Assembly: GCA_021324295.1 (NCBI GenBank)
Contig: JAJPJJ010000129.1
Location: 1-54,525 of the forward strand
Direction: 5' to 3'
DNA length: 54,525 nucleotides
Source: Bacillota bacterium
GTDB taxonomy: Bacteria > Sysuimicrobiota > Sysuimicrobiia > Sysuimicrobiales > Segetimicrobiaceae
Every line of letters begins with the position of its first letter. Position 1 is the stretch's first letter. Position numbers and translations under genes: made by a program. Below, piece by piece: positions 1-54,525 of this stretch. The notes below the pieces were generated by a model that saw only the letters and a list, made by a program, of their open reading frames with translations, made no database searches and had not been told where the DNA came from.

Positions 1-174
1 CAGGACCGTCTGCCTTACGATGCCGCCCATCACAGATCCGCCCACTCCCTCCCACACATCGCCGCAGCGAGTGCCTGAGCCATCAGGGGTTGACACAGGA
101 TGTCTCATGCGACCTCCATCACAGCGTGATGAACGCACGGGACCGTCCCCGGTGGGCGCCCGGTCCGGCGTCCC
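1..174. other. Stretch without a gene at the left edge
   Basis: No coding region is convincing here. A TTGACA hexamer on the plus strand at 90-95 has no matching -10 box at 16-18 bases. A small inverted repeat (ATCAC-AGC-GTGAT) at about 119-131 lies just past the end of the minus-strand membrane-protein gene. It has no T-run, so it is at best a weak 3' hairpin. Confidence 0.4.
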
Positions 175-753
175 CTAGAACCTGGGCGAGGGGCCCGTCG
201 GTTCCTCCGGCGTGGTGAAGCTGTCCGATCCAGGGAGGGCGGGCAGCGCGGCCGGGTCGAAGCGGGAGGCCGGATCGTCCGAGAAGCGGTCGGGCGGCGT
301 GCGCGGCTCCGCGACCCCGGGCGCGGAGGGCTCCCCGGACTGGCTGCCCACGGCAGGAAAGGCAAGCCGGAGATACCGCCCCGTCCCGAGCGGCACGGCC
401 TCTCCCGGCCTCTGCAGGGCGGGCGCTGCGCGGACGGCCTGCACGGAGGCAGCCGGCGCGCCCGGCGCTGCGAGCGGCCCCAGGTGCGTCACGGTGTAGC
501 CCGCTGCGCCGATGACGAGCGCGGCCGCGATCCCCAGCGTGGCGAGCGGCCGGGCGCGACGCCGTGGCGCGGTCTCGTCTGGCGGGAGCGGCAGGCTCAT
601 GCCCGTCTCCCGGGCACGCCGGATCTCCGCCTCGGCCAGGAGCAGCCGGAGCACGGTCGAGCGCATATCGCCCCGCCGGCAGTCGCCCCGGGCCCACCGG
701 AGCCACTCCTCCGCGTGCCGGATATGATGCCCGATCTCCTCGGCGCCCGGCAT
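175..753 (-). CDS. Small single-pass membrane protein after a sigma factor (possible anti-sigma partner)
   Basis: 192 residues, family not recognised. Residues 1-50 are charged and probably helical, about 70-90 form one hydrophobic membrane segment (core TLGIAAALVIGAAGYTV), and the rest is a Pro/Ala/Gly-rich tail that would lie outside the cytoplasm. The start codon is 5 bases after the sigma-factor stop, and its ribosome site (GGAGGAG) lies inside the last sigma codons, so the two are translationally coupled. A short cytosolic part plus one membrane span next to a sigma gene is the usual layout of anti-sigma factors. I see no zinc-binding HxxxCxxC motif or RsbW fold, so that role is inference from position only. 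Confidence 0.7.
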   Translation of the reverse strand: MPGAEEIGHHIRHAEEWLRWARGDCRRGDMRSTVLRLLLAEAEIRRARETGMSLPLPPDETAPRRRARPLATLGIAAALVIGAAGYTVTHLGPLAAPGAPAASVQAVRAAPALQRPGEAVPLGTGRYLRLAFPAVGSQSGEPSAPGVAEPRTPPDRFSDDPASRFDPAALPALPGSDSFTTPEEPTGPSPRF

Positions 754-758
754 CGTCC

Positions 759-1406
759 CTACTCCTCCGCCCCGCGCGCGCGCAGTCCGACCGGGGTCAC
801 GAGGTCCCGGATCCGGCGCAGGGCATGCTTCTGCAGGCGGTAGAAGTGCGAGAGACTGATCCTCAGTTCGCCGGCGATGCGGCGCGGCTCCTCCTGGCGC
901 AGGAAGAACCCGCGCAGGATCCGGCGCTCCCGCTGCGGGAGCCGGTCGATCGCCGCGACGATCTGCTCCAGGAGCACGCCGTCCTCGACGGCCGCGAGGG
1001 TCTCGGCGGCCGCGGGGTCCGCGAGACGCTCGAGGGGCGAGTCGTCGAGCGCGCCTCCGACCGCCGTCTCCATCAGCAGGGCCGGCCGCTCGCGGCGGAG
1101 CGCGTTGAGGATCCGGCCGCGGATCCGGTACGTCGCGAACGTGCTGAAGCGCACGCCGCGTCCGGGATCGAACCGCTCCACGGCCTCGATCAGGCCCACG
1201 GTGCCTTCCTGGATCATGTCCATCACGACCGCGTCGCGCAGCCGGAGGTGCATCGCGACCTTGAAGACCAGCGGCTGGTAGGCCTCGATGAGGCGCGCGC
1301 GGCTGCGCCCATCGCCCCGACCCTTGTACGTGCGCCAGAGGCGGGCCTCCTCGCCCTGGTCCAGGAGCGCCACTTTCTGGAGCTCGCGCAAATACTCCGT
1401 GAACAT
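759..1406 (-). CDS. RNA polymerase sigma-70 family factor, short (alternative) type
   Basis: 215 residues. Region 2 is clear: a helix ending in PLVFKVAMHLRLRDAVV, then DMIQEGTVGLIEAVERFDP and FSTFATYRIRGRILNALRRE (core recognition of -10 DNA). Region 4 at about 145-205 has the helix-turn-helix LPQRERRILRGFF...RIAGELRISLSHFYRLQKHALRRI. The stretch between is too short for a full region 3, so it looks like a group 3/4-type factor related to sporulation/flagellar sigmas. An upstream extension in the same frame is possible, but MFTEYLRELQKV fits sigma region 1.2 and has GGGAGCAGGGGG in front, so I start there. It is the next-to-last gene of the S55/TamB unit, which suggests an envelope-related regulon. 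Confidence 0.88.
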   Translation of the reverse strand: MFTEYLRELQKVALLDQGEEARLWRTYKGRGDGRSRARLIEAYQPLVFKVAMHLRLRDAVVMDMIQEGTVGLIEAVERFDPGRGVRFSTFATYRIRGRILNALRRERPALLMETAVGGALDDSPLERLADPAAAETLAAVEDGVLLEQIVAAIDRLPQRERRILRGFFLRQEEPRRIAGELRISLSHFYRLQKHALRRIRDLVTPVGLRARGAEE

Positions 1407-1529
1407 CGATGGCCCCCTGCTCCCACCCCTACAGTATCCGCTCTCGTCCCCGGATGCTCTCCTCGGGCGCCGGCGCACGCCGTGCGCGCCACACGAGCGA
1501 TACGGGGCACCGCGGGGTGCGCGGTTCCT

Positions 1530-4500
1530 CTACAACGGAAATCTCGTCAGCAGAAAGATGCCGTTGTCTCCCAGCGTGTCCACGCTGTACGACAGGAACA
1601 CGCTGGGGCTCAAGAAGTACTCCAGCCCGAACACGGTGTACGACTGGCCGCTGTAGGTCAGGCGCGTGAGCGCTCCGGGACCCGGGACCAGCGGCACGGG
1701 CGCTTCCGGCGCCGCCGACCGCCCAAAGACCTCCGTCAGGGAGAGGTAGAGGTTGCGCACGATGAACTTCCCGATCCGTAGCGTTACCGGATTCTGGGTG
1801 GAGTACGAGATCGTGAACTCGTCGAGGTGGAGCGCGCGCTGGATCGCCTGCGTGACCGAGCCGAGCAGGATCCGCCCGAGCTCCTGTCCGACGAGGTCGG
1901 CGGCCGAGCCGTTGTAGCCCGAGCTGCCGAGGACGAGCGCGAGGATCTCCTGCTGGCTCATCGGCGGTTCCGAGCTCCACGTCAGGGTGGCGTTGGGCAG
2001 CACGCCCGCCACGTCGAGGTAGACGCGGGTGTCGCCGTACATCGCCTGCGCGCGCGCGACGATCTGCGGCTCGATCCCCAGCGCCTCCGAGAACACCGCT
2101 TCCCCGCTGGTGATCGCGAACGGCGTGCCGAGGATCGTGATCGTCCCGTTGAGCGAGCGGACCGTCCCGGACAGCCGCGGGTCGCCCAGCGTCCCCCCGA
2201 CGTGCACCGCGCCTCCGAGCTGCGCGCGCACGACACCCGCGTTGAACGAGACGTCGTTGCCCGCCGCGACGCGGAGGTCGAGCGCGAGCGGCAGAGCGCG
2301 CCCGCCCGACGAGGCGAAGCCGCCGTCCACCTGGACCTGGCCCTGGGAGAGGGTCACGGTGCCGGCGAGCACCGGACGCGACGCCGGCCCGGCAAGCCTG
2401 AGCGCGGCGTCCACCCCTCCGGAGTACAGCCCGGGCACATCGACGCTGGCCCGCTGGGCGCTCAGGTCGAGCGCGACCGTCTGCGGGCGGAGGTCGCGGA
2501 CCGCGACGGTTCCGCGGGCCGCCGCCTGGCCGCCGCCGAGCCTGGCCGAGAGGTCCCGGACGAGGATCTGATCCTGGGAGAAGGCGATGTCCACGTTCAC
2601 GTTCTCGAGCGGCGTCCGCAGCGGTGCGATGTGCATCCGCCCGCCCGCGGCGAGGACCGACCCGCTCATCTGAGGATCGCTCACGGTCCCGCCCACCGTG
2701 ACCTGCCCCTGGACCGTGCCGGTGGCGTCCTGGACCTGCGGCGTCAGCAGGCTGAGGAAGCTGAGGTCCGCATCCTGCAGGCGCAGTTCCAGGTTGAGCG
2801 GGCCCCGCGGGTTCAGGGCCAGGCTGCCGGGGACCATCGGCACGCTGCCGGTGACCACGGCCTTGTGGGGACCCTTTTCGATCGTCGCCGCCTCGATCTG
2901 TACGGCCCCGTCCTTGTAGTAGCCGAGGCCGACGATGCGGTCGACCACCGCGCCCGGGACGCCGACGTCCGTGGCTTCCAGCGACAGGCCGGCCGTGGGA
3001 TTCCGGGTGGGACCGCTCCACTGCATCGTGAAATCGACCTTGCCGACGAGCTGCCGGTCGAGGTGGAAGAGCGGCCGCAGGAGGTTGGGGTCGAGGTCCC
3101 GGGCCGACACCTCGACATCGCTCGTGCCGGCGAGCACGACGCGTCCCTGGGCCGCGACGTGCCCGTGATCGGGCGCAAGCTCGAGCTTCCGGATGTCGAC
3201 CGACCCGTGGCTCAGCGTCAGGTCCGCGGCGCCCTCCCCCAGCGCGACCCCGTCCACCTGCCCGTTGTGCAGCGTGAGGGCAATCCGCGCCGACGGATCC
3301 CGGAGCGGCCCCGTGAGCGCGATCCGGCCGTCGATCGTCCCGGCCACCGGCGCCGGCACCTGCAGCTGGGCCGCCCGCACGATCGTCGCGACGTCCCCGT
3401 TCCGCACATCGAGCGTGAGGTCGGCGGACGGCGGGGGACCGATCCGCAGCTCGCCCGCGAGGCTGTACGTGGACGCGTCCCGGGAGAGCGTGAGCGGCTC
3501 GACGCGCAGCACGCCGGGCCGGTAGTCGAGGATCCCGGAGGCGGTGAACGCCTCGCCGCCGATCGCCAGGTCCGGAGACCGCAGGGAGGCGCGGAACTCC
3601 GGCGCGCGGAGCGTCCCCACGACCTGCCCGGACAGCGCGAGCGTCCCGCGGGGCGCGGCCGCGACTTTCACGGCCGAGGTGAGGTCTTGGATCTGGATGC
3701 GTTCGGCCGAGACGCGGAGGTCGAGCGGCCCCCGCAGATCCACCGTGCCCTCGGCGTGGACGCGCGAGCCGTTCCGCTGGGCATCGGCGCTCAGGATCCG
3801 GACGATCCGCCCGTCCCCGGCCACGCGCGCGGTGGCCCGATCCACGGGCTGCCCCGCGACGCGGCCGTGCAGCAACGTGATCTCGCCGCTTCCCGCCGGG
3901 TGGGCGGGGGAGCCGGAGAGGGTCACGTGGCCAGAGAGCGTGCCCGAGATCCCCTTAGCGGCCGCGGACCGGCGGAGGAGCTGGGAGGCGGAGACGTTCT
4001 CCGCGTCGATGCGGAGATCCTCGGCAGCAAGCGGCCGGAACCGCAGGCCGCCGCTTAGATGGTAGCTCGTGGCTCCGTCGACGAGGTCGAGAGAGCGGGC
4101 CGCGATGCCGGATGCGCCGAGGGTGAGGTCCCCGCGGGCGAACGCAAACGGCACGGGCCCCACCGTCCCCTCCCACGCCGCGACGGCCCCCGAGACGACC
4201 GGGGCGGCCGCGGTGCCGGTGAGGCGGCCGTCGAGGTCGGCGTAGCCGCCGAGGAGCGAGCCACCGAGCCCGGCGCGCGCGCCGAGCTCCGCGAGCGGGA
4301 TGTCACGGGCGTCGAGCGCGAGATCGAGCGCTCCGCCGCGGGAGATGCGACCCGAGGCGTACACGGCCGTCTGTCCGATCCCGGCCCGCAGGAGGTCCAG
4401 CTCGATCGCGCCGCCGTCGTCCCAGAACAGCGCGCGCAGGTCGTGGAACGCCTGGCCGCGCACGGTCCCGGAGGGCATCGCGATGTCGCCGATCACCTGG

Positions 4501-5930
4501 ACGTGGCCGTCCGTTCCCGTCCCGGCCAGGCTGCCGGAGAGGCGGCCGGCGAGGCCATCCGTGATCGGCAGCCCGGCCCTCGGGAGGGCCCCGGTGTCGA
4601 TGCCGTCGGCCGTCACGGCGAGCTGAAACGAGGGCATGCCCCCGGACATCCCGAGGACGGCGTCGCCGGACACCGATCCGGTGCCAACTCGGGCGTGCAG
4701 GTCCGTGAGCGCGAACATCCCCGCCGCGTACTGGAAGTGCGTGCTCAGCGACTCGAACGCCTGGCCGTTGAGACGGCCCCGCGCCGAGGTGATGTCCCCG
4801 TCGAGGTAGGGAGCGGCGACCGGCCCGGTCACCCACACGTCGCCGCCCGCCCGGCCCGCGATCCCGAGGCGGGCCCCGGGGAAGAACAGGCTGCGGACCA
4901 TGCCGAGGTCCAGGCTCGGGGAGCTGATCACCAGATCGAGCCAGGCCCCCCCGGGGAGTGCCACGTCTCCCCGGACCCGGAGCGGCGATCCGTTGGCCTC
5001 GAGGTTCAGACCGGAGGTCGAGACCCGGCTGGCATCGAGTCCGATCGATCCGGAGACATGGCGAAGCGACAGGTGGGTCGGCGCGTAGTCGATCCGCGCG
5101 TCGGCGAGCCGAATGGTCCCCGTGTAGTCGAGCGCGACGCCGTCGCCCTGTGGCGTCAGCAGCAGGTGCAGCCGGCCGCCGAACCGGCCGGCAGCCCAGC
5201 GCAGCCCGCTGAGCCTGACGAGATAGCCGCCCCAGCGGCCCACCGCGCCGTGGTCCACCGTGACGTCGAGGTCGAACGCCCCCTCCTCCGCCAGGTAGCG
5301 GCCGCGGAGCGCCAGGGACTCGCCCTCCGCGCTCCTCCCGCGCACGTCGACGGAGACGCGCGGCGCCGCGCGAAAATCGAGCTCGCCGGCGATCCCGGCG
5401 AACCGCGTCACGAACGGCGGCGCGGCGACGCCGTAGGAATCCGCGTACGCGACGGTCCCGTCGTGGACCGCGACGAGCCCCTGGAACTGGGGCCCGACCG
5501 GACGCCGCCGCCCGGTGAACAGATCCGCGAGGTTCCAGATGCCCTTCGCATCGCGCACGATCTCGGCGCGCGGCCGGTACAGATCGGCGCGGGTGATGCT
5601 CTGGAGCACCTCCTGGGGATGGCGCAGGAGCCGCGGCAGATCGAACGCCACGTGGATCCGGTCCACGGAGAACGCGACCCCCTGGCTGAACCCTCCCTGC
5701 TCCGCGATCGCGAGGTCGCGCAGATCCACGCCGTGCAGCGGGTCCCCGCGGACGCTGCCGAGCTCGACCGGCCGCCCGATGGCGACCACGAGGCGGGTCA
5801 CGACGGCCTGGCGGACCGCGCCCGCGAGCCAGCCGCTGTGGACCAGCAGGCTCCAGGCCACGACCGCGCCGATCGCCAGGACTGCAGCCGCGGCGCTCCA
5901 CGCGATGAGGCGCCGGGTGCCTGTCGGCAT
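1530..5930 (-). CDS. tamB: TamB-family translocation and assembly module protein (DUF490)
   Basis: 1466 residues, typical for TamB/AsmA-like bridge proteins that span the periplasm and carry lipid or outer-membrane protein substrates between the two membranes. The N-terminus has one membrane anchor (IAWSAAAAVLAIGAVVAWSLL, about 9-28). Next comes a long series of amphipathic beta repeats of the form GxVxLxGxxxxPxxxGxVxL, the mark of a hydrophobic-groove beta-helix. The last ~300 residues form the TamB/DUF490 domain (PPMSQQEILALVLGSSGYN and a beta-rich end terminating in TRFPL). It follows the first S55 protein by 9 bases. Its presence is good evidence for an outer membrane; no BamA/TamA partner is in the window. 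Confidence 0.9.
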   Translation of the reverse strand: MPTGTRRLIAWSAAAAVLAIGAVVAWSLLVHSGWLAGAVRQAVVTRLVVAIGRPVELGSVRGDPLHGVDLRDLAIAEQGGFSQGVAFSVDRIHVAFDLPRLLRHPQEVLQSITRADLYRPRAEIVRDAKGIWNLADLFTGRRRPVGPQFQGLVAVHDGTVAYADSYGVAAPPFVTRFAGIAGELDFRAAPRVSVDVRGRSAEGESLALRGRYLAEEGAFDLDVTVDHGAVGRWGGYLVRLSGLRWAAGRFGGRLHLLLTPQGDGVALDYTGTIRLADARIDYAPTHLSLRHVSGSIGLDASRVSTSGLNLEANGSPLRVRGDVALPGGAWLDLVISSPSLDLGMVRSLFFPGARLGIAGRAGGDVWVTGPVAAPYLDGDITSARGRLNGQAFESLSTHFQYAAGMFALTDLHARVGTGSVSGDAVLGMSGGMPSFQLAVTADGIDTGALPRAGLPITDGLAGRLSGSLAGTGTDGHVQVIGDIAMPSGTVRGQAFHDLRALFWDDGGAIELDLLRAGIGQTAVYASGRISRGGALDLALDARDIPLAELGARAGLGGSLLGGYADLDGRLTGTAAAPVVSGAVAAWEGTVGPVPFAFARGDLTLGASGIAARSLDLVDGATSYHLSGGLRFRPLAAEDLRIDAENVSASQLLRRSAAAKGISGTLSGHVTLSGSPAHPAGSGEITLLHGRVAGQPVDRATARVAGDGRIVRILSADAQRNGSRVHAEGTVDLRGPLDLRVSAERIQIQDLTSAVKVAAAPRGTLALSGQVVGTLRAPEFRASLRSPDLAIGGEAFTASGILDYRPGVLRVEPLTLSRDASTYSLAGELRIGPPPSADLTLDVRNGDVATIVRAAQLQVPAPVAGTIDGRIALTGPLRDPSARIALTLHNGQVDGVALGEGAADLTLSHGSVDIRKLELAPDHGHVAAQGRVVLAGTSDVEVSARDLDPNLLRPLFHLDRQLVGKVDFTMQWSGPTRNPTAGLSLEATDVGVPGAVVDRIVGLGYYKDGAVQIEAATIEKGPHKAVVTGSVPMVPGSLALNPRGPLNLELRLQDADLSFLSLLTPQVQDATGTVQGQVTVGGTVSDPQMSGSVLAAGGRMHIAPLRTPLENVNVDIAFSQDQILVRDLSARLGGGQAAARGTVAVRDLRPQTVALDLSAQRASVDVPGLYSGGVDAALRLAGPASRPVLAGTVTLSQGQVQVDGGFASSGGRALPLALDLRVAAGNDVSFNAGVVRAQLGGAVHVGGTLGDPRLSGTVRSLNGTITILGTPFAITSGEAVFSEALGIEPQIVARAQAMYGDTRVYLDVAGVLPNATLTWSSEPPMSQQEILALVLGSSGYNGSAADLVGQELGRILLGSVTQAIQRALHLDEFTISYSTQNPVTLRIGKFIVRNLYLSLTEVFGRSAAPEAPVPLVPGPGALTRLTYSGQSYTVFGLEYFLSPSVFLSYSVDTLGDNGIFLLTRFPL

Positions 5931-5939
5931 CGGAACCGG

Positions 5940-7760
5940 CTACCGTCCTCCCTCGATCAGGATCGGCGCCTGGAAGCGACCGCGGAGCACCCACGGCGTC
6001 GTCCACGTGCTCGCCGCCCGGCTCATCGCCAGCGGGGCGCCCTGCGGCGACGGGCGGGCCGCGCCGAGGAGCTCCACCACGACGTCCGTATTCTTCTCAC
6101 CCGTCTCGAACGCGTGGAACGCGTCGGTGAGGGTGCGCGGCGGGCCCTGGAACTGCGCGGGCGGCGCCGGCGTGGCAACCGGCGAGGGCGAGGAGGCGCC
6201 GCCCGCACGCACCACGAGGAGCGCCGTCCCGGGCGCGAAGTCCCGCGGGATGGCGAGGTCGACCTCCTGCGTCTGCGGCTCGCCGCGGAACGGCCGCAGC
6301 GTCACCTTGACCTTGAGGGTACTCCCCACGCTCACCGGCCCGGGCGGCATCCGCATCTCGGTGATCACCGCGGTCTGCTGCTGGCTGGTGACCCGCACGT
6401 CCATCGTCATGTCCGCGGGGCCCACGTCGGCGAACTCGTTATCGAACAGCAGGTGCATCGCCTGCGGCACCTCGGCGAGCGCCCGGGTCGCGATGTCGTT
6501 CGTGCTGTAGAACAAATTCTCCCGCACGACCGGATGCCCGAGCGCGCGGCCCCGCAGGGTCATCCGGACCTGCGCCGTCCCCTCGCCGGAGCGATTGAGG
6601 GCGCGGGCGATCGCTTCCTGCGCGCCGAGCATCACGAGCGTGGGGGCGATCTCCTTGCTGTTCACGACCTGGAAGTTGAAATCGCGAGACGTGCCGTCGT
6701 CGGCATCGGTCACCCGCACACGCACGCCGAAGACCCGCGGCAGCACGCCGATCGTCCCGCCGATCGCCGCCGGACGGTCTTCCGAGATCGTCCCGACGAG
6801 CGCCCCGGCGGCTCCGACCTTCATGTTCTGCTGCTGCCCGCGCACCGTCTGAAAGATCGTCGCGTTCGTCAGGAGGTAGCCGGCGTGGCCGACCTCGGTG
6901 AACGGGTGGCCGAACGCCAGGATACGGCTGCCGTCCCGGTAGGTCAGCGTGCCGATCGCGTACGCGGAGATCTCGCCCTGCATGAGCCCCACCCCGATCG
7001 CGCTGCCCGGCACGAGCGGGAGCGACGCCGGCAGGCGCACAGGCCCGCTGCCCTGCATCGGCACGACGCCCATCGGCGCGAGCACCCGCGCCAGCGCCTC
7101 GCGCGCCGGCTCGCCGAACCCGGACACGAACAGCGGGGTCGCGGCCGGGGTGGCGACGAGCGCATCGGGCGGGGACGCGACGGGGCCCGGCCGCGACGCC
7201 ACGAGGATGCGGCGGATCTCGCGGTGGCCGACGCGCAGCGGCGCCACCGCGTGCAGCCGGCCGCCGGGGGCGCGGGCCGCGGCCCGCGGCGGCAGGTCCC
7301 TGAGCATGTCCTCGATCGGCGTGAACAGGCCGATCATCGGATCGGCGGCCTGGAATGTGTAGCTGAACGCGCCGGCGAGCCGCCCCTCGAGGTAGATCGG
7401 GCTGCCGCTCATCCCGGCCGCGAGGCCGCCGGCGCTCTCGAGCGCCGGGCCGGACGCGCGAAACAGAACGAGGTCGCCCGCCGGCCCCGCGTTCTTCAAG
7501 ATCCCCAGCACCCGGACGCGGAACTCCGAGATCGCCGTGCCGAGCACGACGGTCCTGCCGATCCCGGCCATGCCGGGCCGGATCGCGGAGGCCGGCAACA
7601 GGCCCGCCGGCATCGAGGGAGCGGCTCCGAGCGGCGGGACCGGAGAAGCCACGCCCATCGCGGCGGCCGCGATGCATCCCAGGACGGGCCGGAGCGCCGC
7701 ACCCCGGGAGCGGGCCATACGGGTGCGGGGCGCTGGAGCGAGGGGTGGTGTCTTCGGCAT
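5940..7760 (-). CDS. SpoIVB (peptidase S55)-family secreted protein, permuted order, copy 1
   Basis: 606 residues. An N-terminal signal/anchor (PVLGCIAAAAMGVASPVPPL) precedes GMSGSPIYLEGRLAGAFS with the S55 nucleophile Ser at about residue 118, followed by TPIEDML. The partner motif GTLTYRDGSRILAFGHPF, holding the His at about 285, comes afterwards. In Bacillus SpoIVB the GH motif comes first and GMSGSP last, so the halves are in swapped order here. The position of the SpoIVB catalytic Asp, shortly before GMSGSP, reads SGP. The C-terminal half is beta-rich and unassigned. An ATG with GAGAG five bases ahead is preferred; a GTG twelve bases upstream is possible. Role inferred: envelope protease or scaffold working with TamB. 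Confidence 0.85.
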   Translation of the reverse strand: MPKTPPLAPAPRTRMARSRGAALRPVLGCIAAAAMGVASPVPPLGAAPSMPAGLLPASAIRPGMAGIGRTVVLGTAISEFRVRVLGILKNAGPAGDLVLFRASGPALESAGGLAAGMSGSPIYLEGRLAGAFSYTFQAADPMIGLFTPIEDMLRDLPPRAAARAPGGRLHAVAPLRVGHREIRRILVASRPGPVASPPDALVATPAATPLFVSGFGEPAREALARVLAPMGVVPMQGSGPVRLPASLPLVPGSAIGVGLMQGEISAYAIGTLTYRDGSRILAFGHPFTEVGHAGYLLTNATIFQTVRGQQQNMKVGAAGALVGTISEDRPAAIGGTIGVLPRVFGVRVRVTDADDGTSRDFNFQVVNSKEIAPTLVMLGAQEAIARALNRSGEGTAQVRMTLRGRALGHPVVRENLFYSTNDIATRALAEVPQAMHLLFDNEFADVGPADMTMDVRVTSQQQTAVITEMRMPPGPVSVGSTLKVKVTLRPFRGEPQTQEVDLAIPRDFAPGTALLVVRAGGASSPSPVATPAPPAQFQGPPRTLTDAFHAFETGEKNTDVVVELLGAARPSPQGAPLAMSRAASTWTTPWVLRGRFQAPILIEGGR

Positions 7761-7875
7761 GCCATCTCTCACATCGCTTTCGTCTAATCTGCTCTGTCCC
7801 TTATATCAGGCGCGCCGCCGTCGCCCTATCGCCCTCGGGCGCCGCGCCCGCGGGGATCCGCGACCGTCACGGCCC

Positions 7876-9705
7876 CTACTTCACCGTCATGGGGATCTGA
7901 AACCTGCCAAGCACCACCCACTCGCTGGGGATCGAGGTCCCGGCAGGCGCCTCGAATCCCGGGTTGGCATTGCTGCCGACCGCGGTGAGCACCGCCTCGG
8001 GCACCAGCTCCACGATCACGTCCGTGTTCTTTCCGTCGTGCTCGAACCGATCGATCGTCTCCTCCAGCGAGCGCGTTCCCGGTGGAGTTCCCTCCTGCTG
8101 CACGAGCTGCTGGAACTGCTGGTCGGGCGGCAGCGGGTTCGAGGCGTTCAGCCAGCCGGCCGTCCCGACGAGCAGAAACGCCGGCCCGACCGGAAAGTCC
8201 CGGGGCACCGTGAACTCCACCTGGCGCGAGACCTCAGCGGGCTGCTCGTACGGCCTCACCCGCACCGCCACCCGGACCTGCCCGCCGCGGCTCACGGTCC
8301 GCACGTCGGGCCGGGCGGCGACGAGCAGCGCCGTGTTCGGCCTGGAGCGCACCGCGATCTCCACGGACATGTCGATGGGATCGAGGTCCCGGAAAAAGTT
8401 GCCGAACAGCAGTTGGGTCGCCTCGGGGACGTCCAGCACCGAGGCCGTCCCGATGTCGCCGATATCGTACGCGAGATCCTCGCGGACGATCTCGTGGGGA
8501 ACGCCCCGCGCGCGCAGCGCGATGCGAACCTCCGCGGAGCCGCCCGCGACGCGGTCCAGGGCCTTCTGCACGAGACTCAGCACCGCCATCGGCACCAGCC
8601 CCTCCGCCAGGTCGGGCCGCCGGATCACCTGGGCACCCAGCTCCTTCGCCCGCCCCCGGTCCTCGTCGTGGACCCGCACGCGCACCCCGAAGGTCCGCGG
8701 GAACCGGCCGATGACGCCTCCCACGCCCACGGCCCGGTCCTGCGCGACCGTCCCGAGGAGTCCCCCCAGGCTCCCCTCCTTGAACGGAAAGTCGAGCGAG
8801 CGGACGACCGTGTCGATCCAGGCGCTGGTGAGCAGCATCGAGACGTCGCCGGCGCCCAGCAGCGGGTGGCCGAAGCCCAGGATCAGGTCTCCCCGCCGGT
8901 ACGTGACCGTCCCGATCGCGCCGACCTCCACGTCTCCGCGCACCAGCTCCACGCCGAACGAGCTTCCCGGCTCGATCGGCGGCGCCGGGAACTCCTTCCG
9001 TCCGCCGTATCCCTGCCGGGGGCTGATGTTGTACCGGCGCAGCGTGCGCGACAGCACGGCCATCGCCGCCGGGGTCACCCCGGATGCGAACACCGGGACC
9101 GCGACGGGCGCGACGGCGGCGACCTGCGGGAGCGGATGCGCGTTGTAGGCCGCGGCGTCCGCGGGCGAGTCCATCACGACCACGCGCGCGATCGTCCCGG
9201 CCGGGGTGGGGATCGGCGGGGATGCCTCGTACGTCCGCGGGCGCTCTCCCCCGGCCGCCGGGCGGCCGGGGGAGAGCGCCCGCAGCATCTCCTCGATTGG
9301 CGTGGCGAGACTGAGGTCGGCATCCGGCCCGGCGAAGTGGTACCCGTAGCTGAGCGCGCCGATGATGCGGCCGTCGACGTACAGCGGGCTGCCGCTCATG
9401 CCCGACGCCGTCCCCCCGGCCGCTTGGACGGCCGGCCCGCTGACGCGGAACAGGATCAGGTCGGTCGCCGGCCCCCCGTGCAGCACCCCGAGAATCCGGA
9501 CCGCGAAGCGATCGATCGTCGTGCCGTGGACGACCGTCAGCCCGTACCCGGTCATGCCGGCGCGCACGCGGGAGAGCGGGAGGATCGGCGGCGCGGGGGG
9601 GTCCCCGCGGATCTGACTAGATCCCGCCGGCCCTGCCACGAGGCCCATCGCGCCCGCCAGGCAGACCGCCAGCAGCGCCCCGGCTGCCCGTCTCGGCGTC
9701 AACAC
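7876..9705 (-). CDS. SpoIVB (peptidase S55)-family secreted protein, permuted order, copy 2
   Basis: 609 residues, a paralogue of the next gene with the same architecture. Signal peptide LLAVCLAGAMGLVAGPAGSS, then RVSGPAVQAAGGTASGMSGS (Ser about 104), then GTVTYRRGDLILGFGHPLLG (His about 280) and a long beta-rich C-terminus. The Asp expected before GMSGSP is again replaced by Gly. The reading frame is open further upstream, but the GTG chosen has an excellent GGAGG five bases away and begins directly at a signal peptide; an ATG 27 bases upstream is the alternative. The two copies share length and motif spacing but differ clearly between motifs, so the duplication is not recent. Confidence 0.84.
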   Translation of the reverse strand: MLTPRRAAGALLAVCLAGAMGLVAGPAGSSQIRGDPPAPPILPLSRVRAGMTGYGLTVVHGTTIDRFAVRILGVLHGGPATDLILFRVSGPAVQAAGGTASGMSGSPLYVDGRIIGALSYGYHFAGPDADLSLATPIEEMLRALSPGRPAAGGERPRTYEASPPIPTPAGTIARVVVMDSPADAAAYNAHPLPQVAAVAPVAVPVFASGVTPAAMAVLSRTLRRYNISPRQGYGGRKEFPAPPIEPGSSFGVELVRGDVEVGAIGTVTYRRGDLILGFGHPLLGAGDVSMLLTSAWIDTVVRSLDFPFKEGSLGGLLGTVAQDRAVGVGGVIGRFPRTFGVRVRVHDEDRGRAKELGAQVIRRPDLAEGLVPMAVLSLVQKALDRVAGGSAEVRIALRARGVPHEIVREDLAYDIGDIGTASVLDVPEATQLLFGNFFRDLDPIDMSVEIAVRSRPNTALLVAARPDVRTVSRGGQVRVAVRVRPYEQPAEVSRQVEFTVPRDFPVGPAFLLVGTAGWLNASNPLPPDQQFQQLVQQEGTPPGTRSLEETIDRFEHDGKNTDVIVELVPEAVLTAVGSNANPGFEAPAGTSIPSEWVVLGRFQIPMTVK

Positions 9706-10186
9706 CGTTTCCTCCGGCTCGCGGTTGCACATCGCAGTTCCCCGTACCCCAGGCGACAGACGCGGTGGGGACGCGAAGGCCGGCGCTCCGCGTGCCATAG
9801 GAGCCGATTCGACCGGAGGAACCGAAGGCCCCGACGGGGTCGAGACCTTCGAGCGATCCCCCGCGGTCGGTGTCGGGACCACCGCCGGGCCGAATGCCCC
9901 GAGGGATCGAGGCCTTCCGCCGATGCCGATGGTCCAGGCCGAGACCGGACTGCGCTCCGGGCCGCCCCGCCGCGCCCCCCTCACCGCCCGACGCCGACGC
10001 CGCCGCGCACGGAGTCCGATCGCGCGCGAGGCGCGGCCGCCACCCGCTCGTAGTCTCTCTTATGCCCGCAGATGGGCGATCCCCTGCCTGCCCCGCGGCC
10101 GGATCCCGCCATCAGGTACGCCGCACAAACGACGCGAGGGGGACGTCCTGCCCCCCTCGACGCGCCTCTCCGCCGGGCCGCGGCCG
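9706..10186. other. Intergenic leader between the barrel-sandwich gene and S55 copy 2
   Basis: About 480 bases with no convincing gene; the open frame on the minus strand lacks a protein-like pattern before the signal peptide. It holds the hairpin at 9823-9851. No -35/-10 pair is convincing on the minus strand, so S55 copy 2 may be read from the promoter ahead of the small upstream gene. Confidence 0.4.
9823..9851. repeat. Hairpin in intergenic leader
   Basis: Outer arms CGAAGG/CCTTCG with an inner CCCC-GAC-GGGG stem. It is preceded by TCGACCGGAGGAA (9809-9821), the same 13 bases that lie on the minus strand of the large inverted repeat near 49.8 kb. No T-run follows on either strand. Confidence 0.45.
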
Positions 10187-10495
10187 CTACGGCTGGATCA
10201 CCACGACGGGGTCGCCGGTGTTGACGTGGTCGCCCGGACTGACGAGCACCCGCACCACCTTGCCGTCCACCGGCGCGCGCGCCGCCGGGACGGCGCCGCC
10301 CGTCGAGGTACGCACGTACACCAAGATGTCCCCCTGCTTGACGGTCTGACCGACGGCGGCCAGGTTGAGCGGCAGCACCTGGCCGGACAGCGCGGAGGGA
10401 ACCACCCGGTCGCTCTGCGCCTGCGCCGCCGTGTCTACGGCCGCGAGCACAAGGCCCGCGAGCACGAGCCCGACGATCCACCGATGCCGAGCCAT
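10187..10495 (-). CDS. Small secreted barrel-sandwich (lipoyl/biotinyl-like) protein without attachment lysine
   Basis: 102 residues: a signal peptide (IVGLVLAGLVLAAVDTAAQA) and then almost nothing but one barrel-sandwich hybrid domain. Its two half motifs are VGQTVKQGDILVYV and GKVVRVLVSPGDHVNTGDPV. The hairpin between them lacks the (A/V)MKM or DKA motif that carries biotin or lipoate, so it cannot be a cofactor carrier of the usual type. It resembles the hammerhead domain of HlyD-type adaptors or of LysM/M23-linked envelope proteins. Strong GAGGAGGGGG ribosome site. It has its own consensus promoter and is the first gene of the unit leading to the S55 proteins and TamB, so an envelope role is inferred. 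Confidence 0.75.
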   Translation of the reverse strand: MARHRWIVGLVLAGLVLAAVDTAAQAQSDRVVPSALSGQVLPLNLAAVGQTVKQGDILVYVRTSTGGAVPAARAPVDGKVVRVLVSPGDHVNTGDPVVVIQP

Positions 10496-10573
10496 GCCGT
10501 TCCCCCTCCTCGTGCGTGTGCGCGGGCGGGCTCCCCGCCGCGCTCCCACCATCCCGGAATACCGGATTAGATC

Positions 10574-10603
10574 ATTATAGCGACGGGGGAGCCGCGCTGT
10601 CAA
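10574..10603 (-). promoter_or_regulatory. Consensus sigma-70 promoter for the barrel-sandwich/S55/TamB unit
   Basis: -35 TTGACA at 10598-10603 and -10 TATAAT at 10574-10579, 18 bases apart, read on the minus strand. The promoter lies inside the 3' end of wecB, and the wecB stop codon TAA is part of the TATAAT box. Transcription would start near 10567, giving a leader of about 70 bases. Confidence 0.8.
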
Positions 10604-11762
10604 ACAGAGGCACCCGAAACTCGTCCGGACGGCGGGAGGTCAGACCGAAGTAGTGGCGGAGGGCGCCGAGGATCCGCTCCGCGGCGCGACCATCCCCGTA
10701 GGGATTCCGCGCGCGGCTCATCCGCGCGTACTCGGCCTCGTCGGTGAGCAGCCGGGATGCGGCCTCCACGATCCGCCCGCGGTCCGTGCCCACGAGCCGG
10801 GCCGTGCCCGCGTGGATCCCCTCAGGCCGCTCGGTCGTCTCGCGCAACACCAGCACCGGCCGGCCGAGCGCCGGGGCTTCCTCCTGGATCCCGCCGGAGT
10901 CCGTAAGGATCAGGGTCGCGGCGCGCTCGCAGCAGACGTGCGTCGCGTAGTCGAACGGCGGGAACAGGTGCGCCCGCGGGTGGCTGCCCAGCAGCTCCTG
11001 GGCGGGGCGGAGCACGACGGGATTCGGATGCACGGGGAAGACCACGGCCAGGTCGGGAAACCGGTCCAGGAGGTCGCGGACGGCGAGGAAGATACGCCGC
11101 TGCGGCTCGCCCCAGTTCTCCCGGCGGTGCGATGTCAACAGGATCCGCCGCCCCCGACCCGCGAGCACCCGCTGCACGCGAGGATCGACCGGCACGTCCT
11201 GCCGGCCCGCAACGTCCAGGAGCGCGTCGATCACGGTGTTCCCCGTCACGGTGATGCGCTCGCCCGGCACGCCCTCCCTCTCGAGGCGCGCGCGCGCCGC
11301 GGCAGTCGGCGCGAAATGGAGGTCGGCGAGCACGGTGACCATCCGGCGGTACATCTCCTCCGGGAACGGCTGGTACTTGTCGTCGGTGCGCAGCCCCGCC
11401 TCGACGTGCGCGACGGGGATCCTGCGGTAGAACGCCGACAGCGCACCCAGGAAGCAGGGCGCGGCGTCACCCTGCACGACGACCATGTCCGGCGCGGCCC
11501 GCGGCAGGATGTCCCACAGGCCGGCGAGCGTCCTCGTGGTGATGTCGGCGAGGGACTGCCCTTCGGTCATGATATCGAGGTCGTAGTCCGGCACGATGTC
11601 AAAGAGGGTCAGCACCTGATCCAGCATCTCACGATGCTGCGCGGTGGCCACGACGACGCACGCAAACTCCTCGGGGTCGGCCGCGAGCGCCCGCACGACC
11701 GGCGCCATCTTGATCGCGTCCGGACGCGTGCCGATCACGGCCATGATCGTCCGCCTGCTCAT
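10575..11762 (-). CDS. wecB: UDP-N-acetylglucosamine 2-epimerase (non-hydrolysing)
   Basis: 395 residues, full length. It converts UDP-GlcNAc to UDP-ManNAc in the cytoplasm for surface polysaccharides. Signature stretches: VIGTRPDAIKMAPVV at the N-terminus, HVEAGLRT (Glu), PFPEEM (Glu), SHRRENWG (His), TLILTDSGGIQEEAP and RNPYGDG near the end. Two usual motifs vary: GDTTT reads GDAAP, and the N in PEExNRR is Y; the expected catalytic Asp, Glu and His are all present. Its ATG overlaps the wecA stop (ATGA), so it is coupled to wecA, and the two supply lipid-linked and nucleotide-linked amino sugars to the same pathway. Confidence 0.93.
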   Translation of the reverse strand: MSRRTIMAVIGTRPDAIKMAPVVRALAADPEEFACVVVATAQHREMLDQVLTLFDIVPDYDLDIMTEGQSLADITTRTLAGLWDILPRAAPDMVVVQGDAAPCFLGALSAFYRRIPVAHVEAGLRTDDKYQPFPEEMYRRMVTVLADLHFAPTAAARARLEREGVPGERITVTGNTVIDALLDVAGRQDVPVDPRVQRVLAGRGRRILLTSHRRENWGEPQRRIFLAVRDLLDRFPDLAVVFPVHPNPVVLRPAQELLGSHPRAHLFPPFDYATHVCCERAATLILTDSGGIQEEAPALGRPVLVLRETTERPEGIHAGTARLVGTDRGRIVEAASRLLTDEAEYARMSRARNPYGDGRAAERILGALRHYFGLTSRRPDEFRVPLFDSAAPPSL

Positions 11763-12916
11763 CGCCCGGCGTCGCTCCGCCCCGAGGCGGCGGGCACCGG
11801 AGGGGGGGCGAGCAGCCCGGTCCGGCGGGCCCCGATGGCCAGCGCCGCAAGGAGCAGGCCGAGGACGGCGATGAGCGAGAACCGGTGGATCCCGCTCAGG
11901 AACAGCGCGCCCGCGCCCAGGATCCCCGTCACGAGATACAGCACGACGACGGTCTCCCGCTGGCTGAGCCCGCGGCGCAGCAAGCGGTGGTGCACGTGCT
12001 CGGTGTCGGCCTGAAAGATCGGCCGCCGGCCCCGCCAGCGGCGGGCGATCGCGAAGGCGGTATCGGCGACGGGCACGCCGAGCACGGCGAGGGGCACGAG
12101 CAGCGACAGCGCGGTGTAGCTCTTGTACGTGCCGAGCACGGACAGGGCGCCGAGGATGTAGCCGAGCAGCATCGACCCCGTATCCCCCAGGAAGATCCGG
12201 GCGGGGTTGAAGTTGTACGGCAGGAACCCCACCGTGCCGCCGATGAGGGCCATCGCGAGGATCGCCGTGCCCACGTCGCCCCGCTGGTACGACGCGACGA
12301 AGAGCGTCCCCCCCGCGATCGCGGCGATGCCTGCCGCGAGCCCGTCCACCCCATCGATGAGGTTCATCACGTTGCACAGCGCGACCAGCCAGGCCACGGT
12401 GACGAGCGCCCCCAGGGGGCCGACGAAGAACATGCCGCCGAGCGGGTTCGTGAGGACGTCCATCCCGACCCCGAACGGCAGGAGGACGGCCGCCGAGAGG
12501 ATCTGGCCGACGAGCTTGGCGAGCGGGGAGATCCCCCGCGCATCGTCGACGACGCCGAGGACGGTGACCGCGGTGGCGCCCAGCAGCAGGGCGATGACGG
12601 GCCGGTCGATCGCCGGCGTGTACGGGATCGTGACGACGAGCTGCTGGGGGCCGGGCGTCACGTGGATCGGCCGCTCCACGGGCAGGCCGCCGAGCACCGC
12701 GGCCACGAACGCGAGGTACACGGCCAGCCCGCCCAGGCGCGGGACGGGAGCGCGGTGGATGTGCCGCCCGCCCGGCCGGGCCAGGACCCCGAACTGCGTC
12801 GCGGCCCACTGCACGGCGGGGGTCACGAGGTAGGCCACGACGAGGCCGATGAGCCCGGCCACCACGAACGGAGAGATCGTCATCTCGGAGGTCGCGGCCG
12901 GGGCGGCCGGCGTCAC
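11759..12916 (-). CDS. wecA: UDP-GlcNAc:undecaprenyl-phosphate GlcNAc-1-phosphate transferase
   Basis: 385 residues, a polytopic membrane protein of the MraY/WecA/TagO family. It starts lipid-linked assembly of O-antigen, enterobacterial common antigen or teichoic-acid-like polymers at the inner face of the plasma membrane. Diagnostic motifs: GVVDDARGISPLAK, NVMNLIDGVDGLAAG, NFNPARIFLGDTGSM and the cytoplasmic HVHHRLLRRG. About eleven hydrophobic segments can be counted. The GTG start overlaps the prs stop (GTGA) and the stop overlaps wecB (ATGA), so prs, wecA and wecB are translationally coupled. An internal ATG 33 bases later is a weaker alternative start. Confidence 0.93.
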   Translation of the reverse strand: MTPAAPAATSEMTISPFVVAGLIGLVVAYLVTPAVQWAATQFGVLARPGGRHIHRAPVPRLGGLAVYLAFVAAVLGGLPVERPIHVTPGPQQLVVTIPYTPAIDRPVIALLLGATAVTVLGVVDDARGISPLAKLVGQILSAAVLLPFGVGMDVLTNPLGGMFFVGPLGALVTVAWLVALCNVMNLIDGVDGLAAGIAAIAGGTLFVASYQRGDVGTAILAMALIGGTVGFLPYNFNPARIFLGDTGSMLLGYILGALSVLGTYKSYTALSLLVPLAVLGVPVADTAFAIARRWRGRRPIFQADTEHVHHRLLRRGLSQRETVVVLYLVTGILGAGALFLSGIHRFSLIAVLGLLLAALAIGARRTGLLAPPPVPAASGRSDAGR

Positions 12917-13893
12917 TCTCCTTCCGTCGCCGGTTGCATCACCCGGGACGCGCTGAACAGCTCGCTGACAGACTGCTCGTGGTGGATGCGCCGGATCGCC
13001 TCGCCCAGCAGGCCGGCGATCGAGAGCACCGTGATCTTGGACGTCCGCTTCTCCGGCGGGACCGGGATGCTGTCCGTCACCACGAGCTGCCGGATCGGCG
13101 ACCGCTGGATGCGCGGCAGCGCGGGCGGTGAGAGGATGGCGTGCGTGCAGCAGGCATAGACGTCGCGGACGCCGCGGCGCACGAGGGCCTCGGCGGCCAG
13201 CGTCAGCGTGCCGCCGGTGTCGACGATGTCGTCCACGAGGACCGCCGTGCGGCGGTACACCTTGCCGATCACGTGCACGACCTCGGCGACCTGATTGGGA
13301 CGGTCCCGGCGCTTGTCGATGATCGCCAGTGGGGCGTGGATGTACTCCGCGAACTCCCGCGCCCGCTTGACCCCGCCGACATCCGGGGACACCACGACCA
13401 CGTTCTCCAGCTCCAACTGGCGGAAGTGCTCACCCAGGATCATCTTGCCCGGCAGGTGGTCGAGCGGGATGTCGAAGAAGCCCCACAGTTGCCCGGTGTG
13501 CAGGTCGATCGTGAGAATGCGATCCGCCCCCGCGGTGGTGAGCAGGTCGGCGACCAGCTTCGCGGAAATCGGCTCCCGCGGTTTGATCTTGCGATCCTGG
13601 CGCGCGTAGGCGAGGTACGGGATCACGGCCGTGACGCGCGCGGCGCTCGCGCGCCGCAGCGCGTCGACGATGACGAGCAGCTCCATCAACGTCTCGTTCG
13701 CGGGCGGGCAGGTCGACTGCACGGCGAAGACGTCCAGGCCCCGCACGCTCTCCTCGATGCGCACGCCGACCTCGCCGTCCGCGAACCGGAAGACGTTGAT
13801 CGCGCCGAGCGGCGTGTCGAGGTACTCCGCGATCCCGCGAGCCAGGCCGGGGTTGCTGGTACCGCTGAAGACCCGGACCCGCGTCCCCCTCAT
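12913..13893 (-). CDS. prs: Ribose-phosphate pyrophosphokinase (PRPP synthase)
   Basis: 326 residues, class I length. It makes PRPP from ribose 5-phosphate and ATP for purine, pyrimidine, His, Trp and NAD synthesis. Motifs: FSGTSNPGLARGIAEYL, NVFRFADGE, IPYLAYARQDRK (ATP loop), the phosphate-binding VVVSPDVGGVKRA and the PRPP loop LVDDIVDTGGT. The ribosome site AAGGGAG is 7 bases from the ATG. The glmU-prs order is the one found in Bacillus, and the two are separated by about 100 bases. Confidence 0.96.
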   Translation of the reverse strand: MRGTRVRVFSGTSNPGLARGIAEYLDTPLGAINVFRFADGEVGVRIEESVRGLDVFAVQSTCPPANETLMELLVIVDALRRASAARVTAVIPYLAYARQDRKIKPREPISAKLVADLLTTAGADRILTIDLHTGQLWGFFDIPLDHLPGKMILGEHFRQLELENVVVVSPDVGGVKRAREFAEYIHAPLAIIDKRRDRPNQVAEVVHVIGKVYRRTAVLVDDIVDTGGTLTLAAEALVRRGVRDVYACCTHAILSPPALPRIQRSPIRQLVVTDSIPVPPEKRTSKITVLSIAGLLGEAIRRIHHEQSVSELFSASRVMQPATEGE

Positions 13894-13996
13894 GCCTGCG
13901 CTCCCTTCCGCGTGCTCACGGCCACGCCCGCCACCGGGGTTGTACCCCGCGCGGGCACCTGGCCTGTCCCCACGGCACGCCGCACCGGGAGGCCGC

Positions 13997-15355
13997 TTAG
14001 GACGGCCGCCCGTTGAGGAAGCGGATCACCCGGGCGGGTACCCCGACGGCGACGCCGCGCGGCGGCACGTCCTTGGTGACGACCGAGCCCGCCCCGGTCG
14101 CCGCGCCCCGCCCGATCCGCACCGGGGCGATGAGCATCGAGTCGCTCCCGATGTAGGCGCGATCGCCGATCGTGGTGCGATGCTTCCGACGATCGAGCCC
14201 GTAGTTGCACGTGATCGTGCCGGCGCCGATATTGACGTCGGCGCCGATCCACGCATCACCGAGGTAGCTCTTGTGATGGACCTTCGTGCGATCGCCGACG
14301 CGCACCTTCTTCATCTCCGCGTAGTTGCCGATCTCGACGTCGCGCCCGACGACGGTCCCAGGGCGCAGGTGCGCGTACGGCCCGACGACGGTCCCCTCGC
14401 CGATCCGGACGCCCTCGAGCGTGGAGTCGCGCACGCGGACCCGCCGGCCCAGGATCGAGTCGTGGATGCGCGCGCCCGGGCCGATCTCACACGATGGGCC
14501 GATCACCGTGCGCCCGGTCAAGATCGTGAAGGGGCGCAGCACCGTGTCGGGCCCGACGCGGACGCCGTCGTGGACCAGCGTGGTCGCGGGATCGATCACG
14601 GTGACCCCTCCGTCCATGAGGCGGCGGAGCGCCCGCCGCCGCGCCACCGCCTCGGCGTCGGCCAGCTCCGCACGCGTGTTGACGCCGAGCAGTTCCTCGG
14701 CGTCGGCCACGTCGACGGTCACGACCTCCCGCCCCGCCGCCGCGAGGAGACCGACCGCGTCGGTCAGGTAGTACTCCGCCTGCCGGTTGGTGGGCCGGAT
14801 GCGGCGGAGCGTCCGGCGGATCTCGGCGATGCGGAAGCAGTAGAACCCCGCGTTCACCTCCCGGATCGCGGCTTCCGCGGGGGTGGCATCCTTCTCCTCC
14901 ACGATGCGGAGGAAGCGGCCCGCGGGATCGCGCACGATGCGGCCAAACCGGTGCGTCTGCTCCATGCGGCGCGTGGCGAGCGAGGCGGCTGCGTGTCGGC
15001 CGATCGCCTGCCGGAGCGCTCGCAGCGTCCGGACGGAGACGAACGGCATGTCCCCGTGCAGGACGTACGCCAGCGCGTGGCCCCGCAGGCGGGGCAGCGC
15101 CCGCGCCAGCGCGTCACCGGTGCCGCGTGGGGGATCCTGCACGACGTACTCCACCCGATCGCCGAGCGCGCCCCGGATCGCCTCGCCCTCGCGCCCGACG
15201 ACGACCAGCAGCCGGCGCACGCCGGCCCGCCGGAGCGTGGCGATCAGGTACTCCAGCATCGGCCGGCCGCACAGCGGGTGCAGGACCTTGGGCAGGCTCG
15301 ACTTCATCCGCGTGCCCCGCCCTGCGGCCAGGATCACGGCGGCCGGCTGCTCCAC
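13997..15355 (-). CDS. glmU: Bifunctional GlcNAc-1-P uridyltransferase / GlcN-1-P acetyltransferase
   Basis: 452 residues. Makes UDP-GlcNAc, the shared precursor of peptidoglycan and of the wecA/wecB products encoded downstream. The N-terminal uridyltransferase has LAAGRGTRMKSSLPKVLHP, QDPPRGTGDA and VLHGDMPF. From about residue 250 there is a left-handed beta-helix of hexapeptide repeats with the acetyltransferase region KKVRVGDRTKVHHKSYLGDA and INIGAGTITCNYG-type sequence. The start is a GTG with GGGAGG five bases ahead. Confidence 0.96.
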   Translation of the reverse strand: MEQPAAVILAAGRGTRMKSSLPKVLHPLCGRPMLEYLIATLRRAGVRRLLVVVGREGEAIRGALGDRVEYVVQDPPRGTGDALARALPRLRGHALAYVLHGDMPFVSVRTLRALRQAIGRHAAASLATRRMEQTHRFGRIVRDPAGRFLRIVEEKDATPAEAAIREVNAGFYCFRIAEIRRTLRRIRPTNRQAEYYLTDAVGLLAAAGREVVTVDVADAEELLGVNTRAELADAEAVARRRALRRLMDGGVTVIDPATTLVHDGVRVGPDTVLRPFTILTGRTVIGPSCEIGPGARIHDSILGRRVRVRDSTLEGVRIGEGTVVGPYAHLRPGTVVGRDVEIGNYAEMKKVRVGDRTKVHHKSYLGDAWIGADVNIGAGTITCNYGLDRRKHRTTIGDRAYIGSDSMLIAPVRIGRGAATGAGSVVTKDVPPRGVAVGVPARVIRFLNGRPS

Positions 15356-15462
15356 TGCATCCTCCCGGACGGAACGCCGATCGGCGCGACAGACCGCCTC
15401 GCGAGCGGCTGCGGCGAATCGCCCATGAGGATTCGTGGCGCGCGCTCATCGCCCCTGTCGGC

Positions 15463-16866
<1,404 letters not shown>

Positions 16867-16875
16867 GCGGCGGGC

Positions 16876-17178
16876 TTACGCGTGCGCCCTGAGGCGCCTC
16901 TCCGGAGTGGCGCTGGCCCGGGCGATGGAGAAGGTGCCGAGCACGACCTTGTTGAGTTCGGGGGTCAGCGTGGTCGCGGCCGTGGTGATCGCTGCCTGCT
17001 TCGAGGGGGCGTTGACCAGCAGCCGCACCGACAGCGCCCCGGAGCGATGCCTGACATCGAGCAGATCTTCCCCCAGGCGCTCCTGGAGCTTGTGGATGAT
17101 CTCCGGCATGCCGGGCTCCGGAAAGAGATGCCTGACTTCGAGCCGGACGCGCCACGTGCGCGACGCCTCGTCCATCAT
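16876..17178 (-). CDS. Protein of unknown function upstream of cobB
   Basis: 100 residues. No family recognised. It is soluble, with no signal or membrane segment; residues 10-50 mix charged and hydrophobic positions (RLEVRHLFPEPGMPEIIHKL) and the end is basic. A good ribosome site (GGGAGGGGG) sits ahead of a double ATG. It occupies the place before glmU-prs where Bacillus has spoVG, but the sequence does not match SpoVG. It is likely co-transcribed with cobB. Confidence 0.6.
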   Translation of the reverse strand: MMDEASRTWRVRLEVRHLFPEPGMPEIIHKLQERLGEDLLDVRHRSGALSVRLLVNAPSKQAAITTAATTLTPELNKVVLGTFSIARASATPERRLRAHA

Positions 17179-17682
17179 GTGAGCCCCCTCCCGGCGGCTG
17201 CGTCCTGCTCTGGCTCTGGCTGCCCGTGCATCACCGGTACGTCCGATGACCGACGGGCCGGATGCGGTGGAGCGTCGTGCGGTGGCGAACGCAGCTGTCT
17301 GCAATAGTAATAGGGTCAGCGCAATCGGGCCGGCGATATCATGGTCCGGGTTCCTCGAGACCCCGACGCCCGGCTCCCTTCTACGGGGCCCGGCTCCCGG
17401 GGCCGGCCGCGGTCGGATTATTCCCGCGGGGTCGCTCGCGCTAACGGCTTGAGTGGACCGCCGCCCCGCCGGGTCGGGCGGGCGACCGTCGCGGGCGCCG
17501 TGCACCTCCCCCCGCGCACGCGCAGGGGGCGATCGGAGCAGCATCGCCCGCGAACGGCCTCGCGGGGCTCGTCCACCTGGCCGGCGGCGTCACCGCGGCC
17601 GCAAGACTCGATGCGCCCCCGGAGGCGGGCGGGCCGAAGGGGCGACAGCGCGCCGCGAAGATCGACGCGATGCGGCACGCGC
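17179..17682. other. Intergenic region, nothing assigned
   Basis: About 500 bases between the end of the SpoIIE-type gene and the small cobB-linked gene. Open frames here look like noise of GC-rich DNA. I looked for a cobalamin riboswitch because cobB lies downstream and saw no B12-box-like sequence. A slightly AT-richer patch near 17300-17345 could hold the promoter of the small gene, but no -35/-10 pair is convincing. Confidence 0.4.
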
Positions 17683-20600
17683 CTACCTCGCCGCGTCCGA
17701 TGCCAGGGCGGCGGCGACGGCCTGATCCACCGAGCCGAACATGGGGAAGACGGTCCCGAGCCCCACCACATCCAGCAGCTGCCGCAGCGGCGAGAGCGGC
17801 GGCACGGCCACGAGCAGAGCCCGGCGGGAAGTCTGCAGGCGCTTGCCGACCTGGAACAGCGCCTGGATGCTCTGGCTGTCGAAGTAGGCGGTCCCTCCCG
17901 CGGAGAGGACCACCGCTCCCTGCGACGCTTCGGCCGCGCGCTCCACCGCCGCGGTGAACCGCCCGATCGCCGCGAGGTCCACGTCCCCGCCGACCTCGAT
18001 CACGGGCACGCCGCCCAGCAGCCGGACCGTCCACTCGTCCTCCCCGGCCGACCGGCGGGCGTCCGCGGCCGCCTCGATCCTCTCGATCTTTCGGACCACG
18101 GCGTCGGCTTCGCCCACCGGCGTGTCGGCCGGGGGCTCCGCCGCCCGCGGAGGGGCCGCCAGCGGGAGGCTGAATCGGACCGTGGTGCCGTGCGGGGCGG
18201 TGACGACCTCGAGGGCTTCCGCGAGCGCGCGCATCACCGCGAGCCCCCGCCCGCCGTGCGTCTCCGGGCGGTCGGGCCGCCAGCGCCCCTGGTCGGCGAC
18301 CTCGACGCGCAGCGCCTCGCCCTCACGCCAGGCGCGCACCGCCACGGGGCCGGCGGCCACCCCGTACGCGTGCTCGATCGCGTTGTTGACGGCTTCCCCC
18401 ACCGCCACCGCGAGCGCGAAGGCGCGGTGGTCGTCGAGGCCCAGGTCCCGGCTCAGGCGCCGCAGGGCCTGCCGCACCAGCCGCAGGCTCGCGGGCTCGG
18501 CCGGAAGCGTCAGCTCCAGCCGGTCCACCGGCCTGGACTCCACGGTCACCGTGATGAGGGCGATATCGTCGGGCGCCTCCTCCACCTCGAGCTCGAGCCG
18601 ATCCAGCAGCGCCTGCGCGGGCCGGGCGGTCCGGTCGTGCCACTCCTGCGCGACGGCGGAGCGGAGGGCGGCCAGCCCGGCGACCGGATCGCGCCGGGGC
18701 TCGATCAGCCCGTCGGTGTAGAGGACCAGCAGGGCCCCCGGCGCCAGCTCGACCCGCCAGCAGGGTGCCGGATGCTCCTCCATGAACCCCAATGGCAGCC
18801 CGCCCGACGGCAGCGTCTCGACGCCTCCTTCGGTGGCCAACAGCGGCGCCGGATGCCCGGCCGCAGCGTACGTGAAAGCCGCAGCCAGCGGGTCCAGCAC
18901 CCCGACGATCGCGGTCGTCATCTCCTCGCCCGGGTGCACGAGGCGGAGGATGCGGCTCGTGCGCGCCAGCACCTCCCCGGGCGGAGAGCCGTCCAGGGCG
19001 GCGGCACGGATGGTCTGCCTGATCTGCCCCATCGTCACGGCAGCCCGAAGCCCGCGGCCAACCACATCGCCGATCGCCACCACCACGCGACCGTCCGGCA
19101 GCTGGAACGCATCGTACCAGTCGCCGCCCACGTCGGACCCCGGGGTGCCCGCGCGGTACGCCGCCGCGAGCCGCATCCCGGGGGGCTGCGGCAACGCGGT
19201 CGGCAGCAGCGCCTCCTGCAGTGTGGCCGCGACCCGGTGCTCGCGCGCGTACAGCTGCGCCCGCTCCAGCGCCTGGGCGCATTGCGCGGCCAGCGCCTGG
19301 ATGAACTCCCGGTCCGCGGCCTCGAACACCCTCGGCGCCTGGAAGATGAACACGAGCGTCCCGACCGGCCTCCCGTTCACCACCATCGGAGCATGGGCCC
19401 GGCCGCCGGGATGCGGGTGCATCTCGCCCCGCAGCGCAGGGTACTGCCCCAGGATCTCGTCCCGAGATTCCGCGTAGATCGCGCGGCCCGTCGTGGCCGC
19501 CTCTGCCGCGGGCACCGGGGCGGAGAGCGGCACGTAGCGGCGCTGCCGCACGAGCTCGTCGGGATAGTCGATGTGCCGGAGCATCTCCAGGGACACGCCG
19601 TCGGCCCCGAGCACGTAGACCGCGCCCGCCTGCGCCTCCAGCGCGCCGATGCCCTGCGCCAGGATCACCCCGGCGACCTCCTGCGGGGTGAGGGCCTCGG
19701 AGAAGGCGGCCGTCACCCTCTGCAGCCGCGCGACCCTCTGGGCGGCCTGCTCGGCCGCGCGACGCTGGGCCCGCTCCGCCTCGTGCAGCCGGGCGTTCTC
19801 GACCGCGAGCGCCGCGCGGTGGGCCAGATCCGCGGCCAGGGCCAGGTCGGCCGCGTCGTACCGGCGGCCCGACTCGGCGGCGACGAACGAGATCGCGCCC
19901 AGCGGCCGCCGCCCGGCCACCAGCGGCACGAGCATCGCGGACCGGAGGCCGAGCTCGCGCACCCTGCGACGGAGCTCGGGGTCCGGCGCCGCTGCGGCGA
20001 GGAGATCCTCCGTGATCTCCGAGTACAGCCGGGGCGTCCCCCCGCGCATCACGCTCCAGACGCCGTACGGGGACCGGGGATCGGGCGGGTAGCGCTGCTC
20101 CAGCTCCCGCGCCAGCGCGACCTTGGCCGAGTCCCGGTGCACGATGACGAGCCGGCCCAGGCGGCCGTCGTCCTGGACGAGGTGGATGGTGCACCAGTCG
20201 GCGAGCGCGGGAACCACGAGGTGCGCCAGCGCCTCGAGCGTGGCCTCGACGTCGAGGGAGCCCGCGAGGACCGCGCTCGCCTCCGCGAGGAAGCGCTGGC
20301 CCCGCTCCGCCCGCTTGCGGTCGGAGATATCCCGGCCGACGGCCGAGGCGCCGATGACCGTTCCGGACGCGTCTCTGACGGGAGAGAGGGTGACCGAGAC
20401 ATCGAGCCGGGTGCCGTCCTTCCGGACCCGGACGGTCTCGTAGTGCTGAATGGCCTCTCCCCGCCGGATCCGCGCCAGGATCGCCGGGATCTCGTCGGGG
20501 TGCTCCGGCGGGGCCAGCATCGACACGTGCCGGCCGATCGCTTCCGCCGGCGCGTAGCCGTACAGCCGCTCCGCCCCCGCGTTCCACGTGAGAATGACTC

Positions 20601-21087
20601 CGTCCAGCGACTCGCTGAAGATGGCATCGTCGGAGGATTCGACGATGGCCCCGAGGCGCAGGCGGGCGCGCTCGCCCTGCCGGCGCTTCTCATCGATGTC
20701 CCGCGCGAAGCCAAACCCCATGGCGGTGGCGAACGCGGCCAGCGTGAACAGGAGGAGCGTCGGCGCCCACACGTCGAGCACGGCGAACGAAGACATCGGC
20801 GGCACGAGGAAATACCACGCCAGCAGGACGGACAGCAGCGCGGCGACCAGGCCCGCGGCGACCCCGCCGGCGTAGGCCAGCGCCGCGATCACAGGGACGT
20901 ACATGAAAAGGAACCCGAGACGCGGGAAGTGTGCGCGCACCCAGATCCCCAGCAGCGTCAGGGCGACCGTGGCGGCGATCGCGACCAGGATGTGCCGCCA
21001 GGAAGGCGTATATCGGGCTTGCCGTGGGGCGACGCGATCCCAATCGGCGCGTGCGTGGTCGTCCGGGAGAGCGGCTGGGCGTTCCAA
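17683..21087 (-). CDS. One-chain partner-switching regulator: membrane sensor-PAS-GAF-GAF-SpoIIE phosphatase-RsbW kinase-STAS
   Basis: About 1134 residues. In order: four hydrophobic segments (about 32-125, DUF4118/KdpD-like), PAS (about 140-250, GAIVESSDDAIFSESLDGVI), GAF (about 270-435), GAF (about 465-600), PP2C/SpoIIE phosphatase (about 610-800; SDVGGDWYDAF, AIGDVVGRG, AAAGHPAPLL, LVLYTDGLIE, DDIALI), HATPase of RsbW type (about 820-945; VGEAVNNAIEHAYG, THGGRGLAV) and STAS (about 1010-1130; YFDSQSIQAL with the target Ser). This matches RsbU, RsbW and RsbV fused, as in M. tuberculosis Rv1364c. Start: no ATG fits; the frame is open through the tRNA, so I chose a TTG with GGAG seven bases ahead, which is uncertain. 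No dedicated sigma gene adjoins it. Confidence 0.87.
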   Translation of the reverse strand: MERPAALPDDHARADWDRVAPRQARYTPSWRHILVAIAATVALTLLGIWVRAHFPRLGFLFMYVPVIAALAYAGGVAAGLVAALLSVLLAWYFLVPPMSSFAVLDVWAPTLLLFTLAAFATAMGFGFARDIDEKRRQGERARLRLGAIVESSDDAIFSESLDGVILTWNAGAERLYGYAPAEAIGRHVSMLAPPEHPDEIPAILARIRRGEAIQHYETVRVRKDGTRLDVSVTLSPVRDASGTVIGASAVGRDISDRKRAERGQRFLAEASAVLAGSLDVEATLEALAHLVVPALADWCTIHLVQDDGRLGRLVIVHRDSAKVALARELEQRYPPDPRSPYGVWSVMRGGTPRLYSEITEDLLAAAAPDPELRRRVRELGLRSAMLVPLVAGRRPLGAISFVAAESGRRYDAADLALAADLAHRAALAVENARLHEAERAQRRAAEQAAQRVARLQRVTAAFSEALTPQEVAGVILAQGIGALEAQAGAVYVLGADGVSLEMLRHIDYPDELVRQRRYVPLSAPVPAAEAATTGRAIYAESRDEILGQYPALRGEMHPHPGGRAHAPMVVNGRPVGTLVFIFQAPRVFEAADREFIQALAAQCAQALERAQLYAREHRVAATLQEALLPTALPQPPGMRLAAAYRAGTPGSDVGGDWYDAFQLPDGRVVVAIGDVVGRGLRAAVTMGQIRQTIRAAALDGSPPGEVLARTSRILRLVHPGEEMTTAIVGVLDPLAAAFTYAAAGHPAPLLATEGGVETLPSGGLPLGFMEEHPAPCWRVELAPGALLVLYTDGLIEPRRDPVAGLAALRSAVAQEWHDRTARPAQALLDRLELEVEEAPDDIALITVTVESRPVDRLELTLPAEPASLRLVRQALRRLSRDLGLDDHRAFALAVAVGEAVNNAIEHAYGVAAGPVAVRAWREGEALRVEVADQGRWRPDRPETHGGRGLAVMRALAEALEVVTAPHGTTVRFSLPLAAPPRAAEPPADTPVGEADAVVRKIERIEAAADARRSAGEDEWTVRLLGGVPVIEVGGDVDLAAIGRFTAAVERAAEASQGAVVLSAGGTAYFDSQSIQALFQVGKRLQTSRRALLVAVPPLSPLRQLLDVVGLGTVFPMFGSVDQAVAAALASDAAR

Positions 21088-21281
21088 CGGGTCGCTCCGC
21101 GCCCTACGCCTTCGCCGGCACAGCCTGGACTCCTGCGGCTTGCGAGGACCCGGCGCCTCCCGCAAGAGCCGGTCACCGGGCGCATGCGGCCGCGCGCTCG
21201 CTCCAGTCGGGCATGCGTCCGCGCTCCGGTAGGGCTCGAGGATCCGACGCAGGCCGCGGTGCCGTGCGAGCCGCGAGGGCC

Positions 21282-21355
21282 TGGCTGGGGGGCCAGGATT
21301 CGAACCTGGACTCTCACATCCAAAGTGTGATGGCCTACCGTTAGCCGACCCCCCA
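21282..21355 (-). tRNA. tRNA-Gln (anticodon UUG), CCA encoded
   Basis: 74 bases including the 3' CCA. The acceptor stem TGGGGGG pairs with CCCCCCA, followed by discriminator G and CCA. The anticodon loop is CTTTGGA on a TCACA/TGTGA stem (anticodon TTG). The T-arm has GTTCGAATC. It begins with U as tRNA-Gln usually does. It lies just upstream of the SpoIIE-type gene on the same strand. Confidence 0.97.
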
Positions 21356-21435
21356 ACGCCGCCACCGCGATCGTAGCGCATCGGCATCCATGCGGCAAGG
21401 CGGCGGCGACGCGCCAGCCTGCCCGGCGAGCGACC

Positions 21436-21816
21436 TCAGGCCAGCGCCACCGCCTCGATCTCCACGGCCGCCTCGCGCGGCAGCTTGGCCACCTGGACCG
21501 TGGAGCGTGCGGGCGGGTTCTCCTGGAAGTACTGCCCGTAGATCTCGTTCATCGTCCCGAAGTCGTTGAGATCGCGCAGGAAGACCGTCGTCTTGACGAC
21601 CTTGTCCATCGACGACCCGGCCGCCTCCAGCACCGCCTTGAGGTTCTCCAGCACGCGCCGGGTCTGGATCCGGATGTCGCCCGGCACGAGCTGGCCGGTG
21701 CGCGGATCCAGGGGGACCTGCCCGGCCGCGTACACGAACCCGTTGGCCACGACGGCCTGCGAGTAGGGCCCGATCGCCGCAGGCGCCCCCTCCGTCTTGA
21801 CGATCCGCTTCGTCAT
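21436..21816 (-). CDS. ridA: RidA/YabJ-family reactive-intermediate deaminase, copy 1
   Basis: 126 residues. The family hydrolyses reactive enamine/imine intermediates released by PLP enzymes. Family marks: GPYSQAVVANGFVYAAGQVP near the N-terminus, the substrate Arg in PPARSTVQVAKLP and the final VEIEAVAL. Excellent ribosome site (AGGAGGGAGAGGG). It stands alone between the tRNA and a hairpin-rich spacer. In Bacillus the homologue yabJ is paired with purR, but here purR is 10 kb away. Confidence 0.94.
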   Translation of the reverse strand: MTKRIVKTEGAPAAIGPYSQAVVANGFVYAAGQVPLDPRTGQLVPGDIRIQTRRVLENLKAVLEAAGSSMDKVVKTTVFLRDLNDFGTMNEIYGQYFQENPPARSTVQVAKLPREAAVEIEAVALA

Positions 21817-21850
21817 CCCTCTCCCTCCTCTCTCCTCGTGCGTGTCGAAC

Positions 21851-21902
21851 CATGGTGCCGGGGCCTGCCACCCCGGATGGTGCCGGGGCCTGCCACCCCG
21901 GC
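21851..21902. repeat. Two tandem 25-base hairpin units
   Basis: The unit ATGGTGCCGGGGCCTGCCACCCCGG occurs twice head to tail. Each copy is itself an inverted repeat, GCCGGGG-CCTGCCA-CCCCGG(C), so two hairpins stand side by side upstream of ridA. There is no T-run. The exact duplication suggests recent slippage or a REP-like element. Confidence 0.7.
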
Positions 21903-21915
21903 AGGATCGATCTCC

Positions 21916-21968
21916 GCGCGAAGCACGCGGACCCGGGCCAGCATCGCGCCCGTCCGCGTGCTTCGCGC
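21916..21968. repeat. 17-base perfect inverted repeat
   Basis: Arms at 21916-21932 and 21952-21968 are perfect complements (left arm GCGCGAAGCACGCGGAC) around a 19-base loop. It lies about 50 bases past the flavin reductase stop on the minus strand, where a transcription stop or mRNA 3' stabiliser would be expected. There is no T-run, so a Rho-independent terminator is unlikely. Confidence 0.65.
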
Positions 21969-22019
21969 CCCGCTTCCGCACGGCCGCTCCGTGCGCGGGC
22001 GCCCCCGCGGGGCGCGGCG

Positions 22020-22523
22020 CTATGCCTCGGGGAGCGCGTGATAGCCGCGGTTGTAGTACAGGAGGGGGCGCCGGCCGGGAACCACGTCCGCGGCGACGAC
22101 CTCGGCGACGAAGATGGTATGGTCGCCCCCCGGATAGCGGGCCGTGACCCGGCACTCGAGGTACGCCAGGCACCCGTCGAGCAGGGGCGCACCGAGCCGG
22201 CCGGGGCGGTGCGGGATGCCGTGGAACGCGAACGGCCCTTCCGGCCGGCCGGTGGACGAGAAGAACCGGGACAACGCCTCCTGGCCGGCGGCGAGGACGT
22301 TGATCGCGAAGGCGCCGGCCGCCTCGAGGACCGCGTGCGAGTACCGGCTCCGCTCGATGCAGACGAGCACGAGCGGCGGGTCGAGCGAGAGCGAAGCGAA
22401 CGCGTTGACGGTGACCCCGTGCGGGCCGTCCGGGGTCGCGGCCGTCACGATCGTCACGCCGCTGGCGAAGTGCGCCAGGGCTTCCCGAAACTCCTCCACG
22501 CTGATCCGTGGGTGTGCGGCCAT
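22020..22523 (-). CDS. Flavin reductase-like, FMN-binding split-barrel protein
   Basis: 167 residues. This family (flavin reductase domain of HpaC/RutF type) binds FMN and reduces it with NAD(P)H for partner monooxygenases, or acts as an oxidoreductase itself. Marks: the N-terminal FREALAHFASGVTIVTA, GVTVNAFASLSLDPPLVLVC for flavin binding, and GDHTIFVAEVVAAD. No monooxygenase gene is nearby. It is the last gene of the TetR/TolC/ABC efflux run, 20 bases after the permease, which suggests co-transcription rather than a shared reaction. Confidence 0.88.
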   Translation of the reverse strand: MAAHPRISVEEFREALAHFASGVTIVTAATPDGPHGVTVNAFASLSLDPPLVLVCIERSRYSHAVLEAAGAFAINVLAAGQEALSRFFSSTGRPEGPFAFHGIPHRPGRLGAPLLDGCLAYLECRVTARYPGGDHTIFVAEVVAADVVPGRRPLLYYNRGYHALPEA

Positions 22524-22543
22524 CGGCCTCCGCCGGCGCGCCG

Positions 22544-23674
22544 TCAGTCGACCCGCTTCTGGAACCGGTTGATCGCCACGGCGAACACGAGGACCCCGAG
22601 CCCGACCAGCGGCAGGATCTGCCGCCACAGGTACTCGAACCCGACGCCCTTGATCAGGATCCCGCGGATCACGATCACAAAGTACGTCAGCGGGAACACC
22701 CCGCCGATGAGTTGCAGCCACCCCGGCAGCGAGTCCCGGGGAAAGATGAACCCCGAGATGAGGATGCTCGGCAGCAGGACCAGCTGCGCCATCTGCGCGG
22801 CCTGCTGGAACGTCTTCGACACGGTGGAGATCAACACCCCGATGCCCAGTGTGCTGAAGAAGAACGCCAGCGAGAGGCCGTACAGCAAGAGCAGGCTGCC
22901 CTTGATCGGCATGTGGAACCAGGCGCTGGCCAGCAGCAGGGTCACGGTGATTTCGATGTACCCGAGCCCGATGAGCGGGATGATCTTGCCCAGCATGAGC
23001 TCGAGGCCCGTGATCGGGGTGACGACGAGCTGCTCGATCGTGCCGCGCTCCCGCTCACGCACGATCACGGTGACCGCCTGGAACGTCGTCACGAACATCA
23101 GGATGATCGCGATGACGCCGGGGACGATGAAGTTGACGTTCTGGAGCGTCGGGTTGTACCACGCCCGCGGCCGGATGTCCACCGGGGCCGGCGGGGGCGA
23201 CGCACCGGTCTGCAGGGCTTCCCGGCGCACGAGGAAGCGCGTCGAGAGCACCTGCCCGACCTGGCCGGCGAGCGCCAGCACGGTGCGTGCCGACGTGGGC
23301 TCGGAGGCGTCGACGATCACCTGCACCGTTGCCTGGCGACCCGACCGGACGCGCTGCGCGTAGTCCGGCGGGATGAGGATCCCGATCTTCGCGTCCCCGG
23401 CGTCGAGCAGGCGCCGGACCTGGTCGAACCCGGTCGTGTAGTAGCGCAAATCCACGTAGGTGGTGTTCGCAAACGCCTCGAGGAGCTGCCGGCTCTCCGG
23501 CGTCCGCGATTCGTCGAACACGGCGCTGGGGATATGCGTGACGTCGTTGCTGAGGTATCCGTAGAGGATCAATTGAATGATCGGCAGGGTGATGATCGTG
23601 ACAAGGGTGCGGCGGTCCCGCACGAGGTGCAAGACCTCCTTGCGGACGACGCTCCAGAGCCGGCGGCGGCTCAT
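22544..23674 (-). CDS. ABC-2 type transporter permease (YbhS/YhhJ-like)
   Basis: 376 residues. An N-terminal membrane helix (LVTIITLPIIQLILYGYL) is followed by a large extracytoplasmic domain (about 40-180) and five C-terminal helices including FIVPGVIAIILMFVTTFQAV and the coupling motif ERERGTIEQLVVTPI. This is the usual ABC-2 exporter permease of drug or organic-solvent efflux. It overlaps the ATPase stop by 4 bases (ATGA). The Ybh-type system of E. coli has two permeases (YbhS and YbhR); only one is here, so it may act as a homodimer. Confidence 0.92.
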   Translation of the reverse strand: MSRRRLWSVVRKEVLHLVRDRRTLVTIITLPIIQLILYGYLSNDVTHIPSAVFDESRTPESRQLLEAFANTTYVDLRYYTTGFDQVRRLLDAGDAKIGILIPPDYAQRVRSGRQATVQVIVDASEPTSARTVLALAGQVGQVLSTRFLVRREALQTGASPPPAPVDIRPRAWYNPTLQNVNFIVPGVIAIILMFVTTFQAVTVIVRERERGTIEQLVVTPITGLELMLGKIIPLIGLGYIEITVTLLLASAWFHMPIKGSLLLLYGLSLAFFFSTLGIGVLISTVSKTFQQAAQMAQLVLLPSILISGFIFPRDSLPGWLQLIGGVFPLTYFVIVIRGILIKGVGFEYLWRQILPLVGLGVLVFAVAINRFQKRVD

Positions 23675-24657
23675 CGTGCCGGGTGGACGCGGCCCGCAGG
23701 GGCTGCAGCCCGCGCGCGCTCGTCGCGCTCGACGATCGAGACGAAGGCGTCCTCCAGCGAGACCCGGGCGGGGGCGATCTGCTCGACCTCGATCCCCCGG
23801 CCGGCGAGCGCGTCGCGCAGCCGGGGCGCCGCGTCCACGTCGTCCACGGTCACGTGGATCGTCCGCCCGAACAGCGCGGCTTCGCGCACCTCCGGCAGCG
23901 CGCTCAGCGCGTCGAGCGCCTCGGCGATGCGCGCGGCCCTGACCTCCAGCAGCTGGCCCGACATCTGCTGCGTCTTGATCTCCTCCGGGGTGCCCATCGC
24001 GATGATGCGGCCGCCGTAGATGAAGGCGAGGGTGTCACAGTGCTCCGCCTCGTCCATGTAGTGGGTCGTGACCATCACGGTGACCCCGCCCTGCGCAAAC
24101 ACATCGATCAGGTCCCAGAACTCGCGCCGGCTGACCGGGTCCACGCCGCTCGTGGGCTCGTCGAGGAACACCATCCGGGGCTCGTGGAGGACCGCGCAGC
24201 CGAACGCGAGACGCTGCTTCCATCCGCCCGACAGCGCTCCTGCCGGAAGGTGCTCCTGCCCCGCCAGACCGGAGCGGGCGATCCACTCGGCCGAGCGGCG
24301 CCGCGCGTCCGCGGGGGCGAGCCCGTAGATGCCGGCGTAGAAGGCGAGGTTTTCCTCGACGGTCAGGTCATCGTACAGGCTGAACCGCTGGGACATGTAG
24401 CCGATCCGGGCCTTGATCTGCTCGGGGTCCCGCGCCACGTCGTAGCCGAGCACCTCGGCCCGCCCCTCGGAGGGCGCGAGGATGCCGCACAGCATGCGGA
24501 TCGTCGTGGACTTGCCGGCTCCGTTGGGGCCGAGGAATCCCCAGACCGCCCCGCGCGGGATCTCGAACGTGACGTGGTCCACCGCCACGAAGGACCCGAA
24601 GCGCCGGGTCAGCCCCCGGGCCCGGACGGCCACCGCCGTATCACCCCCGCCCGCCAT
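23671..24657 (-). CDS. ABC transporter ATP-binding protein (first of two)
   Basis: 328 residues. Walker A GPNGAGKST, Q-loop YMSQRFSLYDDLTVEENL, signature LSGGWKQRLAFGCAV (Trp where Gln or Met is common), Walker B MVFLDEPTSGVDP and the H-loop in VTTHYMDEAEHCD. The C-terminal ~80 residues form the usual regulatory extension of ABC-2 exporters. Compared with E. coli YbhF, whose two ATPase halves are fused, this is the C-terminal half as a separate gene. It overlaps the other ATPase gene by 17 bases. Confidence 0.93.
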   Translation of the reverse strand: MAGGGDTAVAVRARGLTRRFGSFVAVDHVTFEIPRGAVWGFLGPNGAGKSTTIRMLCGILAPSEGRAEVLGYDVARDPEQIKARIGYMSQRFSLYDDLTVEENLAFYAGIYGLAPADARRRSAEWIARSGLAGQEHLPAGALSGGWKQRLAFGCAVLHEPRMVFLDEPTSGVDPVSRREFWDLIDVFAQGGVTVMVTTHYMDEAEHCDTLAFIYGGRIIAMGTPEEIKTQQMSGQLLEVRAARIAEALDALSALPEVREAALFGRTIHVTVDDVDAAPRLRDALAGRGIEVEQIAPARVSLEDAFVSIVERDERARAAAPAGRVHPAR

Positions 24658-25675
24658 CCTCCCCTCCAGCGCCGGGCGCCGTCCCCCCGCGCGACGCGGC
24701 GCCGCCCGGGGACCGCCGAGAGGCCCCCCGGGCGCCGCGCTCCTCGATCATCGAGATGAAGACGTCCTCCAGGGACGGGGCGACCGGGCGCGCGTCCCGC
24801 ACGAGGACGCCGCGGGAGGCCAGCCGGGCGGTGAGGGACGGGATCGCCGCCTCCGCGTGCGGCACCACGATGTGAAGGCGGTCTCCGAAGACGGCCTCGG
24901 AGAGCACCTCGGGCGCGCCCCGCAGCGCCCGGCGCGCGGCCGCCTTCGGCTCGGCCAGCACCTCCACGACCTCGCCGCGCATCCGCGCCCGGATCGCGCC
25001 GGGCTCCTCGACCGAGATCAGCTCGCCCCGGTACATGAGCCCCACCGTCGTGCACCGCTCGGCCTCGTCCATGTACGGCGTGCTGGTGAGGATCGTCGCG
25101 CCGTCCCGGTGCAGCTCGTAGAGGATGCGCCAGAACTCGCGGCGGGACACCGGATCGACGCCGGTCGTCGGCTCATCGAGCAGCAGGATCGTGGGCGCGT
25201 GGATCAGCGTGCAGGCGAGCGCGAGCTTCTGCTTCATGCCCCCGGACAGGTGTTCAGCCAGCCGGTGCTCGACCCCGGCGAGCCGGCTGAACTCTAGGAG
25301 GCGGGCCGCCCGCTCCCGGCGCACGGCCCGCGGGACCTCGAACAGGTCGGCGTAGAAGTCGAGATTCTCCTGCACCGAGAGATCGCCGTAGAGGCTGAAC
25401 CGCTGCGGCATGTACCCGATGCGCCTCTGGACCGCGCCCGGATCGCGCGCCAGCTCGATCCCGTCGATGGTGACGTGCCCGGCCGTCGGCGCGAGCGCGC
25501 CGCAGAGCATCCGAAGGGCCGTCGTCTTCCCGGCCCCGTCGGGGCCCAGCAGCGCGAAGATCTCGCCGTGCGCGACGGCGAGGTCGAGCCCGCGGACGGC
25601 GACCGTCTCGCCGAACCGGCGCGTGAGGCCGGAGGCCGAGACGGCCGGCCCCTGCGGAGGCCCCGGCCGCGTCAT
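24641..25675 (-). CDS. ABC transporter ATP-binding protein (second of two)
   Basis: 344 residues. Walker A GPDGAGKTT, YMPQRFSLYGDLSVQENLDF, signature LSGGMKQKLALACT, Walker B ILLLDEPTTGVDP. The H-loop position reads TSTPYMDEAERC, where the switch His is replaced by Pro, as in YbhF-like N-terminal halves. One ATP site of the heterodimer with the other ATPase is therefore probably degenerate. The start ATG overlaps the HlyD stop (ATGA). The C-terminus has a Gly/Ser-rich tail overlapping the next gene. Confidence 0.92.
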   Translation of the reverse strand: MTRPGPPQGPAVSASGLTRRFGETVAVRGLDLAVAHGEIFALLGPDGAGKTTALRMLCGALAPTAGHVTIDGIELARDPGAVQRRIGYMPQRFSLYGDLSVQENLDFYADLFEVPRAVRRERAARLLEFSRLAGVEHRLAEHLSGGMKQKLALACTLIHAPTILLLDEPTTGVDPVSRREFWRILYELHRDGATILTSTPYMDEAERCTTVGLMYRGELISVEEPGAIRARMRGEVVEVLAEPKAAARRALRGAPEVLSEAVFGDRLHIVVPHAEAAIPSLTARLASRGVLVRDARPVAPSLEDVFISMIEERGARGASRRSPGGAASRGGTAPGAGGEDGGRG

Positions 25676-26964
25676 CGGGACGCCTGCTCCGCCGGGGCAC
25701 CCACCAGCAGCGTGGCGTCCGCCGGCATGCCGGGCTTGAGGCTCCCGTCCCGGTTGTCCAGCCGGATCTTGACCCCGAAGACGAGCTTGACGCGGTCCTC
25801 CTTGGTCTGGACGTTCCCCGGCGTGAACTCGGCCCGGCTGCTGATCTCGCTCACCCGGCCCGCGAAGACGCGGCCGGGAAACGTGTCCACGGTGACCTCG
25901 GCCCGCTGGCCCAACCGGACCCTCCCGATCTGGTTCTCCGGGATGAACACGCGCAGCCACATGTCGTTGAGGTTGACGAGGGTGTAGATCGGCGTGCCCG
26001 GCGCCACCACCTCTCCCTCTTCGATGTTCCGGGTGAGCACGACGCCGTCGCCGGGCGCCGTGACCGTGGTGTACGCGGCCAGGACCTCGAGGTACCGCAG
26101 GTTGGCCCGCGCCTGCGCGAGCGCCGCCCTGGCCGACGCGAGATCCTGCCGGCGCTGCGCGACGACGGTGTAACCCGTCTGGGCGTTGCGGAGGGCGGCC
26201 CGAGCCTGGGAGACCGCCGCCTCGCTGGCACGGACGTCCTCCTGCCGGATCGGAACCTGCATCCGGTTCGCCTCGGCGGTGGAGAGCGCCGAGCGCGCCT
26301 GCGCGACCGCGTCGTCCGCTCCCCGGGCCTGGCCCACCGCCGCATCGTACGCCGCCTGCGCCTGGTCGACTTGCTGCGCGGCGACCGCGCCCTCCGCGAA
26401 CAACTGCTTCGTCCGGGCCAGGTCGTTTCGCGCCTTCGCGAGCGCCGAGTGCGCGGCGGCGGCGCTCGCCTGGGCAGCCCTGAGCTGGGCGCGGGCGCCC
26501 GCTACGGCGTCCTCCGCGGTACGGCTCTGCAGCGTGACCGCCGTCTGGGCCTGCGGCACACGCGCCTCCGCGGCGGCGAGCTGGGCCTGCGCCTGGGCCA
26601 CCTGCGCGTCGGTCACCCGCTGCTGGGTCTCGATGGCCTGCTCGGCCTGGACGACCCTGGCTTCGCCGGCGGCCACCGCCGCCCGGGCCTGATCGACCTG
26701 GGCGCGGGCCTCGCGGTCGTCCATCCGCGCGAGGATCTGGCCCGCGCGCACACGGTCACCCTCGCGGGCAAACAGGCGCAGGACGCGGCCCTGGATCTTG
26801 GGCGCCACGTCGACCTGCGTGGCCTCGATCGATCCGGAGGCCTCGATGCGGTCGGAGGCCGCCCGCCGTTCGTACGCCAGCCAGCCCTGCCAGGCGAGGC
26901 CAGCCAGCGCTGCGGCGATCACGGCGACCGCCAGCACTCTGCGCGCCCGCGTACGGTTCTCCAT
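25672..26964 (-). CDS. HlyD-family periplasmic adaptor (membrane fusion protein)
   Basis: 430 residues. An N-terminal membrane anchor (VLAVAVIAAALAGLAWQGWL), a first barrel-sandwich half (VDVAPKIQGRVLRLFAREGD), a very long Ala/Gln-rich coiled-coil hairpin (about 80-290), the second half (VTAPGDGVVLTRNIEEGEVV) and a beta-barrel end with IRLDNRDGSLKPGMPADA. It would link the inner-membrane ABC exporter to TolC. The ribosome site GAGGGAG lies about 10 bases ahead. About 218 bases without a gene separate it from tolC. Confidence 0.93.
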   Translation of the reverse strand: MENRTRARRVLAVAVIAAALAGLAWQGWLAYERRAASDRIEASGSIEATQVDVAPKIQGRVLRLFAREGDRVRAGQILARMDDREARAQVDQARAAVAAGEARVVQAEQAIETQQRVTDAQVAQAQAQLAAAEARVPQAQTAVTLQSRTAEDAVAGARAQLRAAQASAAAAHSALAKARNDLARTKQLFAEGAVAAQQVDQAQAAYDAAVGQARGADDAVAQARSALSTAEANRMQVPIRQEDVRASEAAVSQARAALRNAQTGYTVVAQRRQDLASARAALAQARANLRYLEVLAAYTTVTAPGDGVVLTRNIEEGEVVAPGTPIYTLVNLNDMWLRVFIPENQIGRVRLGQRAEVTVDTFPGRVFAGRVSEISSRAEFTPGNVQTKEDRVKLVFGVKIRLDNRDGSLKPGMPADATLLVGAPAEQASR

Positions 26965-27182
26965 GACACGCCTGCTCCCTCTCGCGGGTCCGACGCCGCG
27001 TCCGGTTCGGGCCGGGTCCCGCTTCCGGCCGACCGGTCTTCCGTTCTCCTTCTGCCACCGAATCCCGGCTATCGAGCGCGGGCCCCATGCCCCGCGCGTC
27101 TCTTGACAGAGGCGGCAGGGCCACGGGGTCTCGCGGCACGACCGCGCCGCGGGCCTCCCGGTGGCGCCTCTGGGCCATGCGC

Positions 27183-28631
27183 CTAGCGCAGCGCCACCTG
27201 GACGCCGACCGCCTGCTGGATCTGCGCGAGCGCGAGATTGTACGTGTACTCGGCCTGCACGACGCCCAGGTCCGCGCTCGCGAGATTCTGCTCGGCCGTC
27301 ACGACCTCCAGCTGGGTGCCGACACCGGCCTGGAACCGAACGTTGGCGATCCGCAGCGCCTCCCGGGCGGCGACGAGCGCCGTCTCGGCGGACCGCAACT
27401 GCTCCGCGGAGCTCTGCATCGAGACGTACGCGGTCCGCACCTGCTGCTCGATCGTCTGGCGGGTCTGCGCCTCGGTGGTCTGCGCCACCGCGAGCTGCTG
27501 GCGCGCCTGCTCGATCTTGGCCCGCGTCACGCCGCCATCGAAGATCGTGAGCGTCATCTGGATGCCGGCGGCCCAGGTGACCGGCGCGCGGGTGGTGATG
27601 TCGCTCGTCACGATCTGCGGGCCGCCGGTCAGGCTGACGTTGGGCCGCAGGCCGGCTGCGGCCAGGTCGATCGCGGCCTGGGCGGCCTGCTCCTGGGCCT
27701 GCACCTGCGCCAGTTCCGGCCGGGTCTGCAGCGCCTGTCGGACGAGGGCCTCCACGTCCTCGGGCGGCGCCGGCAGGCCGAGCGGGGTGGCGGGCGCCAC
27801 GGACGCCACGATCGCCTGGTTGAGCACGACGTTGAGCTGCTGCTGCGCCGTGATGACGTTCGCGCGCTGCGCCGTCAGGGTCTGCTGCTGCTGGGCGAGC
27901 AGCACCTGGGCCTGCAACAGATCGAACTGGGGTGACGTTCCGGCCCGCACGCGCGCCTGGGTCACGCGGACGTTCTCCTGCGCCGCCGCGACCGCCCGCT
28001 GGGCGGCCGCCACCTGGCCCTGGGCCAGCTGCATCGCATAGTACGCCTGCCGGGCCTGCAGCACGATCTGGTTGGCGAGCGCGCTGAGGGCCGCCTCGGC
28101 GGCCCGGAGGCTGGCCTGCGCGATCGCGATCTGGTCCTGCAGCGCGTTGCCGGTGTACAGCGGGTAGCTCAGCCGCAGCTCGACGAGCCACGGCGTGGTG
28201 CCGGCCGTGGTGGGCACCTGCGCGACGAAGGGCTGGCTCGTGACCCCGGCCCCGGGGATCGTGATCGTCCCGGACAGGGTGCTCGGCCCGCTTGTGATCC
28301 CGAAGACGGGCGAGTAGCCGGCGGTCACGCCGACCGTGGGCCAGGTCGCGGCCTGCGCCTGGGCCAGCTGGGCCCGGGAGACGGCCACCTGGAGCGCGGC
28401 CTGGCGTAGCTGCAGGTTCTGCTGCAACGCCATCGAGACCGCCTGCGCAAGCGTGAGCGGAGCGCCCGGGCCCGGCGAGGGCACCGGGGGCACCGCGGGG
28501 ATCGCGGGCAGCGGGGAAGGTACGGGCGGCGCGCCGGGCTGGGGCGCGGGTTGCGCGAGCGCCGGGACGGCGGGTGCGGCGAGCGCGACGAGCAGGAGCA
28601 CGGCGAGCACGCGACGATGCGGCGCGGACAT
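27183..28631 (-). CDS. tolC: TolC-family outer-membrane efflux channel
   Basis: 482 residues. Signal peptide (VLAVLLLVALAAPAVPALAQ), a Pro-rich segment (about 28-55), then two tandem outer-membrane efflux repeats with long Ala/Gln-rich helices. Typical stretches are LTLAQAVSMALQQNLQLRQA and, in the second repeat, ALQTRPELAQVQAQEQAAQ and VRFQAGVGTQLEVVTAEQNL. Trimerises to make an outer-membrane barrel and periplasmic tunnel. Strong GGAGGT ribosome site five bases ahead. Supports a two-membrane envelope. Confidence 0.94.
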   Translation of the reverse strand: MSAPHRRVLAVLLLVALAAPAVPALAQPAPQPGAPPVPSPLPAIPAVPPVPSPGPGAPLTLAQAVSMALQQNLQLRQAALQVAVSRAQLAQAQAATWPTVGVTAGYSPVFGITSGPSTLSGTITIPGAGVTSQPFVAQVPTTAGTTPWLVELRLSYPLYTGNALQDQIAIAQASLRAAEAALSALANQIVLQARQAYYAMQLAQGQVAAAQRAVAAAQENVRVTQARVRAGTSPQFDLLQAQVLLAQQQQTLTAQRANVITAQQQLNVVLNQAIVASVAPATPLGLPAPPEDVEALVRQALQTRPELAQVQAQEQAAQAAIDLAAAGLRPNVSLTGGPQIVTSDITTRAPVTWAAGIQMTLTIFDGGVTRAKIEQARQQLAVAQTTEAQTRQTIEQQVRTAYVSMQSSAEQLRSAETALVAAREALRIANVRFQAGVGTQLEVVTAEQNLASADLGVVQAEYTYNLALAQIQQAVGVQVALR

Positions 28632-28655
28632 TCTCGACCTCCCTTCGCGATCGTG

Positions 28656-29303
28656 CTAGACGGATGCGGGCGCGGCCGGAGCCGGGCGCGCGGTCAGCCC
28701 GTAGAGGATGAGCGCGGCCATCTCGCCGACGTACTCGTCATCGTCGTACCGCGGCGCCGCGCGATCCAGCTCCAGCACGTGCTGCACCATGAGGTAGCTC
28801 ATCGCCATCCGGAAGCAGATCGAGGCGATGAGGCCGGTGTTGATCGGCCGGAACGCGCCCTGGGCGATGCGCGTCTTGAGGTAGCCCTCCAACCGAGCGA
28901 CGAACGGGGCGTGGAGCCGCGCGAAGAACTCCCTCCTCAGGTCCTCGTGCAGGTCGGCCTCGTGCGCGATCAGCCGGATGAAGGACGCGTAGCGGGCGAG
29001 GGACTGGACCCGGTTCCGGATCAGCGCGGTCAGGAAGGCCATATCGTCCCCCTCCCGGGAAGGCGGCGCGGGCGCGGCCCCGGGGTCGTCGGCGAGCAGC
29101 GCGAACACACCCTTGAGGACCTCCTGCTTGCTCGGAAAGTACAGGTAGATCGTACCTTCCGCCAGCCCCGCGGCCGTGGCGATCTCCCTGATCGTCGCGC
29201 CGTGAAATCCCTTGCGGCTGAACACATCCAGCGCGGCGCGCAGGATCTGCGCCCGCCGCTCCCCCGCGCGCTCCTCACGCGCCGTCCCGCTCAGCCTGAC
29301 CAT
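28656..29303 (-). CDS. TetR-family repressor of the efflux operon
   Basis: 215 residues. N-terminal helix-turn-helix: AALDVFSRKGFHGATIREIA and GLAEGTIYLYFPSKQEVLKG; the ligand-binding C-terminus is of the AcrR/FadR-like type. It is the first gene of the run TetR-TolC-HlyD-ABC, with tolC 24 bases downstream. A perfect-spacing promoter and a TGAATGA-type palindrome lie just upstream, so it very likely represses its own operon until an export substrate binds. Confidence 0.93.
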   Translation of the reverse strand: MVRLSGTAREERAGERRAQILRAALDVFSRKGFHGATIREIATAAGLAEGTIYLYFPSKQEVLKGVFALLADDPGAAPAPPSREGDDMAFLTALIRNRVQSLARYASFIRLIAHEADLHEDLRREFFARLHAPFVARLEGYLKTRIAQGAFRPINTGLIASICFRMAMSYLMVQHVLELDRAAPRYDDDEYVGEMAALILYGLTARPAPAAPASV

Positions 29304-29361
29304 CGGTGCGTGCCTCCCACTGCGCCTGACAAGGAGCGCCGGTCGCTCCTCGCAACATTCC

Positions 29362-29379
29362 TGACTGAAGGCTCATTCA
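29362..29379. promoter_or_regulatory. Probable operator of the TetR efflux repressor
   Basis: On the minus strand TGAATGA-GCCT-TCAGTCA, half sites matching at 6 of 7 positions around a 4-base spacer. This is the classical shape of many TetR-family operators (TGAATGA-N4-TCATTCA). It touches the -10 box and covers the predicted transcription start, so binding would block initiation. Confidence 0.7.
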
Positions 29380-29407
29380 TACTATGGCCGCGCGTTTCGG
29401 ATGTCAA
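29379..29407 (-). promoter_or_regulatory. Consensus sigma-70 promoter of the TetR-TolC-HlyD-ABC operon
   Basis: -35 TTGACA at 29402-29407, spacer of 17 bases, -10 TAGTAT at 29379-29384. The predicted start near 29372 lies inside the palindromic operator. Confidence 0.82.
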
Positions 29408-29426
29408 ACACACCGCGCGGGGCCCT

Positions 29427-30758
29427 CTACGAGGCCGCCTTGCTGCCCGCGCTCCCCGGCGGCGCCGGGGAGCGCGCAGGGCCGCCCATCGCCCCTCCTC
29501 TCCCGGACGCCTGCGCGCTGGGCGCCCCTGCCCCGGACCCATCCGAGCCGTCGCTACCCGCCGCCGAGGTCTCCGGCGGCGCTCCACCGCGGCCGGACGC
29601 CAGGGCAAGGCGGGCCCGGAGGGCATCGAGGCCGTCCCGCGCCCGTCGCGCGATGCGCTGCGGGCGCAGCTCGTCCAGGAGCGAGTACATCACCGGGATC
29701 GCGACCAGCGTGAGCAGCAGCGACAGGGTCTGGCCCCCGATGATCACCGTGCTCATCGCCTGGTTCGTAGCCGCCCCGACGCCGCGGCTCGCGGCGAGCG
29801 GGATCATGCCGGCCACGAACGCAATCGTGGTCATCAGGATCGGCCGCAGCCGGTCGCGGCTCGCCGCCACGATCGCCGTGTCGCGGCCGTACCCCTGCGC
29901 CCGGAGCTGGTTCGCGCGATCGATCTGGAGGATCGCGTTCTTCTTCACGACGCCGAAGAGCACCAGGATGCCGAGCTGCGAGAGGATGTTGAGCGAGCCG
30001 TGCAGCGCGAGGATCGACAGCAGGGCAAACGGCACGGTCAGCGGCAGCGAGAGCAGGATCGTGATCGGGTGGAGCCACGACTCGAACTGCGCCGCCAGCA
30101 CGAGGTACATGAACCCGAACGACATGACGAACGACTGCGTGAAGGCCGCCGCCTGCCGGCCCTGCTCGATCGCCTGCCCCGCGAACGTCGTGTCGTACGC
30201 CGGGCCCAGTCCGAGCGCGCGGATCCGGCGGTCGAGCTGTTGGAGGACCGCCTGCTGTGAGGTGCCCGGCAGCAGGTTCGCGGTCAGCTCGACCTGACGG
30301 CGGCGGTTGTAGTGGTGAATCTCGCTGGCGCCGGTGCCGCGGCCCGCGCTCACCACCTGCTCGAGCGCGACGACGCCGTCACCGTCGGAGGCCGCCACCG
30401 GAAGCCGCGCGAGCAGGTCCTCGCCCGACCGGTGCTGCCGGTCGGCGCGGATGAAGATCTTGTACTGCTGGCCGCCTTCCGTGTACTTGGCGGTCTTCAC
30501 CTCCTGTCCGTGGACGAGCATGGAGAGCGCGGTCGCGGCATCGACCGCGCTCACGCCCAGGTCCGCGGCGCGCGCCCGGTCCACCCGCACGCCGAGCTGC
30601 GGCGTCCCGCCCACGAGCGACGACTTCGCGTCCACGACGCCCGGGATGGAGCGCAGGATCCGCAGCCCCTGGTCTCCCACGCGGGTCAACGTCGCGAGGT
30701 CCGGGCCGCTCACCACGTAGTCGACGGGCTGGAACCCTCCGCTCCCGCCGAAGTCGGG
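29427..30758 (-). pseudogene. RND-family efflux pump remnant (C-terminal ~40%)
   Basis: 443 residues in frame, against about 1040 for a complete HAE1/AcrB-type pump. What remains starts in the second porter region (QPVDYVVSGPDLATLTRVG) and includes the last six membrane helices with the TM10 Lys (GVVKKNAILQIDRAN) and SRDRLRPILMTTIAFVAGMI. The first six helices and the paired Asp of TM4 are missing, so proton transport is impossible as it stands. The frame begins at the codon right after the amber stop of the upstream TetR gene and in the same frame, as if a deletion had joined them. An internal GTG lacks a ribosome site. A Gly/Ser/Pro-rich tail ends the protein. Confidence 0.85.
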
Positions 30759-31583
30759 CTAGCGCGCCTCCTGCGCCCGCCACGCCGCGAGCAGGTCCCG
30801 GACCGTCTGGCCGACCAGCGCCGAGCCGCGCTCGCGCCCGTCAGGGATCAACCCGCGCATCACCAGGGAGACAAGCCCTGACACGGTGCTCCAGAGGACG
30901 ACGACCTTCCAGGAGACCCACTCGACGGCTTCCTCGGGGGTTCCGAGCGCTCTCTCCAGCGCGTCCCGCACGGTGAGGAAGATCTCCGCGCCCTCCGGCC
31001 AAGGCTCGTCTGTCAGGTCCGGTTTCCGCCGCCGGTAGATCTGCCTGTGCGCCTCGAGGCAGCGGTCCGGAGTGCCATCGTCCAGGCCAGCCGGCAGCGC
31101 GCGCCCGGTGGGGTCGCGATCCGGCCCGTCCCGTCCGGCCGCGTCCGGGGCGGGATGCCCCCGGATCCCCGCTGCATGGTGCGCGCGCCCGTGCATCGCG
31201 GCCGGCCCGTGCCCCGCCGACAGGTCCGCGCCCTCCAGCCCGAGCCCGTTCATACCCTGGTAGAGTGCCGGCTGCTTCCACGCAAACTCCCAGTACGCGA
31301 GGGCCATCGCCACCAGAGCTTCCTCAGGATCGGCGTGCGCCTCGCGCGCGGCCCGCATCTCCGCGAGCAGCCGTCGGAACCCGTCGCGCAACAGCTCGAT
31401 GACGATCTCTTCCTTGCTCTCGAAGTACTCGTAGATCGTCGGCGGAGAGTACTCGATCTTCTCGGCAACCCTGCGGATCGTCACGGCCTGCCACCCCTCG
31501 CGCGACGCGATCTCGCTCGCCGCCCCGAGAATCGCCCGGCGCATCTCGTGGCGCTCCCGCTCCCTTCGCTCCTTCACGCCCAC
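30759..31583 (-). CDS. TetR-family regulator, second copy
   Basis: 274 residues, long for the family. N-terminal DNA-binding part: GAASEIASREGWQAVTIRRV and EYSPPTIYEYFESKEEIV; the C-terminus resembles the TetR_C_33/WHG type. Residues about 120-175 are an unusual Gly/Ala/His/Asp-rich insert. The frame is open to a TTG that overlaps the -10 box, so I use the GTG 33 bases in; another GTG follows two codons later. The gene probably once controlled the RND pump whose remnant follows directly in frame. It is transcribed from its own promoter, flanked by GAACG repeats. Confidence 0.85.
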   Translation of the reverse strand: MGVKERRERERHEMRRAILGAASEIASREGWQAVTIRRVAEKIEYSPPTIYEYFESKEEIVIELLRDGFRRLLAEMRAAREAHADPEEALVAMALAYWEFAWKQPALYQGMNGLGLEGADLSAGHGPAAMHGRAHHAAGIRGHPAPDAAGRDGPDRDPTGRALPAGLDDGTPDRCLEAHRQIYRRRKPDLTDEPWPEGAEIFLTVRDALERALGTPEEAVEWVSWKVVVLWSTVSGLVSLVMRGLIPDGRERGSALVGQTVRDLLAAWRAQEAR

Positions 31584-31612
31584 AGGCCGTGGGTCCCTCC
31601 GACCACTGTTCG

Positions 31613-31641
31613 ACAATAGATCTGTGTTAGGAACAAGTCAA
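31613..31641 (-). promoter_or_regulatory. Sigma-70 promoter of the second TetR gene
   Basis: -35 TTGACT at 31636-31641, 17-base spacer, -10 TATTGT at 31613-31618. The predicted start near 31606 leaves a leader of roughly 23 bases that contains a CGGAGGG ribosome site. Confidence 0.75.
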
Positions 31642-31644
31642 CAC

Positions 31645-31676
31645 GAACGAACGATCGTATCGCGCCCCGTTCGTTC
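31645..31676. promoter_or_regulatory. GAACGAACG inverted repeat, candidate operator
   Basis: GAACGAACG at 31645-31653 and CGTTCGTTC at 31668-31676 form a perfect 9-base inverted repeat with a 14-base spacer, directly upstream of the -35 box of the second TetR gene. Two further GTTCGACAA copies lie at 31608-31616, over the -10 box, and 31687-31695. The cluster is likely a multi-site operator, probably for the TetR protein itself. Confidence 0.6.
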
Positions 31677-31714
31677 CGGCGCGACCGTTCGACAAAGGGG
31701 GACCCCGTGGGGCG

Positions 31715-32551
31715 CTACTCGCCGGCCGTCTCGCCCAGCGCCCACCGGCTCGGCGCGATGCGGACCGTCCCCTCGTGCTCGTCGACGCCGTCGAACGTCA
31801 GCATCGACACGTACCGGTCGACGAGCTTCTCCCGCGGCTGCGTCGCCTCGATCAAGACGCCGATGCCACAGATCTCCGCCCGGCACTCACGCATCAGGTC
31901 GTACACGCCGCGGGCGGTTCCTCCGCCGCGGAGGAAGTCGTCGATGAACAGTGCCCGTGCGCCCTGCGGCACGGCGCGCAGCGGCAGGGTCATCTGCTGG
32001 ACCATCCGCGACGACCCGGAGACGTAGTTGACGCTCACCGACGGCCCCTCCGTGACGCGCCCCCCGCGACGGATCGTCACCAGCGGCACGTTGAATGCGC
32101 GCGCCGTCATGAGCGCGAGCGGGATCCCCTTCACCTCCATCGCGAGCACGACGTCCGGCCGTTGCTCGGCGAAGAACGTGGCGAACACGTCCCCCAGCCG
32201 GGAGACGAGCGCTGGCAGAGACAGCAGGTCCGTGGTGTAGAGGAACCCTCCGGGGAGGATCCGGGCCGGGTCGCGCAAGCGCGCCGCCAGGTCGGCCGCG
32301 AGCGAGCGGACCTGCATGGGCGTGCAGGACGGCATGTAGCGGACGCCCCCCGCCGCCCCGGCGAGCGTCTCCAGACGGCCGAGCTGGAACCGCTCGCAGA
32401 TCTGGCGGAGCGCGGCGATGTCCTCACTGATCGTCGACTTGGCCACGCCGAGCGCTTCGGTGAACGTCCCGAGCGAGAAGACCTTGTGCGGCTCGTGGAA
32501 CAGGCGGTGACCGATGACGACCATCCGGTCCCCCCGCCGCAGCTTCCTCAC
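31715..32551 (-). CDS. purR: Purine operon repressor PurR (Bacillus type)
   Basis: 278 residues, full length. N-terminal winged helix (about 1-75; VAKSTISEDIAALRQICERF), then a phosphoribosyltransferase-fold effector domain with ILPGGFLYTTDLLSLPALVS, TEGPSVSVNYVSGSS and the PRPP-binding loop ALFIDDFLRGGGTARG. PRPP is expected to prevent DNA binding. The N-terminal MRKLRRGDRMV resembles Bacillus MKFRRSGRLV, which supports the GTG start over an internal ATG. It follows ispE and a nucleotidyltransferase, like the ispE-purR order of Firmicutes. Confidence 0.95.
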   Translation of the reverse strand: MRKLRRGDRMVVIGHRLFHEPHKVFSLGTFTEALGVAKSTISEDIAALRQICERFQLGRLETLAGAAGGVRYMPSCTPMQVRSLAADLAARLRDPARILPGGFLYTTDLLSLPALVSRLGDVFATFFAEQRPDVVLAMEVKGIPLALMTARAFNVPLVTIRRGGRVTEGPSVSVNYVSGSSRMVQQMTLPLRAVPQGARALFIDDFLRGGGTARGVYDLMRECRAEICGIGVLIEATQPREKLVDRYVSMLTFDGVDEHEGTVRIAPSRWALGETAGE

Positions 32552-32615
32552 GCGAGCACCGTCGCGGCGCGCCCTTCGGCCACGGACGCCCGTGCCCCCC
32601 GCCGCGCGGGCGCAC

Positions 32616-33458
32616 TCACCGGGTCTCCATCTCCATCTCGTGGCGCGGCTGCGCGACCATGCTCCGGCGCTCCGCGAGGTGACGCTCCGCGAACTCCAGG
32701 CTCGCCCGGCCGTCCACGTCGATCGCGCATTCCGGACATCGACAGATCACCGCCCGCACGCGGATCCCCGCGATTCGCGCGACGCGCTCCTCGAGCGCAG
32801 AGAGCGTGAGCCGCCCCGTCACGATGCCTATGAGCGCCCAGGGCCCAAACAGCGTGGCGAGGGCCCAGGGGTTCTTGCGCGCGCGGATCGCCCGATCGAT
32901 CATCGGCCGCGCGCGCGCAAACGCCTGCGGCCGCACGAGGATGAGGTTCCCGGCGCAGAACACGCCGTCGGCGAGCCGGATGAACGTCTTGCGCGCTCCG
33001 GGGAACTCCCGGTCCACGTCCTCGCGGGGGATGGCCGCGTACCAGGCGTCGCCGTCGAGCCGCGCGGCCCCGTCGAGGAAGGCCTCGACGCCGCGGCGGC
33101 TGAGGAGGGGGATGTCGGCCGGGACGGCGAGCACAGGCGCGTTCCCTCCGAGGGCCGCGAGGCCGGCCGCCACGTTCGCCGGGAGGCTGCCGTGCTCCTC
33201 GACGGGTGTGTCCACGCGCGCGCTGATGTCGGGTGGGAGCGGCAGCGGGCCGACGAGCGCGATCCTGCCGATCCGCGGCGTCCCGCGCAGCGCGTCGAGC
33301 ACATGCGCCACGATCGCCCGGCCGCCCACGCGCGCAAAGGCCTTGGGGCGCATCGCCCCGGCCAGCGACGGGTCCGGCCGTCCGCCGGCAAGCACCACCG
33401 CATCGATCCTGGGGTACAGGGCGACCCCGGGCGGCCCGGGAGCCTCCGCACGCTGCAT
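32616..33458 (-). CDS. MobA-like NTP transferase domain protein
   Basis: 280 residues. Nucleotidyltransferase fold of the GT-A/MobA type: DAVVLAGGRPDPSLAGAMRP (nucleotide loop), KAFARVGGRAIVAHVLDAL, and an acidic metal site in VLAVPADIPLLS. The C-terminal ~100 residues (FGPWALIGIVTGRLTLSALE) are not typical of MobA or IspD. The substrate is unknown. The place between ispE and purR hints at isoprenoid or cell-envelope nucleotide chemistry, but this cannot be read from the sequence. Confidence 0.85.
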   Translation of the reverse strand: MQRAEAPGPPGVALYPRIDAVVLAGGRPDPSLAGAMRPKAFARVGGRAIVAHVLDALRGTPRIGRIALVGPLPLPPDISARVDTPVEEHGSLPANVAAGLAALGGNAPVLAVPADIPLLSRRGVEAFLDGAARLDGDAWYAAIPREDVDREFPGARKTFIRLADGVFCAGNLILVRPQAFARARPMIDRAIRARKNPWALATLFGPWALIGIVTGRLTLSALEERVARIAGIRVRAVICRCPECAIDVDGRASLEFAERHLAERRSMVAQPRHEMEMETR

Positions 33459-33519
33459 CGCCTCAGCGACCGGTCGGAGGGCGAACGCGTGCGGTGGCTC
33501 GCGGGCCCATGGCCTGGGG

Positions 33520-34389
33520 TTATCGCTCCTCCGCGAAGGTCCGCGTCACAAAGACTTCCAGCTCCGGACGCCAGGAGGACAGCGCCGTGCCGAGCTCGCG
33601 CGCGGCGGCCTCGTTGGCGGCCAGGGCAAAGAGGACCGGCCCGGTCCCGGAGAGCGAGACCCCGAGCGGGCGATGCGCCAGCATCCGATCACGGACCTCG
33701 CCGATGACCGGGTGGTGCGCGACGACCACATCCTCGAAGACGTTGCAGAGCAGCCGGCCGATGGTAGCCGGATCCTCGGCATCGAGCGCGCGCACCACCG
33801 CCGCCGTATCGGGGCGCCGCCGCACCGCGGCGTGATCCAGCGTCTTGTACGCCCACTCGGTGGAGACGGGGATCGGTGGCCGAGCCAGCACGACCCACGT
33901 GGTGGGCAGCGGCCGCAGCAGGCGGATGCGCTCGCCGCGTCCCATCGCCAGCGCCGCGCCGCCGAGGAGGAAGAACGGCACGTCCGAGCCGATCTTGCCC
34001 GCCAGCTCGATGAGCTGCCGGTCGCTCAGGCGGAGTTTCCACATCTGCGCGAGGCCGAGCAGCGTGACGGCGGCGTCGCTGGAGCCACCGCCGAGGCCGG
34101 ATGAGATCGGGATGCATTTCGTGAGCTCGACCTCCACGCCTCGCGGGATGTGAAACGTCTCCTTGAGGAGCTGCGCGGCGCGGTACACGATGTTCTGCGT
34201 GTCGTCGGGGACGTCGGGGCTGGCGCACCGGATCGTGATGCCCTCGCCATCCTCTCGCAGAATGATCGAATCGTGCAACTCCACGGTATGCAGCACGGTT
34301 TCGATGTCGTGGTATCCGTCGGGGCGATCGCCCAGAACGTCGAGCGTGAGGTTGATCTTCGCGTAGGCGTTGAGGCGCAGTTCCTTCAA
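33520..34389 (-). CDS. ispE: 4-diphosphocytidyl-2-C-methyl-D-erythritol kinase
   Basis: 289 residues. GHMP kinase of the MEP isoprenoid pathway. Motifs: NAYAKINLTLDVLGDRPDGY at the N-terminus, the ATP loop IPISSGLGGGSSDAAVTL, GSDVPFFLLGGAALAMGRGE and SGTGPVLFALA near the end. The start is TTG (then Lys-Glu-Leu), seven bases after a strong GGAGGG; no ATG fits. It heads the ispE-nucleotidyltransferase-purR run and is divergent from the LCP gene. Confidence 0.95.
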   Translation of the reverse strand: MKELRLNAYAKINLTLDVLGDRPDGYHDIETVLHTVELHDSIILREDGEGITIRCASPDVPDDTQNIVYRAAQLLKETFHIPRGVEVELTKCIPISSGLGGGSSDAAVTLLGLAQMWKLRLSDRQLIELAGKIGSDVPFFLLGGAALAMGRGERIRLLRPLPTTWVVLARPPIPVSTEWAYKTLDHAAVRRRPDTAAVVRALDAEDPATIGRLLCNVFEDVVVAHHPVIGEVRDRMLAHRPLGVSLSGTGPVLFALAANEAAARELGTALSSWRPELEVFVTRTFAEER

Positions 34390-34471
34390 CCCGATACCCT
34401 CCTTCCTGCTCCCTCCCGCAGGACGGGGGAGACGGCCGGCCGCGCACACCCCGTGCGGCCCCAAAATGCAA

Positions 34472-34504
34472 CCCGCGGGGCCACCGTTCGGTGACCTCCG
34501 CGGG
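34472..34504. repeat. Near-perfect palindrome upstream of ispE
   Basis: CCCGCGG and CCGCGGG arms with an almost fully paired interior centred on CCGTTCGG, about 15 base pairs including one wobble and one bulge. It lies 83-115 bases upstream of the ispE start. A protein-binding site or leader hairpin is possible. CCGAACGG in the centre recalls the CCGAAC half site of PurR boxes. Confidence 0.5.
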
Positions 34505-34674
34505 GGAAAACCACGGGGAGGGGAAACCGTGGGTCTATGGGCGCTGTTCGCGACCGGTGCATCTCCGGCACTCCTCCGCCGCAGCGACCGCGCCTGCCGT
34601 GGGGAGAGTTCTCGCCGCATGGGCATCTTCCTGCCCCCGCGAGTCCGGTTGAATTTTCCCCCGCATCGCGCGCC

Positions 34675-34702
34675 TTGACACCCCATCGAAAAGACCTATC
34701 AT
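34675..34702 (+). promoter_or_regulatory. Promoter of the LCP gene, predicted leaderless
   Basis: -35 TTGACA at 34675-34680, 16-base spacer, -10 TATCAT at 34697-34702. The expected start point, 34709-34710, coincides with the ATG at 34710. The ATG at 34701 would lie inside the -10 box, and no ribosome site precedes either. Confidence 0.7.
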
Positions 34703-34709
34703 GTGGGTG

Positions 34710-36035
34710 ATGGCAACGTCTCCGCCGCCTCCGGCGGCCGGCGCTCCGCGCTCCGTTCCACCTCGGCCGCCGTGGTTCCGGGTCGTGCGATGGTCGCTGT
34801 ACGGATCCCTGCTCGCGTTCGCGTGCGTGATCGGCGGCGCCGCGGTCTGGATCGCGCTCCATGCCGCGCCGAGCGGACCGACGTTCGGCTGGCCCCTTCG
34901 CCTGACGGGGCGGACCAACATCCTGATCATGGGGCTCGATCGCACGGTGAGCGATCGGGATCCCCGTGTCATCTACCCGGTGAGCCGCACCGATACGCTG
35001 ATCGCCGCGAGCTTCGACCCGGCGTCCCGCCGCATCTCGCTGCTCAGCATCCCGCGGGACACGCGCGCGCCGATCCCGGGACACGGCTTCGACAAGATCA
35101 ACGCCGCGCACGCCTACGGCGGCGGCGCGCTCGCCGTGCGCACCGTGCAGAACCTTCTCGGCGTCCGCTTCCCGTACTACATCGAGATCAGTGAGCGCGG
35201 CTTCGTGCACCTCATCGACGCGGTGGGCGGCGTCACGCTCCGCATCGACCAGGATCTCAACTACGACGACAACTGGGATGGCCTGCACATCCACCTGAAG
35301 AAGGGCAACCGCCGGCTGGGCGGCCGGGACGCGGTGGGCTACGCCCGGTACCGCCACGACGCTCTCGGCGACATCGGCCGCGTGCAGCGTCAGCAACAGC
35401 TGCTGAACGCCCTGCTCGACGAGCTGCGCAAGCCGCGGGTGGTCCTGCGGGCGCAGCGCATCCTCAACGTGTTCCACGACGACGTCAGCACGAACCTCCG
35501 GCCGGACCAGCTCATCGCCCTGGCGTGGTTCGGCGCGCGCCTCCCGCGCGGCTCGCTCGTACGCGAGACGCTGCCCGGGAGGTTCGGCGGGTACGCGGGG
35601 TACTGGCTCCCGGACCCCGCCCAAGACCGCGCCGTCGTCGCCCGCATGTTCTACGGGGTCGATCCGGAAGTCCTGGCGCACGTCACGATCGAGGTCCTGA
35701 ACGCCACGCCCGGCCGGGACGCGTCGGCGGACCCGCTGGCGCGGCTGGACGCGCTCGGCGTCCGCGTGGTCCGGGTGGCGACCGCGGCGGACGCGGCGGA
35801 GACCGTGCTGATCGTGCACCGGGGAGATCCGCGGGTCGCGAGGGTCATCGCCGCGGCGCTGGACGTCCGCCGCATCATCGCAAGGCCCGCCGGCGACGGA
35901 CCGGAGCTGACGCTGATCCTGGGCCGGCACTATCTGGATGGCCCGCCGGTGATCACGGATCCCTCGCAGCCGTCCGCCGCGTCGGACCCGGCGCCTCGCC
36001 ATCCCGCGGCCGCTCCGAGGCACAGCGCGCACTAG
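34710..36035 (+). CDS. LytR-CpsA-Psr (LCP) family protein with LytR_C domain
   Basis: 441 residues. A short basic, Pro-rich cytoplasmic tail, one membrane segment (VVRWSLYGSLLAFACVIGGA, about 24-45), and the extracytoplasmic LCP domain with NILIMGLDR, SRTDTLIAASFDP, LSIPRDTR, GFDKINAAHAYGG and DIGRVQRQQQLLNAL. These hold the Asp and Arg residues that bind polyprenyl pyrophosphate. The C-terminal ~110 residues are a LytR_C domain (VTIEVLNATPGRD). It attaches polymers to peptidoglycan, or in diderms has less defined envelope roles; wecA/wecB could supply its substrate. Divergent from ispE. Confidence 0.92.
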   Translation: MATSPPPPAAGAPRSVPPRPPWFRVVRWSLYGSLLAFACVIGGAAVWIALHAAPSGPTFGWPLRLTGRTNILIMGLDRTVSDRDPRVIYPVSRTDTLIAASFDPASRRISLLSIPRDTRAPIPGHGFDKINAAHAYGGGALAVRTVQNLLGVRFPYYIEISERGFVHLIDAVGGVTLRIDQDLNYDDNWDGLHIHLKKGNRRLGGRDAVGYARYRHDALGDIGRVQRQQQLLNALLDELRKPRVVLRAQRILNVFHDDVSTNLRPDQLIALAWFGARLPRGSLVRETLPGRFGGYAGYWLPDPAQDRAVVARMFYGVDPEVLAHVTIEVLNATPGRDASADPLARLDALGVRVVRVATAADAAETVLIVHRGDPRVARVIAAALDVRRIIARPAGDGPELTLILGRHYLDGPPVITDPSQPSAASDPAPRHPAAAPRHSAH

Positions 36036-36102
36036 CCGGCGCGGCGTCGCGCACGTTCCGCGAGGGGATGCGGCGGGGGCTGCCCCGCGCGCCCTCCCGG
36101 GG

Positions 36103-36139
36103 CCCCGACGAATCGCGGGGGAACGGCGATTCGTTGGGG
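36103..36139. terminator. Hairpin between the convergent LCP and ksgA genes
   Basis: Arms CCCCGACGAATCGC (36103-36116) and GCGATTCGTTGGGG (36126-36139) pair over 14 bases with one G-T wobble and a 9-base loop. It sits about 70 bases past the LCP stop in a 290-base spacer between convergent genes and could serve both directions. No T-run follows, so it may act as a Rho-assisted or mRNA-protecting 3' structure. Nothing else is seen in the spacer. Confidence 0.55.
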
Positions 36140-36325
36140 TGGGGCTCCGCTGCCCGACCGGAAGCGCGGGGCACCCCCGCAGCCGATCCGTCTGTGCGCG
36201 ACCTTCGTCAGCCCTCGGAGATCATGCATCAGCACACCTCGCGTCGGTCGGGGCGGGCGAGAGCGGGTGCGACGCCCGTTGCTGCCACGGACCCGCCGCG
36301 CTGCCGCGCTGGCTGTGCCGTCCTG

Positions 36326-37363
36326 TCAGCCCAACGGCGGCGCAGGAGCATCGCGGGGGCCGCCCGTGCTCCGCTCGTCCGGCCGGAGGGGATGCAGCGC
36401 TCGCGCGAGCGCGGCGAACGCCTCCACGTCCAGCGTTTCCGCGCGCGTCCGGGGATCCACGCCGGCCGCTCCGCACGCCGCCTCAGCGATCCGGGGCCGG
36501 AGGCCCAGGCCGCGAGCCAGCGCGTTTGCGAGCGTCTTCCGGCGATGCCCGAAGCCGGCCGCCACGATCCGAAGGAACTCGTGCTCGTCCGGCACGGCCG
36601 CCGGCGGACGCGGGTGCGGCCTCAGCTCCACGATCGCCGACTCCACCTCGGGCGGCGGGAGAAACGCTCCCGGTGGGACGCGCGAGACGATGCGCGCGGC
36701 GGCCCGGTATCGGACGACGACGGACAGACGGCCGTATGCCGCGGTGCCGGGCGCGGCCGTGATCCGCTCGGCGACTTCCCTCTGCACGGTGACGACGATC
36801 AGCGCGAGGCGCAGGCCGGGGTCGAGGAGCCGCAAGAGCACCGGGGCGGCGACGTTGTACGGCAAGTTGGACACGGCCTTACGCGCCCCCCCGCACAGGT
36901 CCACGACCAGGGATGCGAGGTCGGCTTCCAGGGCATCCGCCGGCACGATCCGCACGTGCGGGTACGCATCCACGGCCGCCGCGAGCGCCGGGAGGAGACG
37001 CGAGTCCACCTCGATCGCGGCCACCCGGCCGGCGCGGGCGGCGAGCGCCGCGGTGAGGGTGCCGATCCCAGCCCCGATCTCGAGCACGCTATCGGCGGGA
37101 GAGAGCTGCGCCGCGCCGAGGATCTGCTCCAGGGCGCGCTGGCTGACGAGGAAGTGCTGGCCCCAGCGCTTGGACGGCCGGATGCCGAACCGCCGGAGAA
37201 CCGCCCGGGTTCCCTCCGGGGTCGCGAGAACGGCCGGCGCGGCGCCGCGTGAGGCGGGAGCGGCGGAGCGCTTGCCGGGAGCGGCCCGGCCCCACCCCTC
37301 CCCCTCACTGCTTGCCCAGCAGGTAGACCCTGACTCTCCGGCGGCCGAAGTGGATCGCCTCAT
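36326..37363 (-). CDS. ksgA: 16S rRNA adenine(1518/1519)-N6 dimethyltransferase
   Basis: 345 residues as drawn; the core starts near residue 50. Methylates two adenines of helix 45 late in small-subunit assembly. SAM-binding VLEIGAGIGTLTAAL, AIEVDSRLLPAL, VPADALEAD, catalytic NLPYNVAAPVL and the C-terminal GFGHRRKTLANAL. Homologues begin near GTRAVLRRFGIRPSKRWGQ, but no ATG, GTG or TTG exists in frame between there and an ATG 58 bases inside the 3D-protein gene. Either the protein has a Gly/Ala/Arg-rich extension or a non-standard start is used. The C-terminus has a Pro/Gly-rich tail. Confidence 0.92.
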   Translation of the reverse strand: MRRSTSAAGESGSTCWASSEGEGWGRAAPGKRSAAPASRGAAPAVLATPEGTRAVLRRFGIRPSKRWGQHFLVSQRALEQILGAAQLSPADSVLEIGAGIGTLTAALAARAGRVAAIEVDSRLLPALAAAVDAYPHVRIVPADALEADLASLVVDLCGGARKAVSNLPYNVAAPVLLRLLDPGLRLALIVVTVQREVAERITAAPGTAAYGRLSVVVRYRAAARIVSRVPPGAFLPPPEVESAIVELRPHPRPPAAVPDEHEFLRIVAAGFGHRRKTLANALARGLGLRPRIAEAACGAAGVDPRTRAETLDVEAFAALARALHPLRPDERSTGGPRDAPAPPLG

Positions 37364-38492
37364 CAAACGAATTGTAGCAGAGGTCGATCCGCATCCCCTG
37401 GATCTGGCCCCCGGTATCCCCGGCGACGGCGTAGCCGTATCCGTCGATGAACAGGCGCGTGCCGAGCGGGATGACCGAGGGATCCACCGCGACGATCCCG
37501 CGCTGCGCGACCATCCCGATCGCGGTGCGCGGTCCCACCCCGCCGCCGTAGTTATTGGGGCCCGGATAGTAGGCGGTGGCCTCCATCATCAGGTACTCGC
37601 GGCCGGCAAAGGCTCCCCGCGACGCGATCATGGCGCGGGTACCGACCGCGGTTACCCGCGCGACCGGCTCCCGGACGACTGTCCAAGCCAGCGGCTCCGC
37701 CGCGATGGGACGGCCGTCGGCGTAGAGCACGCGAACGGTGCGCGCCTGGAGCCCGGGCCGGCCCGGCGAGCGGAGGATCCGGTTCCCCTTGAAGAGGCTC
37801 GCGTCGGCCACGACCCGGGAGGGGAACGGGATCTCCCTCCGCTCCACCCGCGATCGCCACTCCCGGCGCACGATCCGGATCGCCGCGCCTGGCCTCAGCG
37901 ACGCCGATGGGTCGGGAGACACCTGGTCCAGGGGACGGACAGAAATGGCGAGCCGCTCGAGCGCGTCGCGGACGGTGGTGGCAGCGACCCGGATCGGCCG
38001 GGACACGCCGCCGACGATCAGGACCGCGGGCACCGCCCGGACGACGGCGATCCGGACCCCCGGCCAGATGACGGCGTCCGGGGACGGCGTCACCCGGTCT
38101 CCGTCGTGGAGCGTGATCCGGTTCGCCGCGAGCACGGCCCGGACCGTCCGGCGAAACGACACGTACGGGCGGGTGTGCCCGTCCGCGGAGACGTACACCG
38201 TCCAGCCCAGCGGGAATCCCCATGTGCCGTCGATCGCCAGCCCGGGGAGGATGAAGCAGAGCAGCGCGTAGACGAGAAGAGCGGGATACCCGGCCCCGGC
38301 GCGCAGCCCGCGGGCGAGCACGGAAGAATCGGCCAGGCGCCGGCTCAAAGCGCCTGCGCTCCTGGCAAATCCCGTTTGAAGGTTCCAGACGGGCACTGCG
38401 GGAACCGGCGACCGCCGGTTGAGAGCCGCCCATCGCCTGGCGAACTCCTCGCCGGGACGCTGAACGGCTTGAGCGTGCGCGTCCGGTGACAC
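37305..38492 (-). CDS. YabE-like cell-wall protein: DUF348 x2, G5 and 3D domains
   Basis: 395 residues. A cytoplasmic basic part, a membrane anchor (YPALLVYALLCFILPGLAI, about 69-87), two DUF348 modules (about 95-150 and 155-215), a G5 domain (about 215-290) and a C-terminal 3D domain. The 3D domain has MEATAYYPGP, AVDPSVIPLGTRLFIDGYG, AGDTGGQIQGMRIDLC and the three conserved Asp of the MltA/Rpf-like fold. The family acts on peptidoglycan (stationary-phase survival protein or lytic transglycosylase). The GTG start has GGGGGGAGGG just ahead. Next to ksgA as in Bacillus yabE-ksgA. Confidence 0.9.
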   Translation of the reverse strand: MSPDAHAQAVQRPGEEFARRWAALNRRSPVPAVPVWNLQTGFARSAGALSRRLADSSVLARGLRAGAGYPALLVYALLCFILPGLAIDGTWGFPLGWTVYVSADGHTRPYVSFRRTVRAVLAANRITLHDGDRVTPSPDAVIWPGVRIAVVRAVPAVLIVGGVSRPIRVAATTVRDALERLAISVRPLDQVSPDPSASLRPGAAIRIVRREWRSRVERREIPFPSRVVADASLFKGNRILRSPGRPGLQARTVRVLYADGRPIAAEPLAWTVVREPVARVTAVGTRAMIASRGAFAGREYLMMEATAYYPGPNNYGGGVGPRTAIGMVAQRGIVAVDPSVIPLGTRLFIDGYGYAVAGDTGGQIQGMRIDLCYNSFDEAIHFGRRRVRVYLLGKQ

Positions 38493-38817
38493 TGCCCTCC
38501 CCCCTTCTCCCGCGCATGAGCCCGGAGGGGCCGGCCGCAAGGAGGCCCCGCCGCCCGGATCGACGTGCCAGAGGACGGATGAGTCCGGTCTAGCCAGGCA
38601 AGGGCTACGTGCGCTGCGACGAAGGGAGGGGCGAGTCCAGTTATAGACTTCTTTCTACTGGGCGGATTATATCATATAGACTCGATTCAATGCTAGCATC
38701 TGCGTTGGCGTCCGGAGGCATCGCCGAAGAGGTGGGGGTCCGGGATTCTCTTCCCGGACGACGCTCCAAGGGGTAAGCAAGGCCGCGGCGGCCGGGAGTG
38801 CGGGCAGGTCGAGAACC
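38493..38817. other. Leader of the 3D-protein gene and spacer
   Basis: 325 bases without a gene. It holds the extended -10 promoter at 38666-38674 and then a leader of about 150 bases with small inverted repeats (for example TAGCC-CTTGCCT-GGCTA). Genes of this type are under c-di-AMP riboswitches in some bacteria. I compared by eye and do not see that consensus, so the leader is unassigned. Confidence 0.4.
38666..38674 (-). promoter_or_regulatory. Extended -10 promoter for the 3D-domain gene
   Basis: TGA-TATAAT on the minus strand inside a rare AT-rich island (38640-38700). A TTGAAT hexamer is only 13 bases upstream, so the extended -10 element would have to replace the -35. Start expected near 38660. 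Confidence 0.6.
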
Positions 38818-39240
38818 CTACTCGTCGCCCGCGGGCCGCTCGACAAGCTCGACGAGCAGGCCGTGGGTCGTCGACGGGTGGACGAACGCGACCCGGGTAC
38901 CCTGCGCGCCGGGCCTGGGCGCCGGGTCGATCAGCCGAAGCCCCGCGGCGCGGGCACGCATCATCGCGGCCCCGAGGTCCGGCACCTCCAGGGCCACGTG
39001 GTGGACGCCGGCGCCGCGTCTGGCCAGGAACCGCGTGAGGGCGCCATCGCCCGCCGGCTCCAGGAACTCGATCCGAGAGCTTCCGATGGGAGCGAACGAG
39101 ACCCGGGTGCCCTCGGTGGGCACCGTCTCCCGACCGCACGGCGAGAGGCCCAGCCGGGGCCCGTAGTCCCGATCGGCCGCGTCCAGGGTCGGGACGACCA
39201 CGGCGAGGTGCCGGAGGCGCACGGCGGGGGGGCGCTTCAC
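38818..39240 (-). CDS. mce: Methylmalonyl-CoA epimerase
   Basis: 140 residues. Vicinal-oxygen-chelate fold enzyme converting (S)- to (R)-methylmalonyl-CoA, between propionyl-CoA carboxylase and the mutase. Metal-ligand region RLRHLAVVVPTLDAA (His), a Glu in SSRIEFLEP, GAGVHHVALEVPDLGAA (His) and the closing Glu in GLLVELVE. The GTG start overlaps the MeaB stop (GTGA), so it is translationally coupled, and it is the last gene of the propionate run. Confidence 0.92.
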   Translation of the reverse strand: MKRPPAVRLRHLAVVVPTLDAADRDYGPRLGLSPCGRETVPTEGTRVSFAPIGSSRIEFLEPAGDGALTRFLARRGAGVHHVALEVPDLGAAMMRARAAGLRLIDPAPRPGAQGTRVAFVHPSTTHGLLVELVERPAGDE

Positions 39241-40184
39241 CCGAGCCTCGCCTGCGCCAGAAGCTCTTCCGCCGCCGCGTAGGGGTCCAGCTCGCCGGAC
39301 GCCACGCGTGCGGCGAGCTCGTCGAGACGCGCATCCCCGGCGCGCCGGAGGACCTGCGCGCGGAGCCGGTCGTCCACGATACGAAGGATCTCCCGCCTCC
39401 GGCGCGCCCGGCGCCGCTCCGCCAGGAGGCCGCGCGCCTCCTGGTACGCCCGGTGCTCCCCGATCGCCCGAAGAAGCTCCGCGACACCGGTGCCCTCGGT
39501 CGCGGTGGCGAGCAGCACGGGCGGCGTCCAGCCGTCCCGGGCCGGGGCCAGGCTGAGCGTCGCCCGGATCTCGGCGGCCGTCCGGCCGGCGTCCCCGCGA
39601 TCGGCCTTGTTCACCACGAAGAGGTCGCCGATCTCCATCACCCCGGCCTTGAGCGCCTGCACCGCGTCGCCCAGATGCGGGACCGTGACCAGCACGACGG
39701 TGTCCGCGGCGCTCGCGATCTCGACCTCGGCCTGGCCGGCCCCCACCGTCTCCACCAGCACCAGGTCGCACCCGTAGGCATCGAGCACCCCGACCGCGGC
39801 GGCCGTCGCGGGGGCGAGCCCGCCGAGGTGGCCGCGCGTCGCCATGCTGCGCACGAACACGCCGGGATCGGTGCTGTGGTCCTGCATCCGGATCCGGTCG
39901 CCCAGGATCGCGCCGCCGGTAAACGGGCTCGTCGGGTCCACCGCTACGACCCCGACCCGCCTTCCGCCCCGCCGGACCTCACGCACGAGCGCATCGATGA
40001 GCGTACTCTTGCCGGCGCCCGGAGGGCCCGTGACGCCGACGACGTAGGCTCGGCCGGTGTGCGGGTGCAGCGCGCGCAGGAGGGGGACCGCCTCCTCCGG
40101 GCGGCTCTCGACGATCGAGATGAGCCGCGCGGCCGCCTGGGAGGAGCCGCCCACCACGGCCGCGGCCAGCCCCTCGGCCCTCAT
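39237..40184 (-). CDS. meaB: Methylmalonyl-CoA mutase-associated GTPase MeaB
   Basis: 315 residues. G3E GTPase that gates cofactor loading and protects the mutase from inactivation. Walker [18 protein letters not shown], switch [46 protein letters not shown] and the base-binding NKAD. ATG overlaps the mutase stop (ATGA) and the stop overlaps the epimerase start, as expected for stoichiometric partners. Confidence 0.95.
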
Positions 40185-41842
40185 ACCCCGACCGGCGGGC
40201 GGTAGACCCCGAAGCGTGCGCGGAGCGTATCGCAGATTTCCCCGATCGTCGCATACGCCCGGACCGCCTCGAGGATGTGCGGGAGCACGTTCTCCCGCCC
40301 GGCCGCAGCGTCGCGGAGGCCATCCAGCGCTGCCCGGACGCGCGCGCCGTCCCGCTCCGCCCGCACGCGGCGGAGGCGGCGTTTCTGGCGCTCCACGACC
40401 GCCGGGTCGACGCGGAGGATCGGCGGCGGCGGTGGCTCGTCGGCGGTCTGGAAGCGGTTCACGCCCACGATCACGCGGCGCCCGGCCTCCACTTCCTGCT
40501 GCTCGCGGTACGCCGCCTCCCCGATCTCCCGCTGCACGTAGCCTTCCTCGATCGCCCGGAGCATCCCGCCGGCCTGCTCGATCCGGTCGAGGTAGGCCTG
40601 CGCGCGGCGCTCGATCTCCGTGGTCAGGGCCTCCACGTAGAAGGACCCTGCGAGCGGGTCCACGGTGTCGGCCACGCCGGTCTCGTACGCGATGATCTGC
40701 TGCGTCCGCAGCGCGAGGACAGCCGCCTCATCGGTGGGCAGGGCGAGGGCCTCGTCGCGGGCGTTGGTGTGGAGGGACTGGGTGCCTCCCAGCACCGCGG
40801 CGAGGGCCTGCAGGGTCACGCGGACGACGTTGTTGTCCGGTTGCTGCGCGGTCAGGGCCACCCCGGCCGTCTGCGTGTGGAAGCGGAGCATCCACGAGCG
40901 TGGGTCGCGGGCCCCGAACCGCTCCCGCGCGATCCGGGCCCACAGGCGCCGGGCCGCGCGGTACTTGGCGACCTCCTCGAAGAACTGCATCTGCGCGTCG
41001 AAGAAGAACGCGAGGCGCGGGGCGATCCGGTCGGCGGCGAGCCCGGCGCGCTGCGCGGCCTCCAGGTAGGCGACCGCGTTGCCGAGGGTGAACGCGACCT
41101 CCTGCACCGCGGTGGCGCCCGCCTCCCGGATATGGTAGCCGCTGATGCTGATGGGGTTCCAGCGCGGCAGGCGGTCGGCGCAGAACCCGAGCGTGTCGGT
41201 GACGAGGCGCAGAGATGGGGCCGGGGGGTAGATGTAGGTGCCGCGGGCGATGTACTCCTTCAGGATGTCGTTCTGGATGGTGCCGTCCAGCCGCTCCGGC
41301 GGCACGCCCTGCCGCTCCCCCACGGCGATGTACATGCAGAGCAGGATCGCGGCCGTGGCGTTGATCGTCATCGACGTGCTCACCCGGTCGAGCGGGATGC
41401 CGTCGAACAGCACCTCCATGTCGGCGAGGGAGTCGATCGCGACGCCGACCTTCCCGACTTCCGCCTCGGCCAGGGGGTGGTCGGAATCGTATCCCATCTG
41501 CGTCGGCAGGTCGAACGCGACGGAGAGCCCCGTCTGACCCTGCCCGAGCAGGTACCGGAAGCGGCGGTTCGACTCTTCGGCGCCCGCGTACCCGGCGTAC
41601 TGCCGCATCGTCCAGAGGCGGCCCCGGTACATCGTCGGATAGATGCCGCGCGTGTAGGGGTACTCGCCCGGGTAGCCGAGGTCGCGGTCGTAGTCGAGCG
41701 CCGCGATGTCCTCCGGCGTGTAGAGCCGGCGGATCGGGATCCCGGAGGAGGTCTCGAAGACCTCCCGCCGCTCGGGTGCGCGGGCCAGCGCCGGGCGGAG
41801 CGTCTCCGCCTCCCACCGCGTGCGAGAGTCCCCGTTCGCCAT
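40181..41842 (-). CDS. mcmA1: Methylmalonyl-CoA mutase, large (substrate-binding) subunit
   Basis: 553 residues, the length of the split form without its cobalamin domain. It forms the TIM barrel that binds methylmalonyl-CoA: [67 protein letters not shown] and [18 protein letters not shown]. There is no DxHxxG B12 motif, so the ~140-residue cobalamin-binding subunit (mcmA2) must be encoded elsewhere. Coupled to meaB. The biotin carrier gene lies 70 bases upstream. Confidence 0.95.
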
Positions 41843-41911
41843 ATGCCGCTCCCTCCAGAGATCCTCTCCCGCTGCTCCGGCGACGGGATCCGGCTGGAAC
41901 GCCGATGGGAT

Positions 41912-42439
41912 CTACTCGAGCGTCGCGAGAAGCTGGCCCCCCGCTACCTCCTGTCCGGCCGCCACGTGGATCTGCCTGACCGTTCCGGCCCGCGGCGCCC
42001 GGACCTCCATCTGCATCTTCATCGCCTCCATTATAACGAGCGGCTGCCCGCTCTCGACCCGCAGCCCCGCGGCGGCCGGGAGCGCCACCACGAGCCCCGG
42101 CATCGGCGCGCGGACGTCGCCGGCGTGCGCGGTGGAGCGGCCGGGTCCCCCGCCGGTGCGCGTCGAACGGCCCACCTCCACGTCGTACGTCTCCGCATCG
42201 AGCAGGACCCTCCAGCGCCCCGCCGGCGCATCCGGGCGCCGGACGCCGGCGGAGGGCTCGACCACGACCAGGCGGTGAGACCGGCCGTCGACCAGGAGCG
42301 AGAGCCACCCCGGCACCACCTCCGCCGCGTCCACACGGTATGTCGAGCCGCCGAGCGAGACGGCGAGCGTCCCGCCGGCGTCCTCCACCACGACCTCGAG
42401 GCGGTCGCCGCCGAGGCGCACCACGTAGCTGCTCTTCAC
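41912..42439 (-). CDS. Biotin carboxyl carrier protein (BT-BCCP part of propionyl-CoA carboxylase alpha)
   Basis: 175 residues. The C-terminal ~75 residues are a biotinyl domain with the attachment site [14 protein letters not shown] and [13 protein letters not shown]. The N-terminal ~95 residues resemble the BT/interaction domain that in other organisms sits between carboxylase and carrier. The GTG start overlaps the stop of the biotin carboxylase gene (GTGA). Together the two proteins make about 675 residues, the size of a normal single PccA chain, so this looks like a split alpha subunit. Confidence 0.9.
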
Positions 42440-43938
42440 CGGCTGTCTGCGCGGCAGACCGCGTCGTGCCGGGCCCACGCCGCCCACGCCCCCGCGTCCT
42501 GGGCTGGGAGCAGCGGGGTGCGGTCTCTGCGGTACGCGAGCACCGCGGCCGCGAGCGCCGCCACGGCGCGCAGCTCCGGCAGCCGACGCGGCCACTCCTC
42601 CTCCACGAACCGGGTGCTGTACGCGCCCGCGCGAAACGCCGGATGCCGGAGCGCCCACAGGTGGAACGGGATCGTCGTCGGCACGCCGGTGACGACCATC
42701 TCGCGGAGGGCCGCCTCCATCCGCGCGATCGCTCCCTCGCGGGTGTCCGCCCACGTGACGATCTTGGCCAGCAACGGATCGTAGAAGCGCGTCACCTCCA
42801 TCCCCGGCGCCAGGGCGCCGTCGACGCGGACGCCCGGCCCGCCCGGCAGCAGCACGTCGCTGACGCGGCCGGCCCACGGGATAAATCCGGCCTCGGTGTC
42901 CTCGGCCGAGATCCGGCACTCGATCGCGTGCCCCCGGGGCGCCACGTCCTCCTGCCGCAGCGGCAGCGGCTCGCCCGCGGCCACCGCGAGCTGCCAGCCC
43001 ACGAGATCCACGCCCGTGATGCACTCGGTGACCGGATGCTCGACCTGCAGCCTCGCGTTGATCTCGAGGAAGTAGAACTCGTCGCCGGCCACCAGGAACT
43101 CGACCGTCCCGGCGTTCCGGTACCCCACGGTCCGCGCGGCGGCCACCGCCGCGCGGCCCATCGCCGCGCGCAGCCCCTCGGGGAGCCCAGGCGCGGGCGC
43201 TTCCTCGATCACCTTTTGGTGCCGGCGCTGGATGGAGCACTCGCGCTCGCCGAGGTGGACCACGCCGCCGTGGGCGTCGGCCGCCACCTGGATCTCGACG
43301 TGGCGGGGCTGCTCCACCCATCTCTCGAGGTACACCCGCGGATCGCCGAACGCGGTCTGGGCCTCGCCGCGCGCCAGCCGCAGCGCGCCCGCGAGGTCCT
43401 CCGGCTGCCGGACGAGGTGGATCCCCTTCCCCCCGCCGCCGGCGGCGGCCTTGATGAGGAGCGGGAAGCCGATGCGCTCCGCCGCCCCGCGCGCCGCCGC
43501 GTCGTCCACCGGATCGGTGCCCGGCAGCACCGGGACGCCGGCCCCTCGCACGGCGCGCCGGGTCTCTGCCTTGTCCCCGCACAGCGCGAGCGCCTCCTCC
43601 GGCGGGCCGATGAAGACGAGGCCGGCCCGGCGGCACGCCGCGGCGAAGGCCGGGTTTTCGGCGAGGAACCCGTAGCCCGGATGGACGGCGTCGGCGCCGG
43701 CCCGGCACGCCGCGCTGACGATCCGGTCGATGCGGAGGTAGGAGTCCGCGGCCGGCGCCGGGCCCACGCGGTACGCTTCGTCCGCCGCGTGCACGTGCGG
43801 GGCGGCTCGATCGGGATCGCTGTAGATCGCCACCGTCGCGATGCCCCGGGCGCGGCAGGCCCGGATCACGCGCAGCGCGATCTCAGCCCGGTTGGCGATG
43901 AGGACCTTGCGAATCGGCCTGGATGCCACGCTGACCAC
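42436..43938 (-). CDS. Biotin carboxylase subunit (propionyl/acetyl-CoA carboxylase)
   Basis: 500 residues, ATP-grasp. IRKVLIANRAEIALRVIRAC at the N-terminus, GYGFLAENPAFA, the Gly loop KAAAGGGGKGIHLV, ERECSIQRRHQKVIEEAPAP, EFYFLEINARLQVEHPVTEC and GHAIECRISAEDTEAGFIPW. It carboxylates biotin on the carrier encoded next, using bicarbonate. A GTG start without a strong ribosome site is used; another GTG lies three codons in. Confidence 0.94.
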   Translation of the reverse strand: MVSVASRPIRKVLIANRAEIALRVIRACRARGIATVAIYSDPDRAAPHVHAADEAYRVGPAPAADSYLRIDRIVSAACRAGADAVHPGYGFLAENPAFAAACRRAGLVFIGPPEEALALCGDKAETRRAVRGAGVPVLPGTDPVDDAAARGAAERIGFPLLIKAAAGGGGKGIHLVRQPEDLAGALRLARGEAQTAFGDPRVYLERWVEQPRHVEIQVAADAHGGVVHLGERECSIQRRHQKVIEEAPAPGLPEGLRAAMGRAAVAAARTVGYRNAGTVEFLVAGDEFYFLEINARLQVEHPVTECITGVDLVGWQLAVAAGEPLPLRQEDVAPRGHAIECRISAEDTEAGFIPWAGRVSDVLLPGGPGVRVDGALAPGMEVTRFYDPLLAKIVTWADTREGAIARMEAALREMVVTGVPTTIPFHLWALRHPAFRAGAYSTRFVEEEWPRRLPELRAVAALAAAVLAYRRDRTPLLPAQDAGAWAAWARHDAVCRADSR

Positions 43939-44088
43939 TTCGCGGCAGGCGCCGCGGAGTCATGCCGCGGAGCAAGTCAGCGTAGGAGCGGTGCCGCGGC
44001 AGGCCCGGGAGGGTGCGGGATCTGTCCTCGGCCTCCCCGCCCACCCTTCCCCGCCGCCGCGAAGACCAGCAGCTCCCACGGTGCTGCA

Positions 44089-45642
44089 CTACAGCGGGAT
44101 GTTTCCATGCTTCTTCGGGGGGTTCCGGTCGCGCTTGCCCGCGAGCATCTCGAGCGCCGAGATGAGACGCGGCCGGGTCTCGTGCGGCTCGATGATGTCG
44201 TCCACGTACCCCCGGCTGGCCGCGACGTACGGGTTGGCAAACTGCGCCCGGTACTCGGCCGCGAGCCGCGCCCGCGCGGCCTCGCGGTCCGGCGCCTCCT
44301 CCAGCTCGCGGCGGAAGATGATGTCGATCGCGCCCTCCGGCCCCATGACGGCGATCTCCGCGGTCGGCCAGGCGAGGTTCAGGTCGCCGCGGATGTGCTT
44401 GCTCGACATCACATCGTAGGCGCCGCCGTACGCCTTGCGCGTGATCACCGCGAGTTTCGGCACGGTCGCCTCGCAGTACGCGAAGAGCAGCTTGGCCCCG
44501 TGCCTGATGATCCCGCCGTGCTCCTGCTCGGTCCCGGGGAGGAACCCGGGGACGTCCACGAACGTGACGAGCGGGATGTTGAAAGCATCGCAGAACCGCA
44601 CGAAGCGGGCGCCCTTCACCGAGCTGTTGATGTCCAGCACACCGGCCAGCACCGCGGGCTGCTGCGCGACGATGCCGACCGCCCGGCCCCCGAGCCGGGC
44701 AAAGCCCACCACGAGGTTCTGCGCGAAGTGCTGCTGGACTTCGAGGAACTCTCCCTCGTCGACCACGTGCGCGATCACATCGCGCATGTCGTACGGCCGG
44801 TGCGGATCCTCGGGCACGAGCGAGTCGAGCGCCGCGTCCATCCGGCGCGGATCGTCGCCGCACGGACGGCGCGGGGGCGCCTCGAGGTTGTTCTGTGGGA
44901 GGTAGCCGAGGAGGCGGCGGATCAGGTGGAGGCAGTCGGCATCGCTCTCGGCGATGAAGTGGGCCACGCCGCTCTTGCCCGCGTGGACCTCCGCGCCCCC
45001 GAGGTCCTCCAACGTGACGTCTTCGTGCGTCACGGCCTTCACCACCTGCGGGCCGGTAACGAACATGTAGCTCGTCCCGCGGACCATGATCGTGAAGTCC
45101 GTGATCGCGGGCGAGTACACCGCGCCGCCGGCGCACGGCCCCATGATCGCGGAGATCTGGGGGACGACGCCGCTCGCCAGCGTGTTCCGCAGGAAGATCT
45201 CCGCGTACCCGCCGAGCGCCGCGACGCCTTCCTGGATCCGGGCTCCTCCGGAGTCGTTGAGGCCGATCACGGGCGCGCCGCTCCGGAGGGCCAGATCCAT
45301 GATCTTGCAGATCTTCTGGGCGTGCCCCTCGCCGAGCGACCCGCCCAGCACCGTGAAGTCCTGCGAGAACACGTACGTGAGCCGGCCGTCGACCGCTCCG
45401 TAGCCGGTCACGACGCCGTCGGCGGGCGCCTCGACCCTGTCCATGCCGAACGCCGTGGCGCGGTGTGTGACGAACCGGTCCAGCTCGACGAACGTCCCGG
45501 GGTCCAGCAGCTCCGCCAGGCGCTCGCGCGCGGTGAGCTTGCCGGAGGCGTGCTGCCGGGCTGTCCGCTCGGGACCGCCGCCCTCCTCGATCCGGGCGCG
45601 CCGCGCCCGGAGCTCCTCGAGGCGGTCAGGGCGGTCGGGCAC
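44089..45642 (-). CDS. Acyl-CoA carboxylase carboxyltransferase subunit (propionyl-CoA carboxylase beta)
   Basis: 517 residues. Crotonase-fold carboxyltransferase that moves CO2 from biotin to propionyl-CoA. [77 protein letters not shown] in the first half; [20 protein letters not shown] and [17 protein letters not shown] in the second; ends [11 protein letters not shown] as typical. The linked mutase, MeaB and epimerase support propionyl-CoA as substrate over acetyl-CoA or methylmalonyl decarboxylation. GTG start with GGAGG ten bases ahead. Confidence 0.95.
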
Positions 45643-45647
45643 GCGGG

Positions 45648-45914
45648 TCAGGCCTCCGGGCTCTGCGCGGGCAGGATGCGGATCGAGATGATGCCGTGCT
45701 TGAAGACGAGCTCCGTGCCGGCCGGTGTCTCCACGATGAGGCTGTACGGGCCGGCGTCCTTGATGATCGCGCGGGGCAGCTCGTAGCCGTCCCGGCAGCG
45801 AAGGTGCACCGGGATCCGGCCCTCGACCAGCGGCTGGTAGAATGCGTCCTCCATGCTGGCACGGCCACGCGGCGGGGCAACATCCCCGCGGGCCGGCTCC
45901 TGGTGCACGGACAT
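45648..45914 (-). CDS. Possible separate Hfq-like product from an internal start
   Basis: An ATG within the longer frame is preceded by AGGAGG with an ideal 7-base gap. It would give an 88-residue protein: a short Pro/Arg-rich lead ([12 protein letters not shown]) and the whole Hfq-like Sm domain, close to the length of ordinary Hfq. The longer frame has no comparable ribosome site at its own start. Either the cell makes both forms, or the N-terminal part and Hfq were once separate genes now fused in frame. Confidence 0.55.
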
Positions 45915-46919
45915 CGCGGCGCCTCCTCTCGGAGCAGCATGCGTCTGGGTTGGGCGAATCTCGCTGAGGTCCACCACCACGTCGGGATCCTCGGAGAGGC
46001 CGCCGGGAACACCTCCGTCCGCGCGCGCGCGGACGGATCCCGCGCCGGCCTGCGCCTCCGCGCGGGAGTCCGGCGGCCCGGGCGGGCTTCCTCCGTCGCC
46101 GCCGGGGGCGCGCTCGGCGGGGCCCGGCCGGCCGGGCTCCGGCGGTCGGTCGGGCGCGGCCGCGTCGGCGATGTGTCCGGTCGCCACGGCGCCGCCGCGT
46201 TCCGAGGCGCGGACGAAGTGGCGCATCTCCTCGAGCCGCTGGCGGCGGTCCGCGCCGTGGAGCGGCGCGCTCGCGAGCGCGGTCCTGAGGAGCCATCGGG
46301 TCACGCCGTCCAGGGCGGCGGCCACGATCGCCTCCGGAAGCTCGTCCTGGGGGACGGCGCCCATGCAGATCTCGGGTCCCTGCGGCGTTGCGATCGCGAG
46401 CCCGACGAGCGCAACCGGCCGGTCGAGGAACGTCGCGAAGGCGGCCTGCTGCACGGTGATCCGCCGGTGAGCTGGGTCGAGCGCCTCGCAGACCGCCTCG
46501 ACGGTCGCCGCGGCCAGCGTCTGCAGCCGGTGCGCCGGCCCGGCCGGCCCCCGGGCCCGCCCCGTCGCCGCCTTCTCCTCCCCGCCCCGGACCCACGCGA
46601 TCCGCACCGCAGCGGATACCTCGCCGGATGCGACGGTCTCCTCCACGCGCACGATCTGGAAGCGCGGGATCTCGGTGGGCCGGAGGCCTTCGCGGAACAG
46701 GGCCACCCGGATGCGCGAGGGGTCGACCGGCACGCCGTACGTGGAGACGAGGGCGGCGGCCACCGCCCGCCGGACCTCGCGGGTGTCGGCGGCGTTCTCT
46801 GCGGTCACGTAGATGCGGTCGATGTCGCCCGCCGGCGTCGCGAAGACGCGCGCCGACGCGACGCCCTCCACGGCCGCGAGGAACCGCTCGATCTCGTCGG
46901 CGTAGACCTCTTTGGGCAT
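45648..46919 (-). CDS. Two-part protein with C-terminal Hfq-like (Sm) domain
   Basis: 423 residues. Residues about 1-75 ([20 protein letters not shown] ... RIRVALF) and about 85-215 (a beta/alpha unit with [16 protein letters not shown] and [20 protein letters not shown]) form an N-terminal part I cannot name; similar modules lie near carboxylase genes in some Firmicutes-like genomes, from memory. A Pro/Gly/Arg-rich linker of ~120 residues follows. The last ~65 residues look like Hfq: [19 protein letters not shown] (Sm1) and [13 protein letters not shown] (Sm2; Hfq has VYKHAIS). An excellent ribosome site lies inside the frame before the Hfq part. It ends 5 bases before the carboxyltransferase start. 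Confidence 0.75.
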
Positions 46920-47001
46920 CGTCCGGCTATTCGCCCATCGCGGAGAGCGGACCTGCCGGGAGGCCGGCATGCTCGGGCGCGTCCCGGGCGCGCGGCGCGG
47001 A

Positions 47002-47568
47002 TCAGAACGTCGGGGGCGACGCGGGCCGGCGCAGCGGCGCGCCGATCATCAGCCCCTCGCCGCCGAGCGCCGGCACGCGGCGCCCGTCGAGCAGGATCTG
47101 CACCTCGGACGCCTGCCGGAACTGCGTCCCGGTGTAGACGACCTGCCACAGGCGCGCCTGCATGCTCGTGCTGCCTCCGCCGCTCGCGAACGGCGCGGTG
47201 AGGTCCACGGTGGCGACCCCGCCCTGGATACGGACGCTCCGCAGCGCCGTGCCCCGCGGGATCTCGCTCGTGATGCCGCGGCGCTGCTCCTCGGGCGTCG
47301 GGCCGGCGATCAGGTCGCGGAGGGCGAACCGGAGGAGCGCGCTCGTCCCTCCGGACCCCGCGGCCCGGCGGACGCGGACGAGCGTCCCGGCATGCGTGGC
47401 CGGATCGTAGCGGACGAAGAACACGTCCACGGCCGCGGGCCGCGGCAGGGCGAGCCGCACCGCGACGGCCGCCGCCGCGGCGAGCACCAGCAGGAGCGCC
47501 AGCCGCCCCAGGCGAGGTGCCCTCCCGCCGGCGCGGCGTCCAGGACCCGGCGCGCGCCTCCTCACCAT
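47002..47568 (-). CDS. GerMN-domain secreted protein
   Basis: 188 residues. A basic N-terminus and one hydrophobic segment (LGRLALLLVLAAAAAVAVRL, about 20-40), then a GerMN domain: VDVFFVRYDP, ALRDLIAGPTPEEQRRGITS, RGTALRSVRIQGGVATVDLT and ARLWQVVYTGTQF. GerMN is found in the sporulation/germination protein GerM and in lipoproteins of non-sporulating bacteria, where it probably binds cell wall. No lipobox Cys is present. It starts 13 bases after the ligA stop, so it is coupled to ligA. Confidence 0.87.
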   Translation of the reverse strand: MVRRRAPGPGRRAGGRAPRLGRLALLLVLAAAAAVAVRLALPRPAAVDVFFVRYDPATHAGTLVRVRRAAGSGGTSALLRFALRDLIAGPTPEEQRRGITSEIPRGTALRSVRIQGGVATVDLTAPFASGGGSTSMQARLWQVVYTGTQFRQASEVQILLDGRRVPALGGEGLMIGAPLRRPASPPTF

Positions 47569-47581
47569 CGCGGCGCGGCGC

Positions 47582-49981
<2,400 letters not shown>

Positions 49982-50260
49982 CTAGGCGCCGCCGGCCATC
50001 GCGGGGATGATCGACACCTCGGCCCCATCGGTCAGCCGGGTGCGCAGCCCGCCGAGGAACCGGATGTCCTGCTCGTTCACGAAGATGTTGACGAACTGCA
50101 GCACCTCGCCCCGCTCATCGAGGATCCGCGAGCGGATCCCCGGGTACCGCCGATCCAGCTCATCGATCGCCTGCCCGAGATCGGCGGCGTGGACTTGGAT
50201 CACGCGCTCACCGTTCGTCAGCCGGCGCAGCGGGGTGGGGATACGCACGTGGACCGCCAT
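49982..50260 (-). CDS. Ubiquitin-like sulfur carrier (MoaD/ThiS/CysO/HcyS type) ending Gly-Gly-Ala
   Basis: 92 residues, beta-grasp. VRIPTPLRRLTNGERVIQV, LQFVNIFVNEQDIRFLGGL and the end VSIIPAMAGGA match the CysO/HcyS group (M. tuberculosis CysO has VNIYVNDEDVRFSGGL and ends AVAGG). These carriers hold sulfur as a C-terminal thiocarboxylate. Here one Ala follows the Gly-Gly, so the protein must be trimmed before activation, as reported for Wolinella HcyS, processed by the protease HcyD. Strong AGGAGG site 8 bases ahead. It follows the threonine-synthase-like gene by 73 bases and shares its riboswitch, so a role in homocysteine or cysteine synthesis is inferred. Confidence 0.88.
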   Translation of the reverse strand: MAVHVRIPTPLRRLTNGERVIQVHAADLGQAIDELDRRYPGIRSRILDERGEVLQFVNIFVNEQDIRFLGGLRTRLTDGAEVSIIPAMAGGA

Positions 50261-50333
50261 GCTGTCTGCCTCCTGTCGCGCCTCTCAGCGGGCGAGGTGA
50301 CCATGGCTCCGATGCCACCGCTGCCATGCTGCC

Positions 50334-51566
50334 CTACGTGCCGGCCAGCGCCAGCACGCGCTCCTCGAACGACGCGAGCGTGGGCTTGATCGTCACCGCC
50401 GCATCCACGACGTGCTCGACCGCCTCGATCGCCTTGAGCCCGATGCCGGTGATGTACGCCACCACGACCTCGTCCGGATCGATCGCGCCGGCGGCCGCCA
50501 GCTTCCGCAGCACCCCGATCGTCACGCCGCCGGCGGGCTCGGTAAAGAGGCCCTCGGTCTCCCCCAGCAGCCGGATCGCGTCCACGACCTCGCCGTCCGT
50601 CACCGACTCGACGGCGCCGCCGGTGCGCCGCGCCAGATCGAGCACGTACCCCCCGTCGGCGGGGCTCCCGATCGCGAGCGACTTCGCGACGGTGTTGGGC
50701 TTGACCGGGAGCACCCGATCGGCGTTCTCGCGGTAGGCCGCCGCGATCGGGCCGCACCCCTCCGCCTGGGCCGCCGTCATCCGGACGGTGTGGCGGGGGA
50801 TCACGCCCGCGCGCTGGAACTCCTCGAACCCCTTGTGGATCTTCACAAACATGTTGCCCGAGCCGACGGGCACGACAACACGGTCCGGCGCCCGCCAGCC
50901 GAGCTGCTCGGCGACCTCGAAGGCGAGCGTCTTCGCGCCCTCGGAGTAGTAGGGACGCAGGTTGACGTTGGCGATCGCCCAGCGGTGCTCCTCGCCGATC
51001 TCGAGGCACAGGCGGTTCACGTCATCGTACGTGCCTTCGACCTCGACGACCGTCGGGCGGTAGACCGCGGTGGTCACGACCTTGGCCCGCTCGAGGCCCT
51101 TGGGGATGAACACCACCGCGCGCAGGCCCGCCTTCGCGGCGTGCGCGGCGACGGCGTTCGCGAGATTCCCGGTGCTGGCGCAGGACAGCACGGCGAACTC
51201 GAACTGCCGCGCGGCCGCGAGCGCAACCGCGACGACGCGGTCCTTGAACGACCACGTGGGGTTGCGCGTATCGTTCTTCAGGTAGAGGTTCCGGAGCCCG
51301 AGGGCCCGGCCGAGGCGGTCGGCCCGGACGAGCGGCGTGTAGCCGGGCGCGAGGTCCCACTCGGGGACGCGCGACACCGGGAGGAAGTCCTGGTAGCGCC
51401 AGATCGACGCGGGGCCGCGCACGATCCGGTCGCGGTGCTCCCGCCCGTCGAGATCGCCCTGCGTGTACTGTACCTCCAAGGGGCCGAAGCAGCGCTCGCA
51501 GACAAAGATCGGCTCGGCTGCGTAGCGCTGTCCGCACTCCCGGCATGCCAGCCCGTCTACCGCCAT
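50334..51566 (-). CDS. thrC: Threonine synthase-family PLP enzyme under SAM control
   Basis: 410 residues. N-terminal zinc ribbon (CRECGQRY ... CERCFGPLE), then fold-type II PLP enzyme with the Schiff-base Lys in NPTWSFKDRVVAVALA, phosphate loop SCASTGNLANAVAAHAAKAG and VPVGSGNMFVKI. Classical ThrC has NPTGSFKDRG; the W and V here occur in a subgroup often paired with a MoaD-like gene, as in Streptomyces, from memory. Normally it converts O-phosphohomoserine to threonine. A SAM-I riboswitch instead points to methionine metabolism, so sulfur replacement on O-phosphohomoserine by the carrier thiocarboxylate, giving homocysteine, is a fair alternative. GGGAGG site 4 bases ahead of the ATG. Confidence 0.9.
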   Translation of the reverse strand: MAVDGLACRECGQRYAAEPIFVCERCFGPLEVQYTQGDLDGREHRDRIVRGPASIWRYQDFLPVSRVPEWDLAPGYTPLVRADRLGRALGLRNLYLKNDTRNPTWSFKDRVVAVALAAARQFEFAVLSCASTGNLANAVAAHAAKAGLRAVVFIPKGLERAKVVTTAVYRPTVVEVEGTYDDVNRLCLEIGEEHRWAIANVNLRPYYSEGAKTLAFEVAEQLGWRAPDRVVVPVGSGNMFVKIHKGFEEFQRAGVIPRHTVRMTAAQAEGCGPIAAAYRENADRVLPVKPNTVAKSLAIGSPADGGYVLDLARRTGGAVESVTDGEVVDAIRLLGETEGLFTEPAGGVTIGVLRKLAAAGAIDPDEVVVAYITGIGLKAIEAVEHVVDAAVTIKPTLASFEERVLALAGT

Positions 51567-51601
51567 CTCTCGCCTCCCTCGTCCCCTGGCTCGGAGCGCA
51601 A

Positions 51602-51634
51602 CAAAAATCCCCCTCCAACTCCGCGAAGGGGGAT
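51602..51634 (-). terminator. Rho-independent terminator of the SAM riboswitch
   Basis: On the minus strand ATCCCCCT pairs with AGGGGGAT around an 11-13 base loop, followed by TTTTTGTT. It lies between the aptamer and the thrC start and is the only textbook T-run terminator I found in the window. Confidence 0.9.
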
Positions 51635-51640
51635 CGCTCC

Positions 51641-51751
51641 CTCTTATCTGCCGGAATTGGATCTTCCGCGGGAATTAGCACCACACCAGCCGGGACGCTG
51701 GTAGGCTGCCGGGTGTCATCGGGCCCGTCCCTCGACCGCTCTCGATAAGAG
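51641..51751 (-). promoter_or_regulatory. SAM-I (S-box) riboswitch
   Basis: The P1 helix CTCTTATC (51744-51751) pairs with GATAAGAG (51641-51648). Between them are the conserved landmarks in order: CGAGAGCGG, the kink-turn GAGGGACGGGCCCGATGA, ACCCGGCAGCC, and GGTGCTAATTCC before a short P4 hairpin. SAM binding is expected to free the downstream terminator and switch off thrC and the sulfur carrier. Confidence 0.95.
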
Positions 51752-51771
51752 TTGCTATTCGGTTTGAGCCA

Positions 51772-51800
51772 ACTCTAGCACAGACCCCCCGGTGTGTCAA
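51772..51800 (-). promoter_or_regulatory. Promoter of the SAM riboswitch-thrC unit
   Basis: -35 TTGACA at 51795-51800, 17-base spacer, -10 TAGAGT at 51772-51777. The predicted start, about 51765, lies 14 bases before the riboswitch P1 helix. Confidence 0.8.
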
Positions 51801-52267
51801 TCCGACGAATCGCATGGACGCGGCAGCATCCGGGCGCCGGCGCGTCGAGGCAGCCCGCCGTCGCCGGCGGCCCGCTCCACGCCGCGCGTGGCGATCCTCG
51901 TGGCTCGCGCGGGGCTCCAGCGAGCCGGCCCGGAGCTGCGCGATTTGCGCCCGACGCGCGGAGACCCGGACCGCCGCGAGCCGCCGGCACGCAACGCGCG
52001 AGAAGGTGTTGTCCGCCGGCGCCACGGACTCTTCCGGACGGGGGAATCGGAGCGGCGTGAACCACGCGTCCCGGGGCGACGTCGCCATCTCGGTCCGCAA
52101 CGCCCGGGCCGCGACCGCAGGGCGCGGGCACACCGATCCGACGTGGCCGGACGGGCCGACGGCCGGTTGGCGGCCCGCGATGCGCCACACGGGATGGCCG
52201 GGACAGCCTGGTTTCCACGACGACGCGCGGTCGATCGAGATCAGCCGCGATTGGGGAGGGATGGCCG
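51801..52267. other. Spacer between divergent thrC and ridA copy 2
   Basis: About 470 bases. Open frames on both strands look like GC-rich noise without a ribosome site or recognisable pattern. I see no promoter for the plus-strand ridA. Confidence 0.4.
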
Positions 52268-52651
52268 ATGCAGCGGGAAGCAGTGGACGTCCGGGGCGTG
52301 CACGGGACCACGGGGTATTCGCACGCGGCGAAGGCCGGCAACCTCGTGTTCGTCGCGGGGCAGGTCGCGCAGGACGCCGGCGGCGCGCTGGTGGGCCGCG
52401 GCGACATCGAGGCCCAGGCGGTGCAGGTGTTCGAGAACCTGAAGGCGGTGCTCGCCTCGGCCGGGTCGTCGCTCGACCAGGTGGTCAAGATGACCACGTA
52501 CACGACGAGCCTGGCGTATCGCCAGAAGATCGCCGAGGTGCGGGCGCGCTACTTCCAGACGTACTTTCCCCCGAACACGTTCGTCGTCGTGGCGAGCCTC
52601 GCGACGCCCGACTACCTGCTGGAGATCGAGGCCGTGGCCGCCTGCCCCTGA
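52268..52651 (+). CDS. RidA-family protein, copy 2
   Basis: 127 residues. GYSHAAKAGNLVFVAGQVAQ, VFENLKAVLASAGSSLDQVV and the final LLEIEAVAACP give the family. The substrate Arg seen in copy 1 (PPARSTVQV) is missing: the equivalent reads PPNTFVVVASLATPD, so the classical enamine deaminase activity is doubtful; many RidA subfamilies (Rid1-7) lack it. GGGAGGG lies 7 bases ahead. Only distantly similar to copy 1. It is followed by lgt on the same strand. Confidence 0.9.
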   Translation: MQREAVDVRGVHGTTGYSHAAKAGNLVFVAGQVAQDAGGALVGRGDIEAQAVQVFENLKAVLASAGSSLDQVVKMTTYTTSLAYRQKIAEVRARYFQTYFPPNTFVVVASLATPDYLLEIEAVAACP

Positions 52652-52695
52652 CACCGGCGCGCCGGGCTCGCCCGCGGCCGGCCCGTGCGCGCGGG

Positions 52696-52704
52696 TGCTA
52701 TACT
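52696..52704 (+). promoter_or_regulatory. Extended -10 promoter, predicted leaderless lgt mRNA
   Basis: TGC-TATACT ends 7 bases before the lgt ATG, so transcription should start on or next to the ATG. No clear -35 hexamer is present; the extended -10 can compensate. Confidence 0.6.
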
Positions 52705-52711
52705 CGGAGCG

Positions 52712-53488
52712 ATGCATCCCGTGCTGCTGCATCTCGGCCCGCTCACGGTCCGCTGGTACGGCCTGATGATGGGCCTCGCGCTGCTGCTCTCCGTTCCCAT
52801 CACGGCACACTTCGCCGGGCGGTTCGGCATCGAACGGACGCTGATCGTGGATACGCTGGCGGTGCCCTTCCTGGCGGTCCTGCTCGCCGGCGCGCGGGCG
52901 GGTTACGTGCTGTCGCACCCCCAGGAGTTCGTCGGCAATCCCCTCGGGGCGGTCCTCCCGCCGTACGCCGGGCTGGCGTCCCACGGCTCGATCGCCGCCG
53001 GGCTGCTGTACCTGGCGTGGTGGTGTCCCCGCCACCGGGTCCCGATCTGGCGGCTGCTCGATGCGATGGCGCCGGCGGTCCTCGTGGCGATCATCCTGGT
53101 CCGGTGGGGCAACGTCATGAACGGGGAGCTGTTCGGCGACCCGACGTCGCTCCCCTGGGGCGTCGCCGTGCCCGGCGTGCCCGGCGGACCGCGCCACCCG
53201 CTGCCCCTCTACGAGATCGCCGGCACCGCGTTGATCCTGCTGTGGACCCTGCGGATGGCCGGACGGCGGCCGTTCGACGGCTTCCTGTTCTGGTCGGCGC
53301 TCGTGGCCTCGTCGACGCTGCGGTTTCTCCTCGACCTGCTGCGCAGCCAGGACCGGACGGTCGCGTTTCTCACGTGGGGACAGATGGCGGCCGCGGTCCT
53401 GATCGTCTGGGGCGCGTGGTTCCTGTGGCGAGGCCTTCGGGGCGCCACGCGCGCGGCCGCGGACCTCGGCGCCGCGCGCGGCCGGTAG
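52712..53488 (+). CDS. lgt: Prolipoprotein diacylglyceryl transferase
   Basis: 258 residues, seven hydrophobic segments. Transfers diacylglycerol from phosphatidylglycerol to the lipobox Cys of prolipoproteins in the inner membrane. VRWYGLMMGLALLL near the N-terminus, AGLASHGSIAAG (usually HGG, here HGS), the signature LVRWGNVMNGELFGDPT and HPLPLYE. The frame is open 27 bases further, but that start would overlap the -10 box; MHPVLLHLGPLTVRWYG is the family-like start. Convergent with the CRP-type gene, stops 9 bases apart. Confidence 0.94.
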   Translation: MHPVLLHLGPLTVRWYGLMMGLALLLSVPITAHFAGRFGIERTLIVDTLAVPFLAVLLAGARAGYVLSHPQEFVGNPLGAVLPPYAGLASHGSIAAGLLYLAWWCPRHRVPIWRLLDAMAPAVLVAIILVRWGNVMNGELFGDPTSLPWGVAVPGVPGGPRHPLPLYEIAGTALILLWTLRMAGRRPFDGFLFWSALVASSTLRFLLDLLRSQDRTVAFLTWGQMAAAVLIVWGAWFLWRGLRGATRAAADLGAARGR

Positions 53489-53496
53489 CCCGGCCG
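53479..53496. terminator. Short hairpin at the convergent ends of lgt and the CRP-type gene
   Basis: CGGCCGG-TAGC-CCGGCCG, 7 base pairs with a tight 4-base loop containing the lgt stop codon. It could serve both genes. No T-run, so activity as a terminator is uncertain. Confidence 0.4.
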
Positions 53497-53497
53497 G

Positions 53498-54178
53498 TCA
53501 GTACAGCTCCGCGCGCAGCCGCTCGGGGTCCACCAGCAGCAGCCGGCCGCGCGCGTGGCGCAGGACCCCCTTCCCCGCGTAGTAGCGGAGCCATTTGTTG
53601 ACGCTCTCGCGCGTCGTCCCGACCATGGTGGCGAGGTCGCCCTGCGTCAGGCGCGAGGTGATGGCCACGCCACCCGGCCCGGGCTGCCCACGCGTCTGCC
53701 CGAGCTCGAGGAGGAGCTTGAGCAGCCGGGTCCGCACGTCCGAGAAGGCGGCGTCGTGGACGAGCCGGTCGGTGCGCCGGAGCCGCCGGCTCAGCACCGC
53801 GAGCAGGTTGGCTGCGGCCCGCGGGGTGCTCCGGATGAACCGCGTGAACTCCTCGCGCTGCAGGACCGCGAGCTGCGAGGCGACGACGGCCACGGCGTCC
53901 GCGGAGCGCGGCTCGCCGTCCAGCAGCGCCAGCTCGCCGAAGAAGTCCCCGCGGCCGAGCAGCCCCAGGACGACCTCCTTGCCCTCGGCCGATCCGAGGA
54001 CGATCTTCACCTCGCCGCTCTCGACGATGTACAGGGCGGTGCCGGCATCGCCCTCGTGGAAGATCACCTCGCCCGCGCGGTACCGCCGCCGCCGCAGGAG
54101 GCGGGCGAGGCTCTCCAGCTCGCGGGGGGCGAGCCGGGCGAACAGCGGGACCTGCGCGAGGAGCTCCTGGTCGGACAC
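53498..54178 (-). CDS. CRP/FNR-family transcription regulator
   Basis: 226 residues from the chosen GTG; the frame can extend 29 residues to another GTG, which would add a basic tail. Cyclic-nucleotide-binding fold with RAGEVIFHEGDAGTALYIVE and DFFGELALLDGEPRSA, where Gly-Glu and Arg-Ser match the cAMP pocket of CRP. A long dimer helix follows, then the winged helix LTQGDLATMVGTTRESVNKW; its Arg-Glu pair corresponds to the TGTGA-reading residues of CRP. There are no FNR-type Cys, so a nucleotide ligand is more likely than an FeS cluster. Divergent from the next gene with CRP-like sites between. Confidence 0.92.
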   Translation of the reverse strand: MSDQELLAQVPLFARLAPRELESLARLLRRRRYRAGEVIFHEGDAGTALYIVESGEVKIVLGSAEGKEVVLGLLGRGDFFGELALLDGEPRSADAVAVVASQLAVLQREEFTRFIRSTPRAAANLLAVLSRRLRRTDRLVHDAAFSDVRTRLLKLLLELGQTRGQPGPGGVAITSRLTQGDLATMVGTTRESVNKWLRYYAGKGVLRHARGRLLLVDPERLRAELY

Positions 54179-54317
54179 GGCTGGCGGCCGTCCCGCGCGG
54201 ACCGACAGACGCGGCGCCCGCGCTCGTGCTGGCGCCTTCGCTGCGCCCCGGCGTCTTCCCTCCACCGGCCCCGCCTTGCGCGGTCCCGGAGGCAGCCCGG
54301 GCGCGGCGTGCGGGGCG

Positions 54318-54333
54318 TGTGGTGCGTTTCACA
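54318..54333. promoter_or_regulatory. CRP-like site, distal
   Basis: TGTGG-TGCGTT-TCACA, one mismatch from the TGTGA-N6-TCACA consensus, inside a wider CGTGTG/CACACG inverted repeat. Centre about 64 bases upstream of the predicted start of the plus-strand gene. Confidence 0.65.
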
Positions 54334-54340
54334 CGCCGGC

Positions 54341-54356
54341 TGTGACCTCGATCAAT
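54341..54356. promoter_or_regulatory. CRP-like site, proximal
   Basis: TGTGA-CCTCGA-TCAAT: left half perfect, right half 3 of 5. Its centre is 41.5 bases from a start predicted from the weak -10 TACGAT (54378-54383), the class II activation position. The missing -35 hexamer agrees with activator dependence. Confidence 0.55.
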
Positions 54357-54413
54357 GCGGGCCGGCCGCGCCCCGTCTACGATGGAGCCACCTCAGAGGA
54401 AAGGAGGACGACG

Positions 54414-54525
54414 ATGAGGACGCTCCTGGCTGTGGTGGCCCTCACCGGAACCCTGGCGCTCGCCGCCTCCGCCGCGCTGGCGGACGACAGCGTCAACGGG
54501 TTCGTGGACAAGCTGCCCCAGGGCA
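54414..54525 (+). CDS. Secreted protein, N-terminus only (cut by window edge)
   Basis: 37 residues are visible: a clear signal peptide (LLAVVALTGTLALAASAALA) and the beginning of a mature protein (DDSVNGFVDKLPQG). AGGAGG lies 6-7 bases ahead of the ATG. The family cannot be told. Its promoter carries two CRP-like sites, so it is probably controlled by the divergent regulator. Confidence 0.8.
   Translation, partial: MRTLLAVVALTGTLALAASAALADDSVNGFVDKLPQG

Follow-up and report, generated by a model that had tools for sequence, protein, structure and literature searches.

A SpoIVB-related family of putative secreted serine peptidases with exchanged barrels, encoded beside TamB and MlaEFD genes

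Known S55 peptidases and the two proteins of the window

Chymotrypsin-fold proteases run His-Asp-Ser, an order also found in HtrA, DegQ and DegP, where PDZ domains follow the protease. SpoIVB (MEROPS S55, PF05580, TIGR02860) consists of a PDZ domain, a His barrel and a Ser barrel in this order, with the motifs GTLT...GH and GGI.QGMSGSP and the invariant residues Thr393 and Asn290. The crystal structure of SpoIVB from 2025 (9LNF) placed Asp363 about 24 Å from His236, and Thr393 was proposed as the third catalytic residue (PMC12502668). A SpoIVB domain of unknown role was also described in Vpar_0521, an outer-membrane-fraction protein of the non-sporulating, two-membrane bacterium Veillonella parvula. 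This protein, reportedly conserved across the diderm Firmicutes, is described as combining an N-terminal SpoIVB domain with DUF1090 (PMC5491611).

We analysed a 54,525-nucleotide stretch of DNA from a Bacillota bacterium (GCA_021324295.1, JAJPJJ010000129.1:1-54525), here called the window, which encodes two tandem S55-related proteins, P1 and P2, directly upstream of a tamB-like gene. The features discussed below are as follows.

5940..7772, minus strand: P1, rearranged S55 protein of 610 residues read from GTG at 7772, with a signal-peptide-like N-terminus
7278..7607, minus strand: Ser barrel of P1 (residues 56-165), equivalent to the C-terminal barrel of SpoIVB by hhalign and VIA
7398..7415, minus strand: GMSGSP motif of P1 with the presumed nucleophile Ser122 (codon 7407-7409)
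7032..7277, minus strand: linker of P1 (residues 166-247) from the Ser barrel to the His barrel
6738..7031, minus strand: His barrel of P1 (residues 248-345), equivalent to the N-terminal barrel of SpoIVB by hhalign and a separate model
6903..6911, minus strand: GHP motif of P1 (FGHP) with the presumed catalytic His289 (codon 6906-6908)
6777..6779, minus strand: Asp332 of the (Q/E)DR motif (EDR in P1), proposed third catalytic residue of P1, at His+43
5943..6737, minus strand: C-terminal beta-rich region of P1 (residues 346-610)
7876..9732, minus strand: P2, tandem paralogue of P1 with about 41% identity, read from ATG at 9732 in a frame open to 9984
9385..9402, minus strand: GMSGSP motif of P2 (Ser codon 9394-9396)
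8866..8868, minus strand: presumed catalytic His codon of P2
8737..8739, minus strand: Asp361 codon of QDR in P2, proposed third catalytic residue
1530..5930, minus strand: tamB-like gene (Pfam TamB, E 1.6e-46), separated from the stop codon of P1 by 9 bases

P1 could alternatively start at either of two ATG codons (residues 5 and 19), and the numbering of Ser142, His318 and Asp361 in P2 refers to the frame read from 9819. In both proteins, the residues follow one another as Ser, His and Asp and not in the linear His-Asp-Ser order of the PA clan, the His lying 167 residues after the Ser in P1 and 176 in P2. The initial annotation had proposed, from the two proteins, that the GMSGSP motif precedes the GHP motif and that the halves are circularly permuted. 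Its residue numbers agree with ours once the start codons are allowed for (P2 having been counted from GTG at 9705), and the usual flanks are present as it described, with GTLTY/GTVTY before GH and TPIEDML/TPIEEML after the Ser, comparable to GVHIEWML in SpoIVB. The permutation itself was borne out by the profile-profile alignments with shuffled controls, the predicted folds and the split between canonical and rearranged forms described below; every relative examined had the swapped order and not that of SpoIVB, well past anything that chance would give.

P1 and P2 thus carry the GH-motif His and the GMSGSP Ser of S55 peptidases, with the His-before-Ser order of the barrels reversed in both proteins and in all the relatives examined. 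The PF05580 scores of 45.2 and 26.6 bits (cut-off 25) come mainly from the Ser half, the best stretches covering only profile positions 116-210 and 126-192 near each N-terminus, and the TIGR02860 SpoIVB equivalog scored 34.1 and 26.5 bits against a cut-off of 305. Neither protein has a Pfam PDZ match, and the layout of HtrA/DegP, a protease followed by PDZ domains, is likewise absent. P1 and P2 were the sole SpoIVB-type proteins found in the window's own genome.

Homology and distribution of the rearranged halves

As a reference, we aligned 20 canonical SpoIVB proteins from genomes that also carry the rearranged form. With hhalign, the rearranged Ser half matched the C-terminal half of SpoIVB (score 119, E 5e-20) and left the N-terminal half unmatched, and the rearranged His half matched the N-terminal half (score 37.5, E 1.5e-5, 79 columns) and left the C-terminal half unmatched. 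Column-shuffled controls reached at most 23.2, and for each half none of 200 attained the observed score. Taken singly, isolated His halves matched PF05580 more often than any other family (20 of 110, with a best E-value of 0.0022). Both barrels are thus homologous to those of SpoIVB, with which the family also shares the GTLT...GH and GGI.QGMSGSP motifs, the conserved Ser and His and the predicted secretion. The rearranged family differs from SpoIVB by having the Ser barrel first, no PDZ domain, an invariant Asp at the position of the Asn and extra C-terminal domains, and by its presence in lineages without detected canonical SpoIVB.

A tree of the Ser halves parted the canonical and rearranged forms by one branch with a support of 100/100, and for this reason the sequences fit one rearrangement event. 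In this unrooted tree, the canonical order is most simply taken as ancestral, since His precedes Ser in the other proteases of the PA clan. Profile comparison of the linker, the post-His region and the C-terminal region gave no second Ser barrel or PDZ remnant above shuffled scores. A doubled SpoIVB profile matched the two halves separately, with no continuous alignment over the junction, because the linker has no SpoIVB counterpart. A sequence search of the PDB with the His-half profile returned chance matches only and missed 9lnf.

The swapped order recurs in about 180 relatives, which belong to at least four phyla. Full-length relatives with 33-61% identity occur in 40 of the 43 genomes of the window's phylum, where the tandem arrangement seen here is frequent. 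A contig scan of named genomes gave 281 relatives, 80 of which were kept, among them Halanaerobiales (Orenia, Halanaerobium, Natroniella), many Bacillota MAGs, Riflebacteria and Synergistetes. In the phylum to which the Synergistetes MAG belongs and in that of the Riflebacteria, PF05580 gave only partial (Ser-half) matches, in 102 of 120 and 32 of 39 genomes, respectively, and a Bacillota-wide sample contained about 103 full-length canonical matches together with partial ones in 29 genomes. Both forms were present together in about 21 of 26 genomes carrying the rearranged form, chiefly Bacillota; by this coexistence in the same genomes, the two are separate paralogues. A permuted form that is old, common to several phyla and coexistent with the ordinary one makes it possible to compare both within the same genome.

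Predicted fold and the putative catalytic triad

The AlphaFold model of P1 (residues 56-610; mean pLDDT 89, pTM 0.86) predicts two six-stranded barrels, one with the His and the other with the Ser, as in the PA-clan fold. The Ser barrel (model residues 1-110) superposed in VIA on the C-terminal barrels of DegQ, DegP, trypsin and SpoIVB, with a Z-score of 9.3 against DegQ (3pv3, residues 128-243) and of 8.1 against SpoIVB (9lnf, residues 312-416; rmsd 2.4 over 103 residues). Modelled alone, the His half reached a pLDDT of 92.5 and formed six strands; the His follows strand 3, and strands 5 and 6 flank the Asp of the DR motif. His57 and Asp102 of chymotrypsin occupy the same topological places. 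Foldseek ranked 9lnf third for the His half (probability 1.00); for the whole protein it was uninformative except for 9lnf at rank 9 (probability 1.00, rmsd 2.4, 103 columns). The isolated His barrel retrieved with VIA mostly the second barrels of trypsin-type proteases and superposed on C- and N-terminal barrels alike, owing to the likeness between the two barrels; it was accordingly recognised as the His barrel mainly from its sequence. The predicted layout is thus a Ser barrel, a linker of about 80 residues, a His barrel and further beta domains, with the PDZ domain of SpoIVB missing. The two barrels, belonging to one chain or to two, would come together to give a normal active site.

The conservation of the three residues was examined in 52 members chosen by PF05580, that is, not on the His half or the Asp: Ser was present in 52, His in 51 and Asp in 51. 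The invariance of GMSGSP in the contig-scan set is partly built in by the search pattern, which contained GMSGS. Among the rearranged relatives, the His is kept in 109 of 110, with Thr in L114 as the exception, and the Asp in 110 of 110, lying at His+43 in 119 sequences and at His+44 in 9. One divergent frame, L222, lacks the His-half motifs.

The initial annotation had read the Asp just before GMSGSP as replaced by Gly, and the proteins as having no Asp. That Asp is indeed absent, the corresponding position, Asp363 of SpoIVB (D377 of L141), being conserved in the canonical proteins aligned and either Ser or Gly in the rearranged family. The conclusion drawn from its absence does not hold: because Asp363 lies so far from His236 in SpoIVB, its loss says nothing about activity, and a different Asp, 43-44 residues after the His, is invariant in the rearranged family. 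The position of Thr393 is Thr in 20 of 20 SpoIVB proteins and Ser, Gly, Ala, Arg or Thr in the rearranged family, in which the combination of Asp363 and Thr393 is not found. Conversely, the position of the family Asp is Asn in 20 of 20 SpoIVB proteins, a pairing taken from the family-to-SpoIVB alignment, with Asn290 numbered by gapless alignment. The idea that SpoIVB might keep an Asp of its own at His+45 was rejected; the loop there is variable and the conserved counterpart is the Asn.

The invariance of the Asp, set against the variable Thr393 position, makes Ser122, His289 and Asp332 the likely, though putative, triad of P1. The triad would then use the DR-motif Asp and not the Thr proposed for SpoIVB. 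By analogy with chymotrypsin, the family Asp (Asp332 in P1, Asp361 in P2) would lie at the Asp102 position. Which residues are catalytic in SpoIVB is disputed, and the related family draws attention to this position, which is Asn in SpoIVB.

The S55 halves and the PA fold were known already. In the open-licence literature searched, we found no naturally permuted chymotrypsin-fold protease and no prior account of the permuted S55 arrangement, the triad shift or the TamB/Mla pairing, although such accounts may exist elsewhere. Natural circular permutation has reportedly been found among papain-like peptidases, which are cysteine peptidases of another fold (PMC10318531). Of the published proteins, Vpar_0521 comes nearest.

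Neighbouring genes and the proposed function

The gene order glmU-prs-GT4-wecB-lipoyl-S55-tamB is kept in the window's phylum, and a TamB or AsmA-like gene directly follows the S55 gene in Orenia, other Halanaerobiales and several Bacillota MAGs. In a Bacillota-wide sample of 119 genomes, the rearranged form occurred in 22 of 24 TamB-bearing and 7 of 95 TamB-less genomes (Fisher p 7e-16, in a test that ignores shared ancestry and treats related genomes as independent). TamB lay 3.5-10 kb downstream on the same strand, measured from match to match, in 18 of these 22 genomes. The S55 gene is followed by genes for MlaE, an ABC ATPase and MlaD in Riflebacteria (L127, L132) and in one Synergistota genome (L237). 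Accordingly, the rearranged S55 gene stands directly upstream of TamB/MlaEFD lipid-transport genes in several phyla. The link is not universal: most of the Synergistota genomes inspected have the gene next to prfA and not to an envelope gene. In Veillonella, TamB and MlaEFD act against each other in phospholipid trafficking, according to a study that does not mention SpoIVB and, in the passages considered here, names no peptidase partner for them (PMC10665443).

We consider it probable, with good though not full confidence, that the P1/P2 family represents a circularly permuted, secreted S55 serine peptidase with a closed two-barrel Ser-His-Asp site that acts on the TamB/MlaEFD pathway, its activity being predicted. 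Given its conserved residues and its usual place beside genes for outer-membrane lipid transport, the rearranged protein is probably a working cell-envelope protease, and most likely, as predicted, a secreted serine peptidase with a part in outer-membrane lipid homeostasis. The N-termini read as being of the secretion type, and the gene order suggests that the enzyme would act in the periplasm of two-membrane bacteria, a location that it would share with HtrA, DegQ and DegP. Its substrate may be a component of the TamB (AsmA-like)/MlaEFD machinery, or a client handled by it, which would be cleaved or trimmed. To our knowledge, the regulation of TamB and MlaEFD is poorly understood, and the family offers a candidate protease partner for both. 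A more far-reaching reading, to which we give somewhat less than even credence, sees a natural circularly permuted chymotrypsin-fold peptidase that kept Ser-His-Asp while SpoIVB lost the Asp, and that serves as a dedicated regulator of TamB/MlaEFD lipid transport in two-membrane bacteria outside Proteobacteria.

The genomic neighbourhood might also reflect the mere clustering of envelope genes, in which case the protein would be a TamB-independent housekeeping protease of the envelope with DegP/DegQ-like quality control. The frequent position beside prfA in Synergistota and the 7 Bacillota genomes with the rearranged form and no detectable TamB fit this explanation, which we nevertheless judge unlikely, as the gene directly adjoins TamB in an operon-like manner in distant phyla, and mlaEFD in others, a more specific pattern than mere clustering would produce. 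How the barrels meet bears on a further alternative, namely an active site formed only between chains (P1-P1, P2-P2 or P1-P2), the permutation being a built-in domain swap and the activity depending on assembly. The linker is long and differs in length between members (Ser-His spacing of 134-219 across the family), and the tandem pair is retained in several genera; both would suit such an assembly, which the single-chain pTM, suggestive of a defined monomer arrangement, and the many genomes with one copy only render improbable.

The initial annotation had also offered a non-proteolytic role, and a folded scaffold or pseudo-peptidase for TamB or Mla could indeed dispense with the PDZ domain, with the His that is Thr in L114 and with the His-half motifs missing from L222. 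Pseudo-enzymes usually lose at least one catalytic residue. Here, about 98-100% of members, drawn from at least four phyla, retain each of Ser, His and Asp, as an active enzyme would, and this makes a scaffold improbable. Chance convergence, that is, unrelated barrels with short matching motifs and no permuted S55 protein, might be suggested by the weak similarity of the His half alone to SpoIVB (E about 0.002 at best for single proteins), but it is highly improbable and already largely refuted at the profile level by the match specifically to the SpoIVB N-terminal half, well above the shuffled maximum.

Returning to the neighbours of the proposed peptidase, another genome of the Bacillota sample (L240) has an Omp85 gene next after the rearranged S55 gene.

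Genes flanking the S55 pair and tamB in the window

Two further genes of the window border the S55 genes and tamB on either side:
10187-10603, minus strand: biotin/lipoyl-like (HlyD-type) protein of 138 residues, secreted-looking, located between wecB and the S55 genes
759-1478, minus strand: sigma-70 family factor with regions 2 and 4, following tamB

The biotin/lipoyl-like gene keeps the same place throughout the phylum, with wecB on one side and the S55 genes on the other, and the order of tamB followed by the sigma-70 factor is retained in most of the phylum members for which the flank was read.

Neighborhoods in Orenia and Synergistota

The P-ring and L-ring of the flagellum are required only where an outer membrane is present. 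In the Orenia locus (L073, 56-3845), the S55-tamB pair comes directly after genes for the flagellar rod and for both of these rings: flgF/G-type, flgA, flgI, flgH and a rod-binding gene. Among Synergistota, the peptide release factor gene prfA resides directly upstream of the S55 gene in all four genomes with the upstream gene checked (L235, L236, L237 and L238). Within the stretches checked, L237 is the one genome of these with mlaEFD downstream of the S55 gene.

Exceptional records and an altered putative catalytic residue

Rearranged S55 proteins were also found in records titled Aneurinibacillus and Ectothiorhodospiraceae (L091 and L089), which is surprising for such names; L091 also carries TamB. 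Both records are probably mislabelled or contaminated MAGs. Two genomes of the Bacillota-wide sample (G256 and G297) contain TamB and lack the rearranged S55.

In one relative (L114, 3944-4282), the presumed catalytic His is replaced by Thr, with GMSGSP and the Asp both retained. This protein may be an inactive member, or the substitution may reflect a sequencing error.

Follow-up and report, generated by a model that had tools for sequence, protein, structure and literature searches.

A fusion gene of Sysuimicrobiota encodes a C-terminal Hfq-type Sm domain and contains a conserved internal ribosome site that should yield a free Sm protein

The window analyzed here (the whole stretch of DNA studied, 54,525 nucleotides) harbors on its minus strand an open reading frame of 423 amino acids that runs from an ATG at 46919 to a TGA at 45648 (45648..46919) and joins an N-terminal two-domain module, a linker and a C-terminal Hfq-type Sm domain. 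The features and genes of the window that are given below with coordinates lie on the same strand. Both N-terminal domains are modelled by AlphaFold2 at high confidence. Domain 1 (residues 7-74, 46698..46901, pLDDT ~93) has the order alpha-beta-beta-alpha-beta and represents the conserved start of a free-standing protein family, and domain 2 (residues 88-217, 46269..46658) consists of two beta3-alpha units with, according to Foldseek, the fold of the LeuA regulatory domain. A helix with a conserved DRRxxLExMR motif (residues 225-246, 46182..46247; alignment and AlphaFold2) runs into the linker (residues ~247-355, 45855..46181). A previous sequence-only reading of this DNA had placed a long linker behind a two-domain protein, and this region is indeed variable in the alignment and disordered in the model (pLDDT <50). 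In the alignment it contains a conserved EIRPxxxxGGA stretch and an internal start. Here, a Shine-Dalgarno sequence AGGAGG (45922..45927) lies 7 nt ahead of an in-frame ATG (45912..45914), which opens a nested frame of 88 amino acids (45648..45914) predicted to encode a free Hfq-type Sm protein. The Sm fold, an N-terminal helix followed by five strands, occupies residues 356-415 (45675..45854; AlphaFold2 and Foldseek).

Upstream of the fusion gene are two conserved neighbors, a gerM-like gene (47002..47568; PF10646, E 1.8e-18) and ligA (47582..49600, the end coordinate being approximate; Pfam and synteny). The position ahead of propionyl-CoA carboxylase genes, noticed in the sequence-only reading, holds true: downstream follow a pccB/accD-type carboxyltransferase (44089..45642; PF01039, E 4.7e-58), a biotin carboxylase (42436..43938; Pfam), a biotinyl carrier protein (41912..42433; PF00364), a methylmalonyl-CoA mutase (40181..41842; PF01642, E 2e-231) and a MeaB GTPase (39237..40184; PF03308, E 4.7e-95). 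Also encoded in the set is a member of the glyoxalase family, which may be the epimerase. Judged by its gene content, this is an operon for a propionyl/acetyl-CoA carboxylase and the methylmalonyl-CoA route of propionyl-CoA and branched-chain amino acid breakdown. The inferred GTG start of pccB/accD lies 5 bp past the stop codon of the fusion, and translational coupling of the two genes is likely.

The window comes from a little-studied phylum now named Sysuimicrobiota (CSP1-3; PMC11604079, a paper that does not mention Hfq). It is represented here by one order with families f1 to f7, and the window belongs to f1. A single-protein search of genome contigs gave no match, while an alignment query did match relatives, namely metagenome-assembled genomes (MAGs) with labels such as Armatimonadetes CSP1-3 and 'Terrabacteria group ANGP1'. 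The sequence-only reading had proposed to compare related genomes for separate versus fused genes. The fusion is present in 34 of 43 phylum genomes when fragments are included, in about 32 as the same open frame, and within our set of 61 genomes it is absent outside the order. Among the matches listed in a profile search of 386 genomes from outside the phylum, the N-terminal half and Hfq occur only as separate proteins. Wherever the contig allows a view, the gene order ligA - gerM - fusion - pccB is constant. An assembly or frameshift artefact is ruled out, since about 32 independent genomes carry the same open fused frame with fixed synteny. The fusion gene is absent at the locus in f4 (G014), where gerM is followed directly by pccB-accC-biotinyl, and in f3 (G013), where gerM is followed by pccB. 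With midpoint rooting, a tree of pccB and LigA separates the pair f3 and f4 (support 0.99) from every carrier, so that the gene may either have been gained by the carriers' ancestor or have been lost in f3/f4.

Both Sm motifs are present near the C-terminus of the 423-residue protein, and the sequence-only reading had taken the last ~65 residues to be Hfq-like on this ground. On its own, the window copy scores below the Pfam and TIGR cut-offs for Hfq (PF17209 / TIGR02383); its 88-residue part reaches E 0.0028 and 17.7 bits against PF17209, where the cut-off is 27 bits. As a family profile we used an alignment of 19 orthologous C-termini (A2). Searched against all PDB sequences, this profile finds the Thermotoga maritima Hfq (4y91) first, with E 1.5e-7, and more than 30 further Hfq chains, many of them below 1e-3. 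The weak score of the single copy is therefore no longer a reason for doubt. PF17209 matches 18 of the 19 A2 members (best E 1.9e-10), and matches over the cut-off occur in 22 of the 43 phylum genomes, all of them fusion orthologues with the exception of a free-standing one in genome G030. Structure prediction of the C-terminus and of the whole chain, another suggestion of the sequence-only reading, gave the same answer: the monomer model of the Sm part shows the N-terminal helix and five strands at a pLDDT of ~96, and its best Foldseek matches in the PDB are Hfq proteins (target-normalised TM 0.77-0.89). By profile and by model, the C-terminal part encoded by the frame 45648-46919 is thus an Sm domain of the Hfq type.

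The surface of this domain differs from that of canonical Hfq in a specific manner. We mapped the residues through the family and PDB alignments, using Hfq numbering and residue roles. In the proximal uridine pocket, all A2 members keep Lys56 and His57, position 42 is Tyr or His, position 55 is Phe or Tyr, and an invariant Glu replaces Gln8. On the distal face, Tyr25 is replaced by Arg, Asn28 by Asp, Ile30 by Tyr and Lys31 by Glu, all invariantly in A2, while Gly29 stays Gly. The canonical distal face for A-rich RNA is accordingly not seen at the mapped positions Tyr25, Gly29, Ile30 and Lys31 in A2. The rim arginines Arg16 and Arg17 were likewise not found in the A2 alignment, which has Val/Ile and Ala/Glu/Thr at these places; many family members have other arginines at positions 13/14, and further basic residues are conserved on an Arg-Cys-Arg strand. 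The sequence-only reading had made its case depend on key RNA-binding residues in relatives, and it fares unevenly on this point, as the proximal pocket is mostly kept but the distal face is replaced and the rim Arg16/17 are missing. Because the pocket Lys and His are invariant but the distal residues are replaced, proximal uridine binding by the Sm domain appears plausible, whereas canonical A-rich distal binding does not.

Pfam has no match for the N-terminal 247 residues. The sequence-only reading had spoken of an unknown protein; the half is indeed unnamed, but it belongs to a recognisable and widespread free-standing family. It aligns with free-standing paralogues of ~220 amino acids at an hhalign probability of 99.9% (E 5e-31). 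Genes of this family lie next to secA in the phylum, in f6 between hpf and secA, and are present in other bacteria too. The family is unnamed in Pfam and NCBIfam, and hpf encodes the ribosome hibernation factor. The paralogue in the genome of the window is found at L035:3426-4008 (G000:C128), and others are L036, L037, L038 and L082. For domain 2, the first Foldseek match is LeuA from M. tuberculosis (E 1.1e-4), and leucine-bound LeuA (3fig) is matched with E 8.1e-4 over 139 columns at an rmsd of 5.6. The regulatory domain of LeuA (2-isopropylmalate synthase, PF08502) has the same two beta3-alpha units; unlike LeuA, the fusion protein has no catalytic barrel and shows no sequence-profile relationship that could be detected. 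Membership in the LeuA family was considered and is unsupported by sequence (no Pfam match, hhalign probability 1-7%). Since sequence profiles do not detect LeuA, we read this as a likeness of fold that does not imply kinship. Domain 2 also occurs by itself at the C-terminal end of CBS-CBS-GGDEF proteins of the phylum (L108, L110, L111, L113, L115), where it may be an accessory domain of c-di-GMP signalling that, judging from the Pfam scan, is undescribed. The secA and hpf neighbors and the CBS-CBS-GGDEF context fit a regulatory, perhaps ligand-binding, module.

A search for another hfq, likewise proposed in the sequence-only reading, found none over the threshold in the genome of the window. 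Across the 43 phylum genomes, at E 0.001, the fused domain is the only Hfq-family match apart from the one free-standing hfq in G030. This canonical gene (G030:C156, L080) lies on a 4.7-kb contig, flanked on one side by a der-like GTPase gene and on the other by hflX/hflK-like genes, as is typical of proteobacteria. We considered it as a second, canonical hfq of the phylum, the only candidate of its kind, and from its proteobacteria-like neighbors it is probably a contamination of the MAG.

The internal site had been noted in the sequence-only reading as an AGGAGG exactly 7 nt before an ATG that would give an 88-residue product, and it is present in the window as described, AGAGGAGG-CGCCGCG-ATG. 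A Shine-Dalgarno sequence and an ATG or GTG are found at the same point in 25 of 32 orthologues, with a short product of 81-107 amino acids; in f6 the sequence here is GAGGGAGGTGC, with an ATG or GTG after it. A pattern search located the 16S 3' end GGATCACCTCCTT in six phylum genomes, which makes GGAGGTG a near-perfect partner of the 16S rRNA. In the window's own gene, the pairing energy is -11.3 kcal/mol at the internal start and -2.8 kcal/mol at the long start, compared to an average of -3.5 at random positions.

We compared these sites with a null in which synonymous codons were shuffled within each gene, keeping its own codon usage (1000 shuffles), and the best Shine-Dalgarno-plus-start within 40 codons ahead of the Sm domain was scored. 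For f6 the observed mean is -13.9 kcal/mol against -7.0 in the null, a value reached in none of 1000 shuffles, and for f1, the window's family, it is -10.9 against -8.7 (4 of 1000). The corresponding numbers are 6 of 1000 for f5/f7, 3 of 1000 for genus g14 of f2 and 907 of 1000 for the rest of f2. Taken one gene at a time, the p-values of f1 are modest (0.014 to 0.6), and the case rests on the group; genomes of the same genus are not independent. The codons themselves are also constrained. In f6, 45 columns show an invariant amino acid with four-fold degenerate codons; just two of them use a single codon in all ten genomes, and these are the adjacent Shine-Dalgarno glycine codons GGA GGT. Shared ancestry cannot explain this freezing, because all columns share the same tree. 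The first glycine codon is GGA in 18 of the 20 Shine-Dalgarno-bearing sequences with the motif but in none of the 6 from the remainder of f2; as a background, GGA makes up ~12% of the glycine codons used by f1 and f6. Within f1, the Shine-Dalgarno sequence and ATG persist despite a changed peptide (L003, GGGAGGAA; L009/L010, GGAGAGGTGATC; also L012). A chance internal Shine-Dalgarno sequence is ruled out by the codon shuffles together with the codon freezing, and the comparison of orthologues supports a real internal ribosome site that is kept by selection. From this site, a free Sm protein of ~88 amino acids should be made.

The short form seems not to be needed everywhere, since seven orthologues, all from one f2 subclade, have lost the Shine-Dalgarno sequence and mostly the start as well (GTC in four, GGG in one). 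According to the tree, the internal site is ancestral to all fusion carriers and was lost once, in this monophyletic f2 subclade (support 0.98). The EIRPE...GGA peptide stays conserved even there, and the peptide or its RNA must therefore have another role too. The ten f6 genomes also agree in the Arg CGT and Glu GAA codons of EIRPE, just upstream of the internal Shine-Dalgarno sequence, so that the constraint on the nucleotides is wider than the Shine-Dalgarno sequence. A pattern of the extended Shine-Dalgarno element matches 5 of 61 genomes, each of them once and at no other place than this gene. In predicted folds the internal Shine-Dalgarno sequence is only partly unpaired (0.16-0.75), and single-sequence folds revealed no conserved RNA hairpin around it.

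The start of the long frame looks different. The sequence-only reading found no good ribosome site there, in agreement with the pairing energy given above; the mean in f1 is -4.5, at the level of the background (-3.5 kcal/mol), and the long starts of f6 have weak Shine-Dalgarno sequences as well. The f1 members share an (A/C)GAATA-like stretch that is conserved 9-11 nt ahead of the long ATG (window 46926-46940, minus strand). It resembles a -10 element, and a leaderless or short-leader transcript is possible.

Taken together, the gene, the only detectable Hfq locus of this uncultured lineage, probably gives rise to two nested products, and its Sm rings would consist mostly of short subunits. 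The long product (423 aa) would carry the regulatory two-domain module and the disordered linker in front of the Sm domain; the short product (88 aa) would be the Sm domain alone, initiated at the internal ATG by the strong Shine-Dalgarno sequence. By analogy with Hfq, the Sm domains would assemble into a ring. Since the short form is well initiated it should be in excess, and a typical ring would then contain mostly short and one or few long subunits, the latter holding the regulatory module outside the ring. The LeuA-regulatory-like module might bind a ligand or a partner and thereby place or tune the RNA-binding ring. Precedents for two nested products in one complex speak in favor of such an arrangement. 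In the LysIME-EF1 endolysin, one full-length and three short chains from one gene form the complex (PMC7098653), and in Cas8b/Cas11b initiation at an internal codon of the same frame produces the C-terminal portion on its own, as a subunit that assembles with the full-length protein (PMC11899642). Both systems are proven by experiment, unlike the case described here, which is predicted, concerns an RNA-binding ring protein and is phylum-wide in bacteria.

Three other explanations have to be weighed against these two nested products. It might be that the long fusion alone is made and that the Shine-Dalgarno-like stretch is a pausing or other RNA signal, or a by-product of the EIRPExxGGA peptide. 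The conservation of this peptide in the f2 subclade without Shine-Dalgarno sequence and start, and the upstream codons frozen in f6, would be understandable on these terms. However, a pausing signal would need no start codon, and yet an ATG or GTG at suitable spacing follows in all 25 Shine-Dalgarno-bearing orthologues and decays along with the Shine-Dalgarno sequence in the f2 subclade; moreover, L003, L009, L010 and L012 keep both elements with a different peptide. We consider this explanation improbable. Still less can be said for the idea that the short form is mainly functional and the long frame a read-through relic of once separate X (the N-terminal half) and hfq genes, which we regard as very improbable. 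The weak Shine-Dalgarno sequence at the f1 long start, the f4/f3 locus without either part and the free-standing X and Hfq that are the rule elsewhere agree with a relic, but ~32 genomes have the long frame open over its entire length, conservation of the N-terminal domains is seen at the level of the protein, and the f1 long start is itself conserved with a promoter-like element directly ahead, where low Shine-Dalgarno strength would be compatible with leaderless initiation.

The third explanation concerns function. The Sm domain could serve as an oligomerisation module for the sensor-like N-terminal part rather than as an RNA chaperone, with the short form as a spacer subunit, similar to the phage endolysin that has short C-terminal subunits as oligomer partners (PMC7098653). 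The family-wide replacement of the distal-face residues and the missing rim arginines 16/17 point in this direction. Against this stand the invariant Lys56/His57 in A2, the aromatic residues kept at positions 42 and 55 and the other conserved basic residues, including the Arg-Cys-Arg strand, and we judge a purely structural role unlikely, though worth keeping in mind.

With Hfq (PF17209 / TIGR02383) the domain shares the Sm fold of an N-terminal helix and five strands and the [Y/F]KH[A/G]I motif. It differs in being fused behind two domains, in having [IL]RCRDGYE in place of the distal YLVNGIKL and Glu in place of Gln8, and in its gene setting, since hfq usually lies in a miaA-hfq arrangement. 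The closest solved relatives by profile, Hfq proteins from deep-branching bacteria such as Thermotoga maritima (4y91) and Aquifex aeolicus (5szd), are free-standing and unfused, with canonical surface motifs (PMC5379935). To our knowledge, no Hfq has been described that throughout a lineage forms part of a larger regulatory protein, nor one whose free form has a dedicated internal start, and searches of the open-licence literature found no report of this kind. An annotation based on single-protein scores would label these bacteria hfq-negative. If both products are made, the gene would offer a natural route to asymmetric Sm rings with an attached sensor, and a coupling of small-molecule state to RNA regulation would become testable. 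The conserved operon position and the leucine-sensing-like fold of the N-terminal model are no more than suggestive of metabolic control; with a fold like that of a leucine sensor in a methylmalonyl-CoA operon, one may think of RNA binding that is tuned by a metabolite. That the gene encodes a redesigned phylum-level Hfq, in which a metabolite on the LeuA-like long subunit alters RNA binding by the mixed ring and perhaps controls its own propionyl-CoA/methylmalonyl-CoA operon, is a speculative extension to which we give a low probability.

Two minor observations concern other genes of the phylum. Free-standing Sm copies of divergent sequence are detected with a more sensitive profile, in no more than four genomes (L031:1774-2253, L032:2045-2263, L033:2028-2192 and L034:1978-2211), and the copy in L031 has lost the KH of the YKH motif (ELLLARAIISV). 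A match to the NAD-dependent ligase LigA is missing in the four f4 genomes G019, G022, G025 and G028, which are 94-99% complete, and also in G039; the f4 member G014 does have LigA.
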